From NCBI GenBank assembly GCA_019112635.1, contig DXIX01000006.1, forward strand, positions 1 through 64,000: a stretch of DNA of 64,000 nucleotides, read 5' to 3'. The translations under genes were made by a program, and so were the position numbers. Positions 1 through 64,000 of this stretch are shown here, piece by piece (position 1 is the first letter of the stretch; every line of letters begins with the position of its first letter). The DNA comes from Candidatus Blautia intestinigallinarum. GTDB taxonomy: Bacteria; Bacillota; Clostridia; Lachnospirales; Lachnospiraceae. The notes under the pieces were generated by a model. The model was not told where the DNA came from and made no database searches. It was given only the letters and a program-made list of their open reading frames with translations.

Positions 1-118
1 TCAGAGCATTGCTTTTGTGTGCTGTCAAGGGTGGCGTAAGCTGCCATCAAATATCATATCTGCGATTTTCAAGATTCAATTTGAGCCTATTTCTTAGGCT
101 CCATTTTTTCATAACTCA
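1..118. mobile_element. Probable terminus of an insertion sequence
   Basis: No gene is visible here, and this stretch abruptly replaces the rest of pelG. It contains a 7-bp hairpin (GAGCCTA at 83-89, TAGGCTC at 95-101) followed on the plus strand by a T run, as at the 3' end of a transposase gene. The border runs through AACTCATTTGACACTACC. Family and inverted repeat cannot be established because the other end lies outside the window. A deletion joint or assembly edge is the alternative. Confidence 0.4.
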
Positions 119-469
119 TTTGACACTACCCACCAGCATGATGGAACAGCTTCCATAAAAAGACGGCATAATCTTCTCTGTCTTTTCTTCATATAGCATG
201 TCGGAGATATGCCTGGTGACTGTCATGTTGAACCAGCTGGTGACTGTCAAAGACGCCAGAAGGCAATACGTAATCATACAATTCAACAGTTCCCGGTCAT
301 GGGCATCCATCCCCGCAAGCCTGGCAGCCAGGCTCATTCCCGCCAGAAGAATAACGCCCAGAATCATGGGACCGGCACAGATAATCCCCGCATATCCATA
401 AGCTCTGCAAAGAGAGAAAACTCCTTTTTGACTGAACAGCCTTTTCAGACTGAATCCGATTCCTGCCAT
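116..469 (-). pseudogene. pelG: PelG, N-terminal fragment (Pel exopolysaccharide flippase), truncated
   Basis: PelG is a polytopic membrane protein of the Pel system, thought to export the polymer together with PelD, PelE and PelF. The 117 residues match the typical PelG start (MAGIGFSLKRLF, then a first helix around 25-50 and a second around 65-85), but the family is normally over 400 residues. The frame ends at a stop just after SCSIMLVG, where sequence unrelated to PelG begins. The start overlaps the end of pelF by 25 nt and follows GAGGTG at 8-nt spacing, so it was translationally coupled. The rest of the gene may lie beyond an inserted element to the left, so the locus is probably disrupted here, but this cannot be confirmed from the window. 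Confidence 0.75.
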
Positions 470-1869
470 CTTCGAAACACCTCGTCATATACTTGTTGAT
501 AACTGTGAATCATATCTTCATGGCGAAAATATTGCTCCACCCGTTTTCTTGCTGTAATTCCCATCTGATATCTTTCCCGGGGATGAGTACACATCCGTTC
601 CATAGCATTGCAAAGTTCCTCCCGGAACATCGGAGGCACGCAAATTCCCGCCTCCCCCAGCTCATCGCCTCTCATACCATGGATCAACTGCCGGCAGCAC
701 CCCACATCTGTCACTACACAGGGCCGTCCGGCGGCAAAAGATTCCAGCACAGCCAGCGGCAGCCCCTCGGAAATGCTGCAAAGAACCGTGAAATCAAATT
801 TTTGCAGATATTCCTGTGTATTGACTGTCCCCAGAAAATAAATATCCTCTGTCCCCAACTGTTTTGCCAGATCATAACATTCCTTGGCATACTCCTTGTC
901 ATCCGCAGGCCCCGCAATGTGAAGTCTGGCATTTGGGATCCGCTCTTTCAACTGGGAAAACGCATAGAGAAGCGTCTTCACATCTTTAATCGGAGAAATT
1001 CGAAGCACCGCCCCGATATCCACATAGCCATTTTCTTTTTTCGCCGGGATCTTCGAGAAAACTTCATAGTGAATCCCATTGGGAATGTAACGGCATTTCT
1101 CTCTGTCACATCCCATCTCCACCTGGATTTCCAAAGCCCGGTCAAACAGACTGGTAATCATAGAAGCTTTCTCATAAGCTCCATTGGACAACATATAAAA
1201 GAAACGGACCCATGTCCTTTTAAATGCCGGCAGTACCCACCCGGCACGGATAATCTCCTCTTCCCTCTCCCGGGTATAAATTCCATGTTCACTAATCTCG
1301 TAAGGAACATGGTACACATAGCTTCCCAGCCTCGCCAGTATTCCGCTGTATCCGGTGGCGATGGCGTGGTACATATCTGCTTTTGGGACATCAGACCGCA
1401 GCACATACAGGACCGGAAGCAGCATGGATCTGACCGTATGAAAGAAATCCGAAAAACTGGTATAAGGATACTCCTTCCTGCAGATTTCTGTCAGAATCTC
1501 CAGAAATTCCTCACTCATGAGAAACGCAACTGGGGATATCCCCCTGTCATGGTACATCCGAAACAACAGCTCCCAATCTGGATTTCCGCAATTGATAAAT
1601 TCCCTGAGTGCCTGTATTTCTTCCTGCTGAAAACGGTATTTCTCTCTGGCATATCTCATGGACAGTGCTTCATCCAGAAAAAGTTCCCGCACCTCCACCA
1701 CATTGTCTGGCACTTCGTACTTAAACTGTCCCCTGGTACTTGCGTCCGCGCCCACTGCCCACACTATGAACTCATGCTGGGGCATGGCCTTCATATACTG
1801 GTGGATCCAGCTGGAGACGCCTCCGGTCACATAGGGATAACATCCCTCCAGTATCACACAGATTCTCAT
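445..1869 (-). CDS. pelF: PelF, family 4 glycosyltransferase of Pel polysaccharide synthesis
   Basis: This is a predicted cytosolic GT-B glycosyltransferase that uses a UDP-sugar (UDP-GalNAc/GlcNAc in characterised Pel systems) to polymerise Pel. At 474 residues it has the usual PelF length. The N-terminus carries the glycine-rich GGVSSW motif near residue 16, the PelF-like EHGIYTRER motif sits around residue 193, and the retaining-GT4 EX7E motif (EGLPLAVLE) lies near 367-375. The gene has an AAAGGA ribosome site and lies 13 nt behind the deacetylase gene, in the order pelD-E-A-F-G described for Gram-positive Pel clusters. The enzyme looks intact although its partner pelG is broken. Confidence 0.9.
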   Translation of the reverse strand: MRICVILEGCYPYVTGGVSSWIHQYMKAMPQHEFIVWAVGADASTRGQFKYEVPDNVVEVRELFLDEALSMRYAREKYRFQQEEIQALREFINCGNPDWELLFRMYHDRGISPVAFLMSEEFLEILTEICRKEYPYTSFSDFFHTVRSMLLPVLYVLRSDVPKADMYHAIATGYSGILARLGSYVYHVPYEISEHGIYTREREEEIIRAGWVLPAFKRTWVRFFYMLSNGAYEKASMITSLFDRALEIQVEMGCDREKCRYIPNGIHYEVFSKIPAKKENGYVDIGAVLRISPIKDVKTLLYAFSQLKERIPNARLHIAGPADDKEYAKECYDLAKQLGTEDIYFLGTVNTQEYLQKFDFTVLCSISEGLPLAVLESFAAGRPCVVTDVGCCRQLIHGMRGDELGEAGICVPPMFREELCNAMERMCTHPRERYQMGITARKRVEQYFRHEDMIHSYQQVYDEVFRRWQESDSV

Positions 1870-1882
1870 ATTTTCATCCTTT

Positions 1883-3742
1883 TCATCTGATTTTCAGATC
1901 AATTGTCTCTTTTGTCGCCCGCAAAAGATAGAGATCCCCAGAAAGCTCCTGAATCTCTCCGCCTTCTGCTTCCACGGAAGTTCCCGCATTGATTCTTACC
2001 ATCATCCAGGCTTCCTGACTGAAGCCGCCCAGAGTAAGACGCATTCCTTCTTTGGTATACTCCCTTCTCACCTGCAGATCATCGTAAGTCTGCACTGCGG
2101 CTGCCAGCTCTGTACCAGTCAAATTACGAATCTCTGGCGCCGATGTATACAGCCATTTCATATAATCAGACAGACGATGATGCATCTCTTTCCATCCCAA
2201 TTCGGCTCCCCGGTCCACATCCAACACATCGTCCGGATGCTGAAAATGTGTATTCACAAAATGAAAATTCAACTCTGAGAGAGCCACCATCTGCATATAT
2301 TCGTCGAGAATATAGCCGGATATAATCCGGGGAGTCTCAATCATGCCATCTTTCGCAACCTCAAATTCCTGTTCATAGGCAATATTTTCACCGTCCGGGA
2401 GATAGACACTTGCAATGGTCTGAACTTTGGTCTTTTCTCTGAGCATCCTGCGTCCTTCCGAAGACAGAATGTTGGACGGCGGTACATAGACCCGGAATTC
2501 TTCCCTTGGAAAAAGCTGACTGCAGAACCGTTCAAGCTCTTCCATAGATGCCGCCATATCCTCATAGCTCTCCCATAATTTGTAAGAATCATATTCTCCT
2601 TTATAATCAAAGCCCAAAAGACACAATGGCATGTGATTATAACCGTGAAAACCAATCTCGCCTCCCTGCCCCAGCAGCATATTGCCAAAATACCGGAACC
2701 GCCGGGTGTCGTCATTTTTCTCAAAGGGGGCCTTTGTCTCATCAGAATACTGTTCAATCACAAGTCCTGTGTAACGCAGCCCATATTTTTCCCCAAGATT
2801 ATAAATATCGTTCCACCATACATTTGTATAAAAGTCTGCGATATCCATATCATAATCACGCCGGATATACTGACTGTCCCCTCCGGGAACGGGAGAGGGA
2901 AAATCATCAATGTAAAATGTGGACGCATTGATCACCGGATAGGCACAGACATCTCCCAGAAGACTGTAGGACGCCGCATAAAATCCCCGGTATCCTTTTT
3001 CCAGATAACCAAGGTTGTCCACTACCACCTCTCCCTCGCCCAAAGAATATTTCCAGATCAGAGGAACCGGGTGTTCCCCTGTCGACTCCAGGTAAACTTC
3101 ACATTTCTCCGACAGCCGTGCTGTCAGAGAAGATTCATAAGGATCCGTAATTTCATAGTCTTTTTCCTGACCGCCCAACATAAAATCCCTGGTAAAATGC
3201 ACACCGGAAACCCGTGCATAATTATTTCCCAGCTGCCGGATACCAAACTGACTGCTGACACTTTGAAAGCTTCCGTTTACTTCCGGCGGATACAAAAGCA
3301 TCAATCCGCCGCCTTCTCTCACCCAGTCAAAAATTTCCAGAATTTCTCCACCCAGAAGATTCAGATGTGTCATAGACAGAATCACCGTCCGGTACTCTTT
3401 CCAGTCCACCTGAGAAGCCTCCACAACCTCACAGGTATCATAGGAAATCTTCATCTGTCCCAGAACAGCTTCCATTAATTCCAGTCCAACTCTGCCGTTC
3501 GCATCATCTTCCCACAAAATCACAGACTCAGCCGTCAGGCTGACCTTTGGTTTTGCCGCTGTCTCTACCGCTTCTGGCCGCATCAGCCGCTCCTGACTTT
3601 CATAAGTCACATTGCCCTGAGCAAGACACAGAGCAACTGTCAGCATGACGAAGACAAGTGCAATTCCCAACATCCGTCGAAAACGAAATTTTGTCAGTAA
3701 ATCAAGTCTTTTTTCACTCTTTTTGTGTCTCCTCTTCCTCAC
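1883..3742 (-). CDS. pelA: PelA-type membrane-anchored polysaccharide deacetylase (DUF2194)
   Basis: The protein is predicted to de-N-acetylate the Pel polymer outside the membrane. Basic residues 1-24 and a hydrophobic segment at about 25-43 form an uncleaved signal anchor. A Rossmann-like region (about 60-260) is followed by a CE4-like deacetylase domain with FYIDDFPSP (metal-binding Asp pair), EIGFHGYNH (HxxxH), a YVPPSN loop and FVNTHFQHPDD. No glycoside hydrolase domain is visible, unlike PelA of Pseudomonas. The start is a GTG that overlaps the upstream pelE end by 29 nt; no better start is seen upstream of the membrane anchor. The family assignment rests on motifs and operon position. 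Confidence 0.82.
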   Translation of the reverse strand: MRKRRHKKSEKRLDLLTKFRFRRMLGIALVFVMLTVALCLAQGNVTYESQERLMRPEAVETAAKPKVSLTAESVILWEDDANGRVGLELMEAVLGQMKISYDTCEVVEASQVDWKEYRTVILSMTHLNLLGGEILEIFDWVREGGGLMLLYPPEVNGSFQSVSSQFGIRQLGNNYARVSGVHFTRDFMLGGQEKDYEITDPYESSLTARLSEKCEVYLESTGEHPVPLIWKYSLGEGEVVVDNLGYLEKGYRGFYAASYSLLGDVCAYPVINASTFYIDDFPSPVPGGDSQYIRRDYDMDIADFYTNVWWNDIYNLGEKYGLRYTGLVIEQYSDETKAPFEKNDDTRRFRYFGNMLLGQGGEIGFHGYNHMPLCLLGFDYKGEYDSYKLWESYEDMAASMEELERFCSQLFPREEFRVYVPPSNILSSEGRRMLREKTKVQTIASVYLPDGENIAYEQEFEVAKDGMIETPRIISGYILDEYMQMVALSELNFHFVNTHFQHPDDVLDVDRGAELGWKEMHHRLSDYMKWLYTSAPEIRNLTGTELAAAVQTYDDLQVRREYTKEGMRLTLGGFSQEAWMMVRINAGTSVEAEGGEIQELSGDLYLLRATKETIDLKIR

Positions 3743-4616
3743 TCCAAAACGCCAGTTCCTTTCTCCCTTTTGAAGTCAGATAAATCTCCCTTTCTTTGAT
3801 CAGACACAGCATCTTGTCAATACCCTGCCTGTCTTTTTTCGCCGCACAATACTGAATCTGAAGGAGATATCCATCCTCCTGGTCTTTCCATTTTGACAGA
3901 ATATGCGCAATCTCCCGGCGCGCCTCCTCATATGCGCCGATTTCCAGATCGGTTCTTGCCTTTTCACTCCAGAGACTTAATTTCTCTGGTTTTCTCCTGA
4001 GTTTTTCCCCCAGCATCCGGCTGTATATCTTCCGTTTTAACTTCCGGTCATTGCCCTCAGCAATGCCGCTGGACAGATATCTGTCCAGCACTTTCAGATA
4101 CTCATCGATGACATCCCCATCATCTGCGTCCTGACTCAGTCGCCACTCCAGCTCCTGAAACTGCAGTTCGTATTTTTTCTGCAGTTCCGCAAGGGCAGTG
4201 ACCGCATAATGAACCACTTCTGTATCGTCATTCATCCGTGCTTCTTTCAGCTGTTCCACGTAATCATTGGGATCCGCATACATCACTTCCATCATCAGTT
4301 CCCGGCGGGTGACCGGACTATTGATCAACAGCGCCTCCTCCAGAGGAACTACCTGATCTTCCATCGGATCATCCTCCACCAGAATACTCTTATACACCGC
4401 ATCATTGATCTTCAGCTTTTCAATCCCCACTTCCTCTGTGACTGTCTGATCTCCTCTGGTACGAATCTCCAGCACCAGCATCGCTGCCACTCCCCAGACC
4501 GGCACCATACAGACCAGCGGCATCACAGAATCTGCGCATTTCAGTATGGACATCTGAATCAGTATATACACCAGAACACACACGGCCACATGTAAAATCA
4601 AAAAAACAAAAATCAA
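3714..4616 (-). CDS. pelE: PelE-like membrane protein with helical repeats
   Basis: Two adjacent hydrophobic helices (about residues 1-20 and 28-48) are followed by roughly 250 residues of charged helical sequence compatible with TPR-like repeats, which is the PelE architecture. In known systems PelE sits in the inner-membrane complex with PelD and PelG. The start is a TTG with only a weak purine-rich site upstream, 23 nt after the pelD stop, so translation may depend on coupling. A downstream TTG is an alternative start. Sequence similarity alone is weak for this family, and position between pelD and pelA carries much of the assignment. Confidence 0.7.
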   Translation of the reverse strand: MIFVFLILHVAVCVLVYILIQMSILKCADSVMPLVCMVPVWGVAAMLVLEIRTRGDQTVTEEVGIEKLKINDAVYKSILVEDDPMEDQVVPLEEALLINSPVTRRELMMEVMYADPNDYVEQLKEARMNDDTEVVHYAVTALAELQKKYELQFQELEWRLSQDADDGDVIDEYLKVLDRYLSSGIAEGNDRKLKRKIYSRMLGEKLRRKPEKLSLWSEKARTDLEIGAYEEARREIAHILSKWKDQEDGYLLQIQYCAAKKDRQGIDKMLCLIKEREIYLTSKGRKELAFWSEEEETQKE

Positions 4617-4639
4617 ATCCCAACCTGCTTTCTCATCTG

Positions 4640-6778
4640 TCAGTTCATCTCTTCCACAATCTGATAGTTCATTCCCTTACTCTGCAGACGTTCTCCCACC
4701 ACCGCTAAATTGGCAGCATTCATCTGCACAAGCAGAAGATATATATTTCCCTTCTCGTCCATTCCGATGACATCGCTGGCGCGGATCATCCCTGCCAGCT
4801 GTTCGTTGACTCTGACCTTATCACGATCCTCAAACCGAAGCAGTACATAGTCCGCCACTCCTTCTTCTTTCATAGCAGACTGAACACGGAGAATCTGACG
4901 AAGCCGTTCCGGATACACAAGATTTGTCCCCGGATAGAAATTCCGTTCACGGGCAAGCTCTTCATACTCCACAGCCCGCAAAAAAGCAGTCTGCACCAAC
5001 CCACACAGAATTTTGAAAATATTCATGTAATGCATTCCATATTGATCCAGACTGACTTCCTGAATCGTCACCAGCAAGACCATGGAATCTCCCCGGAAAA
5101 TTCCGCAGGCGTACATCGGCATTCCCGGAATCATCTCCGTATTTTTCCATACCTGGCCCCGATTTACCGCCTCATACAAACTTTTGTAGTCTTCAATCCG
5201 GATGGACTTAGTCAATCTGGTCAGAAGGTTGTTGGAACAGACCGCAAGCCTTCCATACCTCTGCCAGGAATCCAGGGTATAAATGGCAATCTCATGATTT
5301 TCCAGAATATCCTCCAGAACTTTAAGTCCCTCGAAAAAAATCCTGTCCGGCAGCTCGCTGTCCAATTTCTGAACAGCGTCAAAAATTTTCCCAAAACTGT
5401 CTTTGAATCCCAGGATCTGTTTTTTGTATTCCTCTTTATTTTGGATTGCTCCATGGTAAACCTGGTCTAAAAAACGATATTTATCTCTTAACAGGGCATA
5501 TTCCTGCCGTAGATACCGAAGGGCATCTTCTTTTTTATTCGATACATATCCGGTAATGGAACCGGCCATGAAATAAATAGCAAAAGGAATCCAATTCCCG
5601 ATATTATAAAACAAAGCCGTGCCGTTCATGCCCATTTGCAGATATCCCCGGACAAGCGCCAGACACTCTAGAAATGCGGCCAGCAATCCCATTCGCATGC
5701 CGTGGATGGTCCCCATCATGACGATGAAAAACAGACGGACATCCACAAATCGAAAATAGACATCCTCCGAAGTAAAATGGCTGATACCCTCTGCCACAAG
5801 AAAAAACAAAATTAATTCCACATATCGGAAAACTCCATCACCTGCTTTGGCGAGCAACCGATGCACGCATGAAAGAAATCCTCCTTTTTCCTGTACAATT
5901 TCCCGGAGAAACAGCTGATAACAGACTCCCACATCTTCCATGACATTTTCCTTGGGCACAAATCCATACTGTCTGCGAAGTTCCCGGGAATAACCTGGAA
6001 TTTCTGTATAATAAGGAAATTTTTCGTATCGAATTTCCAGATCCGGACTTAACCTTTTCAAAATATTCTCCAAATCCCCATAGGTATAGGAATAGCCGCT
6101 TGTCACACAGTAAACTCTGCTCTCATCATCTTCTTTCTCACTGATTTGCAGCATCAGCTCTGTCAAATCCATCAATGTGAGAAAATTAACCGGAGTTTCT
6201 CTCTGATAGGGAAATACCAGCTTCTTGCCTTCGTAGATCCTGTGAAAAATCTTTCCAAGAAAATTACAGTCATTGAGATCATCCGTCAGATAAGGAAGCT
6301 GCAACACCACCGTACACACCTTACTTTTCTTCATAAAATAAGTACACATCTCTTCCATCTGAGCTGCCAGGAAACTCCTTCCTGTTCCATACTCTCTGTT
6401 TGAAAATCTGTCATCCTCCGGATCCCTCAAAAGATAATTCCGGCTGTCAATCGTCGAGAACACCACCAGCTTGTCCACCTGTGATTTCTCACATGCCTCC
6501 ATAACCTGCTCCAACTGCTGTATCTCTCCGTACATTCCCTCTCCGCCATCGGCATATCCACTCACATAATAGACCGCACGGAAACTATATACGTCAAACA
6601 ACTGCCGAAATTTTTCTTCCCCTGGCTTCGTCTCATAGACGGACAGATTTTTTTGTCTGCCAAGATCTGTCTGCCCGGCAAGAACCACTTTACATTCTTC
6701 TGTGAGCAGAAAAATTGCTTCTTTTGTAAATAACTTGATATTTCCACAAATTAAAATTTCTAACGTTTTTCCATTCAT
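4640..6778 (-). CDS. pelD: PelD-like c-di-GMP receptor with an N-terminal SDR/epimerase-like domain
   Basis: Four parts are visible. Residues 1 to about 270 resemble an NAD-dependent epimerase/SDR fold (YYVSGYADGG, VDKLVVFSTIDSRNY). Several hydrophobic helices lie at about 310-425, followed by a coiled-coil linker and a GAF-like region at about 450-590. The C-terminus (about 600-712) is a degenerate GGDEF domain. In the last part the GGDEF signature is lost (EKGNI), but RASD at 666-669 sits exactly where the c-di-GMP-binding I-site RxxD belongs. By analogy with PelD it should bind c-di-GMP and switch on Pel synthesis. It is the first gene of the operon. No clear ribosome site precedes the ATG. 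Confidence 0.8.
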   Translation of the reverse strand: MNGKTLEILICGNIKLFTKEAIFLLTEECKVVLAGQTDLGRQKNLSVYETKPGEEKFRQLFDVYSFRAVYYVSGYADGGEGMYGEIQQLEQVMEACEKSQVDKLVVFSTIDSRNYLLRDPEDDRFSNREYGTGRSFLAAQMEEMCTYFMKKSKVCTVVLQLPYLTDDLNDCNFLGKIFHRIYEGKKLVFPYQRETPVNFLTLMDLTELMLQISEKEDDESRVYCVTSGYSYTYGDLENILKRLSPDLEIRYEKFPYYTEIPGYSRELRRQYGFVPKENVMEDVGVCYQLFLREIVQEKGGFLSCVHRLLAKAGDGVFRYVELILFFLVAEGISHFTSEDVYFRFVDVRLFFIVMMGTIHGMRMGLLAAFLECLALVRGYLQMGMNGTALFYNIGNWIPFAIYFMAGSITGYVSNKKEDALRYLRQEYALLRDKYRFLDQVYHGAIQNKEEYKKQILGFKDSFGKIFDAVQKLDSELPDRIFFEGLKVLEDILENHEIAIYTLDSWQRYGRLAVCSNNLLTRLTKSIRIEDYKSLYEAVNRGQVWKNTEMIPGMPMYACGIFRGDSMVLLVTIQEVSLDQYGMHYMNIFKILCGLVQTAFLRAVEYEELARERNFYPGTNLVYPERLRQILRVQSAMKEEGVADYVLLRFEDRDKVRVNEQLAGMIRASDVIGMDEKGNIYLLLVQMNAANLAVVGERLQSKGMNYQIVEEMN

Positions 6779-6834
6779 ATGTTTTTAATATTGCATTTAA
6801 TTGGCTGAATTATCGGATCGAAAAAAGTAATTTT

Positions 6835-6863
6835 ATTATAAATGTATTTTAGTTGCAATTCAA
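6835..6863 (-). promoter_or_regulatory. Predicted promoter of the pel operon
   Basis: On the minus strand TTGAAT and TATAAT are separated by 17 nt, giving an untranslated leader of about 50 nt before pelD. The leader is too short to hold a c-di-GMP riboswitch, so c-di-GMP control should act on the PelD protein. Confidence 0.55.
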
Positions 6864-6904
6864 CAGGTATTTATGTACTAAAATGGTTTATTTTTTCTAT
6901 AATA

Positions 6905-6927
6905 AAATTTACATTTTATGTAAATTT
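6905..6927. repeat. 10-bp-arm palindrome between pel and the tRNA genes
   Basis: AAATTTACAT and ATGTAAATTT are perfect inverted arms around TTT. It lies upstream of both the pel promoter and the divergent tRNA promoter and may be a regulator site. A similar TTTACATATGTAAA palindrome occurs at 32059-32072. Confidence 0.4.
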
Positions 6928-6931
6928 CCTC

Positions 6932-6960
6932 TTTAATTTTTCTTAGTACAGTGCTATAAT
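6932..6960 (+). promoter_or_regulatory. Predicted tRNA promoter
   Basis: TTTAAT and a perfect TATAAT are spaced by 17 nt, with the -10 box ending 9 nt before the first tRNA base. Confidence 0.5.
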
Positions 6961-6969
6961 ATCTGATAT

Positions 6970-7042
6970 GGGGCATTAGCGCAGTTGGGAGCGCGTAACA
7001 TTCGCATTGTTAAGGCCACGGGTTCGAATCCCGTATGCTCCA
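6970..7042 (+). tRNA. tRNA-Ala (anticodon CGC)
   Basis: The cloverleaf is complete: acceptor GGGGCAT/ATGCTCC (one G-U pair), D arm GCGC/GCGC, anticodon stem TAACA/TGTTA with loop TTCGCAT, and T arm ACGGG/CCCGT with TTCGAAT. The loop gives anticodon CGC, which reads GCG (Ala). The discriminator is A and CCA is not encoded. Confidence 0.92.
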
Positions 7043-7061
7043 TGGCCGTTTTATAGAATCC

Positions 7062-7135
7062 GGAAGCATAGCTCAGCTGGGATGAGCGTTCGCCTCACAC
7101 GCGAGAGGTCATGGGTTCGAGCCCCATTGCTTCCA
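7062..7135 (+). tRNA. tRNA-Val (anticodon CAC)
   Basis: Acceptor GGAAGCA/TGCTTCC, D arm GCTC/GAGC, anticodon stem TTCGC/GCGAG with loop CTCACAC, and T arm ATGGG/CCCAT. Anticodon CAC reads GTG (Val). CCA is not encoded. It is 19 nt behind tRNA-Ala and is probably co-transcribed with it. Confidence 0.92.
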
Positions 7136-7147
7136 CTCACAAAGAAA

Positions 7148-7186
7148 CAGCGTATCTGTGGAACTTCCGCAGATACGCTGTTTTTT
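7148..7186 (+). terminator. Intrinsic terminator of the tRNA operon
   Basis: The 11-bp arms CAGCGTATCTG and CAGATACGCTG, extended by GGAA/TTCC, are followed by six T. Confidence 0.88.
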
Positions 7187-7229
7187 GATCCCGGGAACGA
7201 TGCCCTCGTAATCAAAGATTGTTTTCTTT

Positions 7230-8447
7230 TCATCCTTCCAGTCCGGACAATATCTCTTTCACAGTTTTGGCAACTTTCACATTTTCCACATGAAAATCAC
7301 TCCAAGAGTTGTAGGCATCGATCCTCTCCTCATAAATCTGGGAAAGGGGCCGGCTTTGGGAAATAGGCCGGCCATCTATTTCTAATTGTCTCAAATCACG
7401 CTGAATAAAAACCACCTTTCCATTTTGCCGAAGGAGCTCCCAATTCTCAGGGCACACCACTACCCCGCCTCCCGTGGCAATCACCTGGCCTTTTTCTTTT
7501 GTAACTTGAGAAAGAATGGATGTCTCAATTTTTCGGAAACCTTCTTCTCCCACTTCCCGGAAAATATCCGGAATCTCCTTGCCCTCTGTCCGGACAATCT
7601 CCTGATCAATATCCACAAATTTTTTATTCAGACACTCAGCCAGCTTTTTCCCGACGGTAGTCTTTCCGCTTCCCGGCATCCCGATGATGCAGACATTGCT
7701 GACCTCCTGATACAGGTTCTTTCGAATCTCCTCCACTTTTTCATCTGGGATCTCCCTGTTCAGAAAAATCTCACAGGATTTTTTTGCCTGAGCCACCAGC
7801 ATGGAAAGCCCATCTATGTTCGGAATTCCCAGACGGTCTGCCATCAGCAGCAGTTTTGTCTTCAACGGATTATAAATCAAATCATAGACCGCCTCACAGC
7901 GCGGAAAACAGCTCAGATCAATGGCCGCTTCCCCTGTGTTCGGATACATTCCCAGCGGAGTCGTGTTTGCGATAATCTGTGCGTCATAATGTCTGGACAG
8001 ATTTTCATAGTTGTCCTCTCCTCTTCGGGATATCACCACAATTTTGTCTGCCCCTTCATCTTCCAAAGCCGCACGGACCGCCGGAGCCGCCCCTCCATTT
8101 CCCAGGATCAGCGCCTTTTTCCCTTTTACCTGAATTCCCAGCTTACGGACCATATAGCGGAAGCCATAGTAATCCGTGTTGTCTCCATACAGCTTTCCGT
8201 CCCGGTTGGCTATGGTATTGATACTACCAATCCTTCTGGCAAGTTCTGAGATTTCATCACAGAATTCGAACACAGTCTTCTTGTAGGGAATCGTCACATT
8301 CAGCCCCTGAAAATTCTTTTCCCTGAGAAAGCTTTCAACTTCTTTCGGTTTTTTCTCCACCAGCACATATTCATAGGAAGCAAGCTGGCTGTGTATCTGA
8401 GGAGAGAAGCTGTGTCCCAGCTTCTCTCCCAAAAGTCCGTAATTCAT
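7230..8447 (-). CDS. aroE/aroK: Bifunctional shikimate dehydrogenase-shikimate kinase
   Basis: The protein reduces 3-dehydroshikimate to shikimate with NADPH and then phosphorylates it to shikimate 3-phosphate. Residues 1 to about 245 are AroE (GHSFSP substrate motif, NVTIPYKK with the catalytic Lys, NTDYYGF, and GNGGAAPAV for the cofactor). From about 252 to the end is AroK, with Walker A GMPGSGKT, DIDQEI, and ATGGGVV. The two enzymes are normally separate, and the joint falls between complete domains, so this is a genuine fusion. The ATG overlaps the pheA stop by one base, and the gene is the last of the aromatic operon. Confidence 0.95.
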   Translation of the reverse strand: MNYGLLGEKLGHSFSPQIHSQLASYEYVLVEKKPKEVESFLREKNFQGLNVTIPYKKTVFEFCDEISELARRIGSINTIANRDGKLYGDNTDYYGFRYMVRKLGIQVKGKKALILGNGGAAPAVRAALEDEGADKIVVISRRGEDNYENLSRHYDAQIIANTTPLGMYPNTGEAAIDLSCFPRCEAVYDLIYNPLKTKLLLMADRLGIPNIDGLSMLVAQAKKSCEIFLNREIPDEKVEEIRKNLYQEVSNVCIIGMPGSGKTTVGKKLAECLNKKFVDIDQEIVRTEGKEIPDIFREVGEEGFRKIETSILSQVTKEKGQVIATGGGVVVCPENWELLRQNGKVVFIQRDLRQLEIDGRPISQSRPLSQIYEERIDAYNSWSDFHVENVKVAKTVKEILSGLEG

Positions 8448-9595
8448 TACATTACCTCCGGATAACTGCCCAGATACCGGAAGCTCTCACAGATGTGTTC
8501 CATATCCGCCAGTGACTGCAACAATTCTTTGGAATACACAGAACCCTCAAGATCCAGGTAGAACATGAACTCGAAATCCCGATCCGGAATCGGACGGCTC
8601 TCCAGCTTCGTCAGATTGATTCCCAATGCCGCGAACTTAGACAGAACTTTATTCAATCCGCCTGGTTTGTGGTTGACACTCAGCATCAGGCTGGTCTTGT
8701 CAGATCCCGGATATATCTCCAGATTTTTGGAGATGCAGATAAATCTGGTATAATTATTCTTCTGATCCTGCACACATCTCTCCAGAATATCCAGGTCATA
8801 CAGTTCCACACAGCTCTGTGAAGAAATTGCCGCCACATCTGTGCGGTCAGAATTTGCCACCATTTTTGAAGCCACTGCTGTGTTCTCGCAGACTGTGACC
8901 TTGACATCCGGATACTGTTTCAGATATTCGTTGCACTGGCTGATAGCCTGTTCATGAGAGAAAATCTCTCGGATATCGGATTTTTTCGTTCCAGGTTTTG
9001 CCAGAAGATTATGGTCTATTCCCAGGCGCAGAGCACGCACAATGTAGAAATTATATTTCGTCATCAAATCATAGGTACGGTTCACAGATCCCGCCGTGCT
9101 GTTTTCCACCGGCAGAACTCCGTAACGGCACATTCCCTGATCTACCGCCGCGAACACTCCCTCAAAATCTGTACAGTACATAATGTTTGTCTTAGTCTTG
9201 AAGATCTTATCCGCCGCAATCTGAGAATAGGCACCCTCCACACCCTGACAAGCGACAAACGGGTATTTTGGCAAGGTTTTCTCTGTGTTTTCGATTGCGT
9301 TTTGGATCATTTTCTCCCATGCGTTGTGTGGGCGTATCTGATCCTGCTGGTATGCTTTGCTCAGATCCATGATAACACTGAACAGATTCCGGTTAAATTC
9401 TGCCAGTTCCGGCTCAGACTGTTCGGTCACAGAGGCCAGTTTCTGTCTCTCCCTTGACTCATCCAGAATCGGAATCTCTTTCTTTTTCTTGTAATCTGCC
9501 AGCTCTGCGCACACTTTCATTCTCTTCTGAAAAAGTTCCAAAAGCTCCTTGTCAATTCCGTCAATCTCTTGTCTCAAATAGTCCATTTCTTTCAT
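8447..9595 (-). CDS. pheA: Chorismate mutase-prephenate dehydratase (P-protein)
   Basis: The enzyme converts chorismate to prephenate and then to phenylpyruvate, committing flux to phenylalanine. Residues 1 to about 88 form an AroQ chorismate mutase. About 110-285 form the dehydratase, with the NYTRFICISK region holding the catalytic TRF motif. About 295-375 form an ACT domain with HKPGGL and LESRP, the Phe-binding signatures, so feedback inhibition by Phe is expected. The length (382 aa) is normal. It lies 10 nt after aroC and is translationally linked to the aroE/aroK gene. Confidence 0.96.
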   Translation of the reverse strand: MKEMDYLRQEIDGIDKELLELFQKRMKVCAELADYKKKKEIPILDESRERQKLASVTEQSEPELAEFNRNLFSVIMDLSKAYQQDQIRPHNAWEKMIQNAIENTEKTLPKYPFVACQGVEGAYSQIAADKIFKTKTNIMYCTDFEGVFAAVDQGMCRYGVLPVENSTAGSVNRTYDLMTKYNFYIVRALRLGIDHNLLAKPGTKKSDIREIFSHEQAISQCNEYLKQYPDVKVTVCENTAVASKMVANSDRTDVAAISSQSCVELYDLDILERCVQDQKNNYTRFICISKNLEIYPGSDKTSLMLSVNHKPGGLNKVLSKFAALGINLTKLESRPIPDRDFEFMFYLDLEGSVYSKELLQSLADMEHICESFRYLGSYPEVM

Positions 9596-9605
9596 CTCTC
9601 CTTTA

Positions 9606-10685
9606 TTACTGTTCTAAAATCATGTCGTAAATAGTCAGCGCCGCGATTGCCTCCACACAGGGAACCGCTCTTGGCACAATGCAGGGATCATGTCTTCCAT
9701 GAACCACCAGTTTTGTGTTCACCTTGTCTCTCATGGAGACACTGTCCTGTTCCATGGCAATAGAAGAAGTCGGTTTCATCGCCACACGGAACACAATCGG
9801 CATGCCTGTGGAGATTCCTCCCAGAATTCCGCCGTGCCGGTTGGTCCGGGTTACAATCTCGCCCTCTCGCATCTCATAACTGTCATTATTCTGAGAACCT
9901 CTAAGCCCCACACAGCCAAATCCATTACCAAATTCAATTCCTTTGACTGCCGGAATTCCAAAAGCTGCCGCCGCAATCCGGTTTTCAATCCCTTCAAACA
10001 TGGGATTTCCGATTCCTGCCGGCACTCCGGTGATCACACACTCAATCACGCCTCCCAGGGAATCCAGATCCTTCTTAGCCTGATCAATGGCCCTCAACAT
10101 CTGTTCCCCTTTCTCGTCTTCCAGAACCGGAAATGCTTTCTCGCGCACCTTCTGCAGATCCGCCTGAATCGGATCTGCGGGATTCACCGGACGGTCCTGA
10201 ACGTGTCCGATCCGATAAATATGTGCCGCAACCTGAATTCCTCTCTTTGCCAATGCCTGCATACAGATATTTCCTGCCAGGCAGACCGGCGCCGTCAGTC
10301 TTCCGGAAAAATGTCCTCCTCCGGCAACATCCTGAAAACCGTGAAACTTCATCTGTGCCGGGTAGTCGGCATGTCCCGGTCTTGGAACATCCTTCAGATT
10401 CTCATAGTCGGAAGACCTGGTATTGGTATTGGGGATCACTGCACAAAGCGGCGCTCCGCAGGTGGTATTCTCCACAAGTCCTGAGAGGAATTCCGGCTGG
10501 TCACCTTCTTTTCTCGTGGTCGTGTGAGCTCCCTGCCCGGGCGCACGACGCTTCATAAACTTCTTCAGCTCCTCCATGTCAATGGAGATCCCTGCCGGCA
10601 GTCCGTCGATCGTCACTCCAATCGCCTTGGAGTGAGACTGTCCGAACACAGAAATTTTTACATTTTTTCCAATCACAGAACCCAT
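9606..10685 (-). CDS. aroC: Chorismate synthase
   Basis: AroC removes phosphate from EPSP to form chorismate and needs reduced FMN. Family signatures are visible: GQSHSKAIG near the N-terminus, RRAPGQ around residue 47, RPGHADYP, and the C-terminal GRHDPC. The 359-residue length is standard. It starts 1 nt after the aroA stop, consistent with coupling. Nothing unusual is seen. Confidence 0.97.
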   Translation of the reverse strand: MGSVIGKNVKISVFGQSHSKAIGVTIDGLPAGISIDMEELKKFMKRRAPGQGAHTTTRKEGDQPEFLSGLVENTTCGAPLCAVIPNTNTRSSDYENLKDVPRPGHADYPAQMKFHGFQDVAGGGHFSGRLTAPVCLAGNICMQALAKRGIQVAAHIYRIGHVQDRPVNPADPIQADLQKVREKAFPVLEDEKGEQMLRAIDQAKKDLDSLGGVIECVITGVPAGIGNPMFEGIENRIAAAAFGIPAVKGIEFGNGFGCVGLRGSQNNDSYEMREGEIVTRTNRHGGILGGISTGMPIVFRVAMKPTSSIAMEQDSVSMRDKVNTKLVVHGRHDPCIVPRAVPCVEAIAALTIYDMILEQ

Positions 10686-10686
10686 A

Positions 10687-11955
10687 TTAAATCATAACCA
10701 CCTTTCCACCTAATTTCTGATAATCCTCATAAAAACCTGGATAAGATTTATTCACTGCCTGTGCTCCCCGAATCCTCACAGGCCCTTTACACACACAGGC
10801 TGCCACAGCGGCCGTCATGGCAATCCGATGGTCTCCCGCGGCATCAATGCAGCCTCCCGTCAGATAACTGCGCCCATGAATTTCCAGCCCATCCTCCAGC
10901 TCTCTCACATCTGCTCCCAGCTGACAAAGCATATCCGAAACCGTCTTCAGCCGGTCGCTCTCTTTTAAGCGCAGTCTTTTGGCATTATAAATCCTTGTCA
11001 CTCCAAGACTTACGCTGGCAGCGGCCGCCAGAACCGGAACCAGATCCGGGATATCCGAGGCATCAATCTCAATTCCTCTCAACTGTCCCGGAGATACCTG
11101 GATTCTATCTTCCCGGCAGTGAATCTCTGCGCCCATCTGCCTCAACAGATCCACAATTTTCTTATCTCCCTGTCTGGAATTCATATCCAGTCCATTGATC
11201 TCAATCTCTCTTTTTCCAAGCGCACCGGCGGTCAGCCAGAAAGCCGCATTGGACCAGTCGCCTTCCACAGATTCCTCTCTCTTCATCTGGTAGCTCTGTC
11301 CTCCGGGTACCCGGTATCCTTGCTCCTCTCTGTAAACCACAATTCCGTAGTCTTCCAGTACCTGAAGTGTCATATCCACGTACCGTGCAGACTGGAGCGG
11401 AGAAGTAATCTCAATTCTGCTCTCTGCGTCCAGCAAAGGAAGAGCAAACAAAAGTCCTGTAATATACTGTGACGAGACATCTCCCGGCAGACGGTAGATT
11501 CCAGCTTTTAGCTTTCCTTCGCAGTGAAGGGGATTCTCCCCTTGAGGTGAGAGTCTGCATCCATGTCTCTCCATTTCTTCGTACAGGGGAGAGAGCGGTC
11601 TTCTCATCAGCCGCCCCTCTCCGTAAAACTCTCCCTGGATTCCCAGAGCCGCTGTCACCGGAAGCAAAAAACGCAGAGTAGATCCACTCTCACCACAGAG
11701 AAATCTGACCGGAGCTTTTCTCTCTATTCTCTCCGCCGGAATCACCTGGCAGATACCGCCTTGTTGGATGATCTGTGTTCCCCATGCGCGCAGGCACCGC
11801 AGTGTCGCCTCGATATCCTCTGAATCTCCCTCACATCGAATCCGGGACGCCGTATCCGCAAGGGCGGATGCGATAAAATAACGATGCGCCATAGATTTTG
11901 AGGGGATAGCTGAGATCGCTCCACACAAATCCGCACGCTCAATGACTGCTTCCAT
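10687..11955 (-). CDS. aroA: 3-phosphoshikimate 1-carboxyvinyltransferase (EPSP synthase)
   Basis: AroA joins phosphoenolpyruvate to shikimate 3-phosphate. The N-terminal IPSKSMAHR loop, the GESGSTLRF motif near residue 90 and the C-terminal RLKESDRL and GDHRIAM signatures are present over 422 residues. The early motif has Ser-Met-Ala where many enzymes have Ser-x-Thr-x-R, a variation seen in clostridial sequences. The gene overlaps the aroB end by 17 nt. Confidence 0.96.
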   Translation of the reverse strand: MEAVIERADLCGAISAIPSKSMAHRYFIASALADTASRIRCEGDSEDIEATLRCLRAWGTQIIQQGGICQVIPAERIERKAPVRFLCGESGSTLRFLLPVTAALGIQGEFYGEGRLMRRPLSPLYEEMERHGCRLSPQGENPLHCEGKLKAGIYRLPGDVSSQYITGLLFALPLLDAESRIEITSPLQSARYVDMTLQVLEDYGIVVYREEQGYRVPGGQSYQMKREESVEGDWSNAAFWLTAGALGKREIEINGLDMNSRQGDKKIVDLLRQMGAEIHCREDRIQVSPGQLRGIEIDASDIPDLVPVLAAAASVSLGVTRIYNAKRLRLKESDRLKTVSDMLCQLGADVRELEDGLEIHGRSYLTGGCIDAAGDHRIAMTAAVAACVCKGPVRIRGAQAVNKSYPGFYEDYQKLGGKVVMI

Positions 11956-13012
11956 ACGCCTCTCCCATCGTTCCTATTACCGCGTTTTCCAGTTCCTGTA
12001 TCTTCATCTTCTTCGCAAAGCATTCTCCAATACGCCGGAGCATAATAAAGGAAATCATATCTCCCGCTCTCTTTTTATCACTTTTCATCGGTTTACACAG
12101 CTGTTCTGGGGAATACTCCGTCCAGACCGGCAGATGATATCTCTCCAGCATCCGGATCATCTCCTCCAGACATCCGGAACCGCACTCGCCCTGATCTTCC
12201 GACAGTTTGACTGCCAGCACCATTCCCATGGCCACCGCCCGTCCATGGCCAATCTCATACTGACTGTTCTTCTCTATGGAATGCCCCAAGGTATGTCCAA
12301 AATTCAGAAACTGCCGGACACCCAGGTCATATTCATCCTTTTGTACAATTTCTTTCTTAATCGTGACACATCTGGACACAATCTCCTCAATTTGCGGCCA
12401 GACAGGATGTTTCAGGCTTTCCCAGAGATCTTCATCGGCAATAGCCCCATACTTGATCACTTCCGCCATGCCATCGGAAAAAATTTCAGGCGGCAGTGTT
12501 TTTAAAGTCTCACAGTCACAGAGCACCAGAGACGGCTGATAAAAACATCCGGCCAGGTTCTTTCCTGCTCTCAGATCAATGGCTGTTTTTCCTCCCACAG
12601 AGGAATCCACCGCCGCCAGAAGTGTTGTGGGAATCTGTATGAAGTCCACACCTCTGAGATAAGTAGCTGCGGCAAACCCGGTCAGGTCTCCCACAACACC
12701 GCCCCCCAGAGCTACCAGCATATCACTCCTGGTAATTGTCTTTTCAGCAAGGAATTCCAGAAGAGCCGCATAGTGTCCAATGTCCTTGGATTTCTCACCA
12801 TTTTCTATGGTGAATACATCCACCAGAAATCCTGCCTCTTCCATACTTGTCCTCACCAAATCCAAATACAGACTCTCCACCACATCGTCAGTCACAATCA
12901 CCGCATGGTTTCCTTTCGCAACCTTTCTGATCAGAGAGCCGACCTGTCTGAGAATGCCGTTTTCTATGAGGATCTCATAATCCCGGGATGCTTTCACTAC
13001 AATTTTTTTCAT
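11939..13012 (-). CDS. aroB: 3-dehydroquinate synthase
   Basis: AroB cyclises DAHP to 3-dehydroquinate using NAD and a divalent metal. The GGGVVGDLTGF nucleotide loop (about residue 103), DSSVGGKTAID and the metal-binding Glu/His set (MAEVIKYGAI, FNFGHTLGHSIE) are all visible. The length of 357 is typical. It overlaps tyrA by 4 nt. The next enzyme of the pathway, 3-dehydroquinate dehydratase (AroD/AroQ), is not encoded anywhere in this cluster. Confidence 0.96.
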   Translation of the reverse strand: MKKIVVKASRDYEILIENGILRQVGSLIRKVAKGNHAVIVTDDVVESLYLDLVRTSMEEAGFLVDVFTIENGEKSKDIGHYAALLEFLAEKTITRSDMLVALGGGVVGDLTGFAAATYLRGVDFIQIPTTLLAAVDSSVGGKTAIDLRAGKNLAGCFYQPSLVLCDCETLKTLPPEIFSDGMAEVIKYGAIADEDLWESLKHPVWPQIEEIVSRCVTIKKEIVQKDEYDLGVRQFLNFGHTLGHSIEKNSQYEIGHGRAVAMGMVLAVKLSEDQGECGSGCLEEMIRMLERYHLPVWTEYSPEQLCKPMKSDKKRAGDMISFIMLRRIGECFAKKMKIQELENAVIGTMGEAYGSSH

Positions 13013-13845
13013 CTTCCGTCTACCTCTACTTTACGTTCTTTTCCTTCTTTCAGAAGAGCTTTCAGATATTCCTGATCCTCCTGTTCCAGGGCGTCTTCGT
13101 ACTTCTTGAGTTCATCTCTCAGAAATTTGATCTCTTCTATCAGGTAATCCCGGTTTTCCAGGAAAAGAGCACTCCACATCTCTTCATTCAGCCAGGCCAC
13201 CCTTGTGAGATCTTTATAGCTGCCTGCTGAATATCCATGATGTTCTCTGGCTGTGGGGCTCTTGATAAAAGCATTGGACACCACATGGGCCATCTGGGAA
13301 GTGAAGGCAATCATCTTGTCATGGTTCTCTGCCGTGGTGACCGTGATCATTCCAAAACGCGCCGGCTTCAGCAATTCCTTGATATGCTCAAGCCAGGCCA
13401 TGTTATCACAGTGCTCCGGCACCAGAACCATAGCCATGCCATCATACAGATTCGCCAGACTGTATTTGTAACCGGCATAATGTCTCCCGGCCATGGGGTG
13501 GCCTCCCACAAAAGTAAAGCCATACTGCTTCGCAATCTCGAATCCCACCTTACAGATGTTTCGTTTCGTGCCTCCACAGTCGATCACAATGGTATTTTTG
13601 GATATGATCGAGGCTTTTTCTTTTAAATATTGAATGATATCCTGCGGATACAGGGCGATCAGCAGAAGATCGCACCCGGGAATTGTGGTTTCGTCTAATA
13701 CGCCGTCAATGTCTTCTGCCAACAATGCCAAGTCTAATATCTTCTTGCTGCTGTCATATGCGTAGACTTCCCAGTCCTTACTCTCATGATAAGCCTTTGC
13801 AAAAGAGCCGCCGATCAGACCTAAGCCAACAATTCCTACTCGCAT
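13009..13845 (-). CDS. tyrA: Prephenate dehydrogenase
   Basis: TyrA oxidatively decarboxylates prephenate to 4-hydroxyphenylpyruvate, the tyrosine branch. The Rossmann motif GLGLIGGSFAKA is at residues 7-18 and the active-site GGHPMAG around 140. At 278 residues it ends after the helical dimerisation domain and lacks the C-terminal ACT domain found in longer homologues, so direct Tyr feedback through ACT is not expected. It overlaps aroF by 10 nt. Confidence 0.94.
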   Translation of the reverse strand: MRVGIVGLGLIGGSFAKAYHESKDWEVYAYDSSKKILDLALLAEDIDGVLDETTIPGCDLLLIALYPQDIIQYLKEKASIISKNTIVIDCGGTKRNICKVGFEIAKQYGFTFVGGHPMAGRHYAGYKYSLANLYDGMAMVLVPEHCDNMAWLEHIKELLKPARFGMITVTTAENHDKMIAFTSQMAHVVSNAFIKSPTAREHHGYSAGSYKDLTRVAWLNEEMWSALFLENRDYLIEEIKFLRDELKKYEDALEQEDQEYLKALLKEGKERKVEVDGR

Positions 13846-14852
13846 TCGTCCATTACCTCCTTTATTTTTTTCACTTTATTCATCACTTTCGCAAACTGAT
13901 CCGGAGTCAGAGACTGTGGTCCGTCACAGAGTGCTTTTGCCGGGTTGTTGTGCACTTCAATCATCAATCCGTCTGCCTTGCAGGCCACTGCCGCACACGC
14001 CATGGGATCTACCAGTCTTGCCATTCCTGTCGCATGACTTGGATCTACAATCACCGGCAGATGGGTCAGTTCATGAAGAAGAGGCACTGCCGCAAGATCC
14101 AGCGTATTTCTTGTGTATGTCTCGAAAGTACGGATTCCTCTCTCACAGAGAATTACATTCTCGTTTCCTCCCGCCATGATGTACTCCGCACTCATCAGCC
14201 ATTCTTTGATGGTATTGGCAAGACCTCTCTTGAGGAGGATCGGTTTCTGCAGTTTTCCCAGCTCTTTGAGCAGCTCGAAGTTCTGCATATTTCTCGCGCC
14301 TACCTGGATCACATCCACATCCTCGAACAGCGGAATGTGATTGGCATTCATGATCTCTGTGACAATGGGAAGCCCGGTTTCTTTTTTGGCCTCCAGCAAA
14401 AGCTCAATTCCTTCTGCTCTCATTCCCTGGAAATCGTATGGGGAAGTTCTCGGCTTGAACGCTCCGCCTCTGAGCATGGTAGCGCCCGCGGCCTTTACTC
14501 TCTTGGCTACTTCAATAATCTGTTCTTCCGATTCCACAGAACAAGGTCCTGCAATCACTGCGAAATTTCCGCCGCCAACTTTTACCTTAGCGTCTCCCAC
14601 TTCGATTACAGCATCTTCAGGATGGAATTTACGGTTTGCTTTTTTGAAAGGATCTGTGATTCTCTTCACAGCATCCACAATGTCCAACATTCTCAGAAGA
14701 TCCATATCAATATTGCTGGTATCGCCCACCAGACCCAGTACTGTCTGATAGATACCCTTCGAAACATGGACATCCACTCCCTGTCCTTTGAACCATTCAA
14801 TCAGGTTTCTCATCTGCTGTTCTGTCACACCATGTTTCAATACTACAATCAT
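13836..14852 (-). CDS. aroF: 3-deoxy-7-phosphoheptulonate (DAHP) synthase
   Basis: This enzyme condenses erythrose 4-phosphate and phosphoenolpyruvate, the first step of aromatic synthesis. Residues 1 to about 65 form the ferredoxin-like regulatory domain typical of the AroF/TM0343 type, which confers Phe/Tyr feedback in characterised members. The TIM barrel follows, with AGPCSVES, KPRTSPYDFQG, KRGLANTI and DPSHATG. A TTAGGAGGAATTAGAG ribosome site fixes the ATG. It is the first enzyme gene of the operon and lies behind the Phe/Tyr leader-peptide attenuator. Confidence 0.96.
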   Translation of the reverse strand: MIVVLKHGVTEQQMRNLIEWFKGQGVDVHVSKGIYQTVLGLVGDTSNIDMDLLRMLDIVDAVKRITDPFKKANRKFHPEDAVIEVGDAKVKVGGGNFAVIAGPCSVESEEQIIEVAKRVKAAGATMLRGGAFKPRTSPYDFQGMRAEGIELLLEAKKETGLPIVTEIMNANHIPLFEDVDVIQVGARNMQNFELLKELGKLQKPILLKRGLANTIKEWLMSAEYIMAGGNENVILCERGIRTFETYTRNTLDLAAVPLLHELTHLPVIVDPSHATGMARLVDPMACAAVACKADGLMIEVHNNPAKALCDGPQSLTPDQFAKVMNKVKKIKEVMDECE

Positions 14853-14936
14853 CTCTAATTCCTCCTAATTTCTAAAAAATAACTTTGAACGGATTATCTC
14901 AGAAATCTCCGTACACGAAAGAAGATCTCTTGCACG

Positions 14937-14969
14937 AAAAAAACCGATGTCTGCTACGCAAACATCGGC
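14937..14969 (-). terminator. Attenuator terminator of the aromatic operon
   Basis: On the minus strand CCGATGT pairs with ACATCGG across an 11-base interval and is followed by seven T. It lies 35 nt after the leader peptide stop and about 85 nt before aroF. Its central CGTAGCA is complementary to TGCTACG inside the leader coding region (15026-15032). This offers a competing antiterminator when ribosomes stall early in the peptide. Confidence 0.8.
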
Positions 14970-15003
14970 TCATAAACACATTGAACTCCTTTACCAGGTC
15001 GTG

Positions 15004-15126
15004 TCAAATATCCGGCAATGTTTTATCGTAGCAAAAAAAGCCAACGCTCTCATAAAAATAAAAGCCCTGGAAGTTAAAAAAGTAATATGCGTTTGTATTC
15101 ATCATATTTACTTTCTGATTTGCCAT
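15004..15126 (-). CDS. Phe/Tyr-rich leader peptide of the aromatic operon (attenuation)
   Basis: A 40-codon reading frame starts at an ATG preceded by AAAGGA at normal spacing and ends with TGA. Between codons 14 and 33, twelve of twenty residues are Phe (7) or Tyr (5), including YYFF, FYFY and FF runs, and there is no Trp. It follows a good promoter and precedes an intrinsic terminator, the arrangement of classical attenuators. Inference: shortage of charged Phe or Tyr tRNA stalls the ribosome, prevents the terminator and allows aroF-tyrA-aroB-aroA-aroC-pheA-aroE/K expression. Composition and context together make chance unlikely. Confidence 0.88.
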   Translation of the reverse strand: MANQKVNMMNTNAYYFFNFQGFYFYESVGFFCYDKTLPDI

Positions 15127-15155
15127 GATAAAGCATCCTTTCGTCGTTTTTTATG

Positions 15156-15183
15156 ATTTTACACCTTTCCTGAAAAAAGTCAA
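15156..15183 (-). promoter_or_regulatory. Promoter of the aromatic operon
   Basis: TTGACT and TAAAAT are spaced by 16 nt, with TG directly before the -10 box (extended -10). Transcription would begin about 20 nt upstream of the leader peptide ATG. Confidence 0.75.
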
Positions 15184-15206
15184 GACTCCTGGTCAAAAAA
15201 ATTGTA

Positions 15207-16187
15207 TTAATTTTCATGCAATACTTCACGAAATACCCTGAGCGCGTTCTTATTCCACATTTTTTCCAGGACACGGTCTGACATTTTATATCGTTTTAAA
15301 GCCCCTGCCAGAAGGGGAATCTTGTCACAACTGTCCAACTGAATCCTGCCGCTGATGCCATCCAGATCGCTTCCCAGGGCAAGTACATCCTCGCCGCCCA
15401 CCTGGTAGATATGGTGAATGTGCCGGAGCATCCCATTGATGGTGCTGATGTTCCTGCTGCTCAGAAAACCCGGACAGAAGTTCAGTCCAATCACGCCGCC
15501 CTTCTCTGCGATGGCCCGGATCATCTCATCCGTCAGATTTCTCGGGTGACTGGTCACCGCTCTCGCATTGGAATGGGACGCTATGAAAGGTTTTTTGCTC
15601 CGCCTGGCCACATCCCAGAATCCTCCATCGGATAAATGAGACACATCAATGATCATACCCAGATCGTTCATCTCCTCGATCAGAACTTTGCCAAAGGGCT
15701 TCAGGCCTTTTCTCATTACAGAACTGTCTCTGGAATTTGGATAACCGGCCGCATTCTCATAATTCCATGTGAGCGTAATCAGCCTCACACCTGCATCATA
15801 AAATTCATGGAGCCTTCTCAGGCTGGTTCCCACAGGCACTGCATCCTCCAGTGTGAGAAGACTCCCCACGCGACGGTTCTTCGCACAGTAACAGACATCC
15901 TCATAACTTCGGACTGGCTGCAGGCGTCCTCCCGTCTGCAGCCTCCATCTGTGATAGGAATGAATTCTTCTTCTGGCTATATGATAAGCATAGTCTTCCC
16001 TCTTTGCAGCCGGAATATATCCGTTCATGAAAAACACCGCGAATGCCTGCACCAAAGCATCCGCCTTCTCCAGCCTTTTCACATCCACACCATAAGGATT
16101 TTCCATCAGAGTTCCCCTGTGTCCCCACAGGCCGTCCGGTCTGGACAGACGCCACAGGGTATCACAGTGCAAGTCAATCATTCTCAT
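15207..16187 (-). CDS. Membrane dipeptidase family (M19) zinc dipeptidase
   Basis: This predicted metallodipeptidase has the N-terminal DLHCDT metal motif, a mid-protein Glu in LLTLEDA, and ASHSNARAV and GLNFCP segments of the renal dipeptidase fold. The start is placed at the ATG giving MRMIDLHCD because AGGAGG lies 6 nt upstream; a longer frame would put that site inside the coding region. No signal peptide is seen, so it is probably cytosolic. The start overlaps the end of the penicillin-binding protein gene by 14 nt, suggesting co-translation and perhaps a role in peptide or cell-wall turnover. The natural substrate is unknown. Confidence 0.88.
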   Translation of the reverse strand: MRMIDLHCDTLWRLSRPDGLWGHRGTLMENPYGVDVKRLEKADALVQAFAVFFMNGYIPAAKREDYAYHIARRRIHSYHRWRLQTGGRLQPVRSYEDVCYCAKNRRVGSLLTLEDAVPVGTSLRRLHEFYDAGVRLITLTWNYENAAGYPNSRDSSVMRKGLKPFGKVLIEEMNDLGMIIDVSHLSDGGFWDVARRSKKPFIASHSNARAVTSHPRNLTDEMIRAIAEKGGVIGLNFCPGFLSSRNISTINGMLRHIHHIYQVGGEDVLALGSDLDGISGRIQLDSCDKIPLLAGALKRYKMSDRVLEKMWNKNALRVFREVLHEN

Positions 16188-18309
16188 AGTTTTCCTCCTG
16201 AACATTGTCGTTCACATAGGCAGTTCCTGTGAGGTAGCTCTCCAGCACCGGACGCAGATTGTCCACCACATATCCACTGCCTCCCCGGTCTTTTACATCT
16301 TCCACCATTGTGACAATCAGAATCGGATTCTCCGTGTCCGGATCTGTGGTATAAACGGCCATCCAGCCCAGCTCCGTTCCATCTGTGTCATCCACACTGT
16401 CCTTAATCTCGGCAGTCCCGGTCTTGCCTGCCAACTGAATGTCATCCATATGCAATCCATAGCCAGTGCCATTGGAGTCATTCACCACATCAACCAGATC
16501 CTCTGTAATGGTCTGTACCGCTTCCTGGGTAAATGCTTCAGAGATCCAGACAGATGGCTCAGAGGAATCTTCCATCAGAAGCTTGGGTTCCAGCATATCC
16601 CCGTCATTCAAGAAAGAAGTATAGATGCTTGCCAGATGAAGAGGATTCACCAGAATCTGTCCCTGTCCATACCCACTGTCTGCCAGCTGAATCTCGTCTG
16701 AAATCACTTCACCGTCATTGGAATACTGAGAGACTGTCAGGCTGATCGGAAAAGGAACTTCCTGACCAAACCCAATCTTCTTCAGATACTCTGTGAATGT
16801 CTCACCTCCAATCTGAAGCGCGGCCTTTGCAAAATAAATATTATCGGAATAGACGAATGCATTCCGCAGTGTCACATCCTCCCCGTAATCGTGCAGAGTT
16901 GTCACGTAATAGGATCCCCAGGATTCATCTTTTTGCCAGCTGGTTCCACTGTAGCCCAGATTCTCATCCGCCGAGAGCAGCCCCGTGCTCAGACCAATTC
17001 CCGCCGTCACTGGTTTGAAACTGGAGCCTGGTGCAAATGTCTGTCGGAAGCGGTTGTATAAAGGCTGATCTTCATCCTCATTCAAGGCATCCCAGGTATC
17101 CTGAGACATCCCCAGTACAAACTCATTGTTATCATAAGAAGGTGTACTCACCAGAGCCAGCACTTCTCCGGTGAGCGGATTCATAGCCACACTGCAGCTC
17201 TTATCCTCTTTGAACTGTTCATAGAGCATCTCCTGCAGATTCAGGTCGATCGTTGTCTCTATATCTTCCCCGTCCTGAGCCTGATCCGAAGCCAAAGTCA
17301 GACGGACTTCCCCGTCCTCATTCAAGATATTAATCTGATTCCCATCCTCACCTTTTAATTCTGTCTCGTACAGACTTTCCAGACCGCTTCTTCCGATCAC
17401 GCTGTTTGCGTCATATCCCTGTCCATCCAATTTTTCCAGATCTTCCGCCGTCACACTCTGTACATATCCCACCAGATGAGCCGACGCCTCACCTGTCGGA
17501 TAGACCCGGTCCTCGGCATCGGTCACCATCACTCCCGGTATCTCCAAAAGCTGATCCACCAGCTCACTGTTGGCATTCTCTCCTTCCAGGGTAATTGTCA
17601 CGGAATTGTCTTTGGCAATCTCTTTGACCGGGACGAAGGAATCGTCCTGCACCCAGGAAGCATCCAGAGCATTTTGAATACTGTCTGCCGAAATCTCCAG
17701 AAGATCTGCCAGTTTCTGGATATCCTCCTCCTGCTGTCCGGCATCCACACTCATCTGTCCCGGCACCAGTCCCACAGAGGACACCACACCCTGCGCGGCC
17801 AGTGTTCTGCCATTCCTGTCATAGATACTTCCCCTATCAGATTCGTCTGTGATGACCTGAACCTTATCTGTGGCACGCAGTTCCGGAAAAATCACGTTGT
17901 CCTCCCACTGTATCTTCATACCGATTCCCTCAGAATGAACATGGATCTGATTGTCAAAAGTCAGTTCCCCAGCCACCGTATCCATCGTGGTCGTATATTT
18001 CGTCCAACCATCTTTGGTCGCCTGTCCGGGAAATTCGATCTTCAGATTACTGGCCTCGATTCCTTCATAAATGTTTTGGTTTCTCTCAATAAAACTTTCC
18101 TCATCTACACTCTCCTGGCTCTCGGAATCCAGCATCTGATACATTGCCTCGTAATCCCCCTCTTCAATGTATCCCATATATTCCCGGATCACTTCCTGCG
18201 GAGTCGGTCTTAAAAAGACATACCAGCCGCCCACACCAGCCACAGCCGCCACAGCAATCAGTCCCAGCGCCAGTCCTGTTTTCTTCTTTTTACCGGTATT
18301 TTTCTGCAA
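16174..18309 (-). CDS. Class B penicillin-binding protein with MecA-type N-terminal domain
   Basis: This is a cell-wall transpeptidase of 711 residues. A membrane anchor (about 11-33) is followed by an NTF2-like MecA_N domain (about 35-150), a PBP dimerisation domain with RGSIYDRNG, and the transpeptidase domain. Active-site motifs are SSFK (about 429), SDN (about 487) and KTG (about 628). The start is TTG with GGAGG 6 nt upstream. The PBP2a/PBP3-like architecture can accompany lowered beta-lactam affinity in some relatives, but nothing here shows resistance. The gene is divergent to an ECF sigma operon, which may control it; that link is inference. Confidence 0.93.
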   Translation of the reverse strand: MQKNTGKKKKTGLALGLIAVAAVAGVGGWYVFLRPTPQEVIREYMGYIEEGDYEAMYQMLDSESQESVDEESFIERNQNIYEGIEASNLKIEFPGQATKDGWTKYTTTMDTVAGELTFDNQIHVHSEGIGMKIQWEDNVIFPELRATDKVQVITDESDRGSIYDRNGRTLAAQGVVSSVGLVPGQMSVDAGQQEEDIQKLADLLEISADSIQNALDASWVQDDSFVPVKEIAKDNSVTITLEGENANSELVDQLLEIPGVMVTDAEDRVYPTGEASAHLVGYVQSVTAEDLEKLDGQGYDANSVIGRSGLESLYETELKGEDGNQINILNEDGEVRLTLASDQAQDGEDIETTIDLNLQEMLYEQFKEDKSCSVAMNPLTGEVLALVSTPSYDNNEFVLGMSQDTWDALNEDEDQPLYNRFRQTFAPGSSFKPVTAGIGLSTGLLSADENLGYSGTSWQKDESWGSYYVTTLHDYGEDVTLRNAFVYSDNIYFAKAALQIGGETFTEYLKKIGFGQEVPFPISLTVSQYSNDGEVISDEIQLADSGYGQGQILVNPLHLASIYTSFLNDGDMLEPKLLMEDSSEPSVWISEAFTQEAVQTITEDLVDVVNDSNGTGYGLHMDDIQLAGKTGTAEIKDSVDDTDGTELGWMAVYTTDPDTENPILIVTMVEDVKDRGGSGYVVDNLRPVLESYLTGTAYVNDNVQEENYEND

Positions 18310-18456
18310 AATTTACCTCCATATTTAAAATCTTACATTTGTAGTCTTTCAACCATCTTAACAGTTCTAGATAAAAAAGTCAATTTTTTTTATTTTTTTG
18401 AAGACAATCCAAAAACCCCCTCGTTATAATAGGTGAAGACGCAAGAGAGAGGGGAG

Positions 18457-19002
18457 GTGTTTTCGATCCAAGCACAGGAACAGTTTGAATATCTGATTGA
18501 CAAATATCAAAATCTGGTTTTTACCATTTGTTTCCGATTAACCGGCAATTATTTCGACTCACAGGATCTTACCCAGGAGACTTTTCTCTCTGTGTACAAA
18601 CACCTTTCCCGCTTTGACGGCAGAAATGAAAAAGCCTGGATCACAAGAATTGCCACCAACAAATGCATTGATTATCTGAAGCGGGCAGGCCGAAGCACTT
18701 ATCCCACGGAGGATGAATTCTTCCTTCAGCTTAAGACCCGGGGCCCCACTGTCGAGGAAAACATTCTGGAACAGGAAACAAAAACACAGCTATTACACTA
18801 CTGCCGTCTTCTGAAAGAACCCTACAGAGAAATAGCGATTCTTTATTTCTACGACGAGCTTGGCTTTGAGGAAATCGCCAGAAAAACCGGAAAAAATATA
18901 AAAACGGTTCAGACTCAGGTCTATCGTTCCAAAGCCATGTTAAAAAAATTTTACCAAAAGGAGGGATACGGACATGGAAAAAAAGCAGCTACCACTGGAT
19001 GA
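18457..19002 (+). CDS. ECF-type RNA polymerase sigma factor
   Basis: Region 2 (YLIDKYQNLVFTICFRLTGN, then DLTQETFLSVYKHL and the KAWITRIATNKCIDYLKR helix) and region 4 (PYREIAILYFYDELGFEEIARKTG with KTVQTQVYRSKAML) are clear. The start is uncertain. A GTG at 18433 lies only 3 nt after a TATAAT (18425-18430), probably before the transcription start. The GTG at 18457 is used here but overlaps the GGGGAGG ribosome site, and no ATG lies nearby. The next gene overlaps its end by 29 nt and encodes a likely anti-sigma protein. Confidence 0.88.
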   Translation: MFSIQAQEQFEYLIDKYQNLVFTICFRLTGNYFDSQDLTQETFLSVYKHLSRFDGRNEKAWITRIATNKCIDYLKRAGRSTYPTEDEFFLQLKTRGPTVEENILEQETKTQLLHYCRLLKEPYREIAILYFYDELGFEEIARKTGKNIKTVQTQVYRSKAMLKKFYQKEGYGHGKKAATTG

Positions 19003-19402
19003 ACTCACTAAAATCGCTGCCGACGACTATGCCGCTTACGCTTTCGCGGCCAGGCTGGAGCAGGAAGGTCTCATGGAAGCTCCGAAAAATCTAAAAGAAA
19101 GCATCTTGCTGCAAAGTCAGTCACCCGTCGTATCTGCAGAACACACTCTGTATAAAACCTCAAAAAAACTTACACTGTTTTATTACAGTCTGAAAGTGTC
19201 TTTTGCCGTTTTGAGTGCACTGTTCTTCCTCTTTGCAGGTGGATTTGTTCTGGACCTCACCAAGGCTTCTGCCCCTTCTTCACAGCGGACAGAAATCACT
19301 TGGGCACAGCAGCTCTCTGAACAGTCCAAAAATGCCGGTGAAAAAATCCGGACTTTCTCAGAAAATTTAATCACATTGGAGGTATTTGATTATGACAAGT
19401 AA
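18974..19402 (+). CDS. Putative anti-sigma factor, single-pass membrane protein
   Basis: I do not recognise a named family. The 142 residues contain an acidic/helical N-terminal half, one transmembrane segment at about 75-95 and a short extracytoplasmic tail. This topology, together with the overlap with the sigma gene, is typical of membrane anti-sigma factors that hold an ECF sigma factor until an envelope signal arrives. There is no zinc-binding HxxxCxxC motif. The function is inferred from context only. Confidence 0.6.
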   Translation: MEKKQLPLDELTKIAADDYAAYAFAARLEQEGLMEAPKNLKESILLQSQSPVVSAEHTLYKTSKKLTLFYYSLKVSFAVLSALFFLFAGGFVLDLTKASAPSSQRTEITWAQQLSEQSKNAGEKIRTFSENLITLEVFDYDK

Positions 19403-20117
19403 AAAAAGCGGATTCTGGACTTTTATCTTCTCTTTGTTTCCGGGAGCCGGAGAAATGTACCTTGGATTTCTCAGACAGGGAACCAGCATCATGATTCTTT
19501 TCTTCGGAATCTTCGCTCTGACAGCTGGATTCAATCTGAATTTCCTGATGTTTCTCCTTCCCGTGGTATGGTGTTACAGCTTCTTCCACACCCACAATCT
19601 GCGCTCCATGCCAGATGAAGAATTTTATGCCTTAGAAGATCACTTCCTGTTTCTTGATCCGGAAGATGATTTCTATACTTCCAAAAAAGTGTACTACTTC
19701 TTCCGGAAACATAAGACCATTGCCGCATGGATCCTGGTCATTCTCGGCGCGACTTTGCTCTGGAACAGCTTGCTGGATTACCTGTACCAGATTCTCCCTG
19801 AATCACTGTACAACATCCTTTACAGCTTCTCTTACAACCTGCCTCAGCTCTTCCTGGCACTGCTTTTTATCGCTCTTGGCTTCTATCTGATCAATGGCAA
19901 GAAAAAACAGCTTGAACAGGAAGAAAATATGGATGACTTCTATGCGGCAGACAGTGAAGAGATGAATTTTAACCCTACCTGTTACCAGGAGACATCACAG
20001 ACAGAAATTCAACCACCAGTTCCTGTTTCATCAGAATCCGAACCCACAGATTCACTGGAAGATGAAGCAGAGCCAGAACATGTAAAGGAGTCTGATATCC
20101 ATGACCAAAACGCATAG
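19392..20117 (+). CDS. Polytopic membrane protein of the sigma-factor operon
   Basis: The 241-residue protein opens with a TM2-like hairpin (FSLFPGAGEMYLGFLRQG, then two hydrophobic helices). Two more membrane segments lie around 110-130 and 150-170, followed by an acidic, Glu/Pro/Ser-rich cytosolic tail. The ATG at 19392 is preferred because GGAGG lies 9 nt upstream. It overlaps the anti-sigma gene and is overlapped by the next gene, so the four genes act as one unit. A role as envelope sensor or effector is inference. Confidence 0.65.
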   Translation: MTSKKSGFWTFIFSLFPGAGEMYLGFLRQGTSIMILFFGIFALTAGFNLNFLMFLLPVVWCYSFFHTHNLRSMPDEEFYALEDHFLFLDPEDDFYTSKKVYYFFRKHKTIAAWILVILGATLLWNSLLDYLYQILPESLYNILYSFSYNLPQLFLALLFIALGFYLINGKKKQLEQEENMDDFYAADSEEMNFNPTCYQETSQTEIQPPVPVSSESEPTDSLEDEAEPEHVKESDIHDQNA

Positions 20118-20397
20118 AGTGGGAGCCTTTACCCTGGGATGTATTCTAATCTTCTTCGGTATTCTCTTCCTGGTTCATATGATTTTTCCAGCACTCTCTT
20201 ATGAGATTATTTTTCATCTCTGGCCCTGTATCTTTATCCTGATGGGGCTGGAGATCCTGATCACACAGTTTTCCAAGGAGAAGATTACTTATATCTATGA
20301 CAAGGGAGCCGTATTCCTGCTGATTCTGATGGCATTTCTAGCATCTGCCATGGCCTTTCTGGATACGGTAATCCACTATCAGCACATCTATTTCTGA
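20101..20397 (+). CDS. LiaI/LiaF-like small membrane protein
   Basis: This 98-residue protein has three hydrophobic segments (about 8-28, 34-52 and 66-88). The pattern RVGAFTLGCILIFFGILFL and LWPCIFILMGLEIL resembles the transmembrane part of LiaF/DUF5668 proteins, which monitor cell-envelope stress. It overlaps the preceding gene by 17 nt. The downstream region has a GC-rich hairpin (about 20423-20451) with only a weak T tract. Confidence 0.6.
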   Translation: MTKTHRVGAFTLGCILIFFGILFLVHMIFPALSYEIIFHLWPCIFILMGLEILITQFSKEKITYIYDKGAVFLLILMAFLASAMAFLDTVIHYQHIYF

Positions 20398-20546
20398 AAA
20401 AATTCAATTCACAGAACTTTTGCCTGCGGCGGTACTCCGGTATCCGCCGCAGTTCAATTCCAGACAGAGCTTCCACAGATTTCCTGGCGGCATGCCACAT
20501 AATATGGTATATTAGAGATACAAAACAAACAGAAAAGAGGGATCAA

Positions 20547-21227
20547 ATGAAGACAACACAGCGGCTGCTGAATGCTGCACTGCCAATCTGGGAAAGTTAC
20601 TACAGCCATCCCTTCGTCAGCGGAATCGGAGACGGCACTCTTCCCATCGACAAATTTCAATTCTACATGATTCAGGATCACAAATATCTGATGCAGTACG
20701 CAAAAGTATTTGCTCTGGGTGTGGTGAAAGCATCTTCTGAAGCGGATATGCGTCTGTTCTCCGGGCTGATCACCGCAACCCTGGATACCGAGAATGCTGT
20801 CCATCAGAGTTATCTGAAACAGCTTGGAATCTCCAGAGAGATGATCGAACAGACACCCATGTGCCTGAACAATGAGTCTTACACCAATTACATGATCTCC
20901 ATCGCTTTCAAAGAGGGAATGGCCGAGCTGGCCACCGCCGTTCTGGCATGCTCCTGGAGCTATAAGCTGATTGGAGACCATATGGAGCAGATTCCCGGAA
21001 GCAAAGATCATCCTTTCTATGGTAATTGGATTAACACCTATACCAGCCAGAGCTTTCGCGACTGCAACGATGTCATGATTGATCTGGTAGACCGTTTCTC
21101 CGAAGGCTATTCTGAGGAACAGCTGCAGAATCTAGAACAGATTATCATCAACTGCAGCAAATACGAGTACCAGTTCTGGGAGATGAGCTGGCGACACGGT
21201 GAGATCTATCTTCCTGACCAAAATTAG
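20547..21227 (+). CDS. tenA: Aminopyrimidine aminohydrolase / thiaminase II
   Basis: TenA salvages the thiamine pyrimidine by hydrolysing amino-HMP from degraded thiamine. Residues matching the active site are present: IQDHKYL with the substrate Asp, the nucleophile Cys in VLACSWSY, and Glu in YEYQFWEM near the C-terminus. At 226 residues it has normal length. No other thiamine gene is adjacent, and no TPP riboswitch is seen in the 150 nt upstream, so it stands alone here. Confidence 0.93.
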   Translation: MKTTQRLLNAALPIWESYYSHPFVSGIGDGTLPIDKFQFYMIQDHKYLMQYAKVFALGVVKASSEADMRLFSGLITATLDTENAVHQSYLKQLGISREMIEQTPMCLNNESYTNYMISIAFKEGMAELATAVLACSWSYKLIGDHMEQIPGSKDHPFYGNWINTYTSQSFRDCNDVMIDLVDRFSEGYSEEQLQNLEQIIINCSKYEYQFWEMSWRHGEIYLPDQN

Positions 21228-21229
21228 CT

Positions 21230-21280
21230 AAAAAAAGGCCATCTGACAGGCATCTTGTCACCAGTCAGATGGTCTTATTC
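21230..21280. terminator. Shared terminator between convergent tenA and ftsH
   Basis: GCCATCTGAC and GTCAGATGGT are nearly perfect arms around 16 nt, with A-rich sequence on the left and T-rich sequence on the right. It can therefore work in both directions. Confidence 0.65.
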
Positions 21281-23143
21281 TTACTCTTCTGTATCGTTCA
21301 CCGGAATCTCGACAGGTTTTGCATTCAAAATTTTCATGAATTCTTCTCCGGTGATTGTCTCATTCTCATAGAGATACTTCGCCAATTCGTGCAGTTTTCC
21401 CATATTGTCGCTCAGAATCTTCCGGGCTTTCTCATGCTGCCTGCGCACCAGATCCACCACTTTCTGGTCGATCTTCGTCTGAGTCTCAAAGGAGCATGCA
21501 AGGGAGCTGTCTCCTCCCAGATACTGGTTAGTCACATTTTCCATGGCAACCATATCAAACTCATCACTCATGCCATAACGGGTAATCATTCCCCTAGCCA
21601 GCTTCGTCGCCTGCTCAATATCATTGGAGGCACCTGTGGTAATGGAGTGGAAAATCAGCTCCTCAGCCGCCCGGCCGCCGGTGAGTGTGGCAATCTTGTT
21701 TTCCAGCTCTTCCTTCGTCAGCAGAAAATGTTCTCCATCCTCCACCTGCATGGTATACCCCAGGGCACCTGAGGTTCTGGGAATAATCGTGATTTTATGC
21801 ACGGGAGCGGACTCTGTCTGCTTCGCAGCCACCAGGGCATGGCCGATCTCATGGTAAGATACAATCAATTTCTCTTTGTTCGATAACACCCGGTTCTTCT
21901 TCTGATAGCCGGCGATGACTACTTCAATACTCTCTTCCATATCCGCCTGCGTAGCGAACCTGCGCCCGCTGCGGACAGCACGCAGAGCTGCCTCGTTCAC
22001 AATATTGGCAAGTTCCGCTCCCGACGCGCCGGCAGCCGCTTTGGCGATATCTGAGAAATTCACGTTGTCCGCAATCTTAATCTTCTTCGCATGAACCTTC
22101 AAAATCTCTTCTCTTCCCTTGAGATCCGGAAGTTCCACAGGAATTCTCCGGTCAAAACGCCCCGGTCTCAACAGTGCAGGATCCAGAGAATCCGGCCGGT
22201 TGGTCGCAGCCAGAATCACCACGCCCTTGGAGCCGTCAAATCCATCCATCTCCGTGAGAAGCTGGTTCAGGGTCTGCTCTCTCTCGTCGTTTCCTCCAAT
22301 CTGTCCATCTCTCTTCTTACCTATGGTATCAATCTCATCGATAAACACGATACAGGGTGCCTTCTCGTTTGCTTGTTTAAACAAGTCTCGCACCTTGGCT
22401 GCTCCCATTCCCACGAACATTTCCACAAATTCTGAACCGGAAATCGAGAAGAATGGAACATTTGCCTCGCCTGCCACAGCCTTTGCCAGCAGAGTCTTAC
22501 CGGTTCCGGGAGGTCCCACCAACAGAGCGCCCTTTGGCATGGAAGCACCAATTTCCTTATATTTCTCCGGATAATGAAGATAATCCACAATCTCTGTCAA
22601 AAGGTCCTTCGCCTCATCCTCGCCGGCCACATCTGAGAACTTAATGCCCGTCGAAGACTTCACATAGATTTTTGCATTGCTCTTTCCAAATGTCATAGCA
22701 CCCGGACCGCCCATACTCTGAGCCAGCTTCTTGCTGATCATCTGCCCGATAAACACAAAAATCAAAATCGGAACAACCCAGCTGAACAACATCATCAAAA
22801 GCGGGGACTGCTGGGTCGGAATCTCCTCTGTGAACACAGCTCCGGATTCATCCAGCCTGGTAACCAGATCTCCGTCATCTGCGATACGTCCCGTCTTGCA
22901 GATCACTTCTTTTCCATTCTCGTCGATGGTGTAATAAATGACATCATCTTCCAGCTGTACTTCTTTGATATCACGGTTCTTCAGTCCGTCCAGAAAATCT
23001 GAGTAGGTTGTCTTGCGGATACTTCCCTCCTGAATCATCGGAAAGACCAGCGCATTCAACAACAGCAGCACTACCGCCGCAATCAGATAATAAAATACCA
23101 ATGGACGTCTGGGTTTATGGTTATCCTGTACATTCATATTCAT
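21281..23143 (-). CDS. ftsH: ATP-dependent zinc metalloprotease FtsH
   Basis: This membrane AAA protease degrades damaged membrane proteins and short-lived regulators. Two transmembrane helices (about 15-36 and 115-135) flank an extracytoplasmic domain. Then come the AAA module with Walker A GPPGTGKT (about 210), Walker B IVFIDEID, the SRH motif TNRPDSLDPALLRPGRFD, and the protease zinc site HEIGH (about 435, with Ile for the usual Ala). The 620-residue length is normal. GGAGG precedes two closely spaced ATGs, and either could start. The gene is separate from the tilS-hpt context seen in many Firmicutes. Confidence 0.96.
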   Translation of the reverse strand: MNMNVQDNHKPRRPLVFYYLIAAVVLLLLNALVFPMIQEGSIRKTTYSDFLDGLKNRDIKEVQLEDDVIYYTIDENGKEVICKTGRIADDGDLVTRLDESGAVFTEEIPTQQSPLLMMLFSWVVPILIFVFIGQMISKKLAQSMGGPGAMTFGKSNAKIYVKSSTGIKFSDVAGEDEAKDLLTEIVDYLHYPEKYKEIGASMPKGALLVGPPGTGKTLLAKAVAGEANVPFFSISGSEFVEMFVGMGAAKVRDLFKQANEKAPCIVFIDEIDTIGKKRDGQIGGNDEREQTLNQLLTEMDGFDGSKGVVILAATNRPDSLDPALLRPGRFDRRIPVELPDLKGREEILKVHAKKIKIADNVNFSDIAKAAAGASGAELANIVNEAALRAVRSGRRFATQADMEESIEVVIAGYQKKNRVLSNKEKLIVSYHEIGHALVAAKQTESAPVHKITIIPRTSGALGYTMQVEDGEHFLLTKEELENKIATLTGGRAAEELIFHSITTGASNDIEQATKLARGMITRYGMSDEFDMVAMENVTNQYLGGDSSLACSFETQTKIDQKVVDLVRRQHEKARKILSDNMGKLHELAKYLYENETITGEEFMKILNAKPVEIPVNDTEE

Positions 23144-23204
23144 ACTTCCTCCATCTTGGTTTACAGTTCAAAAAGCTTTCGCCATTCCATCCTTGGCTAT
23201 ACTT

Positions 23205-23233
23205 AATTTATCCTATTAATTGATTTTTGTCAA
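23205..23233 (-). promoter_or_regulatory. Predicted ftsH promoter
   Basis: TTGACA and TAAATT are spaced by 17 nt on the minus strand, about 60 nt upstream of the start. Confidence 0.65.
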
Positions 23234-23288
23234 CCATCCGTCCTGGCCAAACCAGTGAATTTTCTGTGAAAGTCATAAACATTTTATT

Positions 23289-23336
23289 AATTGACAGTTA
23301 TCAATTATTGACGATTGAAAATATTGTCTTTATAAT
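23289..23336 (+). promoter_or_regulatory. marR promoter with probable autoregulatory operator
   Basis: TTGACG (23308-23313) and TATAAT (23331-23336) are 17 nt apart. Just upstream AATTGA and TCAATT (23289-23294, 23301-23306) form a perfect dyad with a 6-nt spacer, the size and position expected for a MarR dimer that occludes the -35 box. Confidence 0.65.
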
Positions 23337-23356
23337 GGACACATGGAGGGAAAACA

Positions 23357-23803
23357 ATGAATAACTGTAAAAAAATAATTCAGGACCCTGCTGCTGCCCT
23401 GATGGAAGTATTTCCGCTTTGCCAGAAAGTTATTCTGAACACGCTGGATTTCAAAGACCTTGGATTCACCAAAACCCAGCTGAGTATCCTCTTTGCTCTG
23501 AGCGTTGAGACTCCGCTGACGATGTCGAATCTTGCCCACTACATTGTCTCTTCCAAAGAACAGACCACCCGAGCAGTCGCTCCTCTGGTCCGGGCCGGAT
23601 ATCTGGAACGCACCCATGACGAGTCAAACCGCAAGCTGGTTCTGGTCCGCCTGACCCCGGAAGGACATCAGGTCATGAAGAATAAGCGGGAAGAATTAAG
23701 AACCGTCATTGCCACAAGAATCGAACAACTCTCCGAAGAAGATAAGGAAGATTTCTACAAAGCACTGGATACAACTCTGCAGGTACTGAAGAAGCTGCAG
23801 TGA
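23357..23803 (+). CDS. MarR-family transcriptional regulator
   Basis: This 148-residue winged-helix regulator has helix 3/4 in MSNLAHYIVSSKEQTTRAVAPLVRAGYL and the wing DESNRKLVLVRLTPEG, followed by a dimerisation helix. It has a GGAGG site and its own operator-bearing promoter. It stands alone between ftsH (divergent) and a convergent aminopeptidase gene, so its targets beyond itself are not evident. The operator also lies about 55 nt upstream of the ftsH -35 box, leaving influence on ftsH possible. Confidence 0.9.
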   Translation: MNNCKKIIQDPAAALMEVFPLCQKVILNTLDFKDLGFTKTQLSILFALSVETPLTMSNLAHYIVSSKEQTTRAVAPLVRAGYLERTHDESNRKLVLVRLTPEGHQVMKNKREELRTVIATRIEQLSEEDKEDFYKALDTTLQVLKKLQ

Positions 23804-23823
23804 AATCATTGACCAAGATGCAT

Positions 23824-23869
23824 AAAAGCCTTCGGATCTGGTTTTTTTCAGCCAGTTCCGAAGGCTTTT
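23824..23869. terminator. Bidirectional terminator
   Basis: AAAAGCCTTCGGA and TCCGAAGGCTTTT are perfect 13-bp arms between the convergent marR and aminopeptidase genes. Confidence 0.85.
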
Positions 23870-23892
23870 CGTTCATCCTCTCTTATACTTTT

Positions 23893-25275
23893 TTAAATCT
23901 CCCTCAGAAATGTCTCATATCCACGGTATGCCTCATAGATATCCACTTTGCTCACCACTTCATAGGGCGCATGCATGTTCTGCACGGCCACGCCGCTGTC
24001 AATGACTTCCATTCCATAGTTTGCCAGGATGTAGGCAATCGTGCCTCCGCCTCCCTGATCTACTTTTCCAAGTTCTGCCGTCTGATAAGAGACATCGGCA
24101 TCATCCAACACCCTGCGGATCCGGGCAATATACTCCGCATTGGCATCATTGGATCCAGACTTTCCTCTCGATCCAGTATATTTGTTAAAGGTAAGACCTT
24201 TTCCGAAATAAGCACTGTTGTTCTTCTCCATCACATCCGGATAGTTCGGATCGAAAGCCGCACTCACATCGGAGGAGAGCATACAAGAATTCTGAAGCGC
24301 TCTTCTCACCTTCAATTCACTGTACTCTTCCGCACAGTTGATCACTTCCGCAACTGCGTTCTCAAAGAATCTGGACTGCATGCCGGTGGCTCCCACACTG
24401 CCGATCTCTTCCTTGTCCACCAATAGGCAGACACAAGTCTTCCTCGGCGCCTCCAAAGAAAGCAATGCCTGATAAGAAGGATAAGCACAGACTCTGTCAT
24501 CATGCCCGTAGGCAATCAGCATACTGCGGTCCAGGCCATAATCTCTCGCCTCTCCTGCCGGAACCGCCTCCAGTTCCGCGGACTGAAAATCCTCTTCACT
24601 GATCTGATATTTTTCTTTGAGAATCTCCAGAATTCTTTTCTTTACCGGCTCCTTCTCCTCATCCTCCAGCGGAATGCTTCCCACCAGTATATTCAAATCC
24701 TCGCCTTCCACAACTTTTTCAGCGTTTTTGGCCATCTGCGTTCTCCCCAGATGCGGAAGCAAATCTGAGATTCCGATTACAGGATCTCCCGGGTCTTCCC
24801 CCAGAACTACGGAGACTGTCGTGCCATCTGTCTTTGCCACCACACCGTGCAGTGCCAGAGGCAGTGCCACCCACTGATATTTTTTCACACCGCCATAGTA
24901 ATGAGTCTCGAACATTGCCAGATTTCCATCCTCATACAGAGGATTCTGCTTCAAATCCAGACGCGGGGAATCAATATGTGCCCCCACAATATTCATTCCC
25001 TCTTCCAGCGGTCTCTCACCCAGATGGAATAGAGCAATACTCTTTCCCATAATTGCACAGTACACTTTATCTCCGGGTTTCAGCGTTTTACCCTGAGCCA
25101 CCACCTCATTCAGATCCTCATATCCGGCAGCCTTGGCGTCTTCAATGACCTGACTGACACATTCCCGCTCCGTCTTGCACCGGCTTAAAAATCTCCGGTA
25201 TCTCTCACTGAATTCAAAGACTGTCTTTCTCCCTTCTTCATCATACTTCAGCCATGCATTTTTTCGTTCCATCAA
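23893..25275 (-). CDS. M18-family aminopeptidase
   Basis: This is a dinuclear-zinc aminopeptidase related to aspartyl aminopeptidase. Metal and catalytic motifs include GAHIDSPRLD (His-x-Asp), DKEEIGS (catalytic Glu pair), SSDVSAAFDP and the final MHAPYEVVSK. At 460 residues it fits the family. The start may be TTG (7 nt from AGGAG) or the ATG one codon later. It degrades peptides in the cytosol; exact specificity cannot be read from sequence. Confidence 0.93.
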   Translation of the reverse strand: MMERKNAWLKYDEEGRKTVFEFSERYRRFLSRCKTERECVSQVIEDAKAAGYEDLNEVVAQGKTLKPGDKVYCAIMGKSIALFHLGERPLEEGMNIVGAHIDSPRLDLKQNPLYEDGNLAMFETHYYGGVKKYQWVALPLALHGVVAKTDGTTVSVVLGEDPGDPVIGISDLLPHLGRTQMAKNAEKVVEGEDLNILVGSIPLEDEEKEPVKKRILEILKEKYQISEEDFQSAELEAVPAGEARDYGLDRSMLIAYGHDDRVCAYPSYQALLSLEAPRKTCVCLLVDKEEIGSVGATGMQSRFFENAVAEVINCAEEYSELKVRRALQNSCMLSSDVSAAFDPNYPDVMEKNNSAYFGKGLTFNKYTGSRGKSGSNDANAEYIARIRRVLDDADVSYQTAELGKVDQGGGGTIAYILANYGMEVIDSGVAVQNMHAPYEVVSKVDIYEAYRGYETFLREI

Positions 25276-25293
25276 AAGAAAGCTCCTTTCTAT

Positions 25294-26334
25294 TTAAGTT
25301 TCCATTCCATGTGCCAGCTCATAATTCAGAATCTTCGTGGCATTCTTAAGCTCTGTCGCATTCAGAATACTCTGATCATCAAACTGAGCTGCCGGAATGG
25401 ACGGCACATACCAGCTCTTGCTTCTGAAATGTGAATCCAGAGCTGGTGTATCGAACATTCTCCCGTGCCGGGCATAGATTTCATTTCTCGCAACTTTCAG
25501 CTCCCATTCGGTCTTGTCCGCAAATTCAGACTCCGATAATTCCCGATAAGAACTCTCCGGAAAGATGTAATCATTATTCAGGTATCCGCCTGTAGGAGCA
25601 GTCTGTGTCTGCGGAGCCGGCGTTGCTGTGGGGGCCGGTGTCGCTGTGGGAAGTGCTGTGGGAGTAGAACTGGGCGTTGCCTGAGGTGTTACCTGATCTT
25701 CGCCGTCTGACACCTCTGCCAGATCATCCGATTCCTGGCTATCTGCCTCCTGGCTGTCCTCCTCGGCCACTGTCTCTTCTTCCTCTGAACCCAGACTCAG
25801 AATTGTCTTGACCTCAATTCCTATGAAAATCACAAAGAGCACCGCCGCCACGCCAAGAATCGCATAAAGCCATGGTTTACGGCCTCCAGGTTTCCTATTA
25901 TCATAGGAAGGCTGCTGATAATAATTCTGGTCATAAGGCTGTCTGCTCCCGTAGGAACCACCGGACTGCTGCCCATAATAATCCCGGCCTTCGTCCCGAT
26001 AGGCAACTGTACGGTCCCCGTCTTCATGATAAGCCATGGTACGGTCCCCATCCTCGTGATAGGCCATGGTACGGTCCTCATCTTCGTGATAGGCCATGGT
26101 ACGCTGCTCATCCTCGTGATAAGCCATAGTACGTTCGTCATCTTCGTGATAAGCCATGGTACGTTCGTCATCTTCGTGGTACGCCATGGTACGGTCCTCA
26201 TCCGGACTCGTAAAGGCTTCCGCCCTGTCTGACCCCGGAACCTTTCCGGAACCTGGGGAATGCACCGGTGCTCCGCACTGGGGACAAAAAATGCTCCCTT
26301 CTTCAATTTTCGCACCGCACTGATCGCAAAACAT
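25294..26334 (-). CDS. Zinc-ribbon membrane protein with tandem RTMAYHED repeats and a YARHG domain
   Basis: The order is a CxxC-CxxC zinc ribbon (residues 3-23), then seven 10-residue repeats of consensus RTMAYHEDDE (about 48-118), a Gly/Gln/Tyr-rich linker and one transmembrane helix (about 155-175). A Pro/Thr-rich stalk follows, and the C-terminal extracytoplasmic YARHG domain contains IYARHGRMF. The zinc ribbon and repeats should face the cytosol and YARHG the outside. The function is unknown. Each repeat places a Thr in an acidic setting, which could suit Thr phosphorylation, but no kinase is encoded nearby. It is probably co-transcribed with the next zinc-ribbon gene upstream. Confidence 0.8.
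   Translation of the reverse strand: MFCDQCGAKIEEGSIFCPQCGAPVHSPGSGKVPGSDRAEAFTSPDEDRTMAYHEDDERTMAYHEDDERTMAYHEDEQRTMAYHEDEDRTMAYHEDGDRTMAYHEDGDRTVAYRDEGRDYYGQQSGGSYGSRQPYDQNYYQQPSYDNRKPGGRKPWLYAILGVAAVLFVIFIGIEVKTILSLGSEEEETVAEEDSQEADSQESDDLAEVSDGEDQVTPQATPSSTPTALPTATPAPTATPAPQTQTAPTGGYLNNDYIFPESSYRELSESEFADKTEWELKVARNEIYARHGRMFDTPALDSHFRSKSWYVPSIPAAQFDDQSILNATELKNATKILNYELAHGMET
25981..26190. repeat. Seven-copy 30-bp tandem repeat inside the YARHG-protein gene
   Basis: Six clear 30-bp units run from 26011 to 26190 and one degenerate unit precedes them. They remain in frame and encode RTMAYHEDDE-like decapeptides. The high similarity of neighbouring units suggests recent slippage or unequal exchange and possible length variation between strains. 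Confidence 0.9.
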
Positions 26335-26448
26335 CTCTTCTCCTCCTAACTATTCCCGGCAAAACATACCTGGAATCTGTTTTTTTCTGCCACTCTTTTA
26401 TTCTAACACTTCGGTAACTGTGACACAAATCATTTCAAGGGGCTTCTC

Positions 26449-27678
26449 TTATTTTGTATACTTCTCAAAATCAGAAGACTGATCCGCCACTGTCGGAACT
26501 CCATAAGAAGAAGTTCCTGCCAGCTCACTGGTCAGAGAGAAAATTTTCCAGTCCTCCCCATACCGATCCAAGGTAAATCCCTGGATATAGGAAGTCTCAC
26601 CCACTGTGAACAAAGCCACATACTCTCTGCGCTCATCTGCCCCGTACACTTTTGCCTCCTGCTCCAGTCTCTCCTGAGTTTCGTCCTGGTTCTGTGTCTT
26701 CTGGGCGGCCAGCTCCACCCGCTCCACAGTCAAATCTTTTAGATTTCCTGTATCCACAGATTCGATATAATCTTCTTTTTCAACACCCAGCTCCTGCCAG
26801 CTGCCAACTCCCTGAATACTGCGCTTTCCTGTATCTTCTCCAAGACCGATGACGCGGATGGTGGATGCAATCTGATCAGCCGCCTGGCCTTCCAGTTTCC
26901 TCTCATTGATCAGCTGAATTTTCGTATCCTCGGACGGCATCAACGTACTCTGATCCTCCGAATCATAGAGATCCACATAACTCTCATAATCAAATTTCTT
27001 CGCTGCTTCCTCACTGGAAAAGCATGCCAGAGCGCCTTCCATATCCTGGTCTTCCAGTTTCTCATAAAAACTTCCCACCACATTTTCCGGTGAACTGGTG
27101 TCCACACCATCGCTGCGCAATGTGAGCACAAGCAGAACCAGAAGAATTACCAGAATCACAGCAATCCCGCCAAACACAATTCCCAGTGGAATCACACTCC
27201 TAGGCACCTTAAATTTCCCGGAATGCTTTTCATTTTTAAAAGAATCCTTTCGTTTTTTAGAATGCCGTCCGGACTTTCTTTCATAGGAATCTGATACGGA
27301 TTCTGCCTGTCTTCCATAGTTTTCCGGTTCCCGGCTGTACATCCCTCCATAAAAGTCCCGCTCTCTTCCCGGCTGCTCCCCGTAAGGATCCCAAGGCTGC
27401 CTGCCTCTTCCTCCATAAGGATCTGACCTCTTATTGGATTGTCTCCCGTAGGGATCTGGAGTCTGACCGTACTGTCCTCCATAAGAATTCGGCCTCTGCC
27501 CCGACTGTCCCCCATAAGGATTCGGAGTCCGGCCCGATTGTTTCCCATAAGAGTTCGGGGTCTGGCCTGAGGCTCTTCCCCCCTGAGGATTTCCTTTTCG
27601 CACAGGTTTGCCGCATTGTTTGCAAAATTCCATATTTTCATCCAGCGGTGCCCCGCAATACTTACAAAATTTTGCCAT
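26449..27678 (-). CDS. Zinc-ribbon membrane protein with 11-residue PYG repeats
   Basis: A CxxC-CxxC zinc ribbon (residues 5-22) is followed by nine 11-residue repeats (37-135) of the type SGQTPNPYGGQ, then a Lys-rich stretch and one transmembrane helix (about 165-188). The extracytoplasmic domain has an NTF2/DUF4878-like start (SSPENVVGSFYEKLEDQDMEGAL). The architecture parallels the neighbouring YARHG protein: zinc ribbon, repeats, membrane helix, outer domain. The function is unknown. Low-complexity Gly/Pro/Tyr repeats may act as a flexible cytosolic scaffold. Confidence 0.75.
   Translation of the reverse strand: MAKFCKYCGAPLDENMEFCKQCGKPVRKGNPQGGRASGQTPNSYGKQSGRTPNPYGGQSGQRPNSYGGQYGQTPDPYGRQSNKRSDPYGGRGRQPWDPYGEQPGRERDFYGGMYSREPENYGRQAESVSDSYERKSGRHSKKRKDSFKNEKHSGKFKVPRSVIPLGIVFGGIAVILVILLVLLVLTLRSDGVDTSSPENVVGSFYEKLEDQDMEGALACFSSEEAAKKFDYESYVDLYDSEDQSTLMPSEDTKIQLINERKLEGQAADQIASTIRVIGLGEDTGKRSIQGVGSWQELGVEKEDYIESVDTGNLKDLTVERVELAAQKTQNQDETQERLEQEAKVYGADERREYVALFTVGETSYIQGFTLDRYGEDWKIFSLTSELAGTSSYGVPTVADQSSDFEKYTK
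27274..27570. repeat. Nine imperfect 33-bp repeats
   Basis: They encode the 11-residue units ending in Tyr-Gly-x-Gln. They are more diverged than the 30-bp array at 25981-26190, so they are probably older. Confidence 0.75.
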
Positions 27679-27711
27679 ACCTCTCTCCTCCCGTCTGATA
27701 ATCTGTCACTA

Positions 27712-28647
27712 TTATAACATAGACAGCCAGTCTGCGAATTCACAAACTGATTCAATTTCAATTATTTTTCCCGTAAACGGCTGCCGGAACCGTACTCGTC
27801 CGGCATGCAGCCCCAGCTGCTTGTGCCGGTCCCCCTGTATCTCTTTCCTGCTCTCAACAAGACTTGCGAAAGGATCCCTCTCTCCCTTCCCGTACAATCT
27901 ATCGTTGATCAACGGATGGCCGATACTTGCCATGTGTACCCGGATCTGATGCGTCCTTCCCGTATCCAGCGTGCACTGAACCAGCGAATATTCTCCGGCA
28001 CTGCTTCGCACCTGGTAATGCGTCTTTGCCTCTTTGCCGCCGTCGCAGATTCCCATTTTCAGAGGATGATTCTGGACAACTCCAATCCTCCCTGTGATCT
28101 CTCCGGATTCGGAAGGGAAATTTCCACAGACCAGCGCCAGATATTCTTTATGAAACTCCCCTTCTTTCCTCTGAAGCGCCAGACGCTGGGCGGCGATCTG
28201 ATTCTTAGCCGCAATCACAATCCCCGATGTATCGCTGTCCAGTCTCCCGACAATCCGGATCACACATCCACCCTGCCTGCTCCGAAAATATCCTGCCAGC
28301 TGGTTCGCAAGAGAATCCCGGTAGTGTCCTCCCGACGGATGACAAATCTGTCCGGATGGCTTCTCCACTGCTATGAGATCTTCATCCTCATAAAGAACCT
28401 GCAGATTTCCCTGCATCTCTTCAATCTGAACAGAATCCTTTTCCTCCTCCAGACAGACCCGGAGCGTCTCCCCTGCACGAAGACGGTATGTCGCTCTTTG
28501 TCTGCATCCATCCACACAGATTCCATTTTCCCGGAATTTCACCCTGCTGATTTGCTTTCTGGTGAGTCCCAGCACATGTTTTAAAATTTTTTCAACCGTA
28601 TCTCCCTGCTGGAGATCTGTGACCTTATGATACCATATTCTCTCCAT
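27712..28647 (-). CDS. RluA-family RNA pseudouridine synthase
   Basis: An S4-like RNA-binding segment (about 1-75, LGLTRKQISRVKFRENGICVDG) precedes the catalytic domain with the family motif GRLDSDTSGI holding the catalytic Asp (about residue 135) and the later TGRTHQIRVH motif. At 311 residues it fits the RluD/YlyB group, acting on rRNA or tRNA uridines. The exact target site cannot be assigned. It is the first gene of a minus-strand run with the zinc-ribbon genes. Confidence 0.93.
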   Translation of the reverse strand: MERIWYHKVTDLQQGDTVEKILKHVLGLTRKQISRVKFRENGICVDGCRQRATYRLRAGETLRVCLEEEKDSVQIEEMQGNLQVLYEDEDLIAVEKPSGQICHPSGGHYRDSLANQLAGYFRSRQGGCVIRIVGRLDSDTSGIVIAAKNQIAAQRLALQRKEGEFHKEYLALVCGNFPSESGEITGRIGVVQNHPLKMGICDGGKEAKTHYQVRSSAGEYSLVQCTLDTGRTHQIRVHMASIGHPLINDRLYGKGERDPFASLVESRKEIQGDRHKQLGLHAGRVRFRQPFTGKIIEIESVCEFADWLSML

Positions 28648-28671
28648 CTCTTCGTAAAATTCCCTTTCTCA

Positions 28672-28695
28672 CATTCGGACTTTCAGGTCCGAATG
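28672..28695. promoter_or_regulatory. Hairpin in the leader of the pseudouridine synthase gene
   Basis: CATTCGGAC and GTCCGAATG are perfect 9-bp arms around 6 nt, about 25 nt upstream of the ATG. It may be an mRNA structure near the ribosome site or an operator. No T run follows on the minus strand. Confidence 0.4.
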
Positions 28696-28783
28696 ACAGA
28701 TTCCACGCTCACACTTACACTGTAAAAAATAACATTGTTAAAGTCTCTTGTGTCATGTTTTTTTAGATATTTTAAACAATATA

Positions 28784-28812
28784 TTGAATTTTTAATTCTC
28801 CTGTGATATAAT
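28784..28812 (+). promoter_or_regulatory. Orphan plus-strand promoter
   Basis: TTGAAT and TATAAT are spaced by 17 nt in a gene-free region where both flanking genes lie on the minus strand. It points to a terminator about 60-100 nt downstream. Confidence 0.6.
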
Positions 28813-28818
28813 AAATTC

Positions 28819-28926
28819 ACATAAATATTAGAGCAATCTATATTTTATATGTTCATTTCTTCCTATATGTATGAAAAGGGCTTCTGCTGATGAGATCCAT
28901 GGTTCTCAAAAAGCAGAAGCCTTTTT
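28819..28926 (+). ncRNA. Candidate small RNA
   Basis: Between the orphan promoter and a strong hairpin (GGCTTCTGCT at 28879-28888, AGCAGAAGCC at 28912-28921, then TTTTT) lies about 105 nt without a credible gene. Only a 13-codon frame without a ribosome site is present. The hairpin also serves as terminator for the minus-strand acyltransferase gene. Existence of the RNA is inferred from the promoter/terminator pair alone; I recognise no known family. Confidence 0.45.
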
Positions 28927-30063
28927 CTATTTTTCTTTTATTCCAGAACCAAACTCCAGACCTGTCACGATTCTGACCACAAAAGTTCTCATCCACTGAA
29001 TCAACTCAGAATAGTGAATCAGCTTCCGTACCAGATCCAGGAAATGAGAGCACAGCAAGGTCACAATCACCAGAACAAGCTCGATCAGAAGAGCATGGCG
29101 AAAAGAATAGAGCCATCCCTCAAACCAGATTCCCCGAAAAAAAGTGTGGATAAAAAACATATCTCCGGAATGTTTTCCCAGATAAATCAACACATTTCGA
29201 ACCGGCGCCATATGATCCAAAACGGCATATGCCAGCAGAATCACCAGGAAAGCCACCACGGTGACCAGAGGATACTCCATATATTTGCTTCCCCAGTCTG
29301 TCTTGCGGATGTACATGGCAAATATCAGAAAAATGAAAGTCCAGATCACTTTCAAAGAACCGTCCAAAAGGGGTCTTCCACACCAGGACCAGTTCTTGTA
29401 TCGCTCCAAAAGTCCCTGATCCGCGCAGAAAATCGCCAGCGGAATGCACAGAAGAAACCTGAACATATTTTTCCCGGTATCCAGCAGCATCGGAGGAAGG
29501 AACAAAAAGAGGCCAAACAGCAGAACGCTTCCGTATCTGCGGTAGAGAACCCACAGAAGAGGCAGAACCACAATCACCAAGACAGCCAGACTGATATACC
29601 ACCATGTTCCAATGTGTTTAGGCGTTCCGAAAAACTCACTGAATCCCAGCGCTTCCACCGCCATGCTCGCCGCCACTTTCCCCACAGTTGATCCATATGA
29701 CGAGAACGAGGAAGGATTCAGAAACAATGAGACAATCTCACAGAACAAAAATGGAACCCAGAACGATGACATCAGTTTCACATACCGGTCACAGACAAAC
29801 TCTGTGCACTGTCTGGCTTCCATATGATAACCGGTATATTTTTTCTTGGCGGATATGGTCATTCCGTAAACGGAGAGAAACAAAAAAATCGGCACACAGA
29901 TATTCAGCTGACTGGACAAGTACACACCGAATTCCGAAGGGAACGGATAGAAACTCACATCCACACCCTGCATTCGATCATAAGTAGAAAAACAATGATA
30001 GGCAAACATAAAAAGAATTGCAATTCCCTTGATGGCCGATGTATCTTTCTTCGAAAAACTCAT
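28927..30063 (-). CDS. Acyltransferase 3 family membrane protein
   Basis: This 378-residue polytopic protein has about ten hydrophobic helices and the acyltransferase-3 start (TSAIKGIAILFMFAYH, with the conserved His near 22). Such proteins O-acetylate or succinylate surface polysaccharides or other cell-surface molecules. No glycan gene is adjacent, so the substrate is unknown. It has its own promoter and a terminator shared with the candidate small RNA. Confidence 0.85.
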   Translation of the reverse strand: MSFSKKDTSAIKGIAILFMFAYHCFSTYDRMQGVDVSFYPFPSEFGVYLSSQLNICVPIFLFLSVYGMTISAKKKYTGYHMEARQCTEFVCDRYVKLMSSFWVPFLFCEIVSLFLNPSSFSSYGSTVGKVAASMAVEALGFSEFFGTPKHIGTWWYISLAVLVIVVLPLLWVLYRRYGSVLLFGLFLFLPPMLLDTGKNMFRFLLCIPLAIFCADQGLLERYKNWSWCGRPLLDGSLKVIWTFIFLIFAMYIRKTDWGSKYMEYPLVTVVAFLVILLAYAVLDHMAPVRNVLIYLGKHSGDMFFIHTFFRGIWFEGWLYSFRHALLIELVLVIVTLLCSHFLDLVRKLIHYSELIQWMRTFVVRIVTGLEFGSGIKEK

Positions 30064-30106
30064 AACCTTTTCCTTTCCAATTTTGCTTGAACAAAATACA
30101 GGTTAT

Positions 30107-30135
30107 AGTATACCATCTCTATTTTGGAATTGCAA
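30107..30135 (-). promoter_or_regulatory. Predicted acyltransferase promoter
   Basis: TTGCAA and TATACT are spaced by 17 nt on the minus strand, about 45 nt before the start. Confidence 0.6.
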
Positions 30136-30163
30136 TTCTTCCTTCTCTTCTATATCCGTACTT

Positions 30164-31807
30164 TTAAGCCACTTCCAGTTTGTTAGAGGATTCAGCCATC
30201 TCCTCACCGATATTGAGTAGATGATCTCCGATTCTCTCAAAATCCGTCAACATTTCTGAATAGATTACACAGCCTTCATCGGAGCATTTTCCTGTGCGCA
30301 GGCGCTCCATCTGATGTTCCCGGTAAATCTCCGTCATGTCATCGAACTCCTGCTCCATCTCCACGATATTATCATATTTTTCTTTTGTCGGATGTCCGAT
30401 ACAGTCCAAAAGCTTCATTGCCTGCATGCTCATCTCATGCATCGCATCAATCTCGCCCCTGGCTGTCTTGGACAGATCGATTCCTTTTTCCTTGAGCATT
30501 TTGGAATACTCACACAGATTCATCGCATGATCCCCGATTCTTTCCAGATTTGAAGAAGTCTGGAAATACGCACTGATCAGTCTGGAATCTGCTTCATTGG
30601 TCTCCTTCACAATGACCGTGGAGATATACTTTGAAATCTCCTTATTGAGGAAATCAATATACTCTTCCCTCTGTGAAACCTCTTGCAAATATTCCGGTTC
30701 CTCTTCTTTAACCGCACGGAAACTCAGGTTCACATTCTCCTGCACCATCTGTGCCATTCTTGTCAGCTCCTTACGGATTCCATTGATCGCCATGGAAGAG
30801 TTACCGATCTGGCGGTCATTCTCCATATAATGGATGTACTCCAGATGCATAGCCTCGTCCGCTTCTCCCTTCTTCTCCGGAAGAATTCTTCTGGCAAATT
30901 TCGCCAGATAGATTCCAAAAGGTGCCAGAAGGAGTGTCGTGACAATGTTAAACAGTGTATGCATATTGGCAATCTGTGCCGCCGGATTTCCAGGAGTCAG
31001 ATTCTCAATTACATTTGCCAGCGGGAACAGAACACAAACTGTCGTGAACACAACCGTACCGATGATATTAAATGTCAGGTGGATAATAGTCGTACGTTTT
31101 GCGTTTCTGCTGGTTCCGATGGAAGCCAGAACCGCAGTGATACAAGTTCCAATGTTCTGACCAAAAAGCACATAAACCGCACTCGAAAAATTAATGGCAC
31201 CGCTTGTCGCCAATGCCTGAAGAATTCCCACCGACGCAGAAGAAGACTGGATCAGCGCTGTAAATACGGCACCTGCCAGAATACCCAGCAGCGGATTTGA
31301 GAATTTCGTCATCAGGCTCACAAATGCCTCAGAGTCACGCAGCGGCATCATTGCACTGCTCATCATGTCCATACCAATGAACAGGATACCAAGACCTGCA
31401 ATAATCATTCCAAAATGGTGAATCTTCGGATTTTTCAGAAATACCACCATTGCCACACCCAGAAAAGCAAACAGCGGCGCGATCGCTCCCACATCCAAAG
31501 CAATCAACTGTCCGGTTATCGTGGTTCCGATATTCGCTCCCATGATAATCCAGACTGCCTGTTCCAGACGCATCATACCGGAATTTACAAATCCCACAAC
31601 CATAACTGTCGTTGCCGATGAAGACTGAATAACTGCTGTGATTCCAGCTCCCACTGCGATTCCGAGAACACGGTTCGCTGTCAGTTTTTCCAAAATCTTT
31701 TTCATTTTGTTGCCGGCAGCTGCTTCCAGTCCGTTACTCATCATCTGCATTCCATACAGAAACAACGCCAGGCCGCCCAATAGGCTTAAAATACCTGTGA
31801 TATCCAC
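30164..31807 (-). CDS. Na+/phosphate cotransporter with C-terminal PhoU domain
   Basis: The membrane half (about 1-310) holds the two inverted NptA/SLC34-type repeats with the QSSSAT signature (about 60) and QSSSAS (about 190) and NIGTTIT/NIGTCIT. The C-terminal 200 residues form a PhoU-like helical bundle (NLERIGDHAMNLCEYS and DFERIGDHLLNIGEE). It should import phosphate or a similar anion with sodium, the PhoU part providing regulation. The length of 547 is typical for this fusion family. It is a single gene behind a promoter with 11-bp direct repeats. Confidence 0.92.
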   Translation of the reverse strand: MDITGILSLLGGLALFLYGMQMMSNGLEAAAGNKMKKILEKLTANRVLGIAVGAGITAVIQSSSATTVMVVGFVNSGMMRLEQAVWIIMGANIGTTITGQLIALDVGAIAPLFAFLGVAMVVFLKNPKIHHFGMIIAGLGILFIGMDMMSSAMMPLRDSEAFVSLMTKFSNPLLGILAGAVFTALIQSSSASVGILQALATSGAINFSSAVYVLFGQNIGTCITAVLASIGTSRNAKRTTIIHLTFNIIGTVVFTTVCVLFPLANVIENLTPGNPAAQIANMHTLFNIVTTLLLAPFGIYLAKFARRILPEKKGEADEAMHLEYIHYMENDRQIGNSSMAINGIRKELTRMAQMVQENVNLSFRAVKEEEPEYLQEVSQREEYIDFLNKEISKYISTVIVKETNEADSRLISAYFQTSSNLERIGDHAMNLCEYSKMLKEKGIDLSKTARGEIDAMHEMSMQAMKLLDCIGHPTKEKYDNIVEMEQEFDDMTEIYREHQMERLRTGKCSDEGCVIYSEMLTDFERIGDHLLNIGEEMAESSNKLEVA

Positions 31808-31896
31808 CTTTTTCCCTCCATGTTTTCTTTCGTTTGGATAAACGTTTTCTTTATGATCTCCATATATGCGGCAAATTATTTTGCCACACTATTTTT

Positions 31897-31950
31897 ATCA
31901 TATCATCTTCCCACATTTCGTCAATAGATTACACATAGATTTTACATAGA
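31897..31950 (-). promoter_or_regulatory. Na/Pi transporter promoter with 11-bp direct repeats
   Basis: TTGACG (31919-31924) and TATGAT (31897-31902) are spaced by 16 nt. Directly upstream on the minus strand TCTATG, TCTATG and TCTATT recur every 11 bp (at 31945, 31934 and 31923), and the last touches the -35 box. This is the spacing used by OmpR/PhoB-type regulators; PhoP control is plausible but the sequence is not the standard Pho box. Confidence 0.5.
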
Positions 31951-32094
31951 ATATACTTTTTCTTTATATAACTATGTGTTTCTTTCATGTGTTCCGGAAA
32001 ACAAGGAGAAATTTTTCTGCAAGACGCTTTTCTACTTTACCGTAAATCTGTATTTTTCTTTACATATGTAAATTTTATATGATATTTATGTAAA

Positions 32095-33024
32095 TCATAT
32101 GGCCTCGGATATCAGGCGGAAAATCTCACTCATCACCCGCCGCCTGGTCTCCACCGGTGTCCAGGCCATGTGTGGTGTGATCAGCAGACGGCTGCTGTCC
32201 TGAATACGCAGCAGGGGATTGGCCGGATCCATCGGCTCCTTCGACAGGACATCCAGGCCGGCTGCACGAATCTCTCCACGTTCCAGGGCATCTGCCAGGT
32301 CTTCCTCCACCACAATGGGACCTCTGCCCACATTGATGAGAATCGCCGACTTCTTCATCTTCCCGAAGGCCTTCTGATCCATAAGCCCTTCCGTCTGAGA
32401 ATTCAGCGGCGCATGAATGGACAGGATATCGGATCTGCTCAAAATCTCCTCAAAATCCACGCGCTCATACGGCTGATCTGAATTTTTTCCGGAAGTCGAA
32501 TAATAGATCACATGGCATCCAAACTCTTCTGCCAGATGAGCCACCCTTCTTCCGATCGCTCCCATTCCTATAATGCCCCAGGTCTTTCCTTCTAACTCAA
32601 ACAGCCCTCTCTCAAATTCATACAGCCCTTCCTGACTGCAGTACGCTCCGCTTTTTACAAAATGATCGTAATAGCAGATTTTATGAATCAAGGCCAGAAC
32701 CAGGGCAAAGGTGTGCTGTGCCACCGCGTTTGTGGAATATCCTTTTACATTGGAGACTTTGATTCCCCGGGCGTTCACATAATCCCAGTCAATCATGTTG
32801 GTTCCTGTGGCAGTAATCGCTATCTGCCTCAGATTTTTTGCCGCTCCAATGGACTTTTCATTCATGGCAAGACGGTTAATCACCACAACTTCCGCATCTT
32901 TTACCCTCTCAGGCACCTCCTCGGGAAGTGTCTGATCGTAGCTGACTACCTCTCCCAGCTTCTCCAGCATGGATATATCCACATCCTTGCCCACTGCCGC
33001 TCTCTCCAATAATACAATTTTCAT
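32095..33024 (-). CDS. D-2-hydroxyacid dehydrogenase (glycerate dehydrogenase-like)
   Basis: This NAD(P)-dependent oxidoreductase of 309 residues has GMGAIGRRVA (about 152-161) as the nucleotide loop, NVGRGPIV, an acidic residue in LDVLSKEP and the catalytic His in ITPHMAW. The N-terminal substrate domain resembles the HprA/glycerate dehydrogenase branch. The natural substrate is not fixed by sequence. It lies 19 nt from the ABC permease gene stop in the same direction and may be read through from that operon. Confidence 0.87.
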   Translation of the reverse strand: MKIVLLERAAVGKDVDISMLEKLGEVVSYDQTLPEEVPERVKDAEVVVINRLAMNEKSIGAAKNLRQIAITATGTNMIDWDYVNARGIKVSNVKGYSTNAVAQHTFALVLALIHKICYYDHFVKSGAYCSQEGLYEFERGLFELEGKTWGIIGMGAIGRRVAHLAEEFGCHVIYYSTSGKNSDQPYERVDFEEILSRSDILSIHAPLNSQTEGLMDQKAFGKMKKSAILINVGRGPIVVEEDLADALERGEIRAAGLDVLSKEPMDPANPLLRIQDSSRLLITPHMAWTPVETRRRVMSEIFRLISEAI

Positions 33025-33043
33025 AGTTCTTCTCCCTTTCTTC

Positions 33044-33691
33044 TCAAAATTCTTTTTTATTCATAATTGCCAGACTGATCCGATAAGAAATCCAAAAGCC
33101 TGCCAGAAGTATCAACGTGGCAACCACAAAAATTAGACGGTAATAATTCTCAAAAAAGTTCTTCGCACCTGTAAGATTGCTTAGATCCACAATTTTTAAA
33201 ACCAGAAAGCAAGCCAACATACCGCCGGCCACCGCCGCCATTATGGCAATTCTGCCTTTATCTCCCCCAAAACGGAATTGAATCGGCAGCATCAGGCCAA
33301 GCATGAGCAAAAGAATCGGAAGATATATTACACATTGGGCCAGAAACTCTTCATTTATGCTCTTGCCCCGCAATGACGTAACTGCAAGAGCAGCTGCCGC
33401 CGCCAATATCCAGGCGCCACCTCCCATCACAATCCCCAGAAGATACTTCTCCTGTACATAATTTTTTCTGGATACCGGCAAAGTCATCAAAAACTGAACT
33501 CCCTTACTGTGTTCATCCTGCGTGATCGTCGCCAGTGTCAGAAAGGCGGCCACGAAAATCAGATAACTGACCACAAAACTCTCCGATCCTGAATTTGCAA
33601 TCAGAAGCAAAAATGCAATCGCCAGAATCACCAGAATCATTTTTTTCATCTCTGACAACATATAGAAATCTTTTTGAAGAAGCCCTCTCAT
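33044..33691 (-). CDS. ABC-2 type transporter permease
   Basis: The protein has 215 residues with about six hydrophobic helices, starting MRGLLQKDFYML as is common for small ABC-2 permeases paired with YtrA-type regulators. Its ATG overlaps the stop of the ATPase gene by 4 nt (ATGA). It likely forms a drug or peptide exporter with that ATPase. The substrate is unknown. Confidence 0.82.
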   Translation of the reverse strand: MRGLLQKDFYMLSEMKKMILVILAIAFLLLIANSGSESFVVSYLIFVAAFLTLATITQDEHSKGVQFLMTLPVSRKNYVQEKYLLGIVMGGGAWILAAAAALAVTSLRGKSINEEFLAQCVIYLPILLLMLGLMLPIQFRFGGDKGRIAIMAAVAGGMLACFLVLKIVDLSNLTGAKNFFENYYRLIFVVATLILLAGFWISYRISLAIMNKKEF

Positions 33692-34536
33692 ATACGTTCT
33701 CCTTTCACAACCATCATCATCACTTTATCCACGGATCCTGCTTCCACCACAATCTTAGGATAATTTTCCAGATAAAACTGTTTCTCCCGAGTCAGGCAGC
33801 TATAACCATAATTCTCTTTCTTCCTATAAAGAAGATACTGTTTCTCAAGATCTCGATATTGTTCCTCACTGACCTTCAGCAGAGCATACTCACTCAGAAG
33901 AACATCCGTCTCTTCATGGAGCACAATCTTTCCCTCCTGAATCAGGTAGAGATCGTCACAGAATCCCTCAAGATCGCTGGAAATATGGGAACTGATCAGA
34001 ATCGACTGTTCTCCCTCTTCCATATACTCTCTCAACATATCCAGGATCTCCTCCCTGGCCACCACATCCAGCCCTGCGGTGGGTTCATCCAAAATCAAAA
34101 ACTTCGGATGATGGGCAAAAGCACAGAGCACTTTCAGCTTCACTCTCATTCCTGTGGAATAATCCCGAATTTTCTTATCCAAAGGCAGTTCAAACCGTCT
34201 GCAGAATTCTAAAAACTCCTGTTCACTGAAGTTTTCATACATTTTTCCCATCACTTTGGATATCTGTCTGGGATTCAGGCCATCATAGAAACCGCTTTCC
34301 GAGAGTACCACACCGACCTGAGCCTTATCCTGCGGCGTCATCTGCCGAACGTCCTTGCCGAACAAAACGATGCGCCCTCCCTCCGGATAAATCAGATTCA
34401 GAATAGACTTAAACGTGGTTGTTTTTCCCGCACCGTTCTGACCAATCAGACCGGTGACACAGCCATCTTTCACCTCCAGAGAACAGTCCAGCTGAAAATT
34501 TGGATACTGTTTTCTCACATTTTCTAATTTCAACAT
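33688..34536 (-). CDS. ABC transporter ATP-binding protein
   Basis: Walker A GQNGAGKTT, a Q-loop region (VLSESGFYDGL, with Glu-Ser rather than a clear Gln), signature YSTGMRVKLKV and Walker B FLILDEPTAGLD are visible over 282 residues. The start was moved to the ATG giving MLKLENV because GGAGG lies 9 nt upstream; an earlier ATG directly abuts that site. The gene partners the downstream permease and follows a GntR regulator, the layout of the ytr-type operon induced by cell-wall antibiotics in Bacillus. Confidence 0.88.
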   Translation of the reverse strand: MLKLENVRKQYPNFQLDCSLEVKDGCVTGLIGQNGAGKTTTFKSILNLIYPEGGRIVLFGKDVRQMTPQDKAQVGVVLSESGFYDGLNPRQISKVMGKMYENFSEQEFLEFCRRFELPLDKKIRDYSTGMRVKLKVLCAFAHHPKFLILDEPTAGLDVVAREEILDMLREYMEEGEQSILISSHISSDLEGFCDDLYLIQEGKIVLHEETDVLLSEYALLKVSEEQYRDLEKQYLLYRKKENYGYSCLTREKQFYLENYPKIVVEAGSVDKVMMMVVKGERI

Positions 34537-34537
34537 T

Positions 34538-34912
34538 TTATTCATCCTCCATGATCAATTGAAACAGTTCGCGAATCTCATCATCTTCCATACCGCTGGT
34601 TCTGGCCTTCCGGATGACCGCCTCCATGTCGGCTTCCACTTCTTTTCTCTGTTCTTCCATCAGCAATTCCTGATTCGTGCTCGCCACAAAACTGCCCTTT
34701 CCATGGACTGTGGTCACAAATCCTTCTTCCTCCAGACGGTCGTAGGCCTTCTTGACCGTCAGGGCACTGATCTTCAATTCCTTGGACAGGCTTCTGACTG
34801 AGGGAAGCATCTGGTGCTCCTGCAGTTCTCCTCCTATAATCAAGGATTTCACCTGCTCCACAATCTGATCATAAATCGGCTGCTGAGAAGTGTTATTGAT
34901 AATTATCTTCAT
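34538..34912 (-). CDS. GntR-family regulator, YtrA type
   Basis: The winged-helix DNA-binding domain is complete (QPIYDQIVEQVKSLI, LPSVRSLSKELKISALTVKKAYDRLEEEGFV, VHGKGSFVA). Only a short helical tail follows, which is the YtrA subfamily build (124 aa). AGGAGG lies 6 nt before the ATG. The -10 and -35 boxes lie just upstream of this start, ruling out a longer N-terminus. It presumably represses its own ABC operon. Confidence 0.92.
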   Translation of the reverse strand: MKIIINNTSQQPIYDQIVEQVKSLIIGGELQEHQMLPSVRSLSKELKISALTVKKAYDRLEEEGFVTTVHGKGSFVASTNQELLMEEQRKEVEADMEAVIRKARTSGMEDDEIRELFQLIMEDE

Positions 34913-34934
34913 CTTCTTCCTCCTGTTTGTAAAC

Positions 34935-34963
34935 AGTATATAACAGTATATAACACTTGTCAA
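34935..34963 (-). promoter_or_regulatory. GntR-ABC operon promoter with repeat operator
   Basis: TTGACA and TATACT are separated by 17 nt. The spacer and -10 region contain two tandem copies of TGTTATATAC (10-bp direct repeat), a likely binding site for the GntR protein that would block polymerase. Confidence 0.72.
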
Positions 34964-34964
34964 C

Positions 34965-35001
34965 TAAAAAAAGTGCTTCGGATCTCCATGTCCGAAGCAC
35001 C
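34965..35001 (-). terminator. Intrinsic terminator of larB
   Basis: GTGCTTCGGA and TCCGAAGCAC flank an 8-nt loop and are followed by seven T on the minus strand. Confidence 0.85.
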
Positions 35002-35006
35002 GCTCT

Positions 35007-35753
35007 CTACTCATGCACTGCCAGACGGTTAATCTGCGTTGCCAGATATCCGGCTCCATAACCATTGTCAATATTCACTGTGGCAATTCCGTTCGCACAG
35101 GAATTAATCATTGTCAGCAGGGCAGACAGTCCGTGAAAATTCGCTCCGTATCCCACAGAAGTAGGAACTGCAATTACCGGCTTATCCACCAGACCTCCCA
35201 GCACACTGGCAAGGGCTCCCTCCATTCCGGCCACCGCCACAATACAGTTGGCGTCCTGGATCACATCCAGCTCTGCCAACAGCCGGTGTATCCCGCTGAC
35301 TCCCACATCATACACTCTCTCAACTCTGGTTCCAAAATATTCTGCTGTCTGGGAAGCTTCTTCCGCCACCGGTATATCCGCAGTTCCGGCTGTACAGACA
35401 GCCACATGGCCGATCCGCTTCTTATCCGGCCTCTCAATCTTGACAATCCTGGAAATCTCATCATACTGCATCTGCGGAAAACGTTCTCTCAAAATCTCAT
35501 ACTGGTGTCTGGACGCCCTGGTTCCAAAGACTTCCTGATTTTTTTCATAAAGTTTCTCTGCGATATGCAAAAGATGTTCGTCCGCCTTACCGCTGCAATA
35601 GATCACTTCCGGGAAACCGGAACGCACCTCCCGGTGGGTATCCAGCTTCGCATATCCCATCTCCTCAAAAGGTTTCTGACGGAAATAATGTTCCGCATCC
35701 CTGATTGATATCTCCCCGTTTTTTACTTTCTCCAATACTTCACGAGTCTCCAT
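35007..35753 (-). CDS. larB: LarB, nickel-pincer cofactor biosynthesis carboxylase
   Basis: LarB carboxylates and hydrolyses nicotinic acid adenine dinucleotide, the first step towards the nickel-pincer nucleotide of lactate racemase-like enzymes. The C-terminal PurE-like domain shows CTAGTADIPVAEEA, YDVGVSGIHRLL, VAGMEGALASVLGG and PTSVGYGANFHGLSALLTMINSCA. The ATG giving METREVLEK is chosen because AAGGAG precedes it. Partner genes larC and larE, and any racemase, are absent from this window, so the pathway must be completed elsewhere if functional. Confidence 0.93.
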   Translation of the reverse strand: METREVLEKVKNGEISIRDAEHYFRQKPFEEMGYAKLDTHREVRSGFPEVIYCSGKADEHLLHIAEKLYEKNQEVFGTRASRHQYEILRERFPQMQYDEISRIVKIERPDKKRIGHVAVCTAGTADIPVAEEASQTAEYFGTRVERVYDVGVSGIHRLLAELDVIQDANCIVAVAGMEGALASVLGGLVDKPVIAVPTSVGYGANFHGLSALLTMINSCANGIATVNIDNGYGAGYLATQINRLAVHE

Positions 35754-35851
35754 CTCACACTGCTCTCCTTTATCTTGTCGGTCCAATCATTTTCTGATCA
35801 CAGAATAGCACCTGGAGTCTGCTCCAAGTCAAGACGTCTGCAGAATCTTTT

Positions 35852-36247
35852 TTATTTCTTCAGACTCCCTTCGTCAAAAGCCAGAGGGAGCAGTTCCTGT
35901 ATCGTAGTCACCCGCTCCTGCTGACTGCTGCGCAGATAGATCGGTGTATCTTCGCACAGCAGCTCTCCCAGTACCTGTCTGCAGGCACCGCATGGGGTAA
36001 CCAGCGCTTTCCCGTCACTTACAATGGCCAGTGCCTCAATATCATCTCTGCGATATCCCAGAGAATAAGCCGCATAAACGGCATTGCGTTCCGCGCACAT
36101 GCTGGAACCATAGGCTGCATTTTCCACATTCGCCCCCGGAATGTATCTTCCGTCTTTTAACTTCACACAAGCTCCCACATGGTATTGGGAGTAAGGCGCA
36201 TAAGCGTGCTCCATCGCCTTATAAGCTTCTTCCAGAATTTTTCTCAT
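35852..36247 (-). CDS. cdd: Cytidine deaminase
   Basis: Cdd converts cytidine/deoxycytidine to uridine/deoxyuridine. The zinc site is formed by Cys-Ala-Glu in [11 protein letters not shown] (catalytic Glu) and PCGACRQ (two Cys). The length of 131 matches the homotetrameric Bacillus-type enzyme. The start overlaps the udp stop by 4 nt, so the two salvage enzymes are co-expressed and act in sequence. Confidence 0.95.
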
Positions 36248-37029
36248 CTTCTCTTCCCTTCTTCTCTCTGTGATGCAATCAGAAGGCGAATTGCCTTCAC
36301 CGCCGTCTGAATTGCCCGGTCAGTGTCGTGGACAACCGGATTGGGAAGGCCTTTCTTCTCCCGCTCCTGATTCGCCATTGTCAAAAAGACGGCACCGCAC
36401 CGCACTCCCAGGGCGGCTCCCACAGTGAACAGAGCTGCCCCTTCCATCTCCGAAGCCAGACATCCCAGTTTTTTCCAGGCTTCCCATTTCGCCATCAGTT
36501 CATAGCCCACCGGACTTTTCTCCGGAGAATGCTGGCCATAAAAGGAATCTTTACTCTGTGCCACTCCCACATGGAAAGGAAATTCCAGCTCTCTGGCCGC
36601 CTGAACCAGGGCAGACACCACCTGGTAATCTGCCACCGCTGGAAATTCAATCGGCGCATATTCTCTGCTGGTCCCCTCCATACGGATGGAGCCTGTGGCA
36701 ATCACACAATCTCCGCTTTGGACACAGATTTGCATACCGCCGCAGGTTCCCACCCGTATGAAGGTATCCGCTCCTATCTGCGCCAGTTCTTCCACTGCAA
36801 TTGCCGTGGAAGGCCCTCCGATTCCCGTGGATGTCACACTGACTTTCTCCCCGTCCAGCATTCCTGTGTAAGTGACAAATTCCCGGTTATCTGCGACAAA
36901 ATGTGCATCATCAAAATACTCTGCAATTTTTCTGCAGCGCTTGGGATCTCCCGGCAAAATCACATAGCGCCCCACATCACCTTCCCGCAGCCCAATGTGG
37001 TACTGCATTCCTTCTTCCGCATACTTCAT
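36244..37029 (-). CDS. udp: Uridine phosphorylase
   Basis: This enzyme phosphorolyses uridine to uracil and ribose 1-phosphate. [11 protein letters not shown] binds phosphate, RVGTCGGMQ is the PNP/UDP family signature and [11 protein letters not shown] the nucleoside-binding loop. The ATG giving [14 protein letters not shown] fits the family N-terminus and follows GAGGTG; an upstream extension would run into the acetyltransferase gene. The purine counterpart is less likely given the cdd partner. Confidence 0.9.
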
Positions 37030-37042
37030 CGTTATCACCTCT

Positions 37043-37552
37043 CTAATAGACCGTATTCCTGTGCGGGTCATCGAATCGCAGACGCATGTCATACCATACC
37101 GCATTGCCATGGACAGAAGCAGAAAGTCCCTCGTCTTGATATCCAAATCTCTCATAAAAAGGAATCAGCTCTTTTTTACAGGTCAGGATACATCCCTTTC
37201 TCCCCTGTGCCTTCGCATCTGCGATCACCTGCTCCATAAGCATGGACGCATATCCATTTTCCCGATATTCAGGCAATGTATTCACTCCGAAGATAGCCTG
37301 CCAGTCTCCATCTTCCTCATGAAGCTGCGCATTTTCAAGCATCTCATCCCGGATCGTCTCCTCGTTTGTCACCATCCCATTGATAAACGCAAGGATCTTG
37401 CCCTCCTGCTCCAAGAGCCAGAAATGATCCGGATAAACACTCAGCCTTTCTTCAAAATTTTCCATTGTCGCCGCCTCAGCCGGCGGAAAACACTTTGCTT
37501 CTACTTTTGCGATCTCTTTTAAATCCTTTTTCATTGCTGTTCTGATCTTCAT
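37043..37552 (-). CDS. GNAT-family N-acetyltransferase
   Basis: The GNAT acetyl-CoA loop appears as [22 protein letters not shown] (about 90-110) and the fold continues to [10 protein letters not shown]. The start at [10 protein letters not shown] follows GGAG with 6-nt spacing. It lies 11 nt after the histidine kinase gene, so it shares its transcript. The substrate is unknown. Confidence 0.85.
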
Positions 37553-37563
37553 AATAATCTCCA

Positions 37564-38934
37564 TCAATCTTTATTTTGAACCGGTATGCAGATATAAATC
37601 CGATGTCCTTCTTCAATGCGAATCTCCCCCTGATGCGCGTTGACAATCTGTTTTACAATCCGCAGTCCCATCACATGGCAGGAAGGCTCCTCCCCGCCGT
37701 CATTGATATAATCGCAGATTTCTCTGGGAATCCCTACTCCTGTATCTGTCACTGTGATCACCATCTGATCCTTTGCACATTTTGCTTCCACCTGGATACC
37801 ACATCCCTCTTCGTTGTGACGCACTGCATTTCCAATCACATTCTGAAACACTCGCTTCATCAGCCGCTCGTCCATCTCTGTCTGCAGTTTTTCAAACTCT
37901 CCAGAAATCACGACCTGAAACGGATATTTCTCCTCATCCATCGCCACAGAATTTAGAATATCTGCAATCACCTGCCTTAAAATTTTCGCAGGCTGGACCT
38001 GGGTCATCCGAAGGGGCTGCATATGATACTCCAATTTGGATGTAAGATTCAGGTCTTCAATCAAATCCCGGATCTTTATGCTCTCTCTTCGGATCAAAGC
38101 CGCCTCGGCACGGATCTGTTCGTCTGTCTCTGCTTTTTCTTCCAGCAGATTGGAGTATCCCAATACCAGAGACAGGGGAGTCCGGATATCATGAGATACC
38201 CCGCTGATCCACTGGGTCCTGGCCTCATCTCTTTGATTCAGCATCTCCATCTGCTTTTTCAGACGGTCAGAAGTCTGATTGATACTGCGGGCCACCTCAC
38301 CCATACTGCCTTTTTCAGACAGCAGGACTTCTTTTCCTGCCGCCAGATTCTCAATTGCTCTGGTGAAAACTTTCACCTTCCGGTAAGAGCGGTACCCCAT
38401 CAGTATAATCACCAGAAAAGTCAATCCCAGAAAGGTGAAAAATGAAAATGTAATTAGATGAAAAATTCCATGGATGGCTCCCTGATCCTGCCAGAAATTA
38501 TACCGCCAGATGCTGTCCCTCGGGTATGCAGCCACCAGCAGATCATCTCCCTGCTTCCATGTCATAATGGGATACTCATCCAGATACCATTTGGACAGAA
38601 CAGATACCTCCGCCACGGTATAATCGTGGTTCAGATGAGACGGAAGCTGATAATCCCAGATCACTTCCCCGTTCTCATTCAGAATCATGGCAAAGGAAAG
38701 TCCTGCCTGTCTGGCCATCTCTTCCAGCTCCCGGGGATTCTCCACCTGGTTTTTCCCATTCGTCGCCACCTTCTCCCCCATCTCCCGAATGTTGCTCTCA
38801 TATCTGCTGGAACCCTCATCATATACTTTCTGAATAATGCCACTGGTGACAATCATCTCCACAATCAGAAAGAAGAACACCAGCCCTATGATTCCTCCAA
38901 TATACTTCAGGTAAATTTTAATTAAGCTCCTCAT
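37564..38934 (-). CDS. Sensor histidine kinase of a lantibiotic/envelope two-component system
   Basis: Two transmembrane helices (about 13-33 and 168-190) flank an extracytoplasmic sensor of about 130 residues. HAMP is followed by HisKA with GVSHDIRTPLS (phospho-acceptor His) and HATPase with NVIGNAVRHN, DTGVGIP and a short G2 box. The architecture (456 aa, medium sensor) and the neighbouring LanFEG genes resemble kinases that sense cationic antimicrobial peptides, such as CprK of Clostridioides difficile. The ligand is inferred from context. Confidence 0.9.
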   Translation of the reverse strand: MRSLIKIYLKYIGGIIGLVFFFLIVEMIVTSGIIQKVYDEGSSRYESNIREMGEKVATNGKNQVENPRELEEMARQAGLSFAMILNENGEVIWDYQLPSHLNHDYTVAEVSVLSKWYLDEYPIMTWKQGDDLLVAAYPRDSIWRYNFWQDQGAIHGIFHLITFSFFTFLGLTFLVIILMGYRSYRKVKVFTRAIENLAAGKEVLLSEKGSMGEVARSINQTSDRLKKQMEMLNQRDEARTQWISGVSHDIRTPLSLVLGYSNLLEEKAETDEQIRAEAALIRRESIKIRDLIEDLNLTSKLEYHMQPLRMTQVQPAKILRQVIADILNSVAMDEEKYPFQVVISGEFEKLQTEMDERLMKRVFQNVIGNAVRHNEEGCGIQVEAKCAKDQMVITVTDTGVGIPREICDYINDGGEEPSCHVMGLRIVKQIVNAHQGEIRIEEGHRIYICIPVQNKD

Positions 38935-38953
38935 ATCTTCCTTTTATTTCCAT

Positions 38954-39664
38954 TCATTCCTTTTCCAGCCGGTATCCCAGTCCCTTGACCGTGATCAAAT
39001 ATCTGGGTTTGGATGGATTCTCCTCAATTTTTTCCCGCAGTTTTCGGATATGCACCATCAACGTATTCTCATAGCCATAATAGTTTTCTCCCCAGACAGA
39101 TTCCGAGAGAAAGTCAAAAGTCAATATCCGCCCCCGATTCTCCAGAAACAGTTTCAAAAGCTGAAACTCTTTATTGGTCAGATTCACTTCCCGCACTTTT
39201 TCCTCCTCAGGAATTCTCACCATTCCCGCGGCCAGATCCACTTCCCGGTCTCCGATCTGATATCTTAATTTCTCCCAGGTATCCTGCCCATGATAAGTCC
39301 TCCTGAGAATCGCTGCCACACGCAGGGTAAGCTCCTTGGGAAGAAATGGTTTCGTCATATAATCATCCGCCCCGAGCCCCAGACCGGTAATACGATCTTC
39401 ATTTCCATCTCTGGCTGACAAAAACAATACTGGAATATCTATCTGGCTTTGTATTCTCTGAAAGAAAGAAAAGCCGTCCTCACCTGGAAAATTCACATCC
39501 AAAATCATCAGATCCGGCTTTGTCTGACCGATCATTTTCTCCGCTTCCTGGCAGCTGTAGGCAACCCGGATATTCTCATACCCTTCTTCCTTAAGGATCC
39601 GTTTTAACATGCCGCACAACTCTTTATTGTCATCTGCAATCAAAATTTTCGCCTGCTCAACCAT
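38954..39664 (-). CDS. OmpR-family response regulator
   Basis: The receiver domain has IADDN (acidic pair), the phospho-acceptor Asp in LMILDVNFPGEDG, Ser in FLSARDG and Lys in MTKPF. The C-terminal winged helix ends with NTLMVHIRKLREKI and LITVKGLGYRLE. The ATG giving MVEQAKILIADD follows GAGGTG; a longer N-terminus is unlikely. It pairs with the kinase 19 nt downstream and probably activates the divergent ABC operon through TTAAGG repeats. Confidence 0.95.
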   Translation of the reverse strand: MVEQAKILIADDNKELCGMLKRILKEEGYENIRVAYSCQEAEKMIGQTKPDLMILDVNFPGEDGFSFFQRIQSQIDIPVLFLSARDGNEDRITGLGLGADDYMTKPFLPKELTLRVAAILRRTYHGQDTWEKLRYQIGDREVDLAAGMVRIPEEEKVREVNLTNKEFQLLKLFLENRGRILTFDFLSESVWGENYYGYENTLMVHIRKLREKIEENPSKPRYLITVKGLGYRLEKE

Positions 39665-39728
39665 GCCTTTTGTCACCTCGTTCCTATTATAATACATTTT
39701 CCCATAACCCAAAATCCTTTTCTCATAT

Positions 39729-39782
39729 TTAAGGGAAATTTAAGGTGAGCATCAGGATGAGTTAAGGAGCATCCCCTATAAT
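39729..39782 (+). promoter_or_regulatory. LanFEG promoter with four 11-bp-spaced regulator repeats
   Basis: TTAAGG occurs at 39729, 39740 and 39762, with a degenerate copy ATCAGG at 39751, an exact 11-bp period. A perfect TATAAT lies at 39777-39782, 9 nt after the last repeat, and no good -35 box is present. This is the layout of an OmpR-type activated promoter with the regulator replacing -35 contacts. Confidence 0.72.
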
Positions 39783-39816
39783 AACATTCAGAAAGCAATC
39801 AAAGGAGGAATCAATC

Positions 39817-40752
39817 ATGTCAGAATATATTATTGAGACAAAAAATCTTACAAAACTTTTTCACGGCAAACCCGCCGTCAACCAGATTCATCTTAGGGTT
39901 CCCCAAAATTCCATCTATGGTTTCCTGGGGCCAAACGGAGCCGGAAAAAGCACCACCATGAAAATGCTCCTTGGTCTCTCCTCACCGGACCGGGGCTCTA
40001 TGCGGATCTTTGGCCAGGAAATGAATCGCGCCAACCGCATTCGCATTCTCTCCCGGATGGGATCACTGATCGAGTCCCCTTCCTACTATGGAAATCTGAC
40101 CGGTTACGAGAATCTGAAAATCTCCTGCACTCTGAGAAATCTCCCTCTCTCAGAAATCGATGAAGTCTTAAAAATTGTGAGGCTGGATGGGCAGAAAAAC
40201 AAAAAAACATCCCATTACTCCCTGGGAATGAAACAACGCCTCGGAATCGCCAACGCTCTGCTGGGAAAACCCAAACTTCTTCTCCTGGATGAACCCACCA
40301 ACGGCCTGGACCCTGCCGGTATCCATGAGATGCGCCAGCTGATTAAGAGTCTTCCTGAAAAATATGGAATCACGCTTATGGTGTCCAGCCACCTTCTCGC
40401 CGAAGTCGAACAGATTGCCGATCAAGTGGGGATCATCGTAAAGGGAAACATCATCTACCAGGATTCCCTTTACGATCTTCAATCCAAGAACCAGCGTCAA
40501 ATCCTTCTTCGTACTTCCAATGATCTGAAATCCTATCAGATATTGATTCCGGCATACGAAAGCCTCGGGCAGATCCATTCCATCCAGCAGACCCAGGAAG
40601 GGCTGCTGCTTCCCTATGAGAGTGATCAAACTCTCGGAAGACATCTCCGCCTGCTCTTCGATCATGGAATTGACCTCTATCGGGTTGAAGAACATTGTGG
40701 AAATCTGGAAGATATCTATCTGCAGATGGTAGAAAAGGAGGCGAGCTTGTGA
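39817..40752 (+). CDS. Lantibiotic-immunity type ABC transporter ATPase (LanF-like)
   Basis: The ATPase has Walker A GPNGAGKST, signature YSLGMKQRLGIANALLG and Walker B LLLLDEPTNGLD. The position of the Q-loop reads MGSLIESPSYYGNLTGYENL, with Glu in place of Gln; this E-loop is a recognised mark of LanF immunity ATPases. The length is 311 residues. It begins the three-gene operon and should power expulsion of lantibiotic-like peptides from the membrane. No bacteriocin structural gene is nearby, so this is resistance rather than self-immunity. Confidence 0.9.
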   Translation: MSEYIIETKNLTKLFHGKPAVNQIHLRVPQNSIYGFLGPNGAGKSTTMKMLLGLSSPDRGSMRIFGQEMNRANRIRILSRMGSLIESPSYYGNLTGYENLKISCTLRNLPLSEIDEVLKIVRLDGQKNKKTSHYSLGMKQRLGIANALLGKPKLLLLDEPTNGLDPAGIHEMRQLIKSLPEKYGITLMVSSHLLAEVEQIADQVGIIVKGNIIYQDSLYDLQSKNQRQILLRTSNDLKSYQILIPAYESLGQIHSIQQTQEGLLLPYESDQTLGRHLRLLFDHGIDLYRVEEHCGNLEDIYLQMVEKEASL

Positions 40753-41501
40753 TGAAAAATTTAAAAACGGAATTTCAGAAACTGCGCCGCCGTCATCTCT
40801 GGCTGATTTTTGCTGCCGACCTATTCGTCACTTTTTTATGGGTTCTCTATGTTTTTCATGATTTGAATCTGGACAGAATCAATGAGACCACTGGAATGCT
40901 CGGCACAAATCTGCTGCTGATCAACACCATCCTCACACCTCTTCTGCTGGCAGTGACTGCCAGCCGCATGTGTGATATTGAACAGGCCGGCAATACCTAT
41001 ACCTGGATTTTTACCATGCAATTGCCGGAAACTTTTTTGGCAAGCAAGCTGATGGCCGGCGGCATCCACATTTTGATTTTTGATCTGCACCAGACTATTT
41101 TCTATGTGGCCCTGAATCAGACATATACGCCGGGATGGAATTTTCATTACCTGGAATTTTTCATCACAGTATTCCCCGTCCACCTTTTCTTGTTTCTGCT
41201 GCAGCTGCTTTTGTCCCTGCGCTTTGAGAATCAGCTTCTGCCCTTGTTCATCAGCATAGGCGGAACTTTTATCGGGCTGTTCTCCTGGTTTCTGAATCAG
41301 ATTCCATTGCGTTACATCCAGCCCTGGGGCTATTTCGCAGTCTTGTGCAACATCGGCATGAATTACAACAGCACCACCCGTTATTCTTACTATTATTTCA
41401 CCTCTTATCCCCTGGTATGGCTGCTCGTCCTACTCGCTGCCATCATCCTGCTGTACGCCATCGGAAAGAAATTGTTTGTGAGACAGATCGCAAAAGTATA
41501 A
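40752..41501 (+). CDS. LanE-like ABC permease
   Basis: The 249-residue protein has six hydrophobic helices and the typical immunity-permease start (MKNLKTEFQKLRRRHLWLI). Its ATG overlaps the ATPase stop by one base. It resembles MutE/EpiE/CprB permeases of the LanFEG class. Forms a heteromeric channel with the next protein. Confidence 0.85.
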   Translation: MKNLKTEFQKLRRRHLWLIFAADLFVTFLWVLYVFHDLNLDRINETTGMLGTNLLLINTILTPLLLAVTASRMCDIEQAGNTYTWIFTMQLPETFLASKLMAGGIHILIFDLHQTIFYVALNQTYTPGWNFHYLEFFITVFPVHLFLFLLQLLLSLRFENQLLPLFISIGGTFIGLFSWFLNQIPLRYIQPWGYFAVLCNIGMNYNSTTRYSYYYFTSYPLVWLLVLLAAIILLYAIGKKLFVRQIAKV

Positions 41502-41514
41502 GGAGGAACCAACT

Positions 41515-42240
41515 ATGTTAATCAAAGCAATCAATTGTGAACGAATCAAGTGCAAAAACACTCTGATCTGGCCGGCTTTCTTTCTCATTCCCATTATTCC
41601 CACCGTCATGGGAGCCGGCAACTATCTGAACAACATCGGGATCCTGAAATCAGAATGGTACTCTCTGTGGACGCAGATCAGCCTGTTCTACTCCAATTTT
41701 TTCTTCCCTCCTCTGATCGGTGTCTACTGTGCTTTTCTCTGGCGGTTCGAGAACTTTCACTCCTGCAGACACACCCTGATGACCCAGCCGGTAAAGCTGT
41801 CCACCATCTACTGTTCCAAATACTGCATGGTCTGCGCCATCACCGTCCTGACCCAGCTGTGGTTCACCGTTCTCTATCTGGTTTCCGGAAAAATCGTCGG
41901 CCTTCCCGGACTCCCTCCCACAGATATCTGCGGCTGGATTGTGCGCGGAACCATCGGAGGTTTTGTCATTGCCACCGTTCAATATCTGGTCGCCTCCGTG
42001 ATTCGGAACTTTGCCATTCCCATTGCAGTGGGATTGTTCGGAGGAATCTCCGGACTTCTCATCTCCAATACATCCGCCGGCATCTACTGGCCCTACTCCT
42101 TAATGCTGCTGGGAATGAACTCAAACAAATACGACGATATGCTGAGCAGCCAGCTTCCCTTGTTTTTCTTCTTCTCCATTTTTTACATTCTTCTGTTCCT
42201 CCTGCTGGGAATCTGGATGCTGGGAAAAAACGAATCCTGA
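41515..42240 (+). CDS. LanG-like ABC permease
   Basis: A second six-helix permease (241 aa) begins MLIKAINCERIKCKNTLIW, parallel to its partner, and has AGGAGG 9 nt before the ATG. Order F-E-G and sizes match LanFEG/CprABC systems. Confidence 0.85.
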   Translation: MLIKAINCERIKCKNTLIWPAFFLIPIIPTVMGAGNYLNNIGILKSEWYSLWTQISLFYSNFFFPPLIGVYCAFLWRFENFHSCRHTLMTQPVKLSTIYCSKYCMVCAITVLTQLWFTVLYLVSGKIVGLPGLPPTDICGWIVRGTIGGFVIATVQYLVASVIRNFAIPIAVGLFGGISGLLISNTSAGIYWPYSLMLLGMNSNKYDDMLSSQLPLFFFFSIFYILLFLLLGIWMLGKNES

Positions 42241-42267
42241 TTTTTCCCCAGATCTTCCCGGACGTGG

Positions 42268-42304
42268 AAAAAGGTAGATTTCCAAAAAAGAAATCTACCT
42301 TTTT
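42268..42304. terminator. Bidirectional terminator after lanFEG
   Basis: AAAAAGGTAGATTT and AAATCTACCTTTTT are perfect 14-bp arms between the convergent permease and symporter genes. Confidence 0.85.
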
Positions 42305-42354
42305 CTATAGTTAAAAAATTCAGGGCACTTTTTATATCTTCCATATTAATGGAA

Positions 42355-43746
42355 TCAGCCAGAAATCTCATCCTCATAAGGAATTGGCGTGTCATCTTTT
42401 TCATCAATGTCATTCAGATATTTCTTCGTCTCAGCCACAATCACCGGTGAAAGGAAGAGCACCGCAATCAAGTTCGGAATCGCCATCATGGCATTGAGCG
42501 TATCCGCAATCAGCCAGATCAGATTCAAGGATACAATCGGCGCAATCACCGCCACAGCGATATAAAGAATGCGGTAAGGAATCAGAACCTTCTTTCCCGC
42601 AAAGTATTCCACGCACCGCTCTCCATAGTAAGCCCATCCGAGAACTGTGGAGAACGCAAAAGTAATAATTCCAACCACCAGAATCAGCGGACCAACTACA
42701 GGAATCTGATCAAAGGCCAGACTGGTGAGAACACCTCCATCACTGATATTCTGTACATTAATATTAGGATTTTTCATAATACTGGTCACCAGCACCAGGC
42801 CAGTCATAGCGCAGACCACCACGGTATCCCAGAATGTACCGGTACTGGATACCAAAGCCTGGCGGACAGGATTTCTTGTCTGAGCTGCCGCCGCCGCAAT
42901 AGGGGCAGAACCCATACCGGACTCATTGGAGAACAGCCCTCTGGCTACACCGAAATGGAGTGCCTGCATGATTCCGCCGCCGATCAGGCCGCCGGCTGCC
43001 GCTCCGGGTTTAAATGCCAGAACCACAATTGTCTGCAGAGCCGGAATCAGGTAATCATAATTGATCACCAGGATAATCAGACATCCCAGAACATAGAAAA
43101 ATGCCATAAAGGGAACCAGTTTCTCGCAGACATTCGCGATGGACTTGATTCCTCCAAAGATTACCAGGGATACCAGTACAGCCGCCACAACCCCCACAAT
43201 CCATCCGGGAATACCAAGATTCTCCTTACAGACAGAGGCAATCGCATTCACCTGGGTCGCACAGCCGATTCCAAAAGATGCCAAACCTCCGAAAACAGCG
43301 AAGAGAAGACCCAGCCATCTCATATGTAATCCTCTCTCAAGGGCATACATCGCGCCGCCCAGCATTCTGCCGTCTCTGGTCTTCACTCTGTATTTGACAG
43401 AAATCAAAGATTCACTGTACTTTGTAGCAATCCCAAACACACCTGTGAGCCAGCACCACAGAACAGCCCCTGGTCCGCCCAGGGCAATGGCCGTGCCCAC
43501 ACCGATAATATTTCCAGTTCCAATCGTCGCCGCCAGAGCTGTCGTCAGCGCGCCGAACTGTGACACCTCTCCTTCGGCCTCAGGGTCTTTCGTCACAGAC
43601 AGACGGATTCCCTGAAATACTCTTCTTTGAATTCCTCTGGTACGAATCGTCATAAAAATGTGAGTTCCCAGAAGCAGAAAAATCATTGCCCAACCCCAGA
43701 CCAACTCATTGACTGAAGTCACAAAAGAATTAATTGCCTCATACAT
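42355..43746 (-). CDS. Sodium:alanine/glycine symporter (AGCS family)
   Basis: This amino acid importer has about eleven membrane helices. The family motif appears around GALTTALAATIGTGNIIGVGTAIALGGPGA (shown as TIGTGNIIGVGTA) and FSNESGMGSAPIAAAAA. The start is placed at MYEAINSFVTSV because GGGAGG lies about 9 nt upstream. At 463 residues it is of normal length. It is transcribed alone from a clear promoter directly beside an IS110 element. Confidence 0.92.
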   Translation of the reverse strand: MYEAINSFVTSVNELVWGWAMIFLLLGTHIFMTIRTRGIQRRVFQGIRLSVTKDPEAEGEVSQFGALTTALAATIGTGNIIGVGTAIALGGPGAVLWCWLTGVFGIATKYSESLISVKYRVKTRDGRMLGGAMYALERGLHMRWLGLLFAVFGGLASFGIGCATQVNAIASVCKENLGIPGWIVGVVAAVLVSLVIFGGIKSIANVCEKLVPFMAFFYVLGCLIILVINYDYLIPALQTIVVLAFKPGAAAGGLIGGGIMQALHFGVARGLFSNESGMGSAPIAAAAAQTRNPVRQALVSSTGTFWDTVVVCAMTGLVLVTSIMKNPNINVQNISDGGVLTSLAFDQIPVVGPLILVVGIITFAFSTVLGWAYYGERCVEYFAGKKVLIPYRILYIAVAVIAPIVSLNLIWLIADTLNAMMAIPNLIAVLFLSPVIVAETKKYLNDIDEKDDTPIPYEDEISG

Positions 43747-43825
43747 ACGATCTCCCTCCCCGAACACGCCCCCTCACAGGACTTTATTCTGTTATCATAT
43801 TACCACGACTCAGAGATACTCCATT

Positions 43826-43854
43826 AGTTTACACTATAAACATCATTCTGTCAA
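43826..43854 (-). promoter_or_regulatory. Symporter promoter
   Basis: TTGACA and TAAACT are spaced by 17 nt on the minus strand. The insertion element lies just beyond the -35 box and has left it intact. Confidence 0.7.
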
Positions 43855-43914
43855 TCAAATCTCCCCACCGTTCTGCAATCTCCATATGCCTTCTACTACA
43901 ATATATTTATGGTT

Positions 43915-44160
43915 AATAGCCCTTACAGCCAGTAAGGAATTACCCATCTTGTTGCTTAAGCTGTTAGAATGATAAGAGCAATCGGTATAGCGGATACCTC
44001 CTTGGGCTTCGCACCCGTAAAACAGTCTGCTAACCAGCTCTTCATTCGCAGCGTTCGTTTTATGCAGGTTGAACCACCTCCAGGGTGCGTTCGTGTCACA
44101 CCTCAGTAGATAGAATGGGCAATGAGTAAAACTGGTACTGACCAATTGCAATCTCAAATA
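43915..44160 (+). ncRNA. Probable IS110 bridge RNA region
   Basis: IS110-group elements encode a structured bridge RNA in the non-coding region 5' of the transposase; its loops base-pair with target and donor DNA. This 43.9-44.16 kb stretch has no gene. It contains a perfect stem-loop (CCTTAC/GTAAGG, 43921-43937) and further short stems around GGGCTTCGCACCC and GGGTGCGTTCGTG. RNA limits and guide loops cannot be fixed by eye. Confidence 0.5.
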
Positions 44161-44175
44161 AGGAGTGACATTTCT

Positions 44176-45396
44176 ATGAACATGAACGCAGTAGGTATTG
44201 ATGTCTCCAAGCGGAAAAGCACTGTGGCAATCCTCCGTCCTGGTGGAAAGGTTGTTGTAAAACCCTTTGATGTTCCCCACTTGTCCGCTGATTTCCAGTC
44301 TCTTGAAAAGCTTATCAGAGAATTGGATGGCGAGACTCGCATTGTCATGGAGTGCACTGGACGCTACTATGAACCGGTAGCACGGGAACTATCCCAGGCC
44401 GGCTTTTTTGTAAGCGCTGTGAATCCTCAGATCATCCGTAACTTTCAGGGGCAGGACAATCCCCTCCGCAAAGTCAAAACCGATAAAGCGGATTCTGTAA
44501 AGATCGCACGTTACACGCTTGACAGTTGGGCAAATCTGAAACAATATAGTCTTATGGATGAATTACGTTCCCAACTCAAAACCATGAACCGCCAGTTTGA
44601 TTTCTACATGAAACATAAAACTGCCATGAAGAATAACCTGATTGGCCTCATTGACCAGACCTATCCCGGCGCCAACACCTATTTTGACAGCCCTGCCCGC
44701 GAGGACGGCAGCCAGAAATGGGTGGATTTCATTGACACTTACTGGCATGTGGATTGTGTCCGCAAGATGTCTCTGAACGCTTTCACAGACCACTATCAGA
44801 AGTGGTGCAGCCGCAGGAAGTACAACTTCAGTAAATTAAAAGCCGAAGAAATCTACGGAAAAGCAAAGGAACTCATTCCCGTACTTCCGAAGGACAGTTT
44901 TACCAAACGCATCATCAAACAGGCGATCGACCAATTAAACGCTGCGTCACAGACCATTGAACAGCTTCGCACCCTTATGAACGAAACCGCCTCCAAGCTG
45001 CCGGAATATCCAGTTGTCATGGCAATGAAGGGTGTAGGACCATCTCTGGGGCCTCAGCTTATGGCCGAGATCGGGGATGTCACACGTTTTACCCACAAAG
45101 GCGCTATCACGGCATTTGCCGGCGTAGATCCTGGCGTCAACGATTCTGGAGATTATTCCCAGAAAAGCGTACATGCTTCCAAACACGGTTCGCCAGTGCT
45201 GAGAAAAACCCTGTTTCAGATCATGGATGTACTGATCAAAACCAAACCAGATGATGCGGTATATCTGTTCATGGATAAAAAACGATCGGAAGGCAAGCCG
45301 TATTATGTCTATATGACTGCCGGAGCTAATAAATTTTTACGAATCTACTATGGCCGGGTGAAAGAATATCTTTCATCGCTTCCGGAATCCGAATAA
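44176..45396 (+). CDS. IS110-family transposase
   Basis: The N-terminal RuvC-like DEDD domain has VGIDVSKRKSTVAI (first Asp), IVMECTGRYYEP (Glu) and KTDKADSVKIARY (Asp pair). The C-terminal Tnp_20 domain carries MKGVGPSLGPQLMAEIGD and FAGVDPGVNDSG, with the catalytic Ser region around KHGSPVLRKTL. At 406 residues it is full-length with no frameshift, so the element may be active. The ATG at 44176 follows AGGAG; an earlier frame start lacks a site. Confidence 0.93.
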   Translation: MNMNAVGIDVSKRKSTVAILRPGGKVVVKPFDVPHLSADFQSLEKLIRELDGETRIVMECTGRYYEPVARELSQAGFFVSAVNPQIIRNFQGQDNPLRKVKTDKADSVKIARYTLDSWANLKQYSLMDELRSQLKTMNRQFDFYMKHKTAMKNNLIGLIDQTYPGANTYFDSPAREDGSQKWVDFIDTYWHVDCVRKMSLNAFTDHYQKWCSRRKYNFSKLKAEEIYGKAKELIPVLPKDSFTKRIIKQAIDQLNAASQTIEQLRTLMNETASKLPEYPVVMAMKGVGPSLGPQLMAEIGDVTRFTHKGAITAFAGVDPGVNDSGDYSQKSVHASKHGSPVLRKTLFQIMDVLIKTKPDDAVYLFMDKKRSEGKPYYVYMTAGANKFLRIYYGRVKEYLSSLPESE

Positions 45397-45574
45397 TTTC
45401 ACAGCACTTTTCAGACCAGCGCAGGTGTGGTGGTCTTATTGTGATACCTATTTCTTCAACCCGTATAAAATTTTCAATGTTCATCAATTTAGCCTTGACT
45501 CTTTATTTGCAGGCTGTTTTTAAATGGTATATGAGAGTGATAAGTTATCCTTTGTTTTTTTCTTGCTGGAAATA

Positions 45575-46228
45575 TTACAAGATGTTTCCTTCTGTGGAAA
45601 TAGTGACCACTTGAAGAGGAATCTTTTTTTGACTGGTGGTAATTGCCTGGCGGACTGCATACTCCAGTCCTCCGCAGCAGGGAACTTCCATGCGGACAAC
45701 TGTGATGCTGCGTATGGGATTCTGCTGAAAAATAGCGGTTAATTTTTCGGCGTAATGAACCTGATCCAGCTTGGGACATCCGACGAGAGTAATCCTTCCC
45801 TGAATAAAATCCTTATGGAAAGATGCATAGGCATAAGCAGTACAGTCTGCCGCGATCAGAAGATCTGCGTTCTGGTAATAAGGAGCGGTCAACGGCATCA
45901 GTTTCATCTGAACCGGCCATTGGCGCAGCTGGCTTTTGTGTTCTGTCTGCCGGCCGGGACTGGGAATGTGGGAAGGAGAGGAAAAGCTTTTGGCAGCCTG
46001 GGCTTTTTTTACGGCTTCTGCGTCATAGGCCGGAGCTTCCCGTTCTTCAAAGGAAATGGCCCCTGTGGGACAAGTAGGAAGGCAGTCGCCAAGACCATCG
46101 CAGTAATCTTCCCGGGTAAGATGCGCCTTGCCGTTAATCATTTGAATGGCCCCTTCATGGCAGGCACTGGCACAAGCTCCGCATCCATTACAAAGCGCAG
46201 TGTTGATTTTGATAATTTTTCTTATCAT
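45575..46228 (-). CDS. Ferredoxin-like 4Fe-4S protein
   Basis: Two clusters of the pattern CNGCGACASAC and CDGLGDCLPTC bind 4Fe-4S centres (residues 13-58). A C-terminal domain of about 130 residues with CCGGLEYAV and TLVGCPKLD suggests further metal or thiol chemistry. This ferredoxin type commonly sits beside Crp/Fnr regulators in clostridia (FrdX of the HcpR/hydroxylamine reductase regulon is the nearest idea), but no hcp gene is present here. It is divergent to and probably regulated by the neighbouring Crp/Fnr protein. The specific redox role is unknown. Confidence 0.8.
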   Translation of the reverse strand: MIRKIIKINTALCNGCGACASACHEGAIQMINGKAHLTREDYCDGLGDCLPTCPTGAISFEEREAPAYDAEAVKKAQAAKSFSSPSHIPSPGRQTEHKSQLRQWPVQMKLMPLTAPYYQNADLLIAADCTAYAYASFHKDFIQGRITLVGCPKLDQVHYAEKLTAIFQQNPIRSITVVRMEVPCCGGLEYAVRQAITTSQKKIPLQVVTISTEGNIL

Positions 46229-46273
46229 AAAATTCTCCTTTTGGATTAGTGCTTTTCATTTGATTCTGTTTGT

Positions 46274-46316
46274 AGTATAGTAGAAGAAAAAGAACAAATC
46301 TGTTGTTTTTACAACA
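46274..46316 (-). promoter_or_regulatory. Shared Crp/Fnr operator and ferredoxin-gene promoter
   Basis: TGTTGT-TTTT-ACAACA (46301-46316) is a perfect dyad. On the minus strand a TATACT (46274-46279) puts the expected transcription start near 46267, so the dyad centre falls at about -41.5, the class II activator position. On the plus strand it sits 5 nt before the ribosome site of the regulator gene, where binding would repress. No ferredoxin -35 box is evident, as expected for activation. Confidence 0.6.
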
Positions 46317-46328
46317 AAAAGGAGAAGA

Positions 46329-46991
46329 ATGAGAGAATATTTACCAGTGATTCGCAGATCCATTCTGTTTCGGGGCATTGAGGAAGAAGAGATTTTGGCA
46401 ATGCTGAAATGTCTTCAGGTTCATGTGCGTTCCTTTGAAAAAAGAGATTTCCTTCACAGAAATGGAGAAAGCTTGTCGGAGATGGGCTTGGTGCTCTGCG
46501 GAAGTGTTCATCTGATCAAGGAGGATTACTGGGGAAAACGCACGATTCTGGAACGGATTCCTCAAGGACAGATTTTCGGAGAGGTATTCGCCTGTGTAGG
46601 GCAGCAGCCCTTGAATATCAGTATTGTGGCGGTGGAGCCGGTGAAGGTTTTATATCTGAATATCCAAAGAGTCACCAACAGTTGTACTTCGGCTTGTGAT
46701 TTTCATGTACGTCTGATTCGGAATCTGATGCAGGCGCTGGCGGGACATGCTCTGTTTCTGAACCAGAAGATGGAATATATTTCCCAGAGAACGACCAGGG
46801 AGAAGCTTATGACCTATCTGTCCGACCAGGCGCTGCGGGCAGGAAATTCAAGATTTCAGATTCCTTTTAACAGACAGGAACTGGCAGATTATCTGGGGAT
46901 TGAGAGAAGCGCCATGTCCAAAGAATTGTCAAAAATGAGACAGGATGGACTGATTGATTTTCAGAAGAATAATTTCTGGCTGAGACAATAG
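46329..46991 (+). CDS. Crp/Fnr-family transcriptional regulator
   Basis: A cyclic-nucleotide-binding-like beta barrel (about 15-120) is joined by the dimer helix to a C-terminal HTH (FNRQELADYLGIERSAMSKELSKMRQDGLI). There is no N-terminal Cys cluster for an iron-sulfur sensor and no clear cAMP-binding RxxS motif. A heme or NO-type HcpR-like signal is therefore possible but unproven. GGAG precedes the ATG, and a perfect operator lies between promoter and start. Confidence 0.9.
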   Translation: MREYLPVIRRSILFRGIEEEEILAMLKCLQVHVRSFEKRDFLHRNGESLSEMGLVLCGSVHLIKEDYWGKRTILERIPQGQIFGEVFACVGQQPLNISIVAVEPVKVLYLNIQRVTNSCTSACDFHVRLIRNLMQALAGHALFLNQKMEYISQRTTREKLMTYLSDQALRAGNSRFQIPFNRQELADYLGIERSAMSKELSKMRQDGLIDFQKNNFWLRQ

Positions 46992-47045
46992 AAGTTTCTG
47001 ACCAGATTGACACGACAAGATGAGAAAGATAGCAGGAGGAAAGTT

Positions 47046-48842
47046 ATGATTGCACAGAGACTGGAAAAGTTCCGGAAGAAAATGAGAGAATATCAGATAG
47101 ATGTCTATCTGATTCCAACGGCAGATTACCACGAATCCGAATACGTAGGGGATTATTTCAAATGCAGAGAATATTTGACAGGATTCACAGGATCGGCAGG
47201 GACAGCAGTGATCACGCAGGAAGATGCCTGTCTTTGGACAGACGGAAGATATTTTGTGCAGGCTGCCAGGCAGTTGGAGGGCAGTTCTATTCGTCTGATG
47301 AAAATGGGCGAGGAGGGTGTTCCCACGGTGACAGCGTATCTGGAAGAACATCTAAGAGCAGGCATGACCCTTGGATTTGATGGAAGAGTGATCAACGGAC
47401 GAATGGGTGAGGAGTTGTCGAAGATCTTTACAGACCGGCAGGTGAAGATTGCCTATCAGCAGGATCTGGTGGGAGAGATCTGGGAGGAACGGCCAAGGCT
47501 TGTCAGCCGTCCGATCTGGGTTCTGGACGAGAAATATGCAGGGGAGAGTGCGCAGGACAAATTGTTCCGGCTGCGTGAAACCATGCGGGAGACAAAGGCG
47601 ACTGTGCATCTGCTCACCACGCTGGATGATATTGTGTGGCTCTTGAACATTCGGGGAGATGACATTCCCTGCAATCCAGTGGTTCTCTCTTATTTGATCG
47701 TGACAATGGATGCCTGCCATCTGTTCATTCAAAGACAGGCTGTGGGAGAGTCTGTGAAGTCGTACCTGGAAGAATTGCAGGTGACTCTGCACCCTTATGA
47801 AGAAGTTTACAGTTTTGTGAAAAATTATAAGAATGAGACGATTTTGCTGGAAAAAGCCTGCGTCAACTATGCACTGTGCCAGGGGATTGATTCGTCCAAC
47901 CAGGTGTTGGACCGGATGAACCCGGAGGCCATGGCAAAGGCAGTGAAAAATCCTGTGGAGATGGAGAATATTCGGCAGGCACACATCAAGGATGGGGTGG
48001 CGGTGACCCGTTTCATGTATTGGCTGAAGAAAAATATAGGAAAGATTTCCATAGATGAGTTAAGTGCGGCGGAAAAACTGGAGAGTCTGAGAAAGGAACA
48101 GGAAGGATATTTACAACCCAGTTTTGATACGATCTCTGCCTATGGACCCAATGCGGCTATGTGTCATTACCAGGCGACGAAGGAGTCTTACAGTGAGCTG
48201 AAACCAGAAGGGCTGTATCTGGTGGATTCCGGCGGGCAATATTATGAGGGAACGACTGATATCACCCGGACGATTGTCCTGGGAAAATTGACGGACCAGG
48301 AGAGAGAACATTTTACATTGGCGGCTATGGCAATGCTTCGCCTGGGCAATGCAAAATTTAAAGAAGGAACTTATGGATTGAGCCTGGACTATCTGGCGAG
48401 GGAACCTTTCTGGAAGAGAGGTCTGGATTTCAATCATGGAACAGGTCATGGCGTGGGATATCTGCTCAATGTCCATGAGCGGCCCACAGGTATTCACAGG
48501 CGTACTACTCCCTGGAATCTGGAAGGGGAGGTTCTTGTAGAAGGAATGCTGACTTCCGATGAGCCGGGCATCTATATCGAAGGAAGCCACGGAATTCGCA
48601 CTGAGAATCTGATGTTCTGCAGGAAAGCTGAGAAGAATGAGTATGGACAGTTCATGGAGTTTGAATTTGTGACTTTTGTTCCCATCGATCTGGATGGCAT
48701 CGATACCAATCTGATGCGTGCGGAAGATGTGGAATATCTGAATGACTACCACCGGGCGGTGTACGAGAAGATTTCCCCCTATCTGAGTCAGGAAGAGAAA
48801 GAGTGGCTTAAAGAGTATACCAGAGAGATTTCAAAGGGCTGA
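47046..48842 (+). CDS. Xaa-Pro aminopeptidase (aminopeptidase P, M24B)
   Basis: Two creatinase-type N-terminal domains (about 1-310) precede the pita-bread catalytic domain. The domain has the metal residues Asp (LVDSGGQYYEGTTDITRT), His (HGTGHGVGYLLNVHE) and two Glu (TSDEPGIYIEG and IRTENL). The 598-residue three-domain form matches eukaryote-like cytosolic aminopeptidase P found in many Firmicutes. The ATG giving MIAQRLEK follows GGAGG at 6 nt. It removes N-terminal residues next to proline. Confidence 0.93.
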   Translation: MIAQRLEKFRKKMREYQIDVYLIPTADYHESEYVGDYFKCREYLTGFTGSAGTAVITQEDACLWTDGRYFVQAARQLEGSSIRLMKMGEEGVPTVTAYLEEHLRAGMTLGFDGRVINGRMGEELSKIFTDRQVKIAYQQDLVGEIWEERPRLVSRPIWVLDEKYAGESAQDKLFRLRETMRETKATVHLLTTLDDIVWLLNIRGDDIPCNPVVLSYLIVTMDACHLFIQRQAVGESVKSYLEELQVTLHPYEEVYSFVKNYKNETILLEKACVNYALCQGIDSSNQVLDRMNPEAMAKAVKNPVEMENIRQAHIKDGVAVTRFMYWLKKNIGKISIDELSAAEKLESLRKEQEGYLQPSFDTISAYGPNAAMCHYQATKESYSELKPEGLYLVDSGGQYYEGTTDITRTIVLGKLTDQEREHFTLAAMAMLRLGNAKFKEGTYGLSLDYLAREPFWKRGLDFNHGTGHGVGYLLNVHERPTGIHRRTTPWNLEGEVLVEGMLTSDEPGIYIEGSHGIRTENLMFCRKAEKNEYGQFMEFEFVTFVPIDLDGIDTNLMRAEDVEYLNDYHRAVYEKISPYLSQEEKEWLKEYTREISKG

Positions 48843-48896
48843 TAACCGGGGGACAGTTATTGAATGGTACAAATGAGAAGATATGGATATTTTAAA

Positions 48897-48925
48897 TGGG
48901 GTGCGGCACAATATGCCGCACCCCA
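48897..48925. terminator. 12-bp-arm hairpin after the aminopeptidase P gene
   Basis: TGGGGTGCGGCA and TGCCGCACCCCA are perfect arms around CAATA. No T run follows on the plus strand, so termination may be weak, or Rho- or structure-dependent. Confidence 0.5.
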
Positions 48926-48935
48926 TAAAATGAAT

Positions 48936-49180
48936 TTAATCTACCGTGGAATTTTTCAGCCATTCCTTTACGGTATCTTCTTTTTCATCGAGAATTCCCG
49001 CAATTTCCAGGAGTTCCATGCCACGGTCTGACAGGCGTATTGCCATCTCCTTTTTAGCACGTTGCGCGCCTTTTTTTCTAATTGTTCTAATGCGGTACAC
49101 ATATCTATTCCTCCTTTACTCTCCATTGCTTCTTCTATAAGCAATCTGCTGTTTGTCATAACTCCGATCATATCATAGTT
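48936..49180 (-). pseudogene. C-terminal remnant of an Rpn-family nuclease/transposase-like gene (copy 1)
   Basis: The minus strand encodes IDMCTALEQLEKKA in one frame and AKKEMAIRLSDRGMELLEI followed by KEDTVKEWLKNSTVD in another, with the switch near 49065. This is the usual C-terminal tail of Rpn-type (PD-(D/E)XK) proteins. The catalytic N-terminal domain is missing, so it is a frameshifted relic. Its last 114 bp are 97% identical to a second relic at 53886-53999. Confidence 0.75.
48952..49065. repeat. 114-bp direct repeat, left copy
   Basis: It matches 53886-53999 in the same orientation with three differences. The pair brackets the BlaI/protease island. Confidence 0.9.
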
Positions 49181-49233
49181 TTGACATTCGGTAGTCTTGA
49201 TGCAACTAGATGTAGCAAATTTATTAATTTGCT

Positions 49234-49470
49234 TCAAGATACTAAGGTCCAGTTAGGATCTTCCCAGCGATTATAAGTATAAGACCAAAGACGTTTCCAC
49301 AATTTCCCTTCGTAGGTTTTATATTTATATCCCGTAATGTTTCCATAAGGCTGTATTTGTGAGGTATCTTTCATCGATGACGCAGTAGAAATAAAATTGT
49401 CTGCCATAACTGCTGTAGGGGTAAGCATTAGGGAAAGTAGGAGTAATGATAAAAAGGGCATTTTTTTCAT
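49234..49470 (-). CDS. Small secreted Tyr/Trp-rich peptide
   Basis: The 78-residue product has a clear signal peptide (MKKMPF, Leu-rich core, cleavage expected after AVMA at about 22) and leaves a mature peptide of about 55 residues. The mature part is rich in aromatic and basic residues (GYKYKTYEG, KRLWSYTYNRWEDPNW) and has no Cys. I do not recognise a named family. It overlaps the BlaR1-like gene by 4 nt and is the distal gene of the blaI-blaR1 operon, so its production should follow whatever signal releases BlaI. It could be an antimicrobial, a signal or an envelope-binding peptide; none is shown. Confidence 0.75.
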   Translation of the reverse strand: MKKMPFLSLLLLSLMLTPTAVMADNFISTASSMKDTSQIQPYGNITGYKYKTYEGKLWKRLWSYTYNRWEDPNWTLVS

Positions 49471-50609
49471 GGCGCATCCTCCAATTTTTCATATATTTTC
49501 AAATTCAATAATTCTCCCTCTGGTTTTGCAATAGTGGTAATATAATGATGCTTTGGATCATACAAAGCATACCCAGAGTCTGTTTTGACAAAAAAATATT
49601 CAGAAGTTACCAGTTGACCAGAATCAACATCTTCCTGTGAAGGCTCGCTGTAAGGCTGTAGCACAACCAAGTAGGAGAGCAGAAAGAGCAGAATCAATGT
49701 AGGAACAATCAGAAAATCCCATTTTTTCTTGGAATTGAATGCTCCTGACAGGATCATTTGGAACCGTTGTTTGAGTTTTTCATCATCCTCGTATGCGACA
49801 AGACTGCAGCCGGAGGGAGAGGAATAGGTGCCTTTTCTTAAATTTTCCAGAATTCTGACAATACAGGATAAATAGACTTTCTGTTGCTTTTTATCTAAAT
49901 TTCTGCAGACATACTTATCTGAATGCATTTCCAGAAGGTGCTCCATTTCTGCGGAAAGTTTTTTAAAAAAAGGATTCCACCAAAAAAAGATGCAAATGCA
50001 TTCGGTAATGTATTTTACAATTAGGTGACCATATTTATAATGGGCACTTTCATGCATAAGGATTCCCAGTAATTCTTCTTTGGAAAAAGACATATCCGGT
50101 AGGAGAAGAATGGGGTGAATGTAATTTAAGACAGCAGGAGATTTAATGGAAGGATGGATAATAATTTTGGCGTTTCTCAATGGATTGTGAGGATTTATTT
50201 CACATAGAATTTCTTCTATCTGCGGGTTGTGACTGTCAGGCTGTCTGTTTAAAAATTGCTGGAAGCGATAATAAATACAAAGCCGCCGCAATGCGGTTAT
50301 GCAGATTCCAATTCCCCAAATTCCAAGTAATATAAAACTGGGAGTAATGGAGATCACATCTGTCTGTAAAAAAGGCTCACGAAGAAATGTCTGGATTGGC
50401 GGCAGTATTTTACGGGAATTGATGATTCTGGTGAATGGCCATTCCACAGGAAGAAAAAGTCTTAAAATGCAAAAGACCACCAACAGAATCAATGGATATA
50501 TGGAAAAATATTTTAGAAATGACATCCGTCTTCGTAAGACAGGAATCAGCGCTGCGAATAAACTTACCCAAAAAATGGAAATAAGTAAAGTAAAAATCGT
50601 AAATTCCAT
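49467..50609 (-). CDS. BlaR1/MecR1-like M56 membrane metalloprotease without penicillin sensor
   Basis: Four transmembrane segments are predicted (about 5-25, 33-55, 90-110 and 290-312), with the zinc protease motif HESAH at about 185 and a later Glu in the helix SAEMEHLLEMHSDKYV. After the last membrane helix only about 60 residues remain outside, so the penicillin-binding sensor domain of true BlaR1 is absent. By family knowledge it should inactivate the BlaI-type repressor on a signal. The ATG giving MEFTIFTLL follows GAGGAAG and starts 1 nt after the blaI stop. Confidence 0.88.
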   Translation of the reverse strand: MEFTIFTLLISIFWVSLFAALIPVLRRRMSFLKYFSIYPLILLVVFCILRLFLPVEWPFTRIINSRKILPPIQTFLREPFLQTDVISITPSFILLGIWGIGICITALRRLCIYYRFQQFLNRQPDSHNPQIEEILCEINPHNPLRNAKIIIHPSIKSPAVLNYIHPILLLPDMSFSKEELLGILMHESAHYKYGHLIVKYITECICIFFWWNPFFKKLSAEMEHLLEMHSDKYVCRNLDKKQQKVYLSCIVRILENLRKGTYSSPSGCSLVAYEDDEKLKQRFQMILSGAFNSKKKWDFLIVPTLILLFLLSYLVVLQPYSEPSQEDVDSGQLVTSEYFFVKTDSGYALYDPKHHYITTIAKPEGELLNLKIYEKLEDAP

Positions 50610-50610
50610 T

Positions 50611-51015
50611 TTAATCTTCCTCATATTGTCTCAAAAGAGAATGTAATGTATCAATGATTTCTTGTTTATCTGCATTTGCGTTTCCAAGCAAAGAGGTCAG
50701 CATGGAAAGACTGTCGTGGCTTTCATGCTGATAGTAACGTGTGAACTGCATGGCAGCATATTCATTGGAAGAGAGGGTCGGCCGAAAGAGTCTGCCATAC
50801 GATTTGCCCAACTTTGTAATTGAGGAGACCTGGATAGCTCCCTTTTTTTCGAGAGTCTTCAATGTGTTTTGAATTGAAGAAACAGGCCAGCTGCGGTCAG
50901 GAATCCGGTTGGCGATTTCAGAAGCGCTTAATTCTTCTTCTGTATTCCAGAGAACTTTCATGGCTGCTTCTTCACGGGGAGATAAGTAGAAATATTTATT
51001 CATTTTATCTTGCAT
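50611..51015 (-). CDS. BlaI/MecI-family repressor
   Basis: The winged helix has SPREEAAMKVLWNTEEELSASEIANRI and QNTLKTLEKKGAIQVSSITKLGKSYGRLFRP, and a dimerisation tail follows (134 aa). The ATG at 51015 lies 8 nt from AAGGAG. Usual cleavage by a BlaR1-like protease occurs between the two domains. Target operators are expected in the divergent region up to 51250. Confidence 0.92.
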   Translation of the reverse strand: MQDKMNKYFYLSPREEAAMKVLWNTEEELSASEIANRIPDRSWPVSSIQNTLKTLEKKGAIQVSSITKLGKSYGRLFRPTLSSNEYAAMQFTRYYQHESHDSLSMLTSLLGNANADKQEIIDTLHSLLRQYEED

Positions 51016-51037
51016 TGTGTTCACTCCTTATGCCTTG

Positions 51038-51072
51038 ATTATATTATAATTTGAAACTATATGTCAATTACA
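51038..51072 (-). promoter_or_regulatory. blaI promoter with possible BlaI site
   Basis: TTGACA (51062-51067) and TATAAT (51038-51043) are spaced by 18 nt. TGTAATTGACA (51062-51072) has the TGT-N5-ACA symmetry reminiscent of BlaI/MecI half-sites and overlaps the -35 box. Confidence 0.5.
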
Positions 51073-51093
51073 AATAAAATTAATAATTATTTT

Positions 51094-51122
51094 ATAATGA
51101 TTTTAAAATTTAAAATCATTAT
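51094..51122. repeat. 29-bp perfect palindrome
   Basis: ATAATGATTTTAAA and TTTAAAATCATTAT flank a single central A at 51108. It touches the -35 box of the protease promoter and lies between the two divergent promoters, a position suited to a shared operator. Confidence 0.8.
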
Positions 51123-51151
51123 TGACAAAGGAAATTCATATAGAGTATACT
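51122..51151 (+). promoter_or_regulatory. Protease-operon promoter
   Basis: TTGACA and TATACT are spaced by 18 nt, about 95 nt upstream of the protease ATG. Confidence 0.65.
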
Positions 51152-51250
51152 ATTTTTATAAAAATAGGGTGAAGATAATAGGAGGTGAAAATAGGAACAA
51201 AAGGTTTTAGAAATAATGGTTGATTTTGGTACAAGAAATGGGGGAACATT

Positions 51251-52648
51251 ATGAAAAAGATTTTAGCAATAGTTTTATCATTATCAATGATGAGTTTCAG
51301 TAGCGTTGTCTACGCTTCCAGCGACGCAGGTGGTATTGTGGAAGATAGTTATGATATTGAGACAATGCCAGAAGCTCCAACGTTAGTAGTATATGATTCT
51401 TGTAATATCAGTTATGAGGAAACACCGGGAGATAGTGGCTCTTTAAAAGAAGTTGAAGTTACGATTACTAACAATGGAGAAGAAGAGATTCAGGGATGGT
51501 CGTTAGTGTATCCGACTTCTTCGGTAATAGAGTCTTATTCAGATATTGAAGTAGTGATTGGCAGTGGTGGAATTCATTATCTGAGTTATTCTGCAGGCAA
51601 TGAAGTGATAGAAATGATGGATTCGGTTACCTTTCATTTGACAATATCGTGTGATAACAGCTATGTAACACCAAATGAATTTCGCTTATATGGATGTAAA
51701 ACGGCCTCTGATTCAGAGGATGTGAACACAGGGATAAGTTTATATTCGGATGATTTGGAGGATTTGGAAGAAGGTGGAGGAAGTGAAGCAGGTAGTGATG
51801 TTGAAGAAGTCTATGATGTGATCACGTATAATATGGATACACAGAAATATGTGTTTGACACTACGGAAGGATCAGAAATTCCCGATTATTCTAAAACGCA
51901 TACAGAGTCACGAAATATCGGAAATAACAAAGCAAATGAAAAATCAGTTTCACCTTTTTCGATTATAGGTAACGATGGAAGAGTCAGAGAAACGAATGTT
52001 ACATCCGATCCTTATATTCGCATTGCTGCTTTGACGATTACATGGCCAAATGGAAATCGAGCGTTTGGAACTGGTTTTATGGTATCAGAAAGGTATATGC
52101 TTACAGCAGCGCATTGTGTATATAGTCTAAAATATAATGCACCTGCGTATAGTATTCAAGCATATTTTGGAAGAAATGGGGCATCTTATCGTTATTCCTA
52201 TTATGCTTCGGAGGTCACTTGGTGTGGAACCTATCCGTCAGGAAGAACCTGGCAGAATGACTGGGGCGTGATTAAGTTTGATGAAAATGTAGGTAATCGA
52301 ACAGGATGGTTTGGTGTAGGTTATATGCCAAACAATGATTTATTATCACGTAAAGTGAGAGTGGCTGGTTACCCATTTGATCATGTGGTAAGAAATAGTA
52401 GTGCTCCGGATGGATATCTACGTTATATGTATAGAGCCAGCAACCCTGTGAGAACTGTAGGAAAAACATATTTAACTTATTATGCAGATACTTATGATGG
52501 ACAAAGCGGTAGCCCGGTATATGGATTGAATGATGACTATGTATCAGGAATTCACCATTCTCATAATGCGGCAGGCACTTGTAATGTGGGAAGAAGAGTG
52601 AATTCTACAATTTTTAATTTTTGGATGCAACAGGGATACATACATTAG
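51251..52648 (+). CDS. Secreted V8-like serine endopeptidase with an N-terminal beta-sandwich-like region
   Basis: A signal peptide (1 to about 23) precedes a beta-rich region (about 40-155, with VEVTITNNGEEEIQGWSL resembling a CBM2-type fold). A linker/pro-module (170-224, GSDVEEVYDVITYNM) leads to a trypsin-fold protease domain. The triad is His288 in LTAAHC, Asp337 in QNDWG and Ser419 in GQSGSP. It should be exported and may be activated by cleavage in the module. The gene is markedly AT-rich compared with the genes outside the island. The pro-module recurs in the next protein, implying a functional link. The substrate is unknown. Confidence 0.87.
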   Translation: MKKILAIVLSLSMMSFSSVVYASSDAGGIVEDSYDIETMPEAPTLVVYDSCNISYEETPGDSGSLKEVEVTITNNGEEEIQGWSLVYPTSSVIESYSDIEVVIGSGGIHYLSYSAGNEVIEMMDSVTFHLTISCDNSYVTPNEFRLYGCKTASDSEDVNTGISLYSDDLEDLEEGGGSEAGSDVEEVYDVITYNMDTQKYVFDTTEGSEIPDYSKTHTESRNIGNNKANEKSVSPFSIIGNDGRVRETNVTSDPYIRIAALTITWPNGNRAFGTGFMVSERYMLTAAHCVYSLKYNAPAYSIQAYFGRNGASYRYSYYASEVTWCGTYPSGRTWQNDWGVIKFDENVGNRTGWFGVGYMPNNDLLSRKVRVAGYPFDHVVRNSSAPDGYLRYMYRASNPVRTVGKTYLTYYADTYDGQSGSPVYGLNDDYVSGIHHSHNAAGTCNVGRRVNSTIFNFWMQQGYIH

Positions 52649-52680
52649 AGTTTGACGAAAATAAAAAGGGGAATGATAGT

Positions 52681-53793
52681 ATGAAAAAGATTCTGGCAAT
52701 GGTACTGTCGCTGGCTGTGCTAAGTTCCAGCACCTGGGTTTACGCAGCCAGTGATGGAGTGGTTGAGGATGTGGAGGAGGGAAGCGGGAGTGCCGCGGGG
52801 AGTGACGTGGAAGAGTGTTACGATGTGATCACGTACAACATGAAGACGCAGGAGTATGTATTGGAATCCACGGACCCGTCAGACATACCTGCATATCCGA
52901 AAAATCAGACGAAATCCCACAGTGCGGGAAATCAGGAAGCGGGAAGACTTTCCACTGACTCGTCCCAGGGGCAGTCTGCCGCGATTGCCCAGGCATCCCC
53001 GGTGGTGGGAACCCCGAAGCTGTCAGGGATCTCTGCGGCAGATCTTTCCAAAGTGACCCTTCGATGGAAAAAGGTGCCAAAGGCAGAGGGTTACTGCGTG
53101 TATCGGAAGAAAGCGGGAGACCGGTGGAGAAGGCTAAAGACACTTACAGGAAACAAAATCCTTACTTACACGGATGGAACAGTGAGTCCGGGAACACAGT
53201 ACTTTTATACGGTACGAGCTTATAAGAACGTGAAAGGAAAGAAAGTACAGGGCGGCTATGACAAGAAAGGACTGGGAATTCTGACAGGGCTTGATACGCC
53301 GGAACTGGTGAGTGCGAGACATCATTATGAGCCCGGAAAAGTGAAAATTCAGTGGAAGCCGGTGAAAGGTGCAAAGCGTTACGCCATCTACAAAAAGATA
53401 GACGGCAGGTGGCAGAGAATGACGACGGTGTATTCTCCGAAGACGACGTTTTGCTATGACACGAAGGCGGATGATTCCGACCGGAATCTGTATACGGTGC
53501 GGGCTTATACCAATTATGGGAAGACTTATAAGTATAGCGGGTACGACAAAAAAGGAATTTACAGCGATGCATTCACTTACGGATATCTGGACATGACCAT
53601 CGTGTCAATGGAGCTGGGAGATATTCTGGCGGAAGGTGAAGATGGGGTAATCCGTTTTTCGGAAAAAGATTTTCAGGGGAAAATCTCCGAGTTCCAAAAG
53701 GGAGACCGGATCCGGGTAAAATTCTATGGTTCTATTGCGGAAATCTATCCCGGAGAGATTGATCATGTAGTTTCTATTGTAAAGATTGGATAG
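52681..53793 (+). CDS. Secreted protein with two fibronectin type III domains
   Basis: The start at MKKILAMVLS follows AAGGGG and gives a signal peptide (1 to about 22). Residues 30-84 repeat the module of the upstream protease (GSDVEECYDVITYNMKTQEYV). Two FN3-like domains follow (about 115-205 and 210-300, with VPKAEGYCVYRK and VKGAKRYAIYKK), then a short C-terminal domain of about 60 residues. There is no catalytic motif and no anchor, so it is probably an adhesion, scaffold or inhibitor partner of the protease. It lies 32 nt behind the protease gene and has higher GC than it. Confidence 0.82.
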   Translation: MKKILAMVLSLAVLSSSTWVYAASDGVVEDVEEGSGSAAGSDVEECYDVITYNMKTQEYVLESTDPSDIPAYPKNQTKSHSAGNQEAGRLSTDSSQGQSAAIAQASPVVGTPKLSGISAADLSKVTLRWKKVPKAEGYCVYRKKAGDRWRRLKTLTGNKILTYTDGTVSPGTQYFYTVRAYKNVKGKKVQGGYDKKGLGILTGLDTPELVSARHHYEPGKVKIQWKPVKGAKRYAIYKKIDGRWQRMTTVYSPKTTFCYDTKADDSDRNLYTVRAYTNYGKTYKYSGYDKKGIYSDAFTYGYLDMTIVSMELGDILAEGEDGVIRFSEKDFQGKISEFQKGDRIRVKFYGSIAEIYPGEIDHVVSIVKIG

Positions 53794-53800
53794 ACGGACA

Positions 53801-53840
53801 GGCCGCCGGGTATTCAGAGAGAATATCCGGCGGCCTTTAT
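53801..53840 (+). terminator. Terminator of the protease operon
   Basis: GGCCGCCGGGTATTC and GAATATCCGGCGGCC form 15-bp arms with one mismatch around AGAGA, followed by TTTAT. Confidence 0.75.
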
Positions 53841-53869
53841 GGAGACAGATGTCAAGAAAAGAAAAAAGG

Positions 53870-54060
53870 TCAATCCATTTGGCGCTTTTTCAGCCATTCC
53901 TTTACGGTATCTTCTTTTTCATCGAGAATTCCCGCGATTTCCATGAGTTCCATGCCACGGTCTGACAGGCGTATTGCCATCTCTTTTTTAGCACGTTGCT
54001 CTCCCAAATGAATCCCTCTTGCTACTTTTTCACTCAACCGTTTTCTTGACGGAGAAGAAA
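53870..54060 (-). pseudogene. C-terminal remnant of an Rpn-family nuclease/transposase-like gene (copy 2)
   Basis: On the minus strand RLSEKVARGIHLGEQRAKK is followed by EMAIRLSDRGMELMEIAG and KEDTVKEWLKKRQMD, the same Rpn tail as copy 1 but unshifted. There is no nuclease domain and no credible start, and upstream sequence is unrelated promoter DNA. It overlaps the control region of the tetR gene. Confidence 0.75.
53886..53999. repeat. 114-bp direct repeat, right copy
   Basis: It is the partner of 48952-49065, same orientation, with three differences (two in the CAATTTCCAGG/CGATTTCCATG stretch and one C/T). Confidence 0.9.
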
Positions 54061-54073
54061 ATGGAGAAAAGCG

Positions 54074-54134
54074 TTGACAGGACATGCGGATCAAAATATA
54101 ATCTATTTATATAAACTAATTATATAAATAGATT
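54074..54134 (+). promoter_or_regulatory. tetR promoter with long palindromic operator
   Basis: A consensus TTGACA (54074-54079) and TATAAT (54097-54102) are 17 nt apart. From within the -10 box, AATCTATTTATATA and TATATAAATAGATT (54100-54113, 54121-54134) form a perfect 14-bp-arm dyad with a 7-nt spacer. A repressor bound here would block transcription start, which suggests autoregulation by the TetR protein. Confidence 0.75.
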
Positions 54135-54223
54135 CTCAAACAAGGGGAAGAGTGCCGTCTCTGCAGGCGGTGGGTAACGAATTTGTATCAATGGCGAGCG
54201 AATCTTGAATAGGAGGGGATGTT

Positions 54224-54814
54224 GTGCCAAAGCAGAGAATCACAAAAGAGATGGTCGTAGATGCTGCCTTTGGGATTGCCAGAAGTGAGGGAATGGAGCA
54301 GGTGTTGGTGAAGAATATTGCAAAGAAAATCGGGTGTTCCGTGCAGCCGATCTATAGTTACTGTGAGAATATGGAAGGCCTTCGCCGGGAAGTGGTGGAT
54401 AAGACCTGCGGTTTTATACAGGAATACGTGGCGGCTCACCTGGACTGCGGAGACCTGTTTCGAAGTACAGGAAGAGCTTACATTCAGCTGGCAAAAGAGG
54501 AGCCTCATTTGTTTCGGATCTTTATTCTGCACCGAAGAGAGGGCGTTTCCTCTCTGGAGGAGTTGTACCGGTCGGAGACAAATCCCCACATGGCCCAGGA
54601 GATTGCAAGACAGCTGAATATCTGTGAGAAGCAGGCGAGATGGCTGCATCTGCATATGCTGATTTACACCATTGGAATTGGCACGATTTTCTCCATGACC
54701 ACTCCCGGGATCTCACCGGAGGAGATCTACCGGCAGCAGGAAGAGGCCTATGAGGCATTTTTGAAACAGATATTAGCAAATCCGTGTAAAGACACAGAAA
54801 GGGATTGCGGATGA
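54224..54814 (+). CDS. TetR-family transcriptional regulator
   Basis: The N-terminal HTH (MVVDAAFGIARSEGMEQVLVKNIAKKIGCSVQPIYSYCENMEGL) is standard; the 196-residue protein ends with a TetR_C ligand domain. The start is GTG, 5 nt after AGGAGGGG. Its stop overlaps the flavodoxin ATG (ATGA), so it probably controls that gene together with itself. Confidence 0.92.
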   Translation: MPKQRITKEMVVDAAFGIARSEGMEQVLVKNIAKKIGCSVQPIYSYCENMEGLRREVVDKTCGFIQEYVAAHLDCGDLFRSTGRAYIQLAKEEPHLFRIFILHRREGVSSLEELYRSETNPHMAQEIARQLNICEKQARWLHLHMLIYTIGIGTIFSMTTPGISPEEIYRQQEEAYEAFLKQILANPCKDTERDCG

Positions 54815-55347
54815 AAAAAGGGATCATTCTTTACAAGTCTAAATATGGGGCGGCGCAGAAATATGCCCTGTGGCTGAAGGAGATGACAGGTTTTGACTGT
54901 GCAAAGACTGGAAAAGAGGCGGAGAAAATGGTGGACTCTTACGAGATTTTAGTCTTGTGCGGTGGAATCTATGCATCCGGCATCGCTGGGATATCTTTTC
55001 TGAGAAAAAACAAAGACAGACTGCAGGGAAAGAAGATGGCAGTCTTTTGTGTGGGCGCTTCCCCTTATGATGAGAGGACTTTGGAGGAGATAAAGGAACA
55101 TAATCTGAAAAATGATCTGAAAGATATTCCTGTGTTTTACGGGAGAGGCGCATGGGACGAGAGGAAGATGTCACTTGTAGACCGTACTCTGTGCAGGATG
55201 CTGCAGAAATCTGTGGCTAAGAAAGATCCGGCCGATTACGAACCGTGGATGGAGGCGTTGATGTGCGCAGCGGGGCAGTGCTGTGACTGGACGGACCAGA
55301 GATACCTGGAACCTTTAATGGAATATCTGAAAATGAGATCTCCCTGA
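54811..55347 (+). CDS. Flavodoxin-domain protein
   Basis: The FMN phosphate loop YKSKYGAAQKYA and the GGIYASGI loop show a flavodoxin_5/protoporphyrinogen-oxidase HemG-like fold, with an alpha-helical C-terminus (178 aa). It likely carries electrons or acts as a quinone-type reductase. Translationally coupled to tetR. The redox partner is unknown. Confidence 0.82.
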   Translation: MKKGIILYKSKYGAAQKYALWLKEMTGFDCAKTGKEAEKMVDSYEILVLCGGIYASGIAGISFLRKNKDRLQGKKMAVFCVGASPYDERTLEEIKEHNLKNDLKDIPVFYGRGAWDERKMSLVDRTLCRMLQKSVAKKDPADYEPWMEALMCAAGQCCDWTDQRYLEPLMEYLKMRSP

Positions 55348-55387
55348 TAGGAAAGAAAATCGGTCAGAAAGAAAAATCAGAAAAACA

Positions 55388-55416
55388 ATTGACAAATTGT
55401 ATTTTTTCAAATACAA
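55388..55416 (+). promoter_or_regulatory. ilvB promoter with internal palindrome
   Basis: TTGACA and TACAAT are spaced by 17 nt. ATTGTATTT and AAATACAAT form a dyad (55396-55416) covering the spacer and -10 box, a possible repressor site in addition to T-box control. Confidence 0.65.
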
Positions 55417-55422
55417 TTATAG

Positions 55423-55712
55423 ACAAGTTTACCGAGAGTGAAATGCAGTGACAAGGAGGAGTACATAATTTCTGGATGCGCAGAGAGGAGACGGCAGGTG
55501 GAAGTCTCCGTGACAGAGTTATGGAAGGTAGCCTTCGAGCAGTGGACTGAACCGCACGGATGTGCGCAGTAGGCTTCAACGTTTTTTCCACGTTACAGGA
55601 AAGCAATATAGAATTCATGTATTGACAGAGTGCGGAGAGGAATCTTCGAAATTAGGTGGTACCGCGGTTTTCATCGCCCTAAGCTTTTTAAGCTTGGGGC
55701 GTTTTTATTTTT
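55423..55712 (+). promoter_or_regulatory. T-box riboswitch (probably valine-specific) controlling ilvB-ilvN
   Basis: The leader has the stem I landmarks (GGAGTACA, GCAGAGAGGAGACGG, GGTGGAAG), the CCTTCGAG element, the T-box core AGGTGGTACCGCGG (about 55654-55667) and a terminator (CGCCCTAAGCTT/AAGCTTGGGGCG then T-rich, 55675-55712). In ATGGAAGGTAGCCTTCGAG the best specifier candidate is GTA (Val), fitting the pathway; the exact codon is an inference. Uncharged tRNA would allow readthrough into ilvB. Confidence 0.9.
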
Positions 55713-55785
55713 ATATTTTCAGGTATCCCTATCACAAAAATGCATCACTGCGGGACTGGATATTGGGAAAGGGAGGTTATTGGCA

Positions 55786-57504
55786 ATGAAACAGATTACA
55801 GGTAACAAATTGTTTGTGAAAGCTTTGAAAGAAGAAGGCGTGGAAGTTCTCTTTGGCTACCCGGGGGCGACCACTATTGATATCAGTGATGAGCTGGGAA
55901 AAGACGGAAGTATCGACATTATTCTTCCCCGCCATGAGCAGGCACTGGTTCATGAGGCAGATGCCTATGCCAGAACCACGGGAAAAGTGGGAGTCTGCCT
56001 GGTGACCAGCGGACCCGGAGCGACCAATGTGGTGACTGGCCTTGCCACTGCCAATTACGACAGTGTTCCCATCGTATGTTTCACCGGCCAGGTGGCCAGA
56101 CACTTGATTGGCAATGACGCATTTCAGGAAGTGGATATTGTGGGAATTACCAGAAGTATCACAAAATATGGAATTACAGTGAGAAAAAGAGAAGATCTGG
56201 GGCGGATCATCAAAGAAGCTTTTTATATCGCCCGCACGGGAAGGCCGGGGCCGGTTCTGGTAGATCTTCCTAAGGATGTGATGAGTGAGCTGGGAAGTGC
56301 AGAGTATCCAAAGACTGTGAATATCCGTGGATACAAACCGAATACCAGTGTTCATATCGGACAGCTTAAGAAAGCGCTGAAAATGCTCCAGAAGGCGAAG
56401 CGGCCACTGTTTTTGGCAGGAGGCGGCCTGAGCATCGCACGGGCAAATGAGATTTTCACGGAAGTTGTGGAAAAGATGAAAGTGCCGGTGGTCACGACCG
56501 TCATGGGCAGGGGAGCCATTCCCACAGATCATCCGCTCTTTGTGGGGAATCTGGGCATGCACGGAGCTTACGGAGCCAATATGGCGGTGAGCAACTGTGA
56601 CCTTTTGTTTTCCATCGGAACCCGTTTTAATGACCGTATTACGGGAAAACTCCATGAGTTTGCGCCGAAGGCTCAGATTGTGCATATTGATATCGATACC
56701 TCTTCCATTTCCAAGAATGTCCATGTGGATGTGCCGATTGTGGCAGATGCCAAAGAGGCGGTTACCAAGATGGCAGAGTATGCGCAGGAACTCAATACTC
56801 AAAAGTGGCTGTCACAGATTCAGGCGTGGAAGGAAGAGCATCCGCTGACCATGAAACGGGGTAAAATGATGAGTCCTCTGGATATCATTGAGGAGATTAA
56901 CCGGCAGTTTGATGAGATGATTCTGGTTACAGACGTGGGGCAGCATCAGATGCTGGCGGCCCAGTATGTACAGATTAACCAGAAGAAGCATATGATTATG
57001 TCCGGCGGCCTGGGAACCATGGGCTATGGACTTCCGGGGGCAATCGGAGCGAAAATTGGCAATCCGGATTCCACCGTACTCACGATCTGCGGCGACGGCG
57101 GCGTGCAGATGAATATCCAGGAGATGGCTACAGCCGTTCTGGAGGAACTTCCGATTATCATCTGTATCTTTAACAATGAGTATCTTGGCATGGTACGTCA
57201 GTGGCAGAAATTATTCTATGGAAAACGGTATGCCATGACGAACCTGAAAGCGGGGGCACTCTCAAGACGTACAAACGGAGAGGAATATCCGGAGTATACG
57301 CCGGATTTCGTGAAGCTTGCCGAGAGCTACGGGGCAAAAGGATACCGGGTGACGAAGACAGAAGAGATCGCGCCGGCTTTTGAGGCGGCGAAGAAAAATA
57401 CAAAAGTGCCGACCATCATTGAATTTATCATTGATCCGGAGGAAATGGTATATCCGATGATTCAGCCTGGCGGAACTTTGGAAGAAATGATTATGGACTG
57501 TTAG
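55786..57504 (+). CDS. ilvB: Acetolactate synthase, large subunit
   Basis: This ThDP enzyme makes acetolactate (Val/Leu) or acetohydroxybutyrate (Ile). GYPGATTIDI and the ThDP Glu in LPRHEQALVHEADAYAR (about residue 53), the TSGPGATN loop, and the ThDP/Mg motif GDGGVQMNIQEMATA...NNEYLGMVRQWQ are present over 572 residues. The ATG follows GGGAGG at 9 nt; upstream in-frame sequence belongs to the T-box leader and is not coding. It forms the holoenzyme with ilvN. Confidence 0.96.
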   Translation: MKQITGNKLFVKALKEEGVEVLFGYPGATTIDISDELGKDGSIDIILPRHEQALVHEADAYARTTGKVGVCLVTSGPGATNVVTGLATANYDSVPIVCFTGQVARHLIGNDAFQEVDIVGITRSITKYGITVRKREDLGRIIKEAFYIARTGRPGPVLVDLPKDVMSELGSAEYPKTVNIRGYKPNTSVHIGQLKKALKMLQKAKRPLFLAGGGLSIARANEIFTEVVEKMKVPVVTTVMGRGAIPTDHPLFVGNLGMHGAYGANMAVSNCDLLFSIGTRFNDRITGKLHEFAPKAQIVHIDIDTSSISKNVHVDVPIVADAKEAVTKMAEYAQELNTQKWLSQIQAWKEEHPLTMKRGKMMSPLDIIEEINRQFDEMILVTDVGQHQMLAAQYVQINQKKHMIMSGGLGTMGYGLPGAIGAKIGNPDSTVLTICGDGGVQMNIQEMATAVLEELPIIICIFNNEYLGMVRQWQKLFYGKRYAMTNLKAGALSRRTNGEEYPEYTPDFVKLAESYGAKGYRVTKTEEIAPAFEAAKKNTKVPTIIEFIIDPEEMVYPMIQPGGTLEEMIMDC

Positions 57505-57517
57505 GAGGATACAGGTG

Positions 57518-58027
57518 ATGGATAAAGGAATGAAAAAAAGATGGCTCTCTGTGTTTGTGGAAAATCAGGTGGGTGTGCTGGCAAAGATTTCCGGGTTATT
57601 TTCAGGAAAAGGCTATAATTTGGACAGTCTCACGGTGGGAACGACAGAAGATCCCACGGTCTCCAGAATGACCATTGCCACAGTCAGCGATGATGAGACT
57701 TTTGAACAGATCAAGAAACAGCTGAACCGTATGGTGGAAGTGATCAAGGTAATTGATTTTACAGATATTTTCGTCCGTATGAAGGAGATTCTCTATATTA
57801 AGGTCAAGCGCTGCACGGCGGCAGATAAGGTGGAACTGTTTCAGATTGCGGAGACCTTCAAGGCCAGAGTCATTGACTATGGCAAGGATAGTCTGCTTCT
57901 TGAGTTCGTTCAGACTGCCACGAAGAACGACGCGGTGATCAAACTGATCAAAGAGGAGTTTAAGACCATAGAAGTTGTCCGCGGAGGAAGCGTGGGGATT
58001 GAGTCTATCAGCATGATGGAACGCTGA
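57518..58027 (+). CDS. ilvN: Acetolactate synthase, small regulatory subunit
   Basis: The N-terminal ACT domain (WLSVFVENQVGVLAKISGLFSGKGYNLDSLTVG) binds valine for feedback inhibition, and the C-terminal ALS_ss domain follows (169 aa). AGGAGG is positioned for the ATG at 57518. It lies 13 nt after ilvB under the same T-box. Confidence 0.95.
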   Translation: MDKGMKKRWLSVFVENQVGVLAKISGLFSGKGYNLDSLTVGTTEDPTVSRMTIATVSDDETFEQIKKQLNRMVEVIKVIDFTDIFVRMKEILYIKVKRCTAADKVELFQIAETFKARVIDYGKDSLLLEFVQTATKNDAVIKLIKEEFKTIEVVRGGSVGIESISMMER

Positions 58028-58083
58028 GAATCTTGACTTGTGATAAATTCGGTATTAAGATAAAATTGTCTTACCATAAAATG

Positions 58084-58115
58084 GGGCCGTCCAAGGACGG
58101 CCCTGTCTCATTTTT
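58084..58115 (+). terminator. ilvBN terminator
   Basis: GGGCCGTCC and GGACGGCCC form perfect 9-bp arms around AA, followed after 7 nt by TTTTT. Confidence 0.7.
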
Positions 58116-58140
58116 GAAATAAATTCAAAGATTTGAAATT

Positions 58141-59358
58141 CTAATATAATTGACACAACTCTACAATCACTTCCACCATTTTTTCCATGGACTGAATGCA
58201 GACAAATTCAAAACGTCCGTGGCAATTGTGATCCCCGGTTCCCAGGTTGGGGCAGGGAAGCCCCATGAAAGAGAGACGCGCGCCATCGGTGCCGCCCCGG
58301 ATGGGCTGGATTTTCGGTGTGACGCCCAATTTTTCATAGACCTTCAGAACATTTTCGATCAGATGCATATGAGGCTCAATCTTTTCTTTCATATTATAAT
58401 ATGAGTCCTGTATGGAAAGCTGAATCGTTCCTGGTCCATATTTGCTGTTCAAAGTATCTGCGGCTGTCTGCATGAGCTGTTTTCTCTGCTCAAACAATTC
58501 CCGGCTGTGATCCCGTATGATATATTCCAGGACAGCAGATTCCACACAGCCTTTCATATCGGTCAGATGGAAGAAACCTTCATATCCTTCTGTGCATTCC
58601 GGGCTTTGATCTTTGGGAAGCAGGGAGTGATATTCCATGGCAAGTGTGGAGGCATTTCGCATCTTTCCTTTGGCAGATCCGGGGTGGATAGACAGTCCCT
58701 GTACCTGCACAACGGCGGAAGCTGCGTTGAAATTCTCATATTCAATCTCTCCCAGCTCACCGCCATCCACAGTGTAAGCGAAGGCAGCAGGGATTCGGGA
58801 GAGATCGATGTGATCCACACCTCTTCCCACCTCTTCATCGGGTGTGAAACAGAGGGTAATGGGGCCGTGAGGGATTTTAGGATGCTGCAGCAGATATTCT
58901 GCGGCGGTCAAAATTTCGGCGATTCCAGCCTTATCATCGCCGCCCAGAAGGGTAGTTCCATCTGTGACAATCAAATCCTGCCCCTGGTATTGTCCCAGAA
59001 CGGGGTAATCGGCAGGGCTTAGGAAAATCTTTTTTTCTGGATTCAGGAGAATATCCCCGCCGTCGTAGGAAGTCACGATCCGGGCCTTGACAGGAGCAGC
59101 GGGAGCGTCCGGGGAGACATCCATGTGAGCCAGAAAGGCAAGTCCTGACGAAGAATGCGCGGAGCCTGTGGCCGGAAGATGCCCATATACGTAACCGTTG
59201 CTGTCACGCTCCACCTGGGAGAGTCCCATCGCTTTCATTTCCTGAGCAAGCATGTCAGCGAAAGGAATCTGAGTGGGAGTGGACGGAAACTGTGGGGAAG
59301 AAGGGTCAGACTGGGTGTCGATGGATACATATTTTAGAAAACGCTCTTGTACCTTCAT
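58141..59358 (-). CDS. pepT: Peptidase T (tripeptide aminopeptidase)
   Basis: This M20B di-zinc peptidase removes N-terminal residues from tripeptides. AFLAHMDVSPD (His, Asp), GGDDKAGIAEIL (bridging Asp), CFTPDEEVGRG (catalytic Glu pair), the SIHPGSAKG lid motif and GGTDGARLS/ LGTGDHNCHG near the end are all present. Length 405 is normal, and GGAGG precedes the ATG. Confidence 0.95.
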   Translation of the reverse strand: MKVQERFLKYVSIDTQSDPSSPQFPSTPTQIPFADMLAQEMKAMGLSQVERDSNGYVYGHLPATGSAHSSSGLAFLAHMDVSPDAPAAPVKARIVTSYDGGDILLNPEKKIFLSPADYPVLGQYQGQDLIVTDGTTLLGGDDKAGIAEILTAAEYLLQHPKIPHGPITLCFTPDEEVGRGVDHIDLSRIPAAFAYTVDGGELGEIEYENFNAASAVVQVQGLSIHPGSAKGKMRNASTLAMEYHSLLPKDQSPECTEGYEGFFHLTDMKGCVESAVLEYIIRDHSRELFEQRKQLMQTAADTLNSKYGPGTIQLSIQDSYYNMKEKIEPHMHLIENVLKVYEKLGVTPKIQPIRGGTDGARLSFMGLPCPNLGTGDHNCHGRFEFVCIQSMEKMVEVIVELCQLY

Positions 59359-59438
59359 ATTGATACCTCCATTATAATGTAGCTGGTTGAACAGGAAAAC
59401 ACACTGGACTGAGGGAAAAATTCTGTCTGGGTGCGGTT

Positions 59439-60257
59439 TTACAGGATGAATTTTTCGATGACTTCGGCTACTCCGCTGTGATCATTGTCTGCTTTTGTAA
59501 TATAATTCCCATGTTTTTTGATATCATCCCCGGCGTTTGCCATGACGGCTCCCACAGCAGCTGCCTCCAGCATAGGGATATCGTTTTGTGCGTCTCCCAC
59601 AGCGACTGTATTTTCAATGGGAATCTGAAGGTAGTCACATAGATGGCGGATGGCAATGCCTTTGGAGAGATTCAAGGCCGTGAATTCCAGATAGCAGTCG
59701 TCGGAGAAAAAGCTCTGCAATTTTCCTTCGATATAAGGAGCGATCTGTACCTGGAATTCTTCCAGGGTCTGATGATTTTCATAGTCTATGACGATGATCT
59801 TGTGAGGGTCACTGTCCAGCGCCTGGGTCACATCTTTGACAATCTGATAGGGAACCTTTGTGATGCTGGCATATCGTTTCAGACTTTCTGTCTCGTATTC
59901 ACTCAGGATACTTTCGTCAGAGTAGGTCTGGACATGGAGATGAGCTTTGTAGGCCTGGTCAAAGACGGTACGCAGAAATTTTCTGGGAAAAGATTTGCTG
60001 TATATGATTTTCTGTTCCTGAAAATCATAGATGCAGGCACCGTTATAAGCGATGGCGTAACAGCCATCATAGGTCAGTCCCAGTGCTTTGGATTGGGCGA
60101 TGGCACTGACCAGAGGGCGCCCTGTGGCAACGACAATTTTATGACCGGCATCCAGGGCTGCCTGGACGGCTTTCTGATTTTTTGCGGAAATATTTTTCTG
60201 GCTGTCCAGCAGAGTTCCATCCAGATCGGTGAATAGAATCTTCTTGGTTGCATTCAT
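59439..60257 (-). CDS. Cof-type HAD-superfamily phosphatase
   Basis: HAD motif I is FTDLDGTLLD, motif II VATGRP, motif III Lys in NLSKGIAIRHL and motif IV GDAQNDIPMLEAA, with a C2B cap (272 aa). Such enzymes dephosphorylate sugar phosphates or FMN-like substrates; the exact substrate is not predictable. AAAGGAGG precedes the ATG. Confidence 0.92.
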   Translation of the reverse strand: MNATKKILFTDLDGTLLDSQKNISAKNQKAVQAALDAGHKIVVATGRPLVSAIAQSKALGLTYDGCYAIAYNGACIYDFQEQKIIYSKSFPRKFLRTVFDQAYKAHLHVQTYSDESILSEYETESLKRYASITKVPYQIVKDVTQALDSDPHKIIVIDYENHQTLEEFQVQIAPYIEGKLQSFFSDDCYLEFTALNLSKGIAIRHLCDYLQIPIENTVAVGDAQNDIPMLEAAAVGAVMANAGDDIKKHGNYITKADNDHSGVAEVIEKFIL

Positions 60258-60389
60258 GAAAGTGCCTCCTTTGTATGTAGCGGAAGATAGAAATCTTCCT
60301 TAATATTTTAACTTTCTTTCATGTATCTTACATGAATCTGTATGGCTGGTCAAGGGAAGAAAAAGATTCGAAAATTCTGCCGGGATGAC

Positions 60390-60418
60390 TTGAAAATAAA
60401 AAGGCAGACTGGTATTCT
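60390..60418 (+). promoter_or_regulatory. Predicted niaR promoter
   Basis: TTGAAA and TATTCT are spaced by 17 nt, about 20 nt before the start codon. Confidence 0.5.
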
Positions 60419-60438
60419 TATGGAAAAGGAGGGTATTC

Positions 60439-60960
60439 ATGGACGGGAAACGCAGAAGAGAGAAGATTATAGAATTGATGAAGAACAGCCGCACGCCGTT
60501 GTCCGGGACGGCTCTTGCTGAAAAATTCGGAGTCAGCCGTCAGGTGATTGTGCAGGATATCGCTCTTCTCCGGGCAGCCGATTACTCCATTATCTCTACG
60601 AACCGGGGTTATCTCTGTGAAACTTTTTCGGATACAGTCCGGGTATTTTATGTGAATCATTCCAGAGAACAGATTCAGGAAGAGCTGAACATCATTGTGG
60701 ACTATGGCGGGACGGCAGTGGATGTTTTTGTAAAACATGAGTCATATGGAGAACTCAGAGCAGATCTGAATGTGAGTAACCGAAGCCAGGTTCAGGATTT
60801 TGTGGAGGAACTCAGTGAGGGAAAATCCGGGCCTCTGCTGACTGTGACGGCAGGATATCATTATCACACAGTACGGGCACAAAGTGAGGAAATTCTGGAT
60901 CGAATTGAAGAACAGCTTAAGAAACATCATTTTCTGGTGGAAGGAGCCGCTGCGAGATAG
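60439..60960 (+). CDS. niaR: NiaR-like transcriptional repressor of NAD metabolism (3H domain)
   Basis: An HTH_11 domain (LSGTALAEKFGVSRQVIVQDIALLRAADY) is followed by the 3H domain whose conserved His residues lie in FVKHESYGEL and GYHYHTVRA (173 aa). NiaR binds niacin with a metal and represses NAD synthesis or niacin transport genes. No such genes are in the window, so it acts elsewhere. A close YrxA-type relative is the alternative. Confidence 0.87.
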   Translation: MDGKRRREKIIELMKNSRTPLSGTALAEKFGVSRQVIVQDIALLRAADYSIISTNRGYLCETFSDTVRVFYVNHSREQIQEELNIIVDYGGTAVDVFVKHESYGELRADLNVSNRSQVQDFVEELSEGKSGPLLTVTAGYHYHTVRAQSEEILDRIEEQLKKHHFLVEGAAAR

Positions 60961-61041
60961 ATTTCATCTATGGGGCAGCAGGCTCCTTTGTGATCTTACA
61001 GAATTTCGGTGAAACCGCAGCCTGGTTTTCAGGCTGGAATG

Positions 61042-62844
61042 TTACGAGAGCACCAGAAAAATCCTTGCGCTGAATGGGGACAGAGTCACCGGGAGAATAT
61101 ATTCTTCATCGGACATGGAAGCCGTCAGGGTTTTCTTTGACGGAACAGGAGTCTGCCCGCCGTAGATATCCCAGTCACTGTTCAGGAGTTCTTTGACTCT
61201 GGCTTTCCAGGAAAGTTTACAAGGGTGATCTTCCCAAGTCTGGTCAGAGAAATTAAAGGCTGCGATGATGGAACCTTTTTCCTTTCCCCTCTGGAAAATA
61301 TAGACCGATTTCGAAGGGGCATGGATTTCCAGCCACTGGAAATACTGCGGATGGTATTCTTTGCTGTAGAGAGCTTCCTGGGTCTCATACAGGCGGTTTA
61401 ACTCGCGGATATACTTGTGAAACGCATCGTGCAGAGGGTAGGTCAGGATATCCCAGTCCTGTTCCCTGCTCTCATCCCATTCCCGGAATTGGCCGATTTC
61501 ATTTCCCATGAAATTCAGTTTTTTGCCTGGATGCATGTACATATAGGCAAAGAGAGCACGGCACTGAGGGAATTTCAATTCGTAATCTCCCCACATCTTC
61601 TGAATAATGGTTGCTTTTCCGTGGACAACTTCATCGTGGGAAAGGGGCAGCAGATACAGCTCATTGTAGAAATAATCCATGGAAAAAGAGAGCTTATAAT
61701 AATGGGAAGGACGCTCAGACGGCGGCGTCTTGAAGTAGTTTAAGGTGTCATTCATCCATCCCAGATCCCATTTGTAGTCAAATCCCAGACCATTGTATTC
61801 CACTGGAGCGGTTACTTTCAAAAAGTTCGTGGAATCTTCAGCGATCAGCAAAGCGGTGGGATGGCGCCTATGCAGTTCCTGGTTCATATAGCGGATAAAC
61901 TCCACGGCATTCCCATTGACCCCTCTGTTGGGATCGCCCTGCCAGTAGATAATGCGGCTGATGGCATCCATACGGATACCGTCAAAGTGAAATTCTTCCA
62001 GCCAGTATTCTGCGGCAGACTGAAGAAAAGAGCGCACTTCGCCCCGGGAATGCATAAAATTACAGGTTCCCCACTCACTGTGTCCCACCGCGTCGTTGGG
62101 ATATTCATAGAGGGGCGTGCCGTCGAACATGGCTAAGCCATAATCATCCATGGCAAAATGGACGGGAACGAAATCCAGAATCACACCAATGTCTGCCTGA
62201 TGGCATTTGTCTATGAGTTCTTTGAGCTGGGCTGCGGTTCCATAGCGGGAAGTGGGGCTGAAATATCCGGTTGTCTGGTATCCCCAGGAGACATCGGCCG
62301 GGTGCTCAGACAGAGGCAGAAATTCCACATAGTTATAGTGATTTTCTTTCAGATAGGCAATCAGTGGTTCTGCCAGTTCCGCATAGTTATACCAGCCGTT
62401 GGGATCTTCTGGATTGGTGTGCCAGGAGCCGGCATGCATTTCGTAGATATTCATGGGCTGCTCGTAGGTTTTTTGCCGGCGGTCCATCCAGACACGGTCA
62501 TGGAATTTGTATTCGCTTAGATCGACCACAACGGAGGCGCTGTTCGGGCGAAGCTCCATCCCGAATCCATAGGGGTCGCAGTGATCTGTTACCCTGCCGC
62601 CTCCGTATATCTTATATTTGTAGAGCATTCCCGGTTTGGCATCCGGGACATAGAGCTGATAGACACCGTGATTTTCACAGTGTTCCATCCACTGTCCTTC
62701 CCATTGATTGAATTCTCCAATCAGAGAAATCTTTTCCGCTGAAGGCGCATAGACACGGAACCATACCCCGTTTTTGTCCGGATGTGCACCGAAATAATCG
62801 TAGGCATCGAAGACCTTTCCGATATAAAAATCACGTATATTCAT
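61042..62844 (-). CDS. glgB: 1,4-alpha-glucan branching enzyme
   Basis: GlgB makes alpha-1,6 branches in glycogen. An N-terminal CBM48 domain (about 20-110) precedes the GH13 barrel with the catalytic Asp in FHFDGIRMDAISR, Glu in LLIAEDSTNF and Asp in PLSHDEVVHGKA, then a C-terminal beta domain. The ATG giving MNIRDFYIG is preferred because GGAGG lies 7 nt upstream. At 600 residues it lacks the extra N-terminal domain of Escherichia GlgB. No other glg gene is adjacent. Confidence 0.95.
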   Translation of the reverse strand: MNIRDFYIGKVFDAYDYFGAHPDKNGVWFRVYAPSAEKISLIGEFNQWEGQWMEHCENHGVYQLYVPDAKPGMLYKYKIYGGGRVTDHCDPYGFGMELRPNSASVVVDLSEYKFHDRVWMDRRQKTYEQPMNIYEMHAGSWHTNPEDPNGWYNYAELAEPLIAYLKENHYNYVEFLPLSEHPADVSWGYQTTGYFSPTSRYGTAAQLKELIDKCHQADIGVILDFVPVHFAMDDYGLAMFDGTPLYEYPNDAVGHSEWGTCNFMHSRGEVRSFLQSAAEYWLEEFHFDGIRMDAISRIIYWQGDPNRGVNGNAVEFIRYMNQELHRRHPTALLIAEDSTNFLKVTAPVEYNGLGFDYKWDLGWMNDTLNYFKTPPSERPSHYYKLSFSMDYFYNELYLLPLSHDEVVHGKATIIQKMWGDYELKFPQCRALFAYMYMHPGKKLNFMGNEIGQFREWDESREQDWDILTYPLHDAFHKYIRELNRLYETQEALYSKEYHPQYFQWLEIHAPSKSVYIFQRGKEKGSIIAAFNFSDQTWEDHPCKLSWKARVKELLNSDWDIYGGQTPVPSKKTLTASMSDEEYILPVTLSPFSARIFLVLS

Positions 62845-62880
62845 AAAAAATCCTCCAATCTGTAATGACCACACCCCTGT

Positions 62881-62910
62881 GATATAAAAGGGTTTTTATT
62901 CTTTTATATC
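62881..62910. repeat. 10-bp-arm inverted repeat upstream of glgB
   Basis: GATATAAAAG and CTTTTATATC are perfect arms separated by exactly 10 nt, 37 nt before the glgB ATG. Possible operator or leader hairpin. Confidence 0.55.
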
Positions 62911-63037
62911 GCTTTTTTGGTCATTGAATGTATTAAGTATACTATAGGAAAAAGCCGGAGAAAAGGGAATTTTCAAGGTATTTTCAGAATTGGAAAAAAT
63001 TTTCGAAAGATTTTAGAATTATGTAAGGATATTGAAA

Positions 63038-63066
63038 TTGACAAATGAGTATAGGGAGAATACAAT
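63038..63066 (+). promoter_or_regulatory. Promoter of the small membrane-protein gene
   Basis: TTGACA and TACAAT are spaced by 17 nt, about 50 nt upstream of the ATG. Confidence 0.65.
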
Positions 63067-63117
63067 AAACATTAACATAAATATATGTTCAATAATACAT
63101 CTAAGGGGGAAGAGAAG

Positions 63118-63585
63118 ATGGTACAAAACACACCTGGAAGAAGCTTTTTGAAAGTAACAGGAATTTTATGCATTATTTATGGTGCTGTTTTATTGCTGAG
63201 CAGTGTAAGTTCGATTTTCGTCTATACACAGCTCACATCGGGCAAGCTGTCCGATGAGGTGATGGATCTCTATGAACAGATGAATATCACAGCTTCTTCA
63301 CTGCTGATTTCTATTATCTTTGTAGTGGTTGCGGCTGTTGTGTTCCTTGCTGCCGGAATTCTCGGAGTGGCGAACTCACGGAAGGTCGAGAGGGCAGGCA
63401 TCTGTATGATCATGGGAATTCTGATGATTGCCTATGTTGTGATCAACTTCGGTTACGGCGCGTTGACTTCCGGTGTGGCAGTTGGAAGTATCATTAGTAC
63501 GGTGCTCATGCTGATTGTCCCGCTTCTGTATCTGTGGGGCGCGTTAAAGAATAAAGAAGTCAGCGATGGCAATGTGAGTGAATGA
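63118..63585 (+). CDS. Four-helix membrane protein of unknown function
   Basis: This 155-residue protein has four hydrophobic segments (about 12-34, 58-84, 95-115 and 118-140) and a short extracytoplasmic loop after the first. I do not recognise a family beyond a general DUF-type small membrane protein. The start at MVQNTPGRS follows AAGGGGGA. It has its own promoter and a terminator, so it is a single-gene unit. Confidence 0.7.
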   Translation: MVQNTPGRSFLKVTGILCIIYGAVLLLSSVSSIFVYTQLTSGKLSDEVMDLYEQMNITASSLLISIIFVVVAAVVFLAAGILGVANSRKVERAGICMIMGILMIAYVVINFGYGALTSGVAVGSIISTVLMLIVPLLYLWGALKNKEVSDGNVSE

Positions 63586-63633
63586 GCAGCCATAGGACGG
63601 TAAACAAAATCACAAGGACAGAAGATTTTAGCA

Positions 63634-63673
63634 GGGAGAAGATGGGCGGGGAGATCCTTCTTCTCCTTTTTTC
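63634..63673 (+). terminator. Intrinsic terminator
   Basis: GGAGAAGA pairs with TCTTCTCC and is followed by TTTTTT. Confidence 0.7.
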
Positions 63674-63767
63674 AATTTTTTTGAAGATTCTTTGAAGAGT
63701 AAATCGTTTTTATTAGATGAGGAGAAGACTCGGGAGAGTCTTGAAAAATAAAAGCAAAGGAGAGCGT

Positions 63768-64000
63768 ATGGAACCTTTAATTCGAGTTGTAGACATGTGT
63801 AAGATTTACAATCCGGGAGAGAACGAAGTTCGGGCTTTGGATCATGTGAATCTGGAGATCTTTCAGGGGGAATTTGTGGCGATTATCGGTCAGTCAGGCT
63901 CTGGAAAGTCAACTTTTATGAATATGCTTGGATGCCTGGATGTGCCTACATCGGGGAAATATTTCCTGAACGGGACAGACGTCTCGACCATGGCAGACAA
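63768..64000 (+). CDS. ABC transporter ATP-binding protein, MacB/LolD type (cut by window end)
   Basis: The first 77 codons show the MacB-like start ([31 protein letters not shown]) and Walker [10 protein letters not shown], then [23 protein letters not shown] precedes the ATG. The permease partner would lie beyond the window. Such pairs export peptides or drugs or signal envelope stress. Confidence 0.88.

Follow-up and report, generated by a model that had tools for sequence, protein, structure and literature searches.

The leader of the aromatic gene cluster in the window (the whole stretch of 64,000 nucleotides that was analysed) very probably controls the aro/tyrA/pheA operon by ribosome-mediated transcription attenuation, with charged tRNA-Phe and tRNA-Tyr as the sensed signal. 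A Shine-Dalgarno (SD)-led ORF rich in Phe and Tyr codons is followed by an intrinsic terminator and aroF, this arrangement is conserved in relatives, and the leader RNA contains two mutually exclusive helices that co-vary.

Leader ORF and aromatic gene cluster

On the minus strand, a promoter-like site, an SD sequence, a 40-codon ORF, a terminator and aroF follow one another in this order (Table 1). The promoter-like site was found by a consensus scan and consists of the -35 element TTGACT (15183-15178), a 16-nt spacer and the -10 element TAAAAT (15161-15156). The original prediction of a Phe/Tyr-rich, Trp-free 40-codon frame with its own ribosome site was confirmed on reading the region: the ORF is preceded by AAGGA and encodes MANQKVNMMNTNAYYFFNFQGFYFYESVGFFCYDKTLPDI, with codons 14-33 containing 7 Phe and 5 Tyr and the whole translation free of Trp. 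The Phe and Tyr codons form a run in codons 14-25 and a second cluster in codons 30-33, and the stop codon occupies 15006-15004. By sequence alone, a small ORF with an SD, as expected of a ribosome-mediated attenuator, thus lies upstream of the first structural gene, and its 7 Phe and 5 Tyr codons match end products of a cluster that contains pheA and tyrA. Among 1198 small ORFs on both strands of the window (length 12-60 aa, SD match 3 or more, start variants counted apart), seven reached 7 Phe/Tyr within 16 residues, three of them being start variants of the leader ORF, and the leader ORF alone reached 9.

The order and spacing of the seven genes from aroF to aroE-aroK suggest that they form one operon. 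Identification with NCBIfam models agreed with the prediction that tyrA and pheA are present and trp is absent: no trp gene was found among the seven. The last gene is a fusion with domain matches at residues 3-243 and 250-380, for which the aroE and kinase models scored below their curated cut-offs.

Table 1. Features of the leader and of the aromatic gene cluster in the window
Feature	Coordinates	Strand	Basis
Putative sigma-70 promoter	15156..15183	-	Consensus match only: 10/12 positions
Shine-Dalgarno AAGGA of leader ORF	15136..15140	-	Sequence reading; 9 nt before ATG
Leader peptide gene, 40 codons + stop	15004..15126	-	ORF reading and relatives
Likely control codons 14-25 (5 Phe, 4 Tyr)	15052..15087	-	Sequence and folding with placed ribosome
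Segment 2 (antiterminator 5' half, inside leader ORF): TGCTACG...AAACATTG	15016..15033	-	Folding, covariation
Segment 3 (terminator 5' arm, loop, start of 3' arm)	14952..14968	-	Covariation, folding
Intrinsic terminator	14937..14971	-	Consensus scan, folding
aroF, DAHP synthase, first structural gene	13836..14852	-	TIGR01361, PF00793 and ferredoxin-like PF18152
tyrA, prephenate dehydrogenase family	13009..13845	-	Best models below curated cut-offs
aroB, 3-dehydroquinate synthase	11939..13012	-	NCBIfam
aroA, EPSP synthase	10687..11955	-	NCBIfam
aroC, chorismate synthase	9606..10685	-	NCBIfam
pheA, chorismate mutase-prephenate dehydratase	8447..9595	-	NCBIfam
aroE-aroK fusion (shikimate dehydrogenase + shikimate kinase)	7230..8447	-	Domain matches

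Terminator and antiterminator in the leader RNA

The intrinsic terminator predicted between the leader ORF and aroF was recovered by the consensus scan as a stem of 14 pairs with a loop of 3 (14971-14941). Its core comprises 11 bp (14968-14958 with 14954-14944) closing the loop GTA and is followed by a U tract (14943-14937). The complementarity of TGCTACG and CGTAGCA noticed at the outset is real but makes up only half of the antiterminator, which has about 15 pairs rather than 7: its two parts join TGCTACG (15033-15027) to CGTAGCA (14958-14952) and AAACATTG (15023-15016) to CGATGTTT (14967-14960). Segment 3 is common to both structures, with 14968 and 14959 paired in the terminator only. Duplex energies, covariation and folding all pointed to an antiterminator that excludes the terminator and whose helix overlaps the end of the leader ORF.

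The minimum free energy (MFE) of the 221-nt leader was better than that of 200 out of 200 dinucleotide shuffles (z -5.98), which tells little about switching because the MFE fold is the terminator. Ribosomes were then placed at Tyr15, Tyr25, Phe31 or the stop codon, or omitted, and only the RNA downstream of the placed ribosome was folded, on the assumption that the ribosome covers 12 nt beyond the A site and with RNA ending at 14952 as the decision point. With the ribosome at Tyr25, about 20 nt from segment 2, the antiterminator had a mean pair probability of 0.89 at the decision point (MFE -23.4); once the whole terminator was transcribed, the terminator stood at 0.90 and the antiterminator at 0.09 at equilibrium. 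With the ribosome at Phe31, the remaining 7 antiterminator pairs reached 0.79 at the decision point (MFE -11.9) and the terminator 1.0 afterwards. A ribosome at the stop codon gave a terminator probability of 1.0, segment 2 lying outside the fold by construction. In the absence of a ribosome, the antiterminator probability was 0.88 for RNA ending at the decision point; in the full RNA, the early leader pairs with segment 2 and the terminator stood at 1.0.

Since the antiterminator also forms without a ribosome, folding alone cannot tell a stalled from an empty leader, and equilibrium folding, in which the finished terminator wins even with a ribosome at Tyr25, was rejected as proof of a switch. 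These foldings show that two competing structures exist in the leader RNA; analogy with known attenuators suggests that stalling tips the balance between them early enough. Geometry makes codons 14-25 the likely control codons, since the TGCTACG half would lie under a ribosome positioned at Phe30, Phe31 or Tyr33; even then, the rest of segment 2 retains some weak pairing until the terminator is complete. The initial proposal of stalling at earlier codons is supported, with this refinement to codons 14-25.

According to the proposed mechanism, when Phe and Tyr are plentiful the leading ribosome would reach the stop codon; with at least the AAACATTG part of segment 2 thereby covered, segment 3 would fold with the 3' arm, and transcription would stop at about 14937. 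When Phe or Tyr is short, the ribosome would stall inside codons 14-25 and segment 2 would stay available for pairing with segment 3 while the 3' arm is still to be transcribed, so that the polymerase would continue into aroF. The mechanism supposes that the promoter is used, that the leader is translated, that termination takes place in the cell and that the ribosome has the assumed footprint, and it predicts a response to Phe/Tyr starvation with OR logic of both amino acids.

Leaders upstream of aroF in relatives

A DAHP synthase matching AroF was present in 8 of 64 genomes of the genus, the window's own counted, and full-length orthologues with 63-93% identity were found in five of the seven others with a match. 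A divergent Phe/Tyr leader with terminator preceded four of these five orthologues (L002-L005, but not L006). In the family, aroF was found at E <= 1e-60 in 136 of 299 genomes. Upstream regions were fetched for 100 further stretches and for 80 named-genome loci among the matches listed; family hits at contig edges (G153, G233, G271), low full-length hits (G109, G195, G307) and hits not starting at query residue 1 were left unfetched. The scanned set of 211 regions lay apart from the window itself (L001), two distant DAHP synthases (L007, L008), one locus with an upstream region under 170 nt (L078) and two whose match did not begin near residue 1 (L188, L206).

The last 400 nt before aroF were scanned with a strict detector, which required an ORF of 12-60 aa whose SD matched over 4 nt or more and which had 7 or more F/Y within 16 residues, and a terminator no more than 110 nt past the stop. 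Among the matches listed, an SD-led Phe/Tyr ORF with terminator was detected in 58 of the 211 regions, and in 71 when the terminator was not required. The reverse strand of the same regions yielded no leader with terminator and no leader alone, and ten dinucleotide-shuffled sets of 211 yielded 0 each with a terminator and 0-2 without. Thirteen other amino-acid pairs were found in 0-15 regions; the best two, FL (15) and YC (9), each have a letter in common with FY. Among the matches listed, strict leaders occurred at 51 of 102 loci whose AroF was at least 62.5% identical to that of the window and at 7 of 109 below; the corresponding counts were 21/43 and 0/90 in the window's family, and 30/59 and 7/19 for the named-genome loci among the matches listed. 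These identities were taken from search lists for L002-L044, L097 and L126, the rest of L045-L137 (no more than 62%) having one class value.

As evidence to the contrary, 39 of the 102 loci in the more similar class did not pass even the strict test for a leader alone, one of them being L002, whose leader lies beyond the 400 nt scanned. A relaxed re-examination of 37 negatives (at least 62%), run without a shuffled control and leaving out L038-L137, added a leader with terminator at eight loci and none at the rest. In three of these eight, in which pheA precedes aroF (L014, L018, L144), the leader was located before pheA. In L002 (G010:C1), the leader terminator and aroF are about 280 nt apart, and the stretch between them contains a long inverted repeat seen by eye, perhaps a small inserted element. 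The genome G159 carries two aroF copies, L009 and L097 (80% and 79% identical to that of the window), both preceded by a Phe/Tyr leader, of which that of L097 had no detected terminator.

Sixty leaders were compared, namely the 58 strict ones and, under a looser SD rule, those of the window and of L002. They range from 16 to 51 aa and have little alignable sequence outside F/Y, parts such as G..FC recurring. The alignment bore out the original prediction in that the Phe/Tyr run is kept in strongly divergent leaders, with co-varying terminator and antiterminator. Phe and Tyr codons numbered 569 in frame vs 194 and 250 in the other frames, which is not evidence because the leaders were chosen for Phe/Tyr. 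Any Trp was present in 11 leaders.

The leaders contain more Phe than Tyr (316 vs 253), and that of L028 has 9 Phe and no Tyr, as would suit an attenuator sensing mainly Phe only, or a general slowdown of translation. Such behaviour is reported for the AroR leader upstream of C. glutamicum aroF (Neshat et al., 2014, as cited in PMC11802643; PMC4046766), where, in the account given in PMC11802643, stalling raises transcription on Phe limitation and Tyr supply is without effect. By this description, to which the comparison is confined, AroR resembles the window leader in that a DAHP synthase gene is preceded by a leader peptide containing Phe and Tyr; it differs in being actinobacterial and in having Phe-Tyr-Phe only, whereas the clostridial leader has 9 F/Y in its control run and precedes a cluster that includes tyrA and pheA. 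Because Phe and Tyr occur together in 59 of the 60 leaders, we consider the sensing of mainly Phe, or of a general slowdown of translation, unlikely.

On a quick tree of 131 AroF proteins, built without bootstrap, the character "leader" required 32 changes, partly because of the strict thresholds and of differences in the operon head, and a single origin of the leader is not claimed. The tree omits L009 and L011 (stop inside the aligned range) and L188 and L206 (short), and includes of L038-L137 only the 20 loci refetched as L218-L237.

Pairing and covariation across leaders

In the 60 leaders, the duplex of segments 2 and 3 was more stable than with shuffled segment 2 (mean z -2.45), z being below -2 in 43, below -1 in 53, above -1 in 7 and above 0 in 3. 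Of two named carriers, Angelakisella massiliensis (L148), which is in culture, had z -2.15, and Papillibacter cinnamivorans (L212) had z +1.18, which gives its antiterminator no support. Native pairs of leader and terminator averaged -19.1 kcal/mol vs -13.5 kcal/mol for swapped partners; the native partner was within the best tenth in 43 of 60, and the native sum was unmatched in 5000 random assignments. Segment 2 started at a median of 16 nt past the last F/Y (5 nt or less in 15 of the 60) and its end coincided with the stop in the median (0 nt), distances that are partly built in because the search was confined to that stretch.

Covariation was examined in an alignment of 21 rows, consisting of 17 of the 60 leaders, picked by eye because a TTTGC-like motif occurs close to the end of their ORF, with two aldolase-headed and two pheA-headed leaders added. 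With the window's own row as the structure, which favours it over slid versions, and with related rows that are not independent, 254 of 312 antiterminator cells (81%) were paired vs 28-53% when slid, and double changes occurred in 7 of 15 pairs and 19 cells (slid, 2-6 pairs and 2-6 cells). The terminator was 94% paired in these rows, with double changes in 7 of 11 pairs (slid, 1-3). Moreover, the terminator loop varies with the leader codons, as in GTA/TAC (L001), ATA/TAT (L029), ACA/TGT (L030) and GCA/TGC (L031), a co-change seen in many but not all rows (L034 does not fit). The leader codons that co-vary with the loop are those for FCC/FCY, and this covariation goes beyond the needs of a plain terminator.

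It also argues against the ORF being a functional small protein, such as a membrane peptide, with the terminator merely closing a separate transcript. A hydrophobic aromatic peptide with its own SD and recurrent parts such as G..FC would fit such a protein, but the lengths from 16 to 51 aa, the scarcity of alignable sequence beyond F/Y and the position of the leader before pheA in three pheA-first loci make this very improbable.

T-boxes in the window and at sister aroF loci

No Rfam family, T-box (RF00230) included, reached its gathering score at the leader, and a permissive local scan gave five hits there at E of at least 1.5, far below gathering score. The presence there of a T-box, or of any other Rfam element, was thus rejected, in keeping with the first reading, in which no T-box core was seen. 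The scan at gathering score detected a T-box at 55439-55684 (+) of the window, which served as positive control and lies before a gene, starting near 55786, that we take to be acetolactate synthase-like.

A T-box was found before aroF at six sister loci: L045, L057 and L061 among 20 strict-negative loci (of which L011, L014 and L018 are leader-like by other readings), L054 and L059 in a second set of 20 (leader bearer L044 included), and L200 alone among 15 named loci among the matches listed, seven of which are strict leader bearers. None was found in a further 20 loci (leader-only L097 included) or in 20 loci that bear a leader, 16 of which pass the strict joint test and four a looser reading. 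The specifier codons, read by eye, are presumably UUC in L045, L057, L059 and L061, UAC in L200 and UGG in L054. Five of the six T-box rows belong to one 14-row AroF group (SH-aLRT 100) with no leader row inside; the sixth (L219, the UGG one) is placed elsewhere on the tree. These T-boxes resemble the window leader in the gene that they precede and in their aromatic codons (by eye) and differ from it in that the tRNA is bound directly by RNA, with no leader peptide. The statement that Firmicutes usually use T-boxes holds only in part: it fits these sister lineages and has to be qualified by the leader-peptide attenuators published for Firmicutes.

Control of the operon by a T-box or other tRNA- or metabolite-binding riboswitch, with an incidental Phe/Tyr ORF, is scarcely credible: the six sister loci and a terminator that alone would suit any attenuator speak for it, and the lack of an Rfam match at the leader, the 0 of 20 leader-bearing loci, the frequency of SD-led Phe/Tyr ORFs far above shuffled sequence and the antiterminator arm inside the ORF speak against it.

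Leaders away from aroF

A profile was built from 15 leader peptides, all of a single type, and many leaders of other types escape it. In the 64 genus genomes it recovered the window's leader and those of four relatives at E <= 1.8e-11, followed by matches in G002 (3.5e-4) and G037 (8.5e-4). In both, an SD-led Phe/Tyr ORF with terminator precedes an HMGL-like (PF00682) gene (G002, L276/L258, C67:3422-3508; G037, L275/L259, C102:47349-47426), for which the best PDB match is 3dxi, a "putative aldolase". No leader was found in the 450 nt before the match at eight other genus genomes with an HMGL-like gene. Some profile hit at E <= 1 occurred in 28 of the 64 genomes, mostly weak, and these were inspected up to E 0.06. 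In the family, hits at E <= 0.002 were obtained in 14 of 299 genomes, all before aroF or a pheA-aroF operon except that of G120. The weak hits put down to chance are those in G062, G063 and G029 (stop inside the match, no SD-led Phe/Tyr ORF with terminator), G010 C1:1857241 (overlapping a protein gene on the opposite strand) and G120 (inside a longer open frame, no such ORF or terminator). Before AroG-type DAHP synthases (eight genus loci, 450 nt each) no convincing Phe/Tyr/Trp leader was found; the weak candidate L273 has a GTG start, an SD match of 3, 7 F/Y/W in 16 residues and a terminator-like stem 64 nt on.

Relation to known attenuators

Leader-peptide attenuation is a textbook mechanism, classic in E. 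coli and usually taught as Proteobacterial, and would not have been expected in the window. The E. coli attenuators pheL-pheA, pheST and trpL-trp share the mechanism and segment logic proposed for the window leader, but respond to one amino acid each and belong to another phylum and other genes. These three are named in a passage of PMC11802643. In Firmicutes, leader-peptide attenuators are described for his (PMC9413887), hisS/hisZ (PMC2965389) and S. aureus ilv (PMC5794164), which are His or Leu sensors on other genes. The uORFC-13-1 motif before Acholeplasma aroF is, by its description in PMC8632094, likewise a uORF with at least one Phe codon and an adjacent terminator; its 24 representatives come only from Acholeplasma and unassigned environmental sequences, and that description mentions no Tyr run. 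For the tyrA/aroF operons of Bacillus, Enterococcus and Streptococcus, PMC1173090 gives predicted upstream attenuators drawn from a website and, in the passage concerned, leaves their sensor unnamed. No description of a Phe/Tyr leader before aroF in Clostridia was found in the open-access literature, to which the search was largely confined. A study by Panina et al. from 2003 is said to treat aromatic regulation in low-GC Gram-positives and could contain prior art.

Comparative sequence evidence gives good support to interpreting the window leader as a further, widespread case of the known mechanism. If so, classical leader-peptide attenuation would govern Phe and Tyr synthesis in many Clostridia, many genomes would have a function assigned to a small ORF that is otherwise nameless, and the aroF leaders and sister T-boxes would represent a natural exchange of one RNA sensor for another. 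In B. subtilis, RNA polymerase is reported to outrun the ribosome (PMC7858274, PMC9226507), which counts against an attenuator, as that would suppose coupling in Clostridia. As attenuation needs a ribosome close behind RNA polymerase, the leaders would offer a direct test of coupling in Clostridia, which is of interest because their relative B. subtilis is described in PMC7858274 as largely uncoupled.

A broader reading, in which a dual Phe and Tyr attenuator was the ancestral and widespread control of the shikimate/Phe/Tyr operon in a large group of Clostridia, Phe-, Tyr- or Trp-T-boxes took its place in sister lineages, and the leader acts as an OR gate under tight coupling, seems to us evenly poised between right and wrong. 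An OR gate for two amino acids would require tight transcription-translation coupling in Clostridia, and the same switch before the uncharacterised HMGL-like gene of two same-genus genomes would place that enzyme in the aromatic amino-acid economy.

Genes flanking the cluster

Just past the end of the cluster, on the opposite strand, lie genes for tRNA-Ala (CGC) and tRNA-Val (CAC) at 6969-7136 (+) of the window. On its other side, the ORF directly preceding the leader (15207-16205) had no NCBIfam match and is presumably dipeptidase-like. The start of this ORF is overlapped by the end of a penicillin-binding protein gene (16174-18309, -), for which the best NCBIfam model was PBP4(5), below cut-off.
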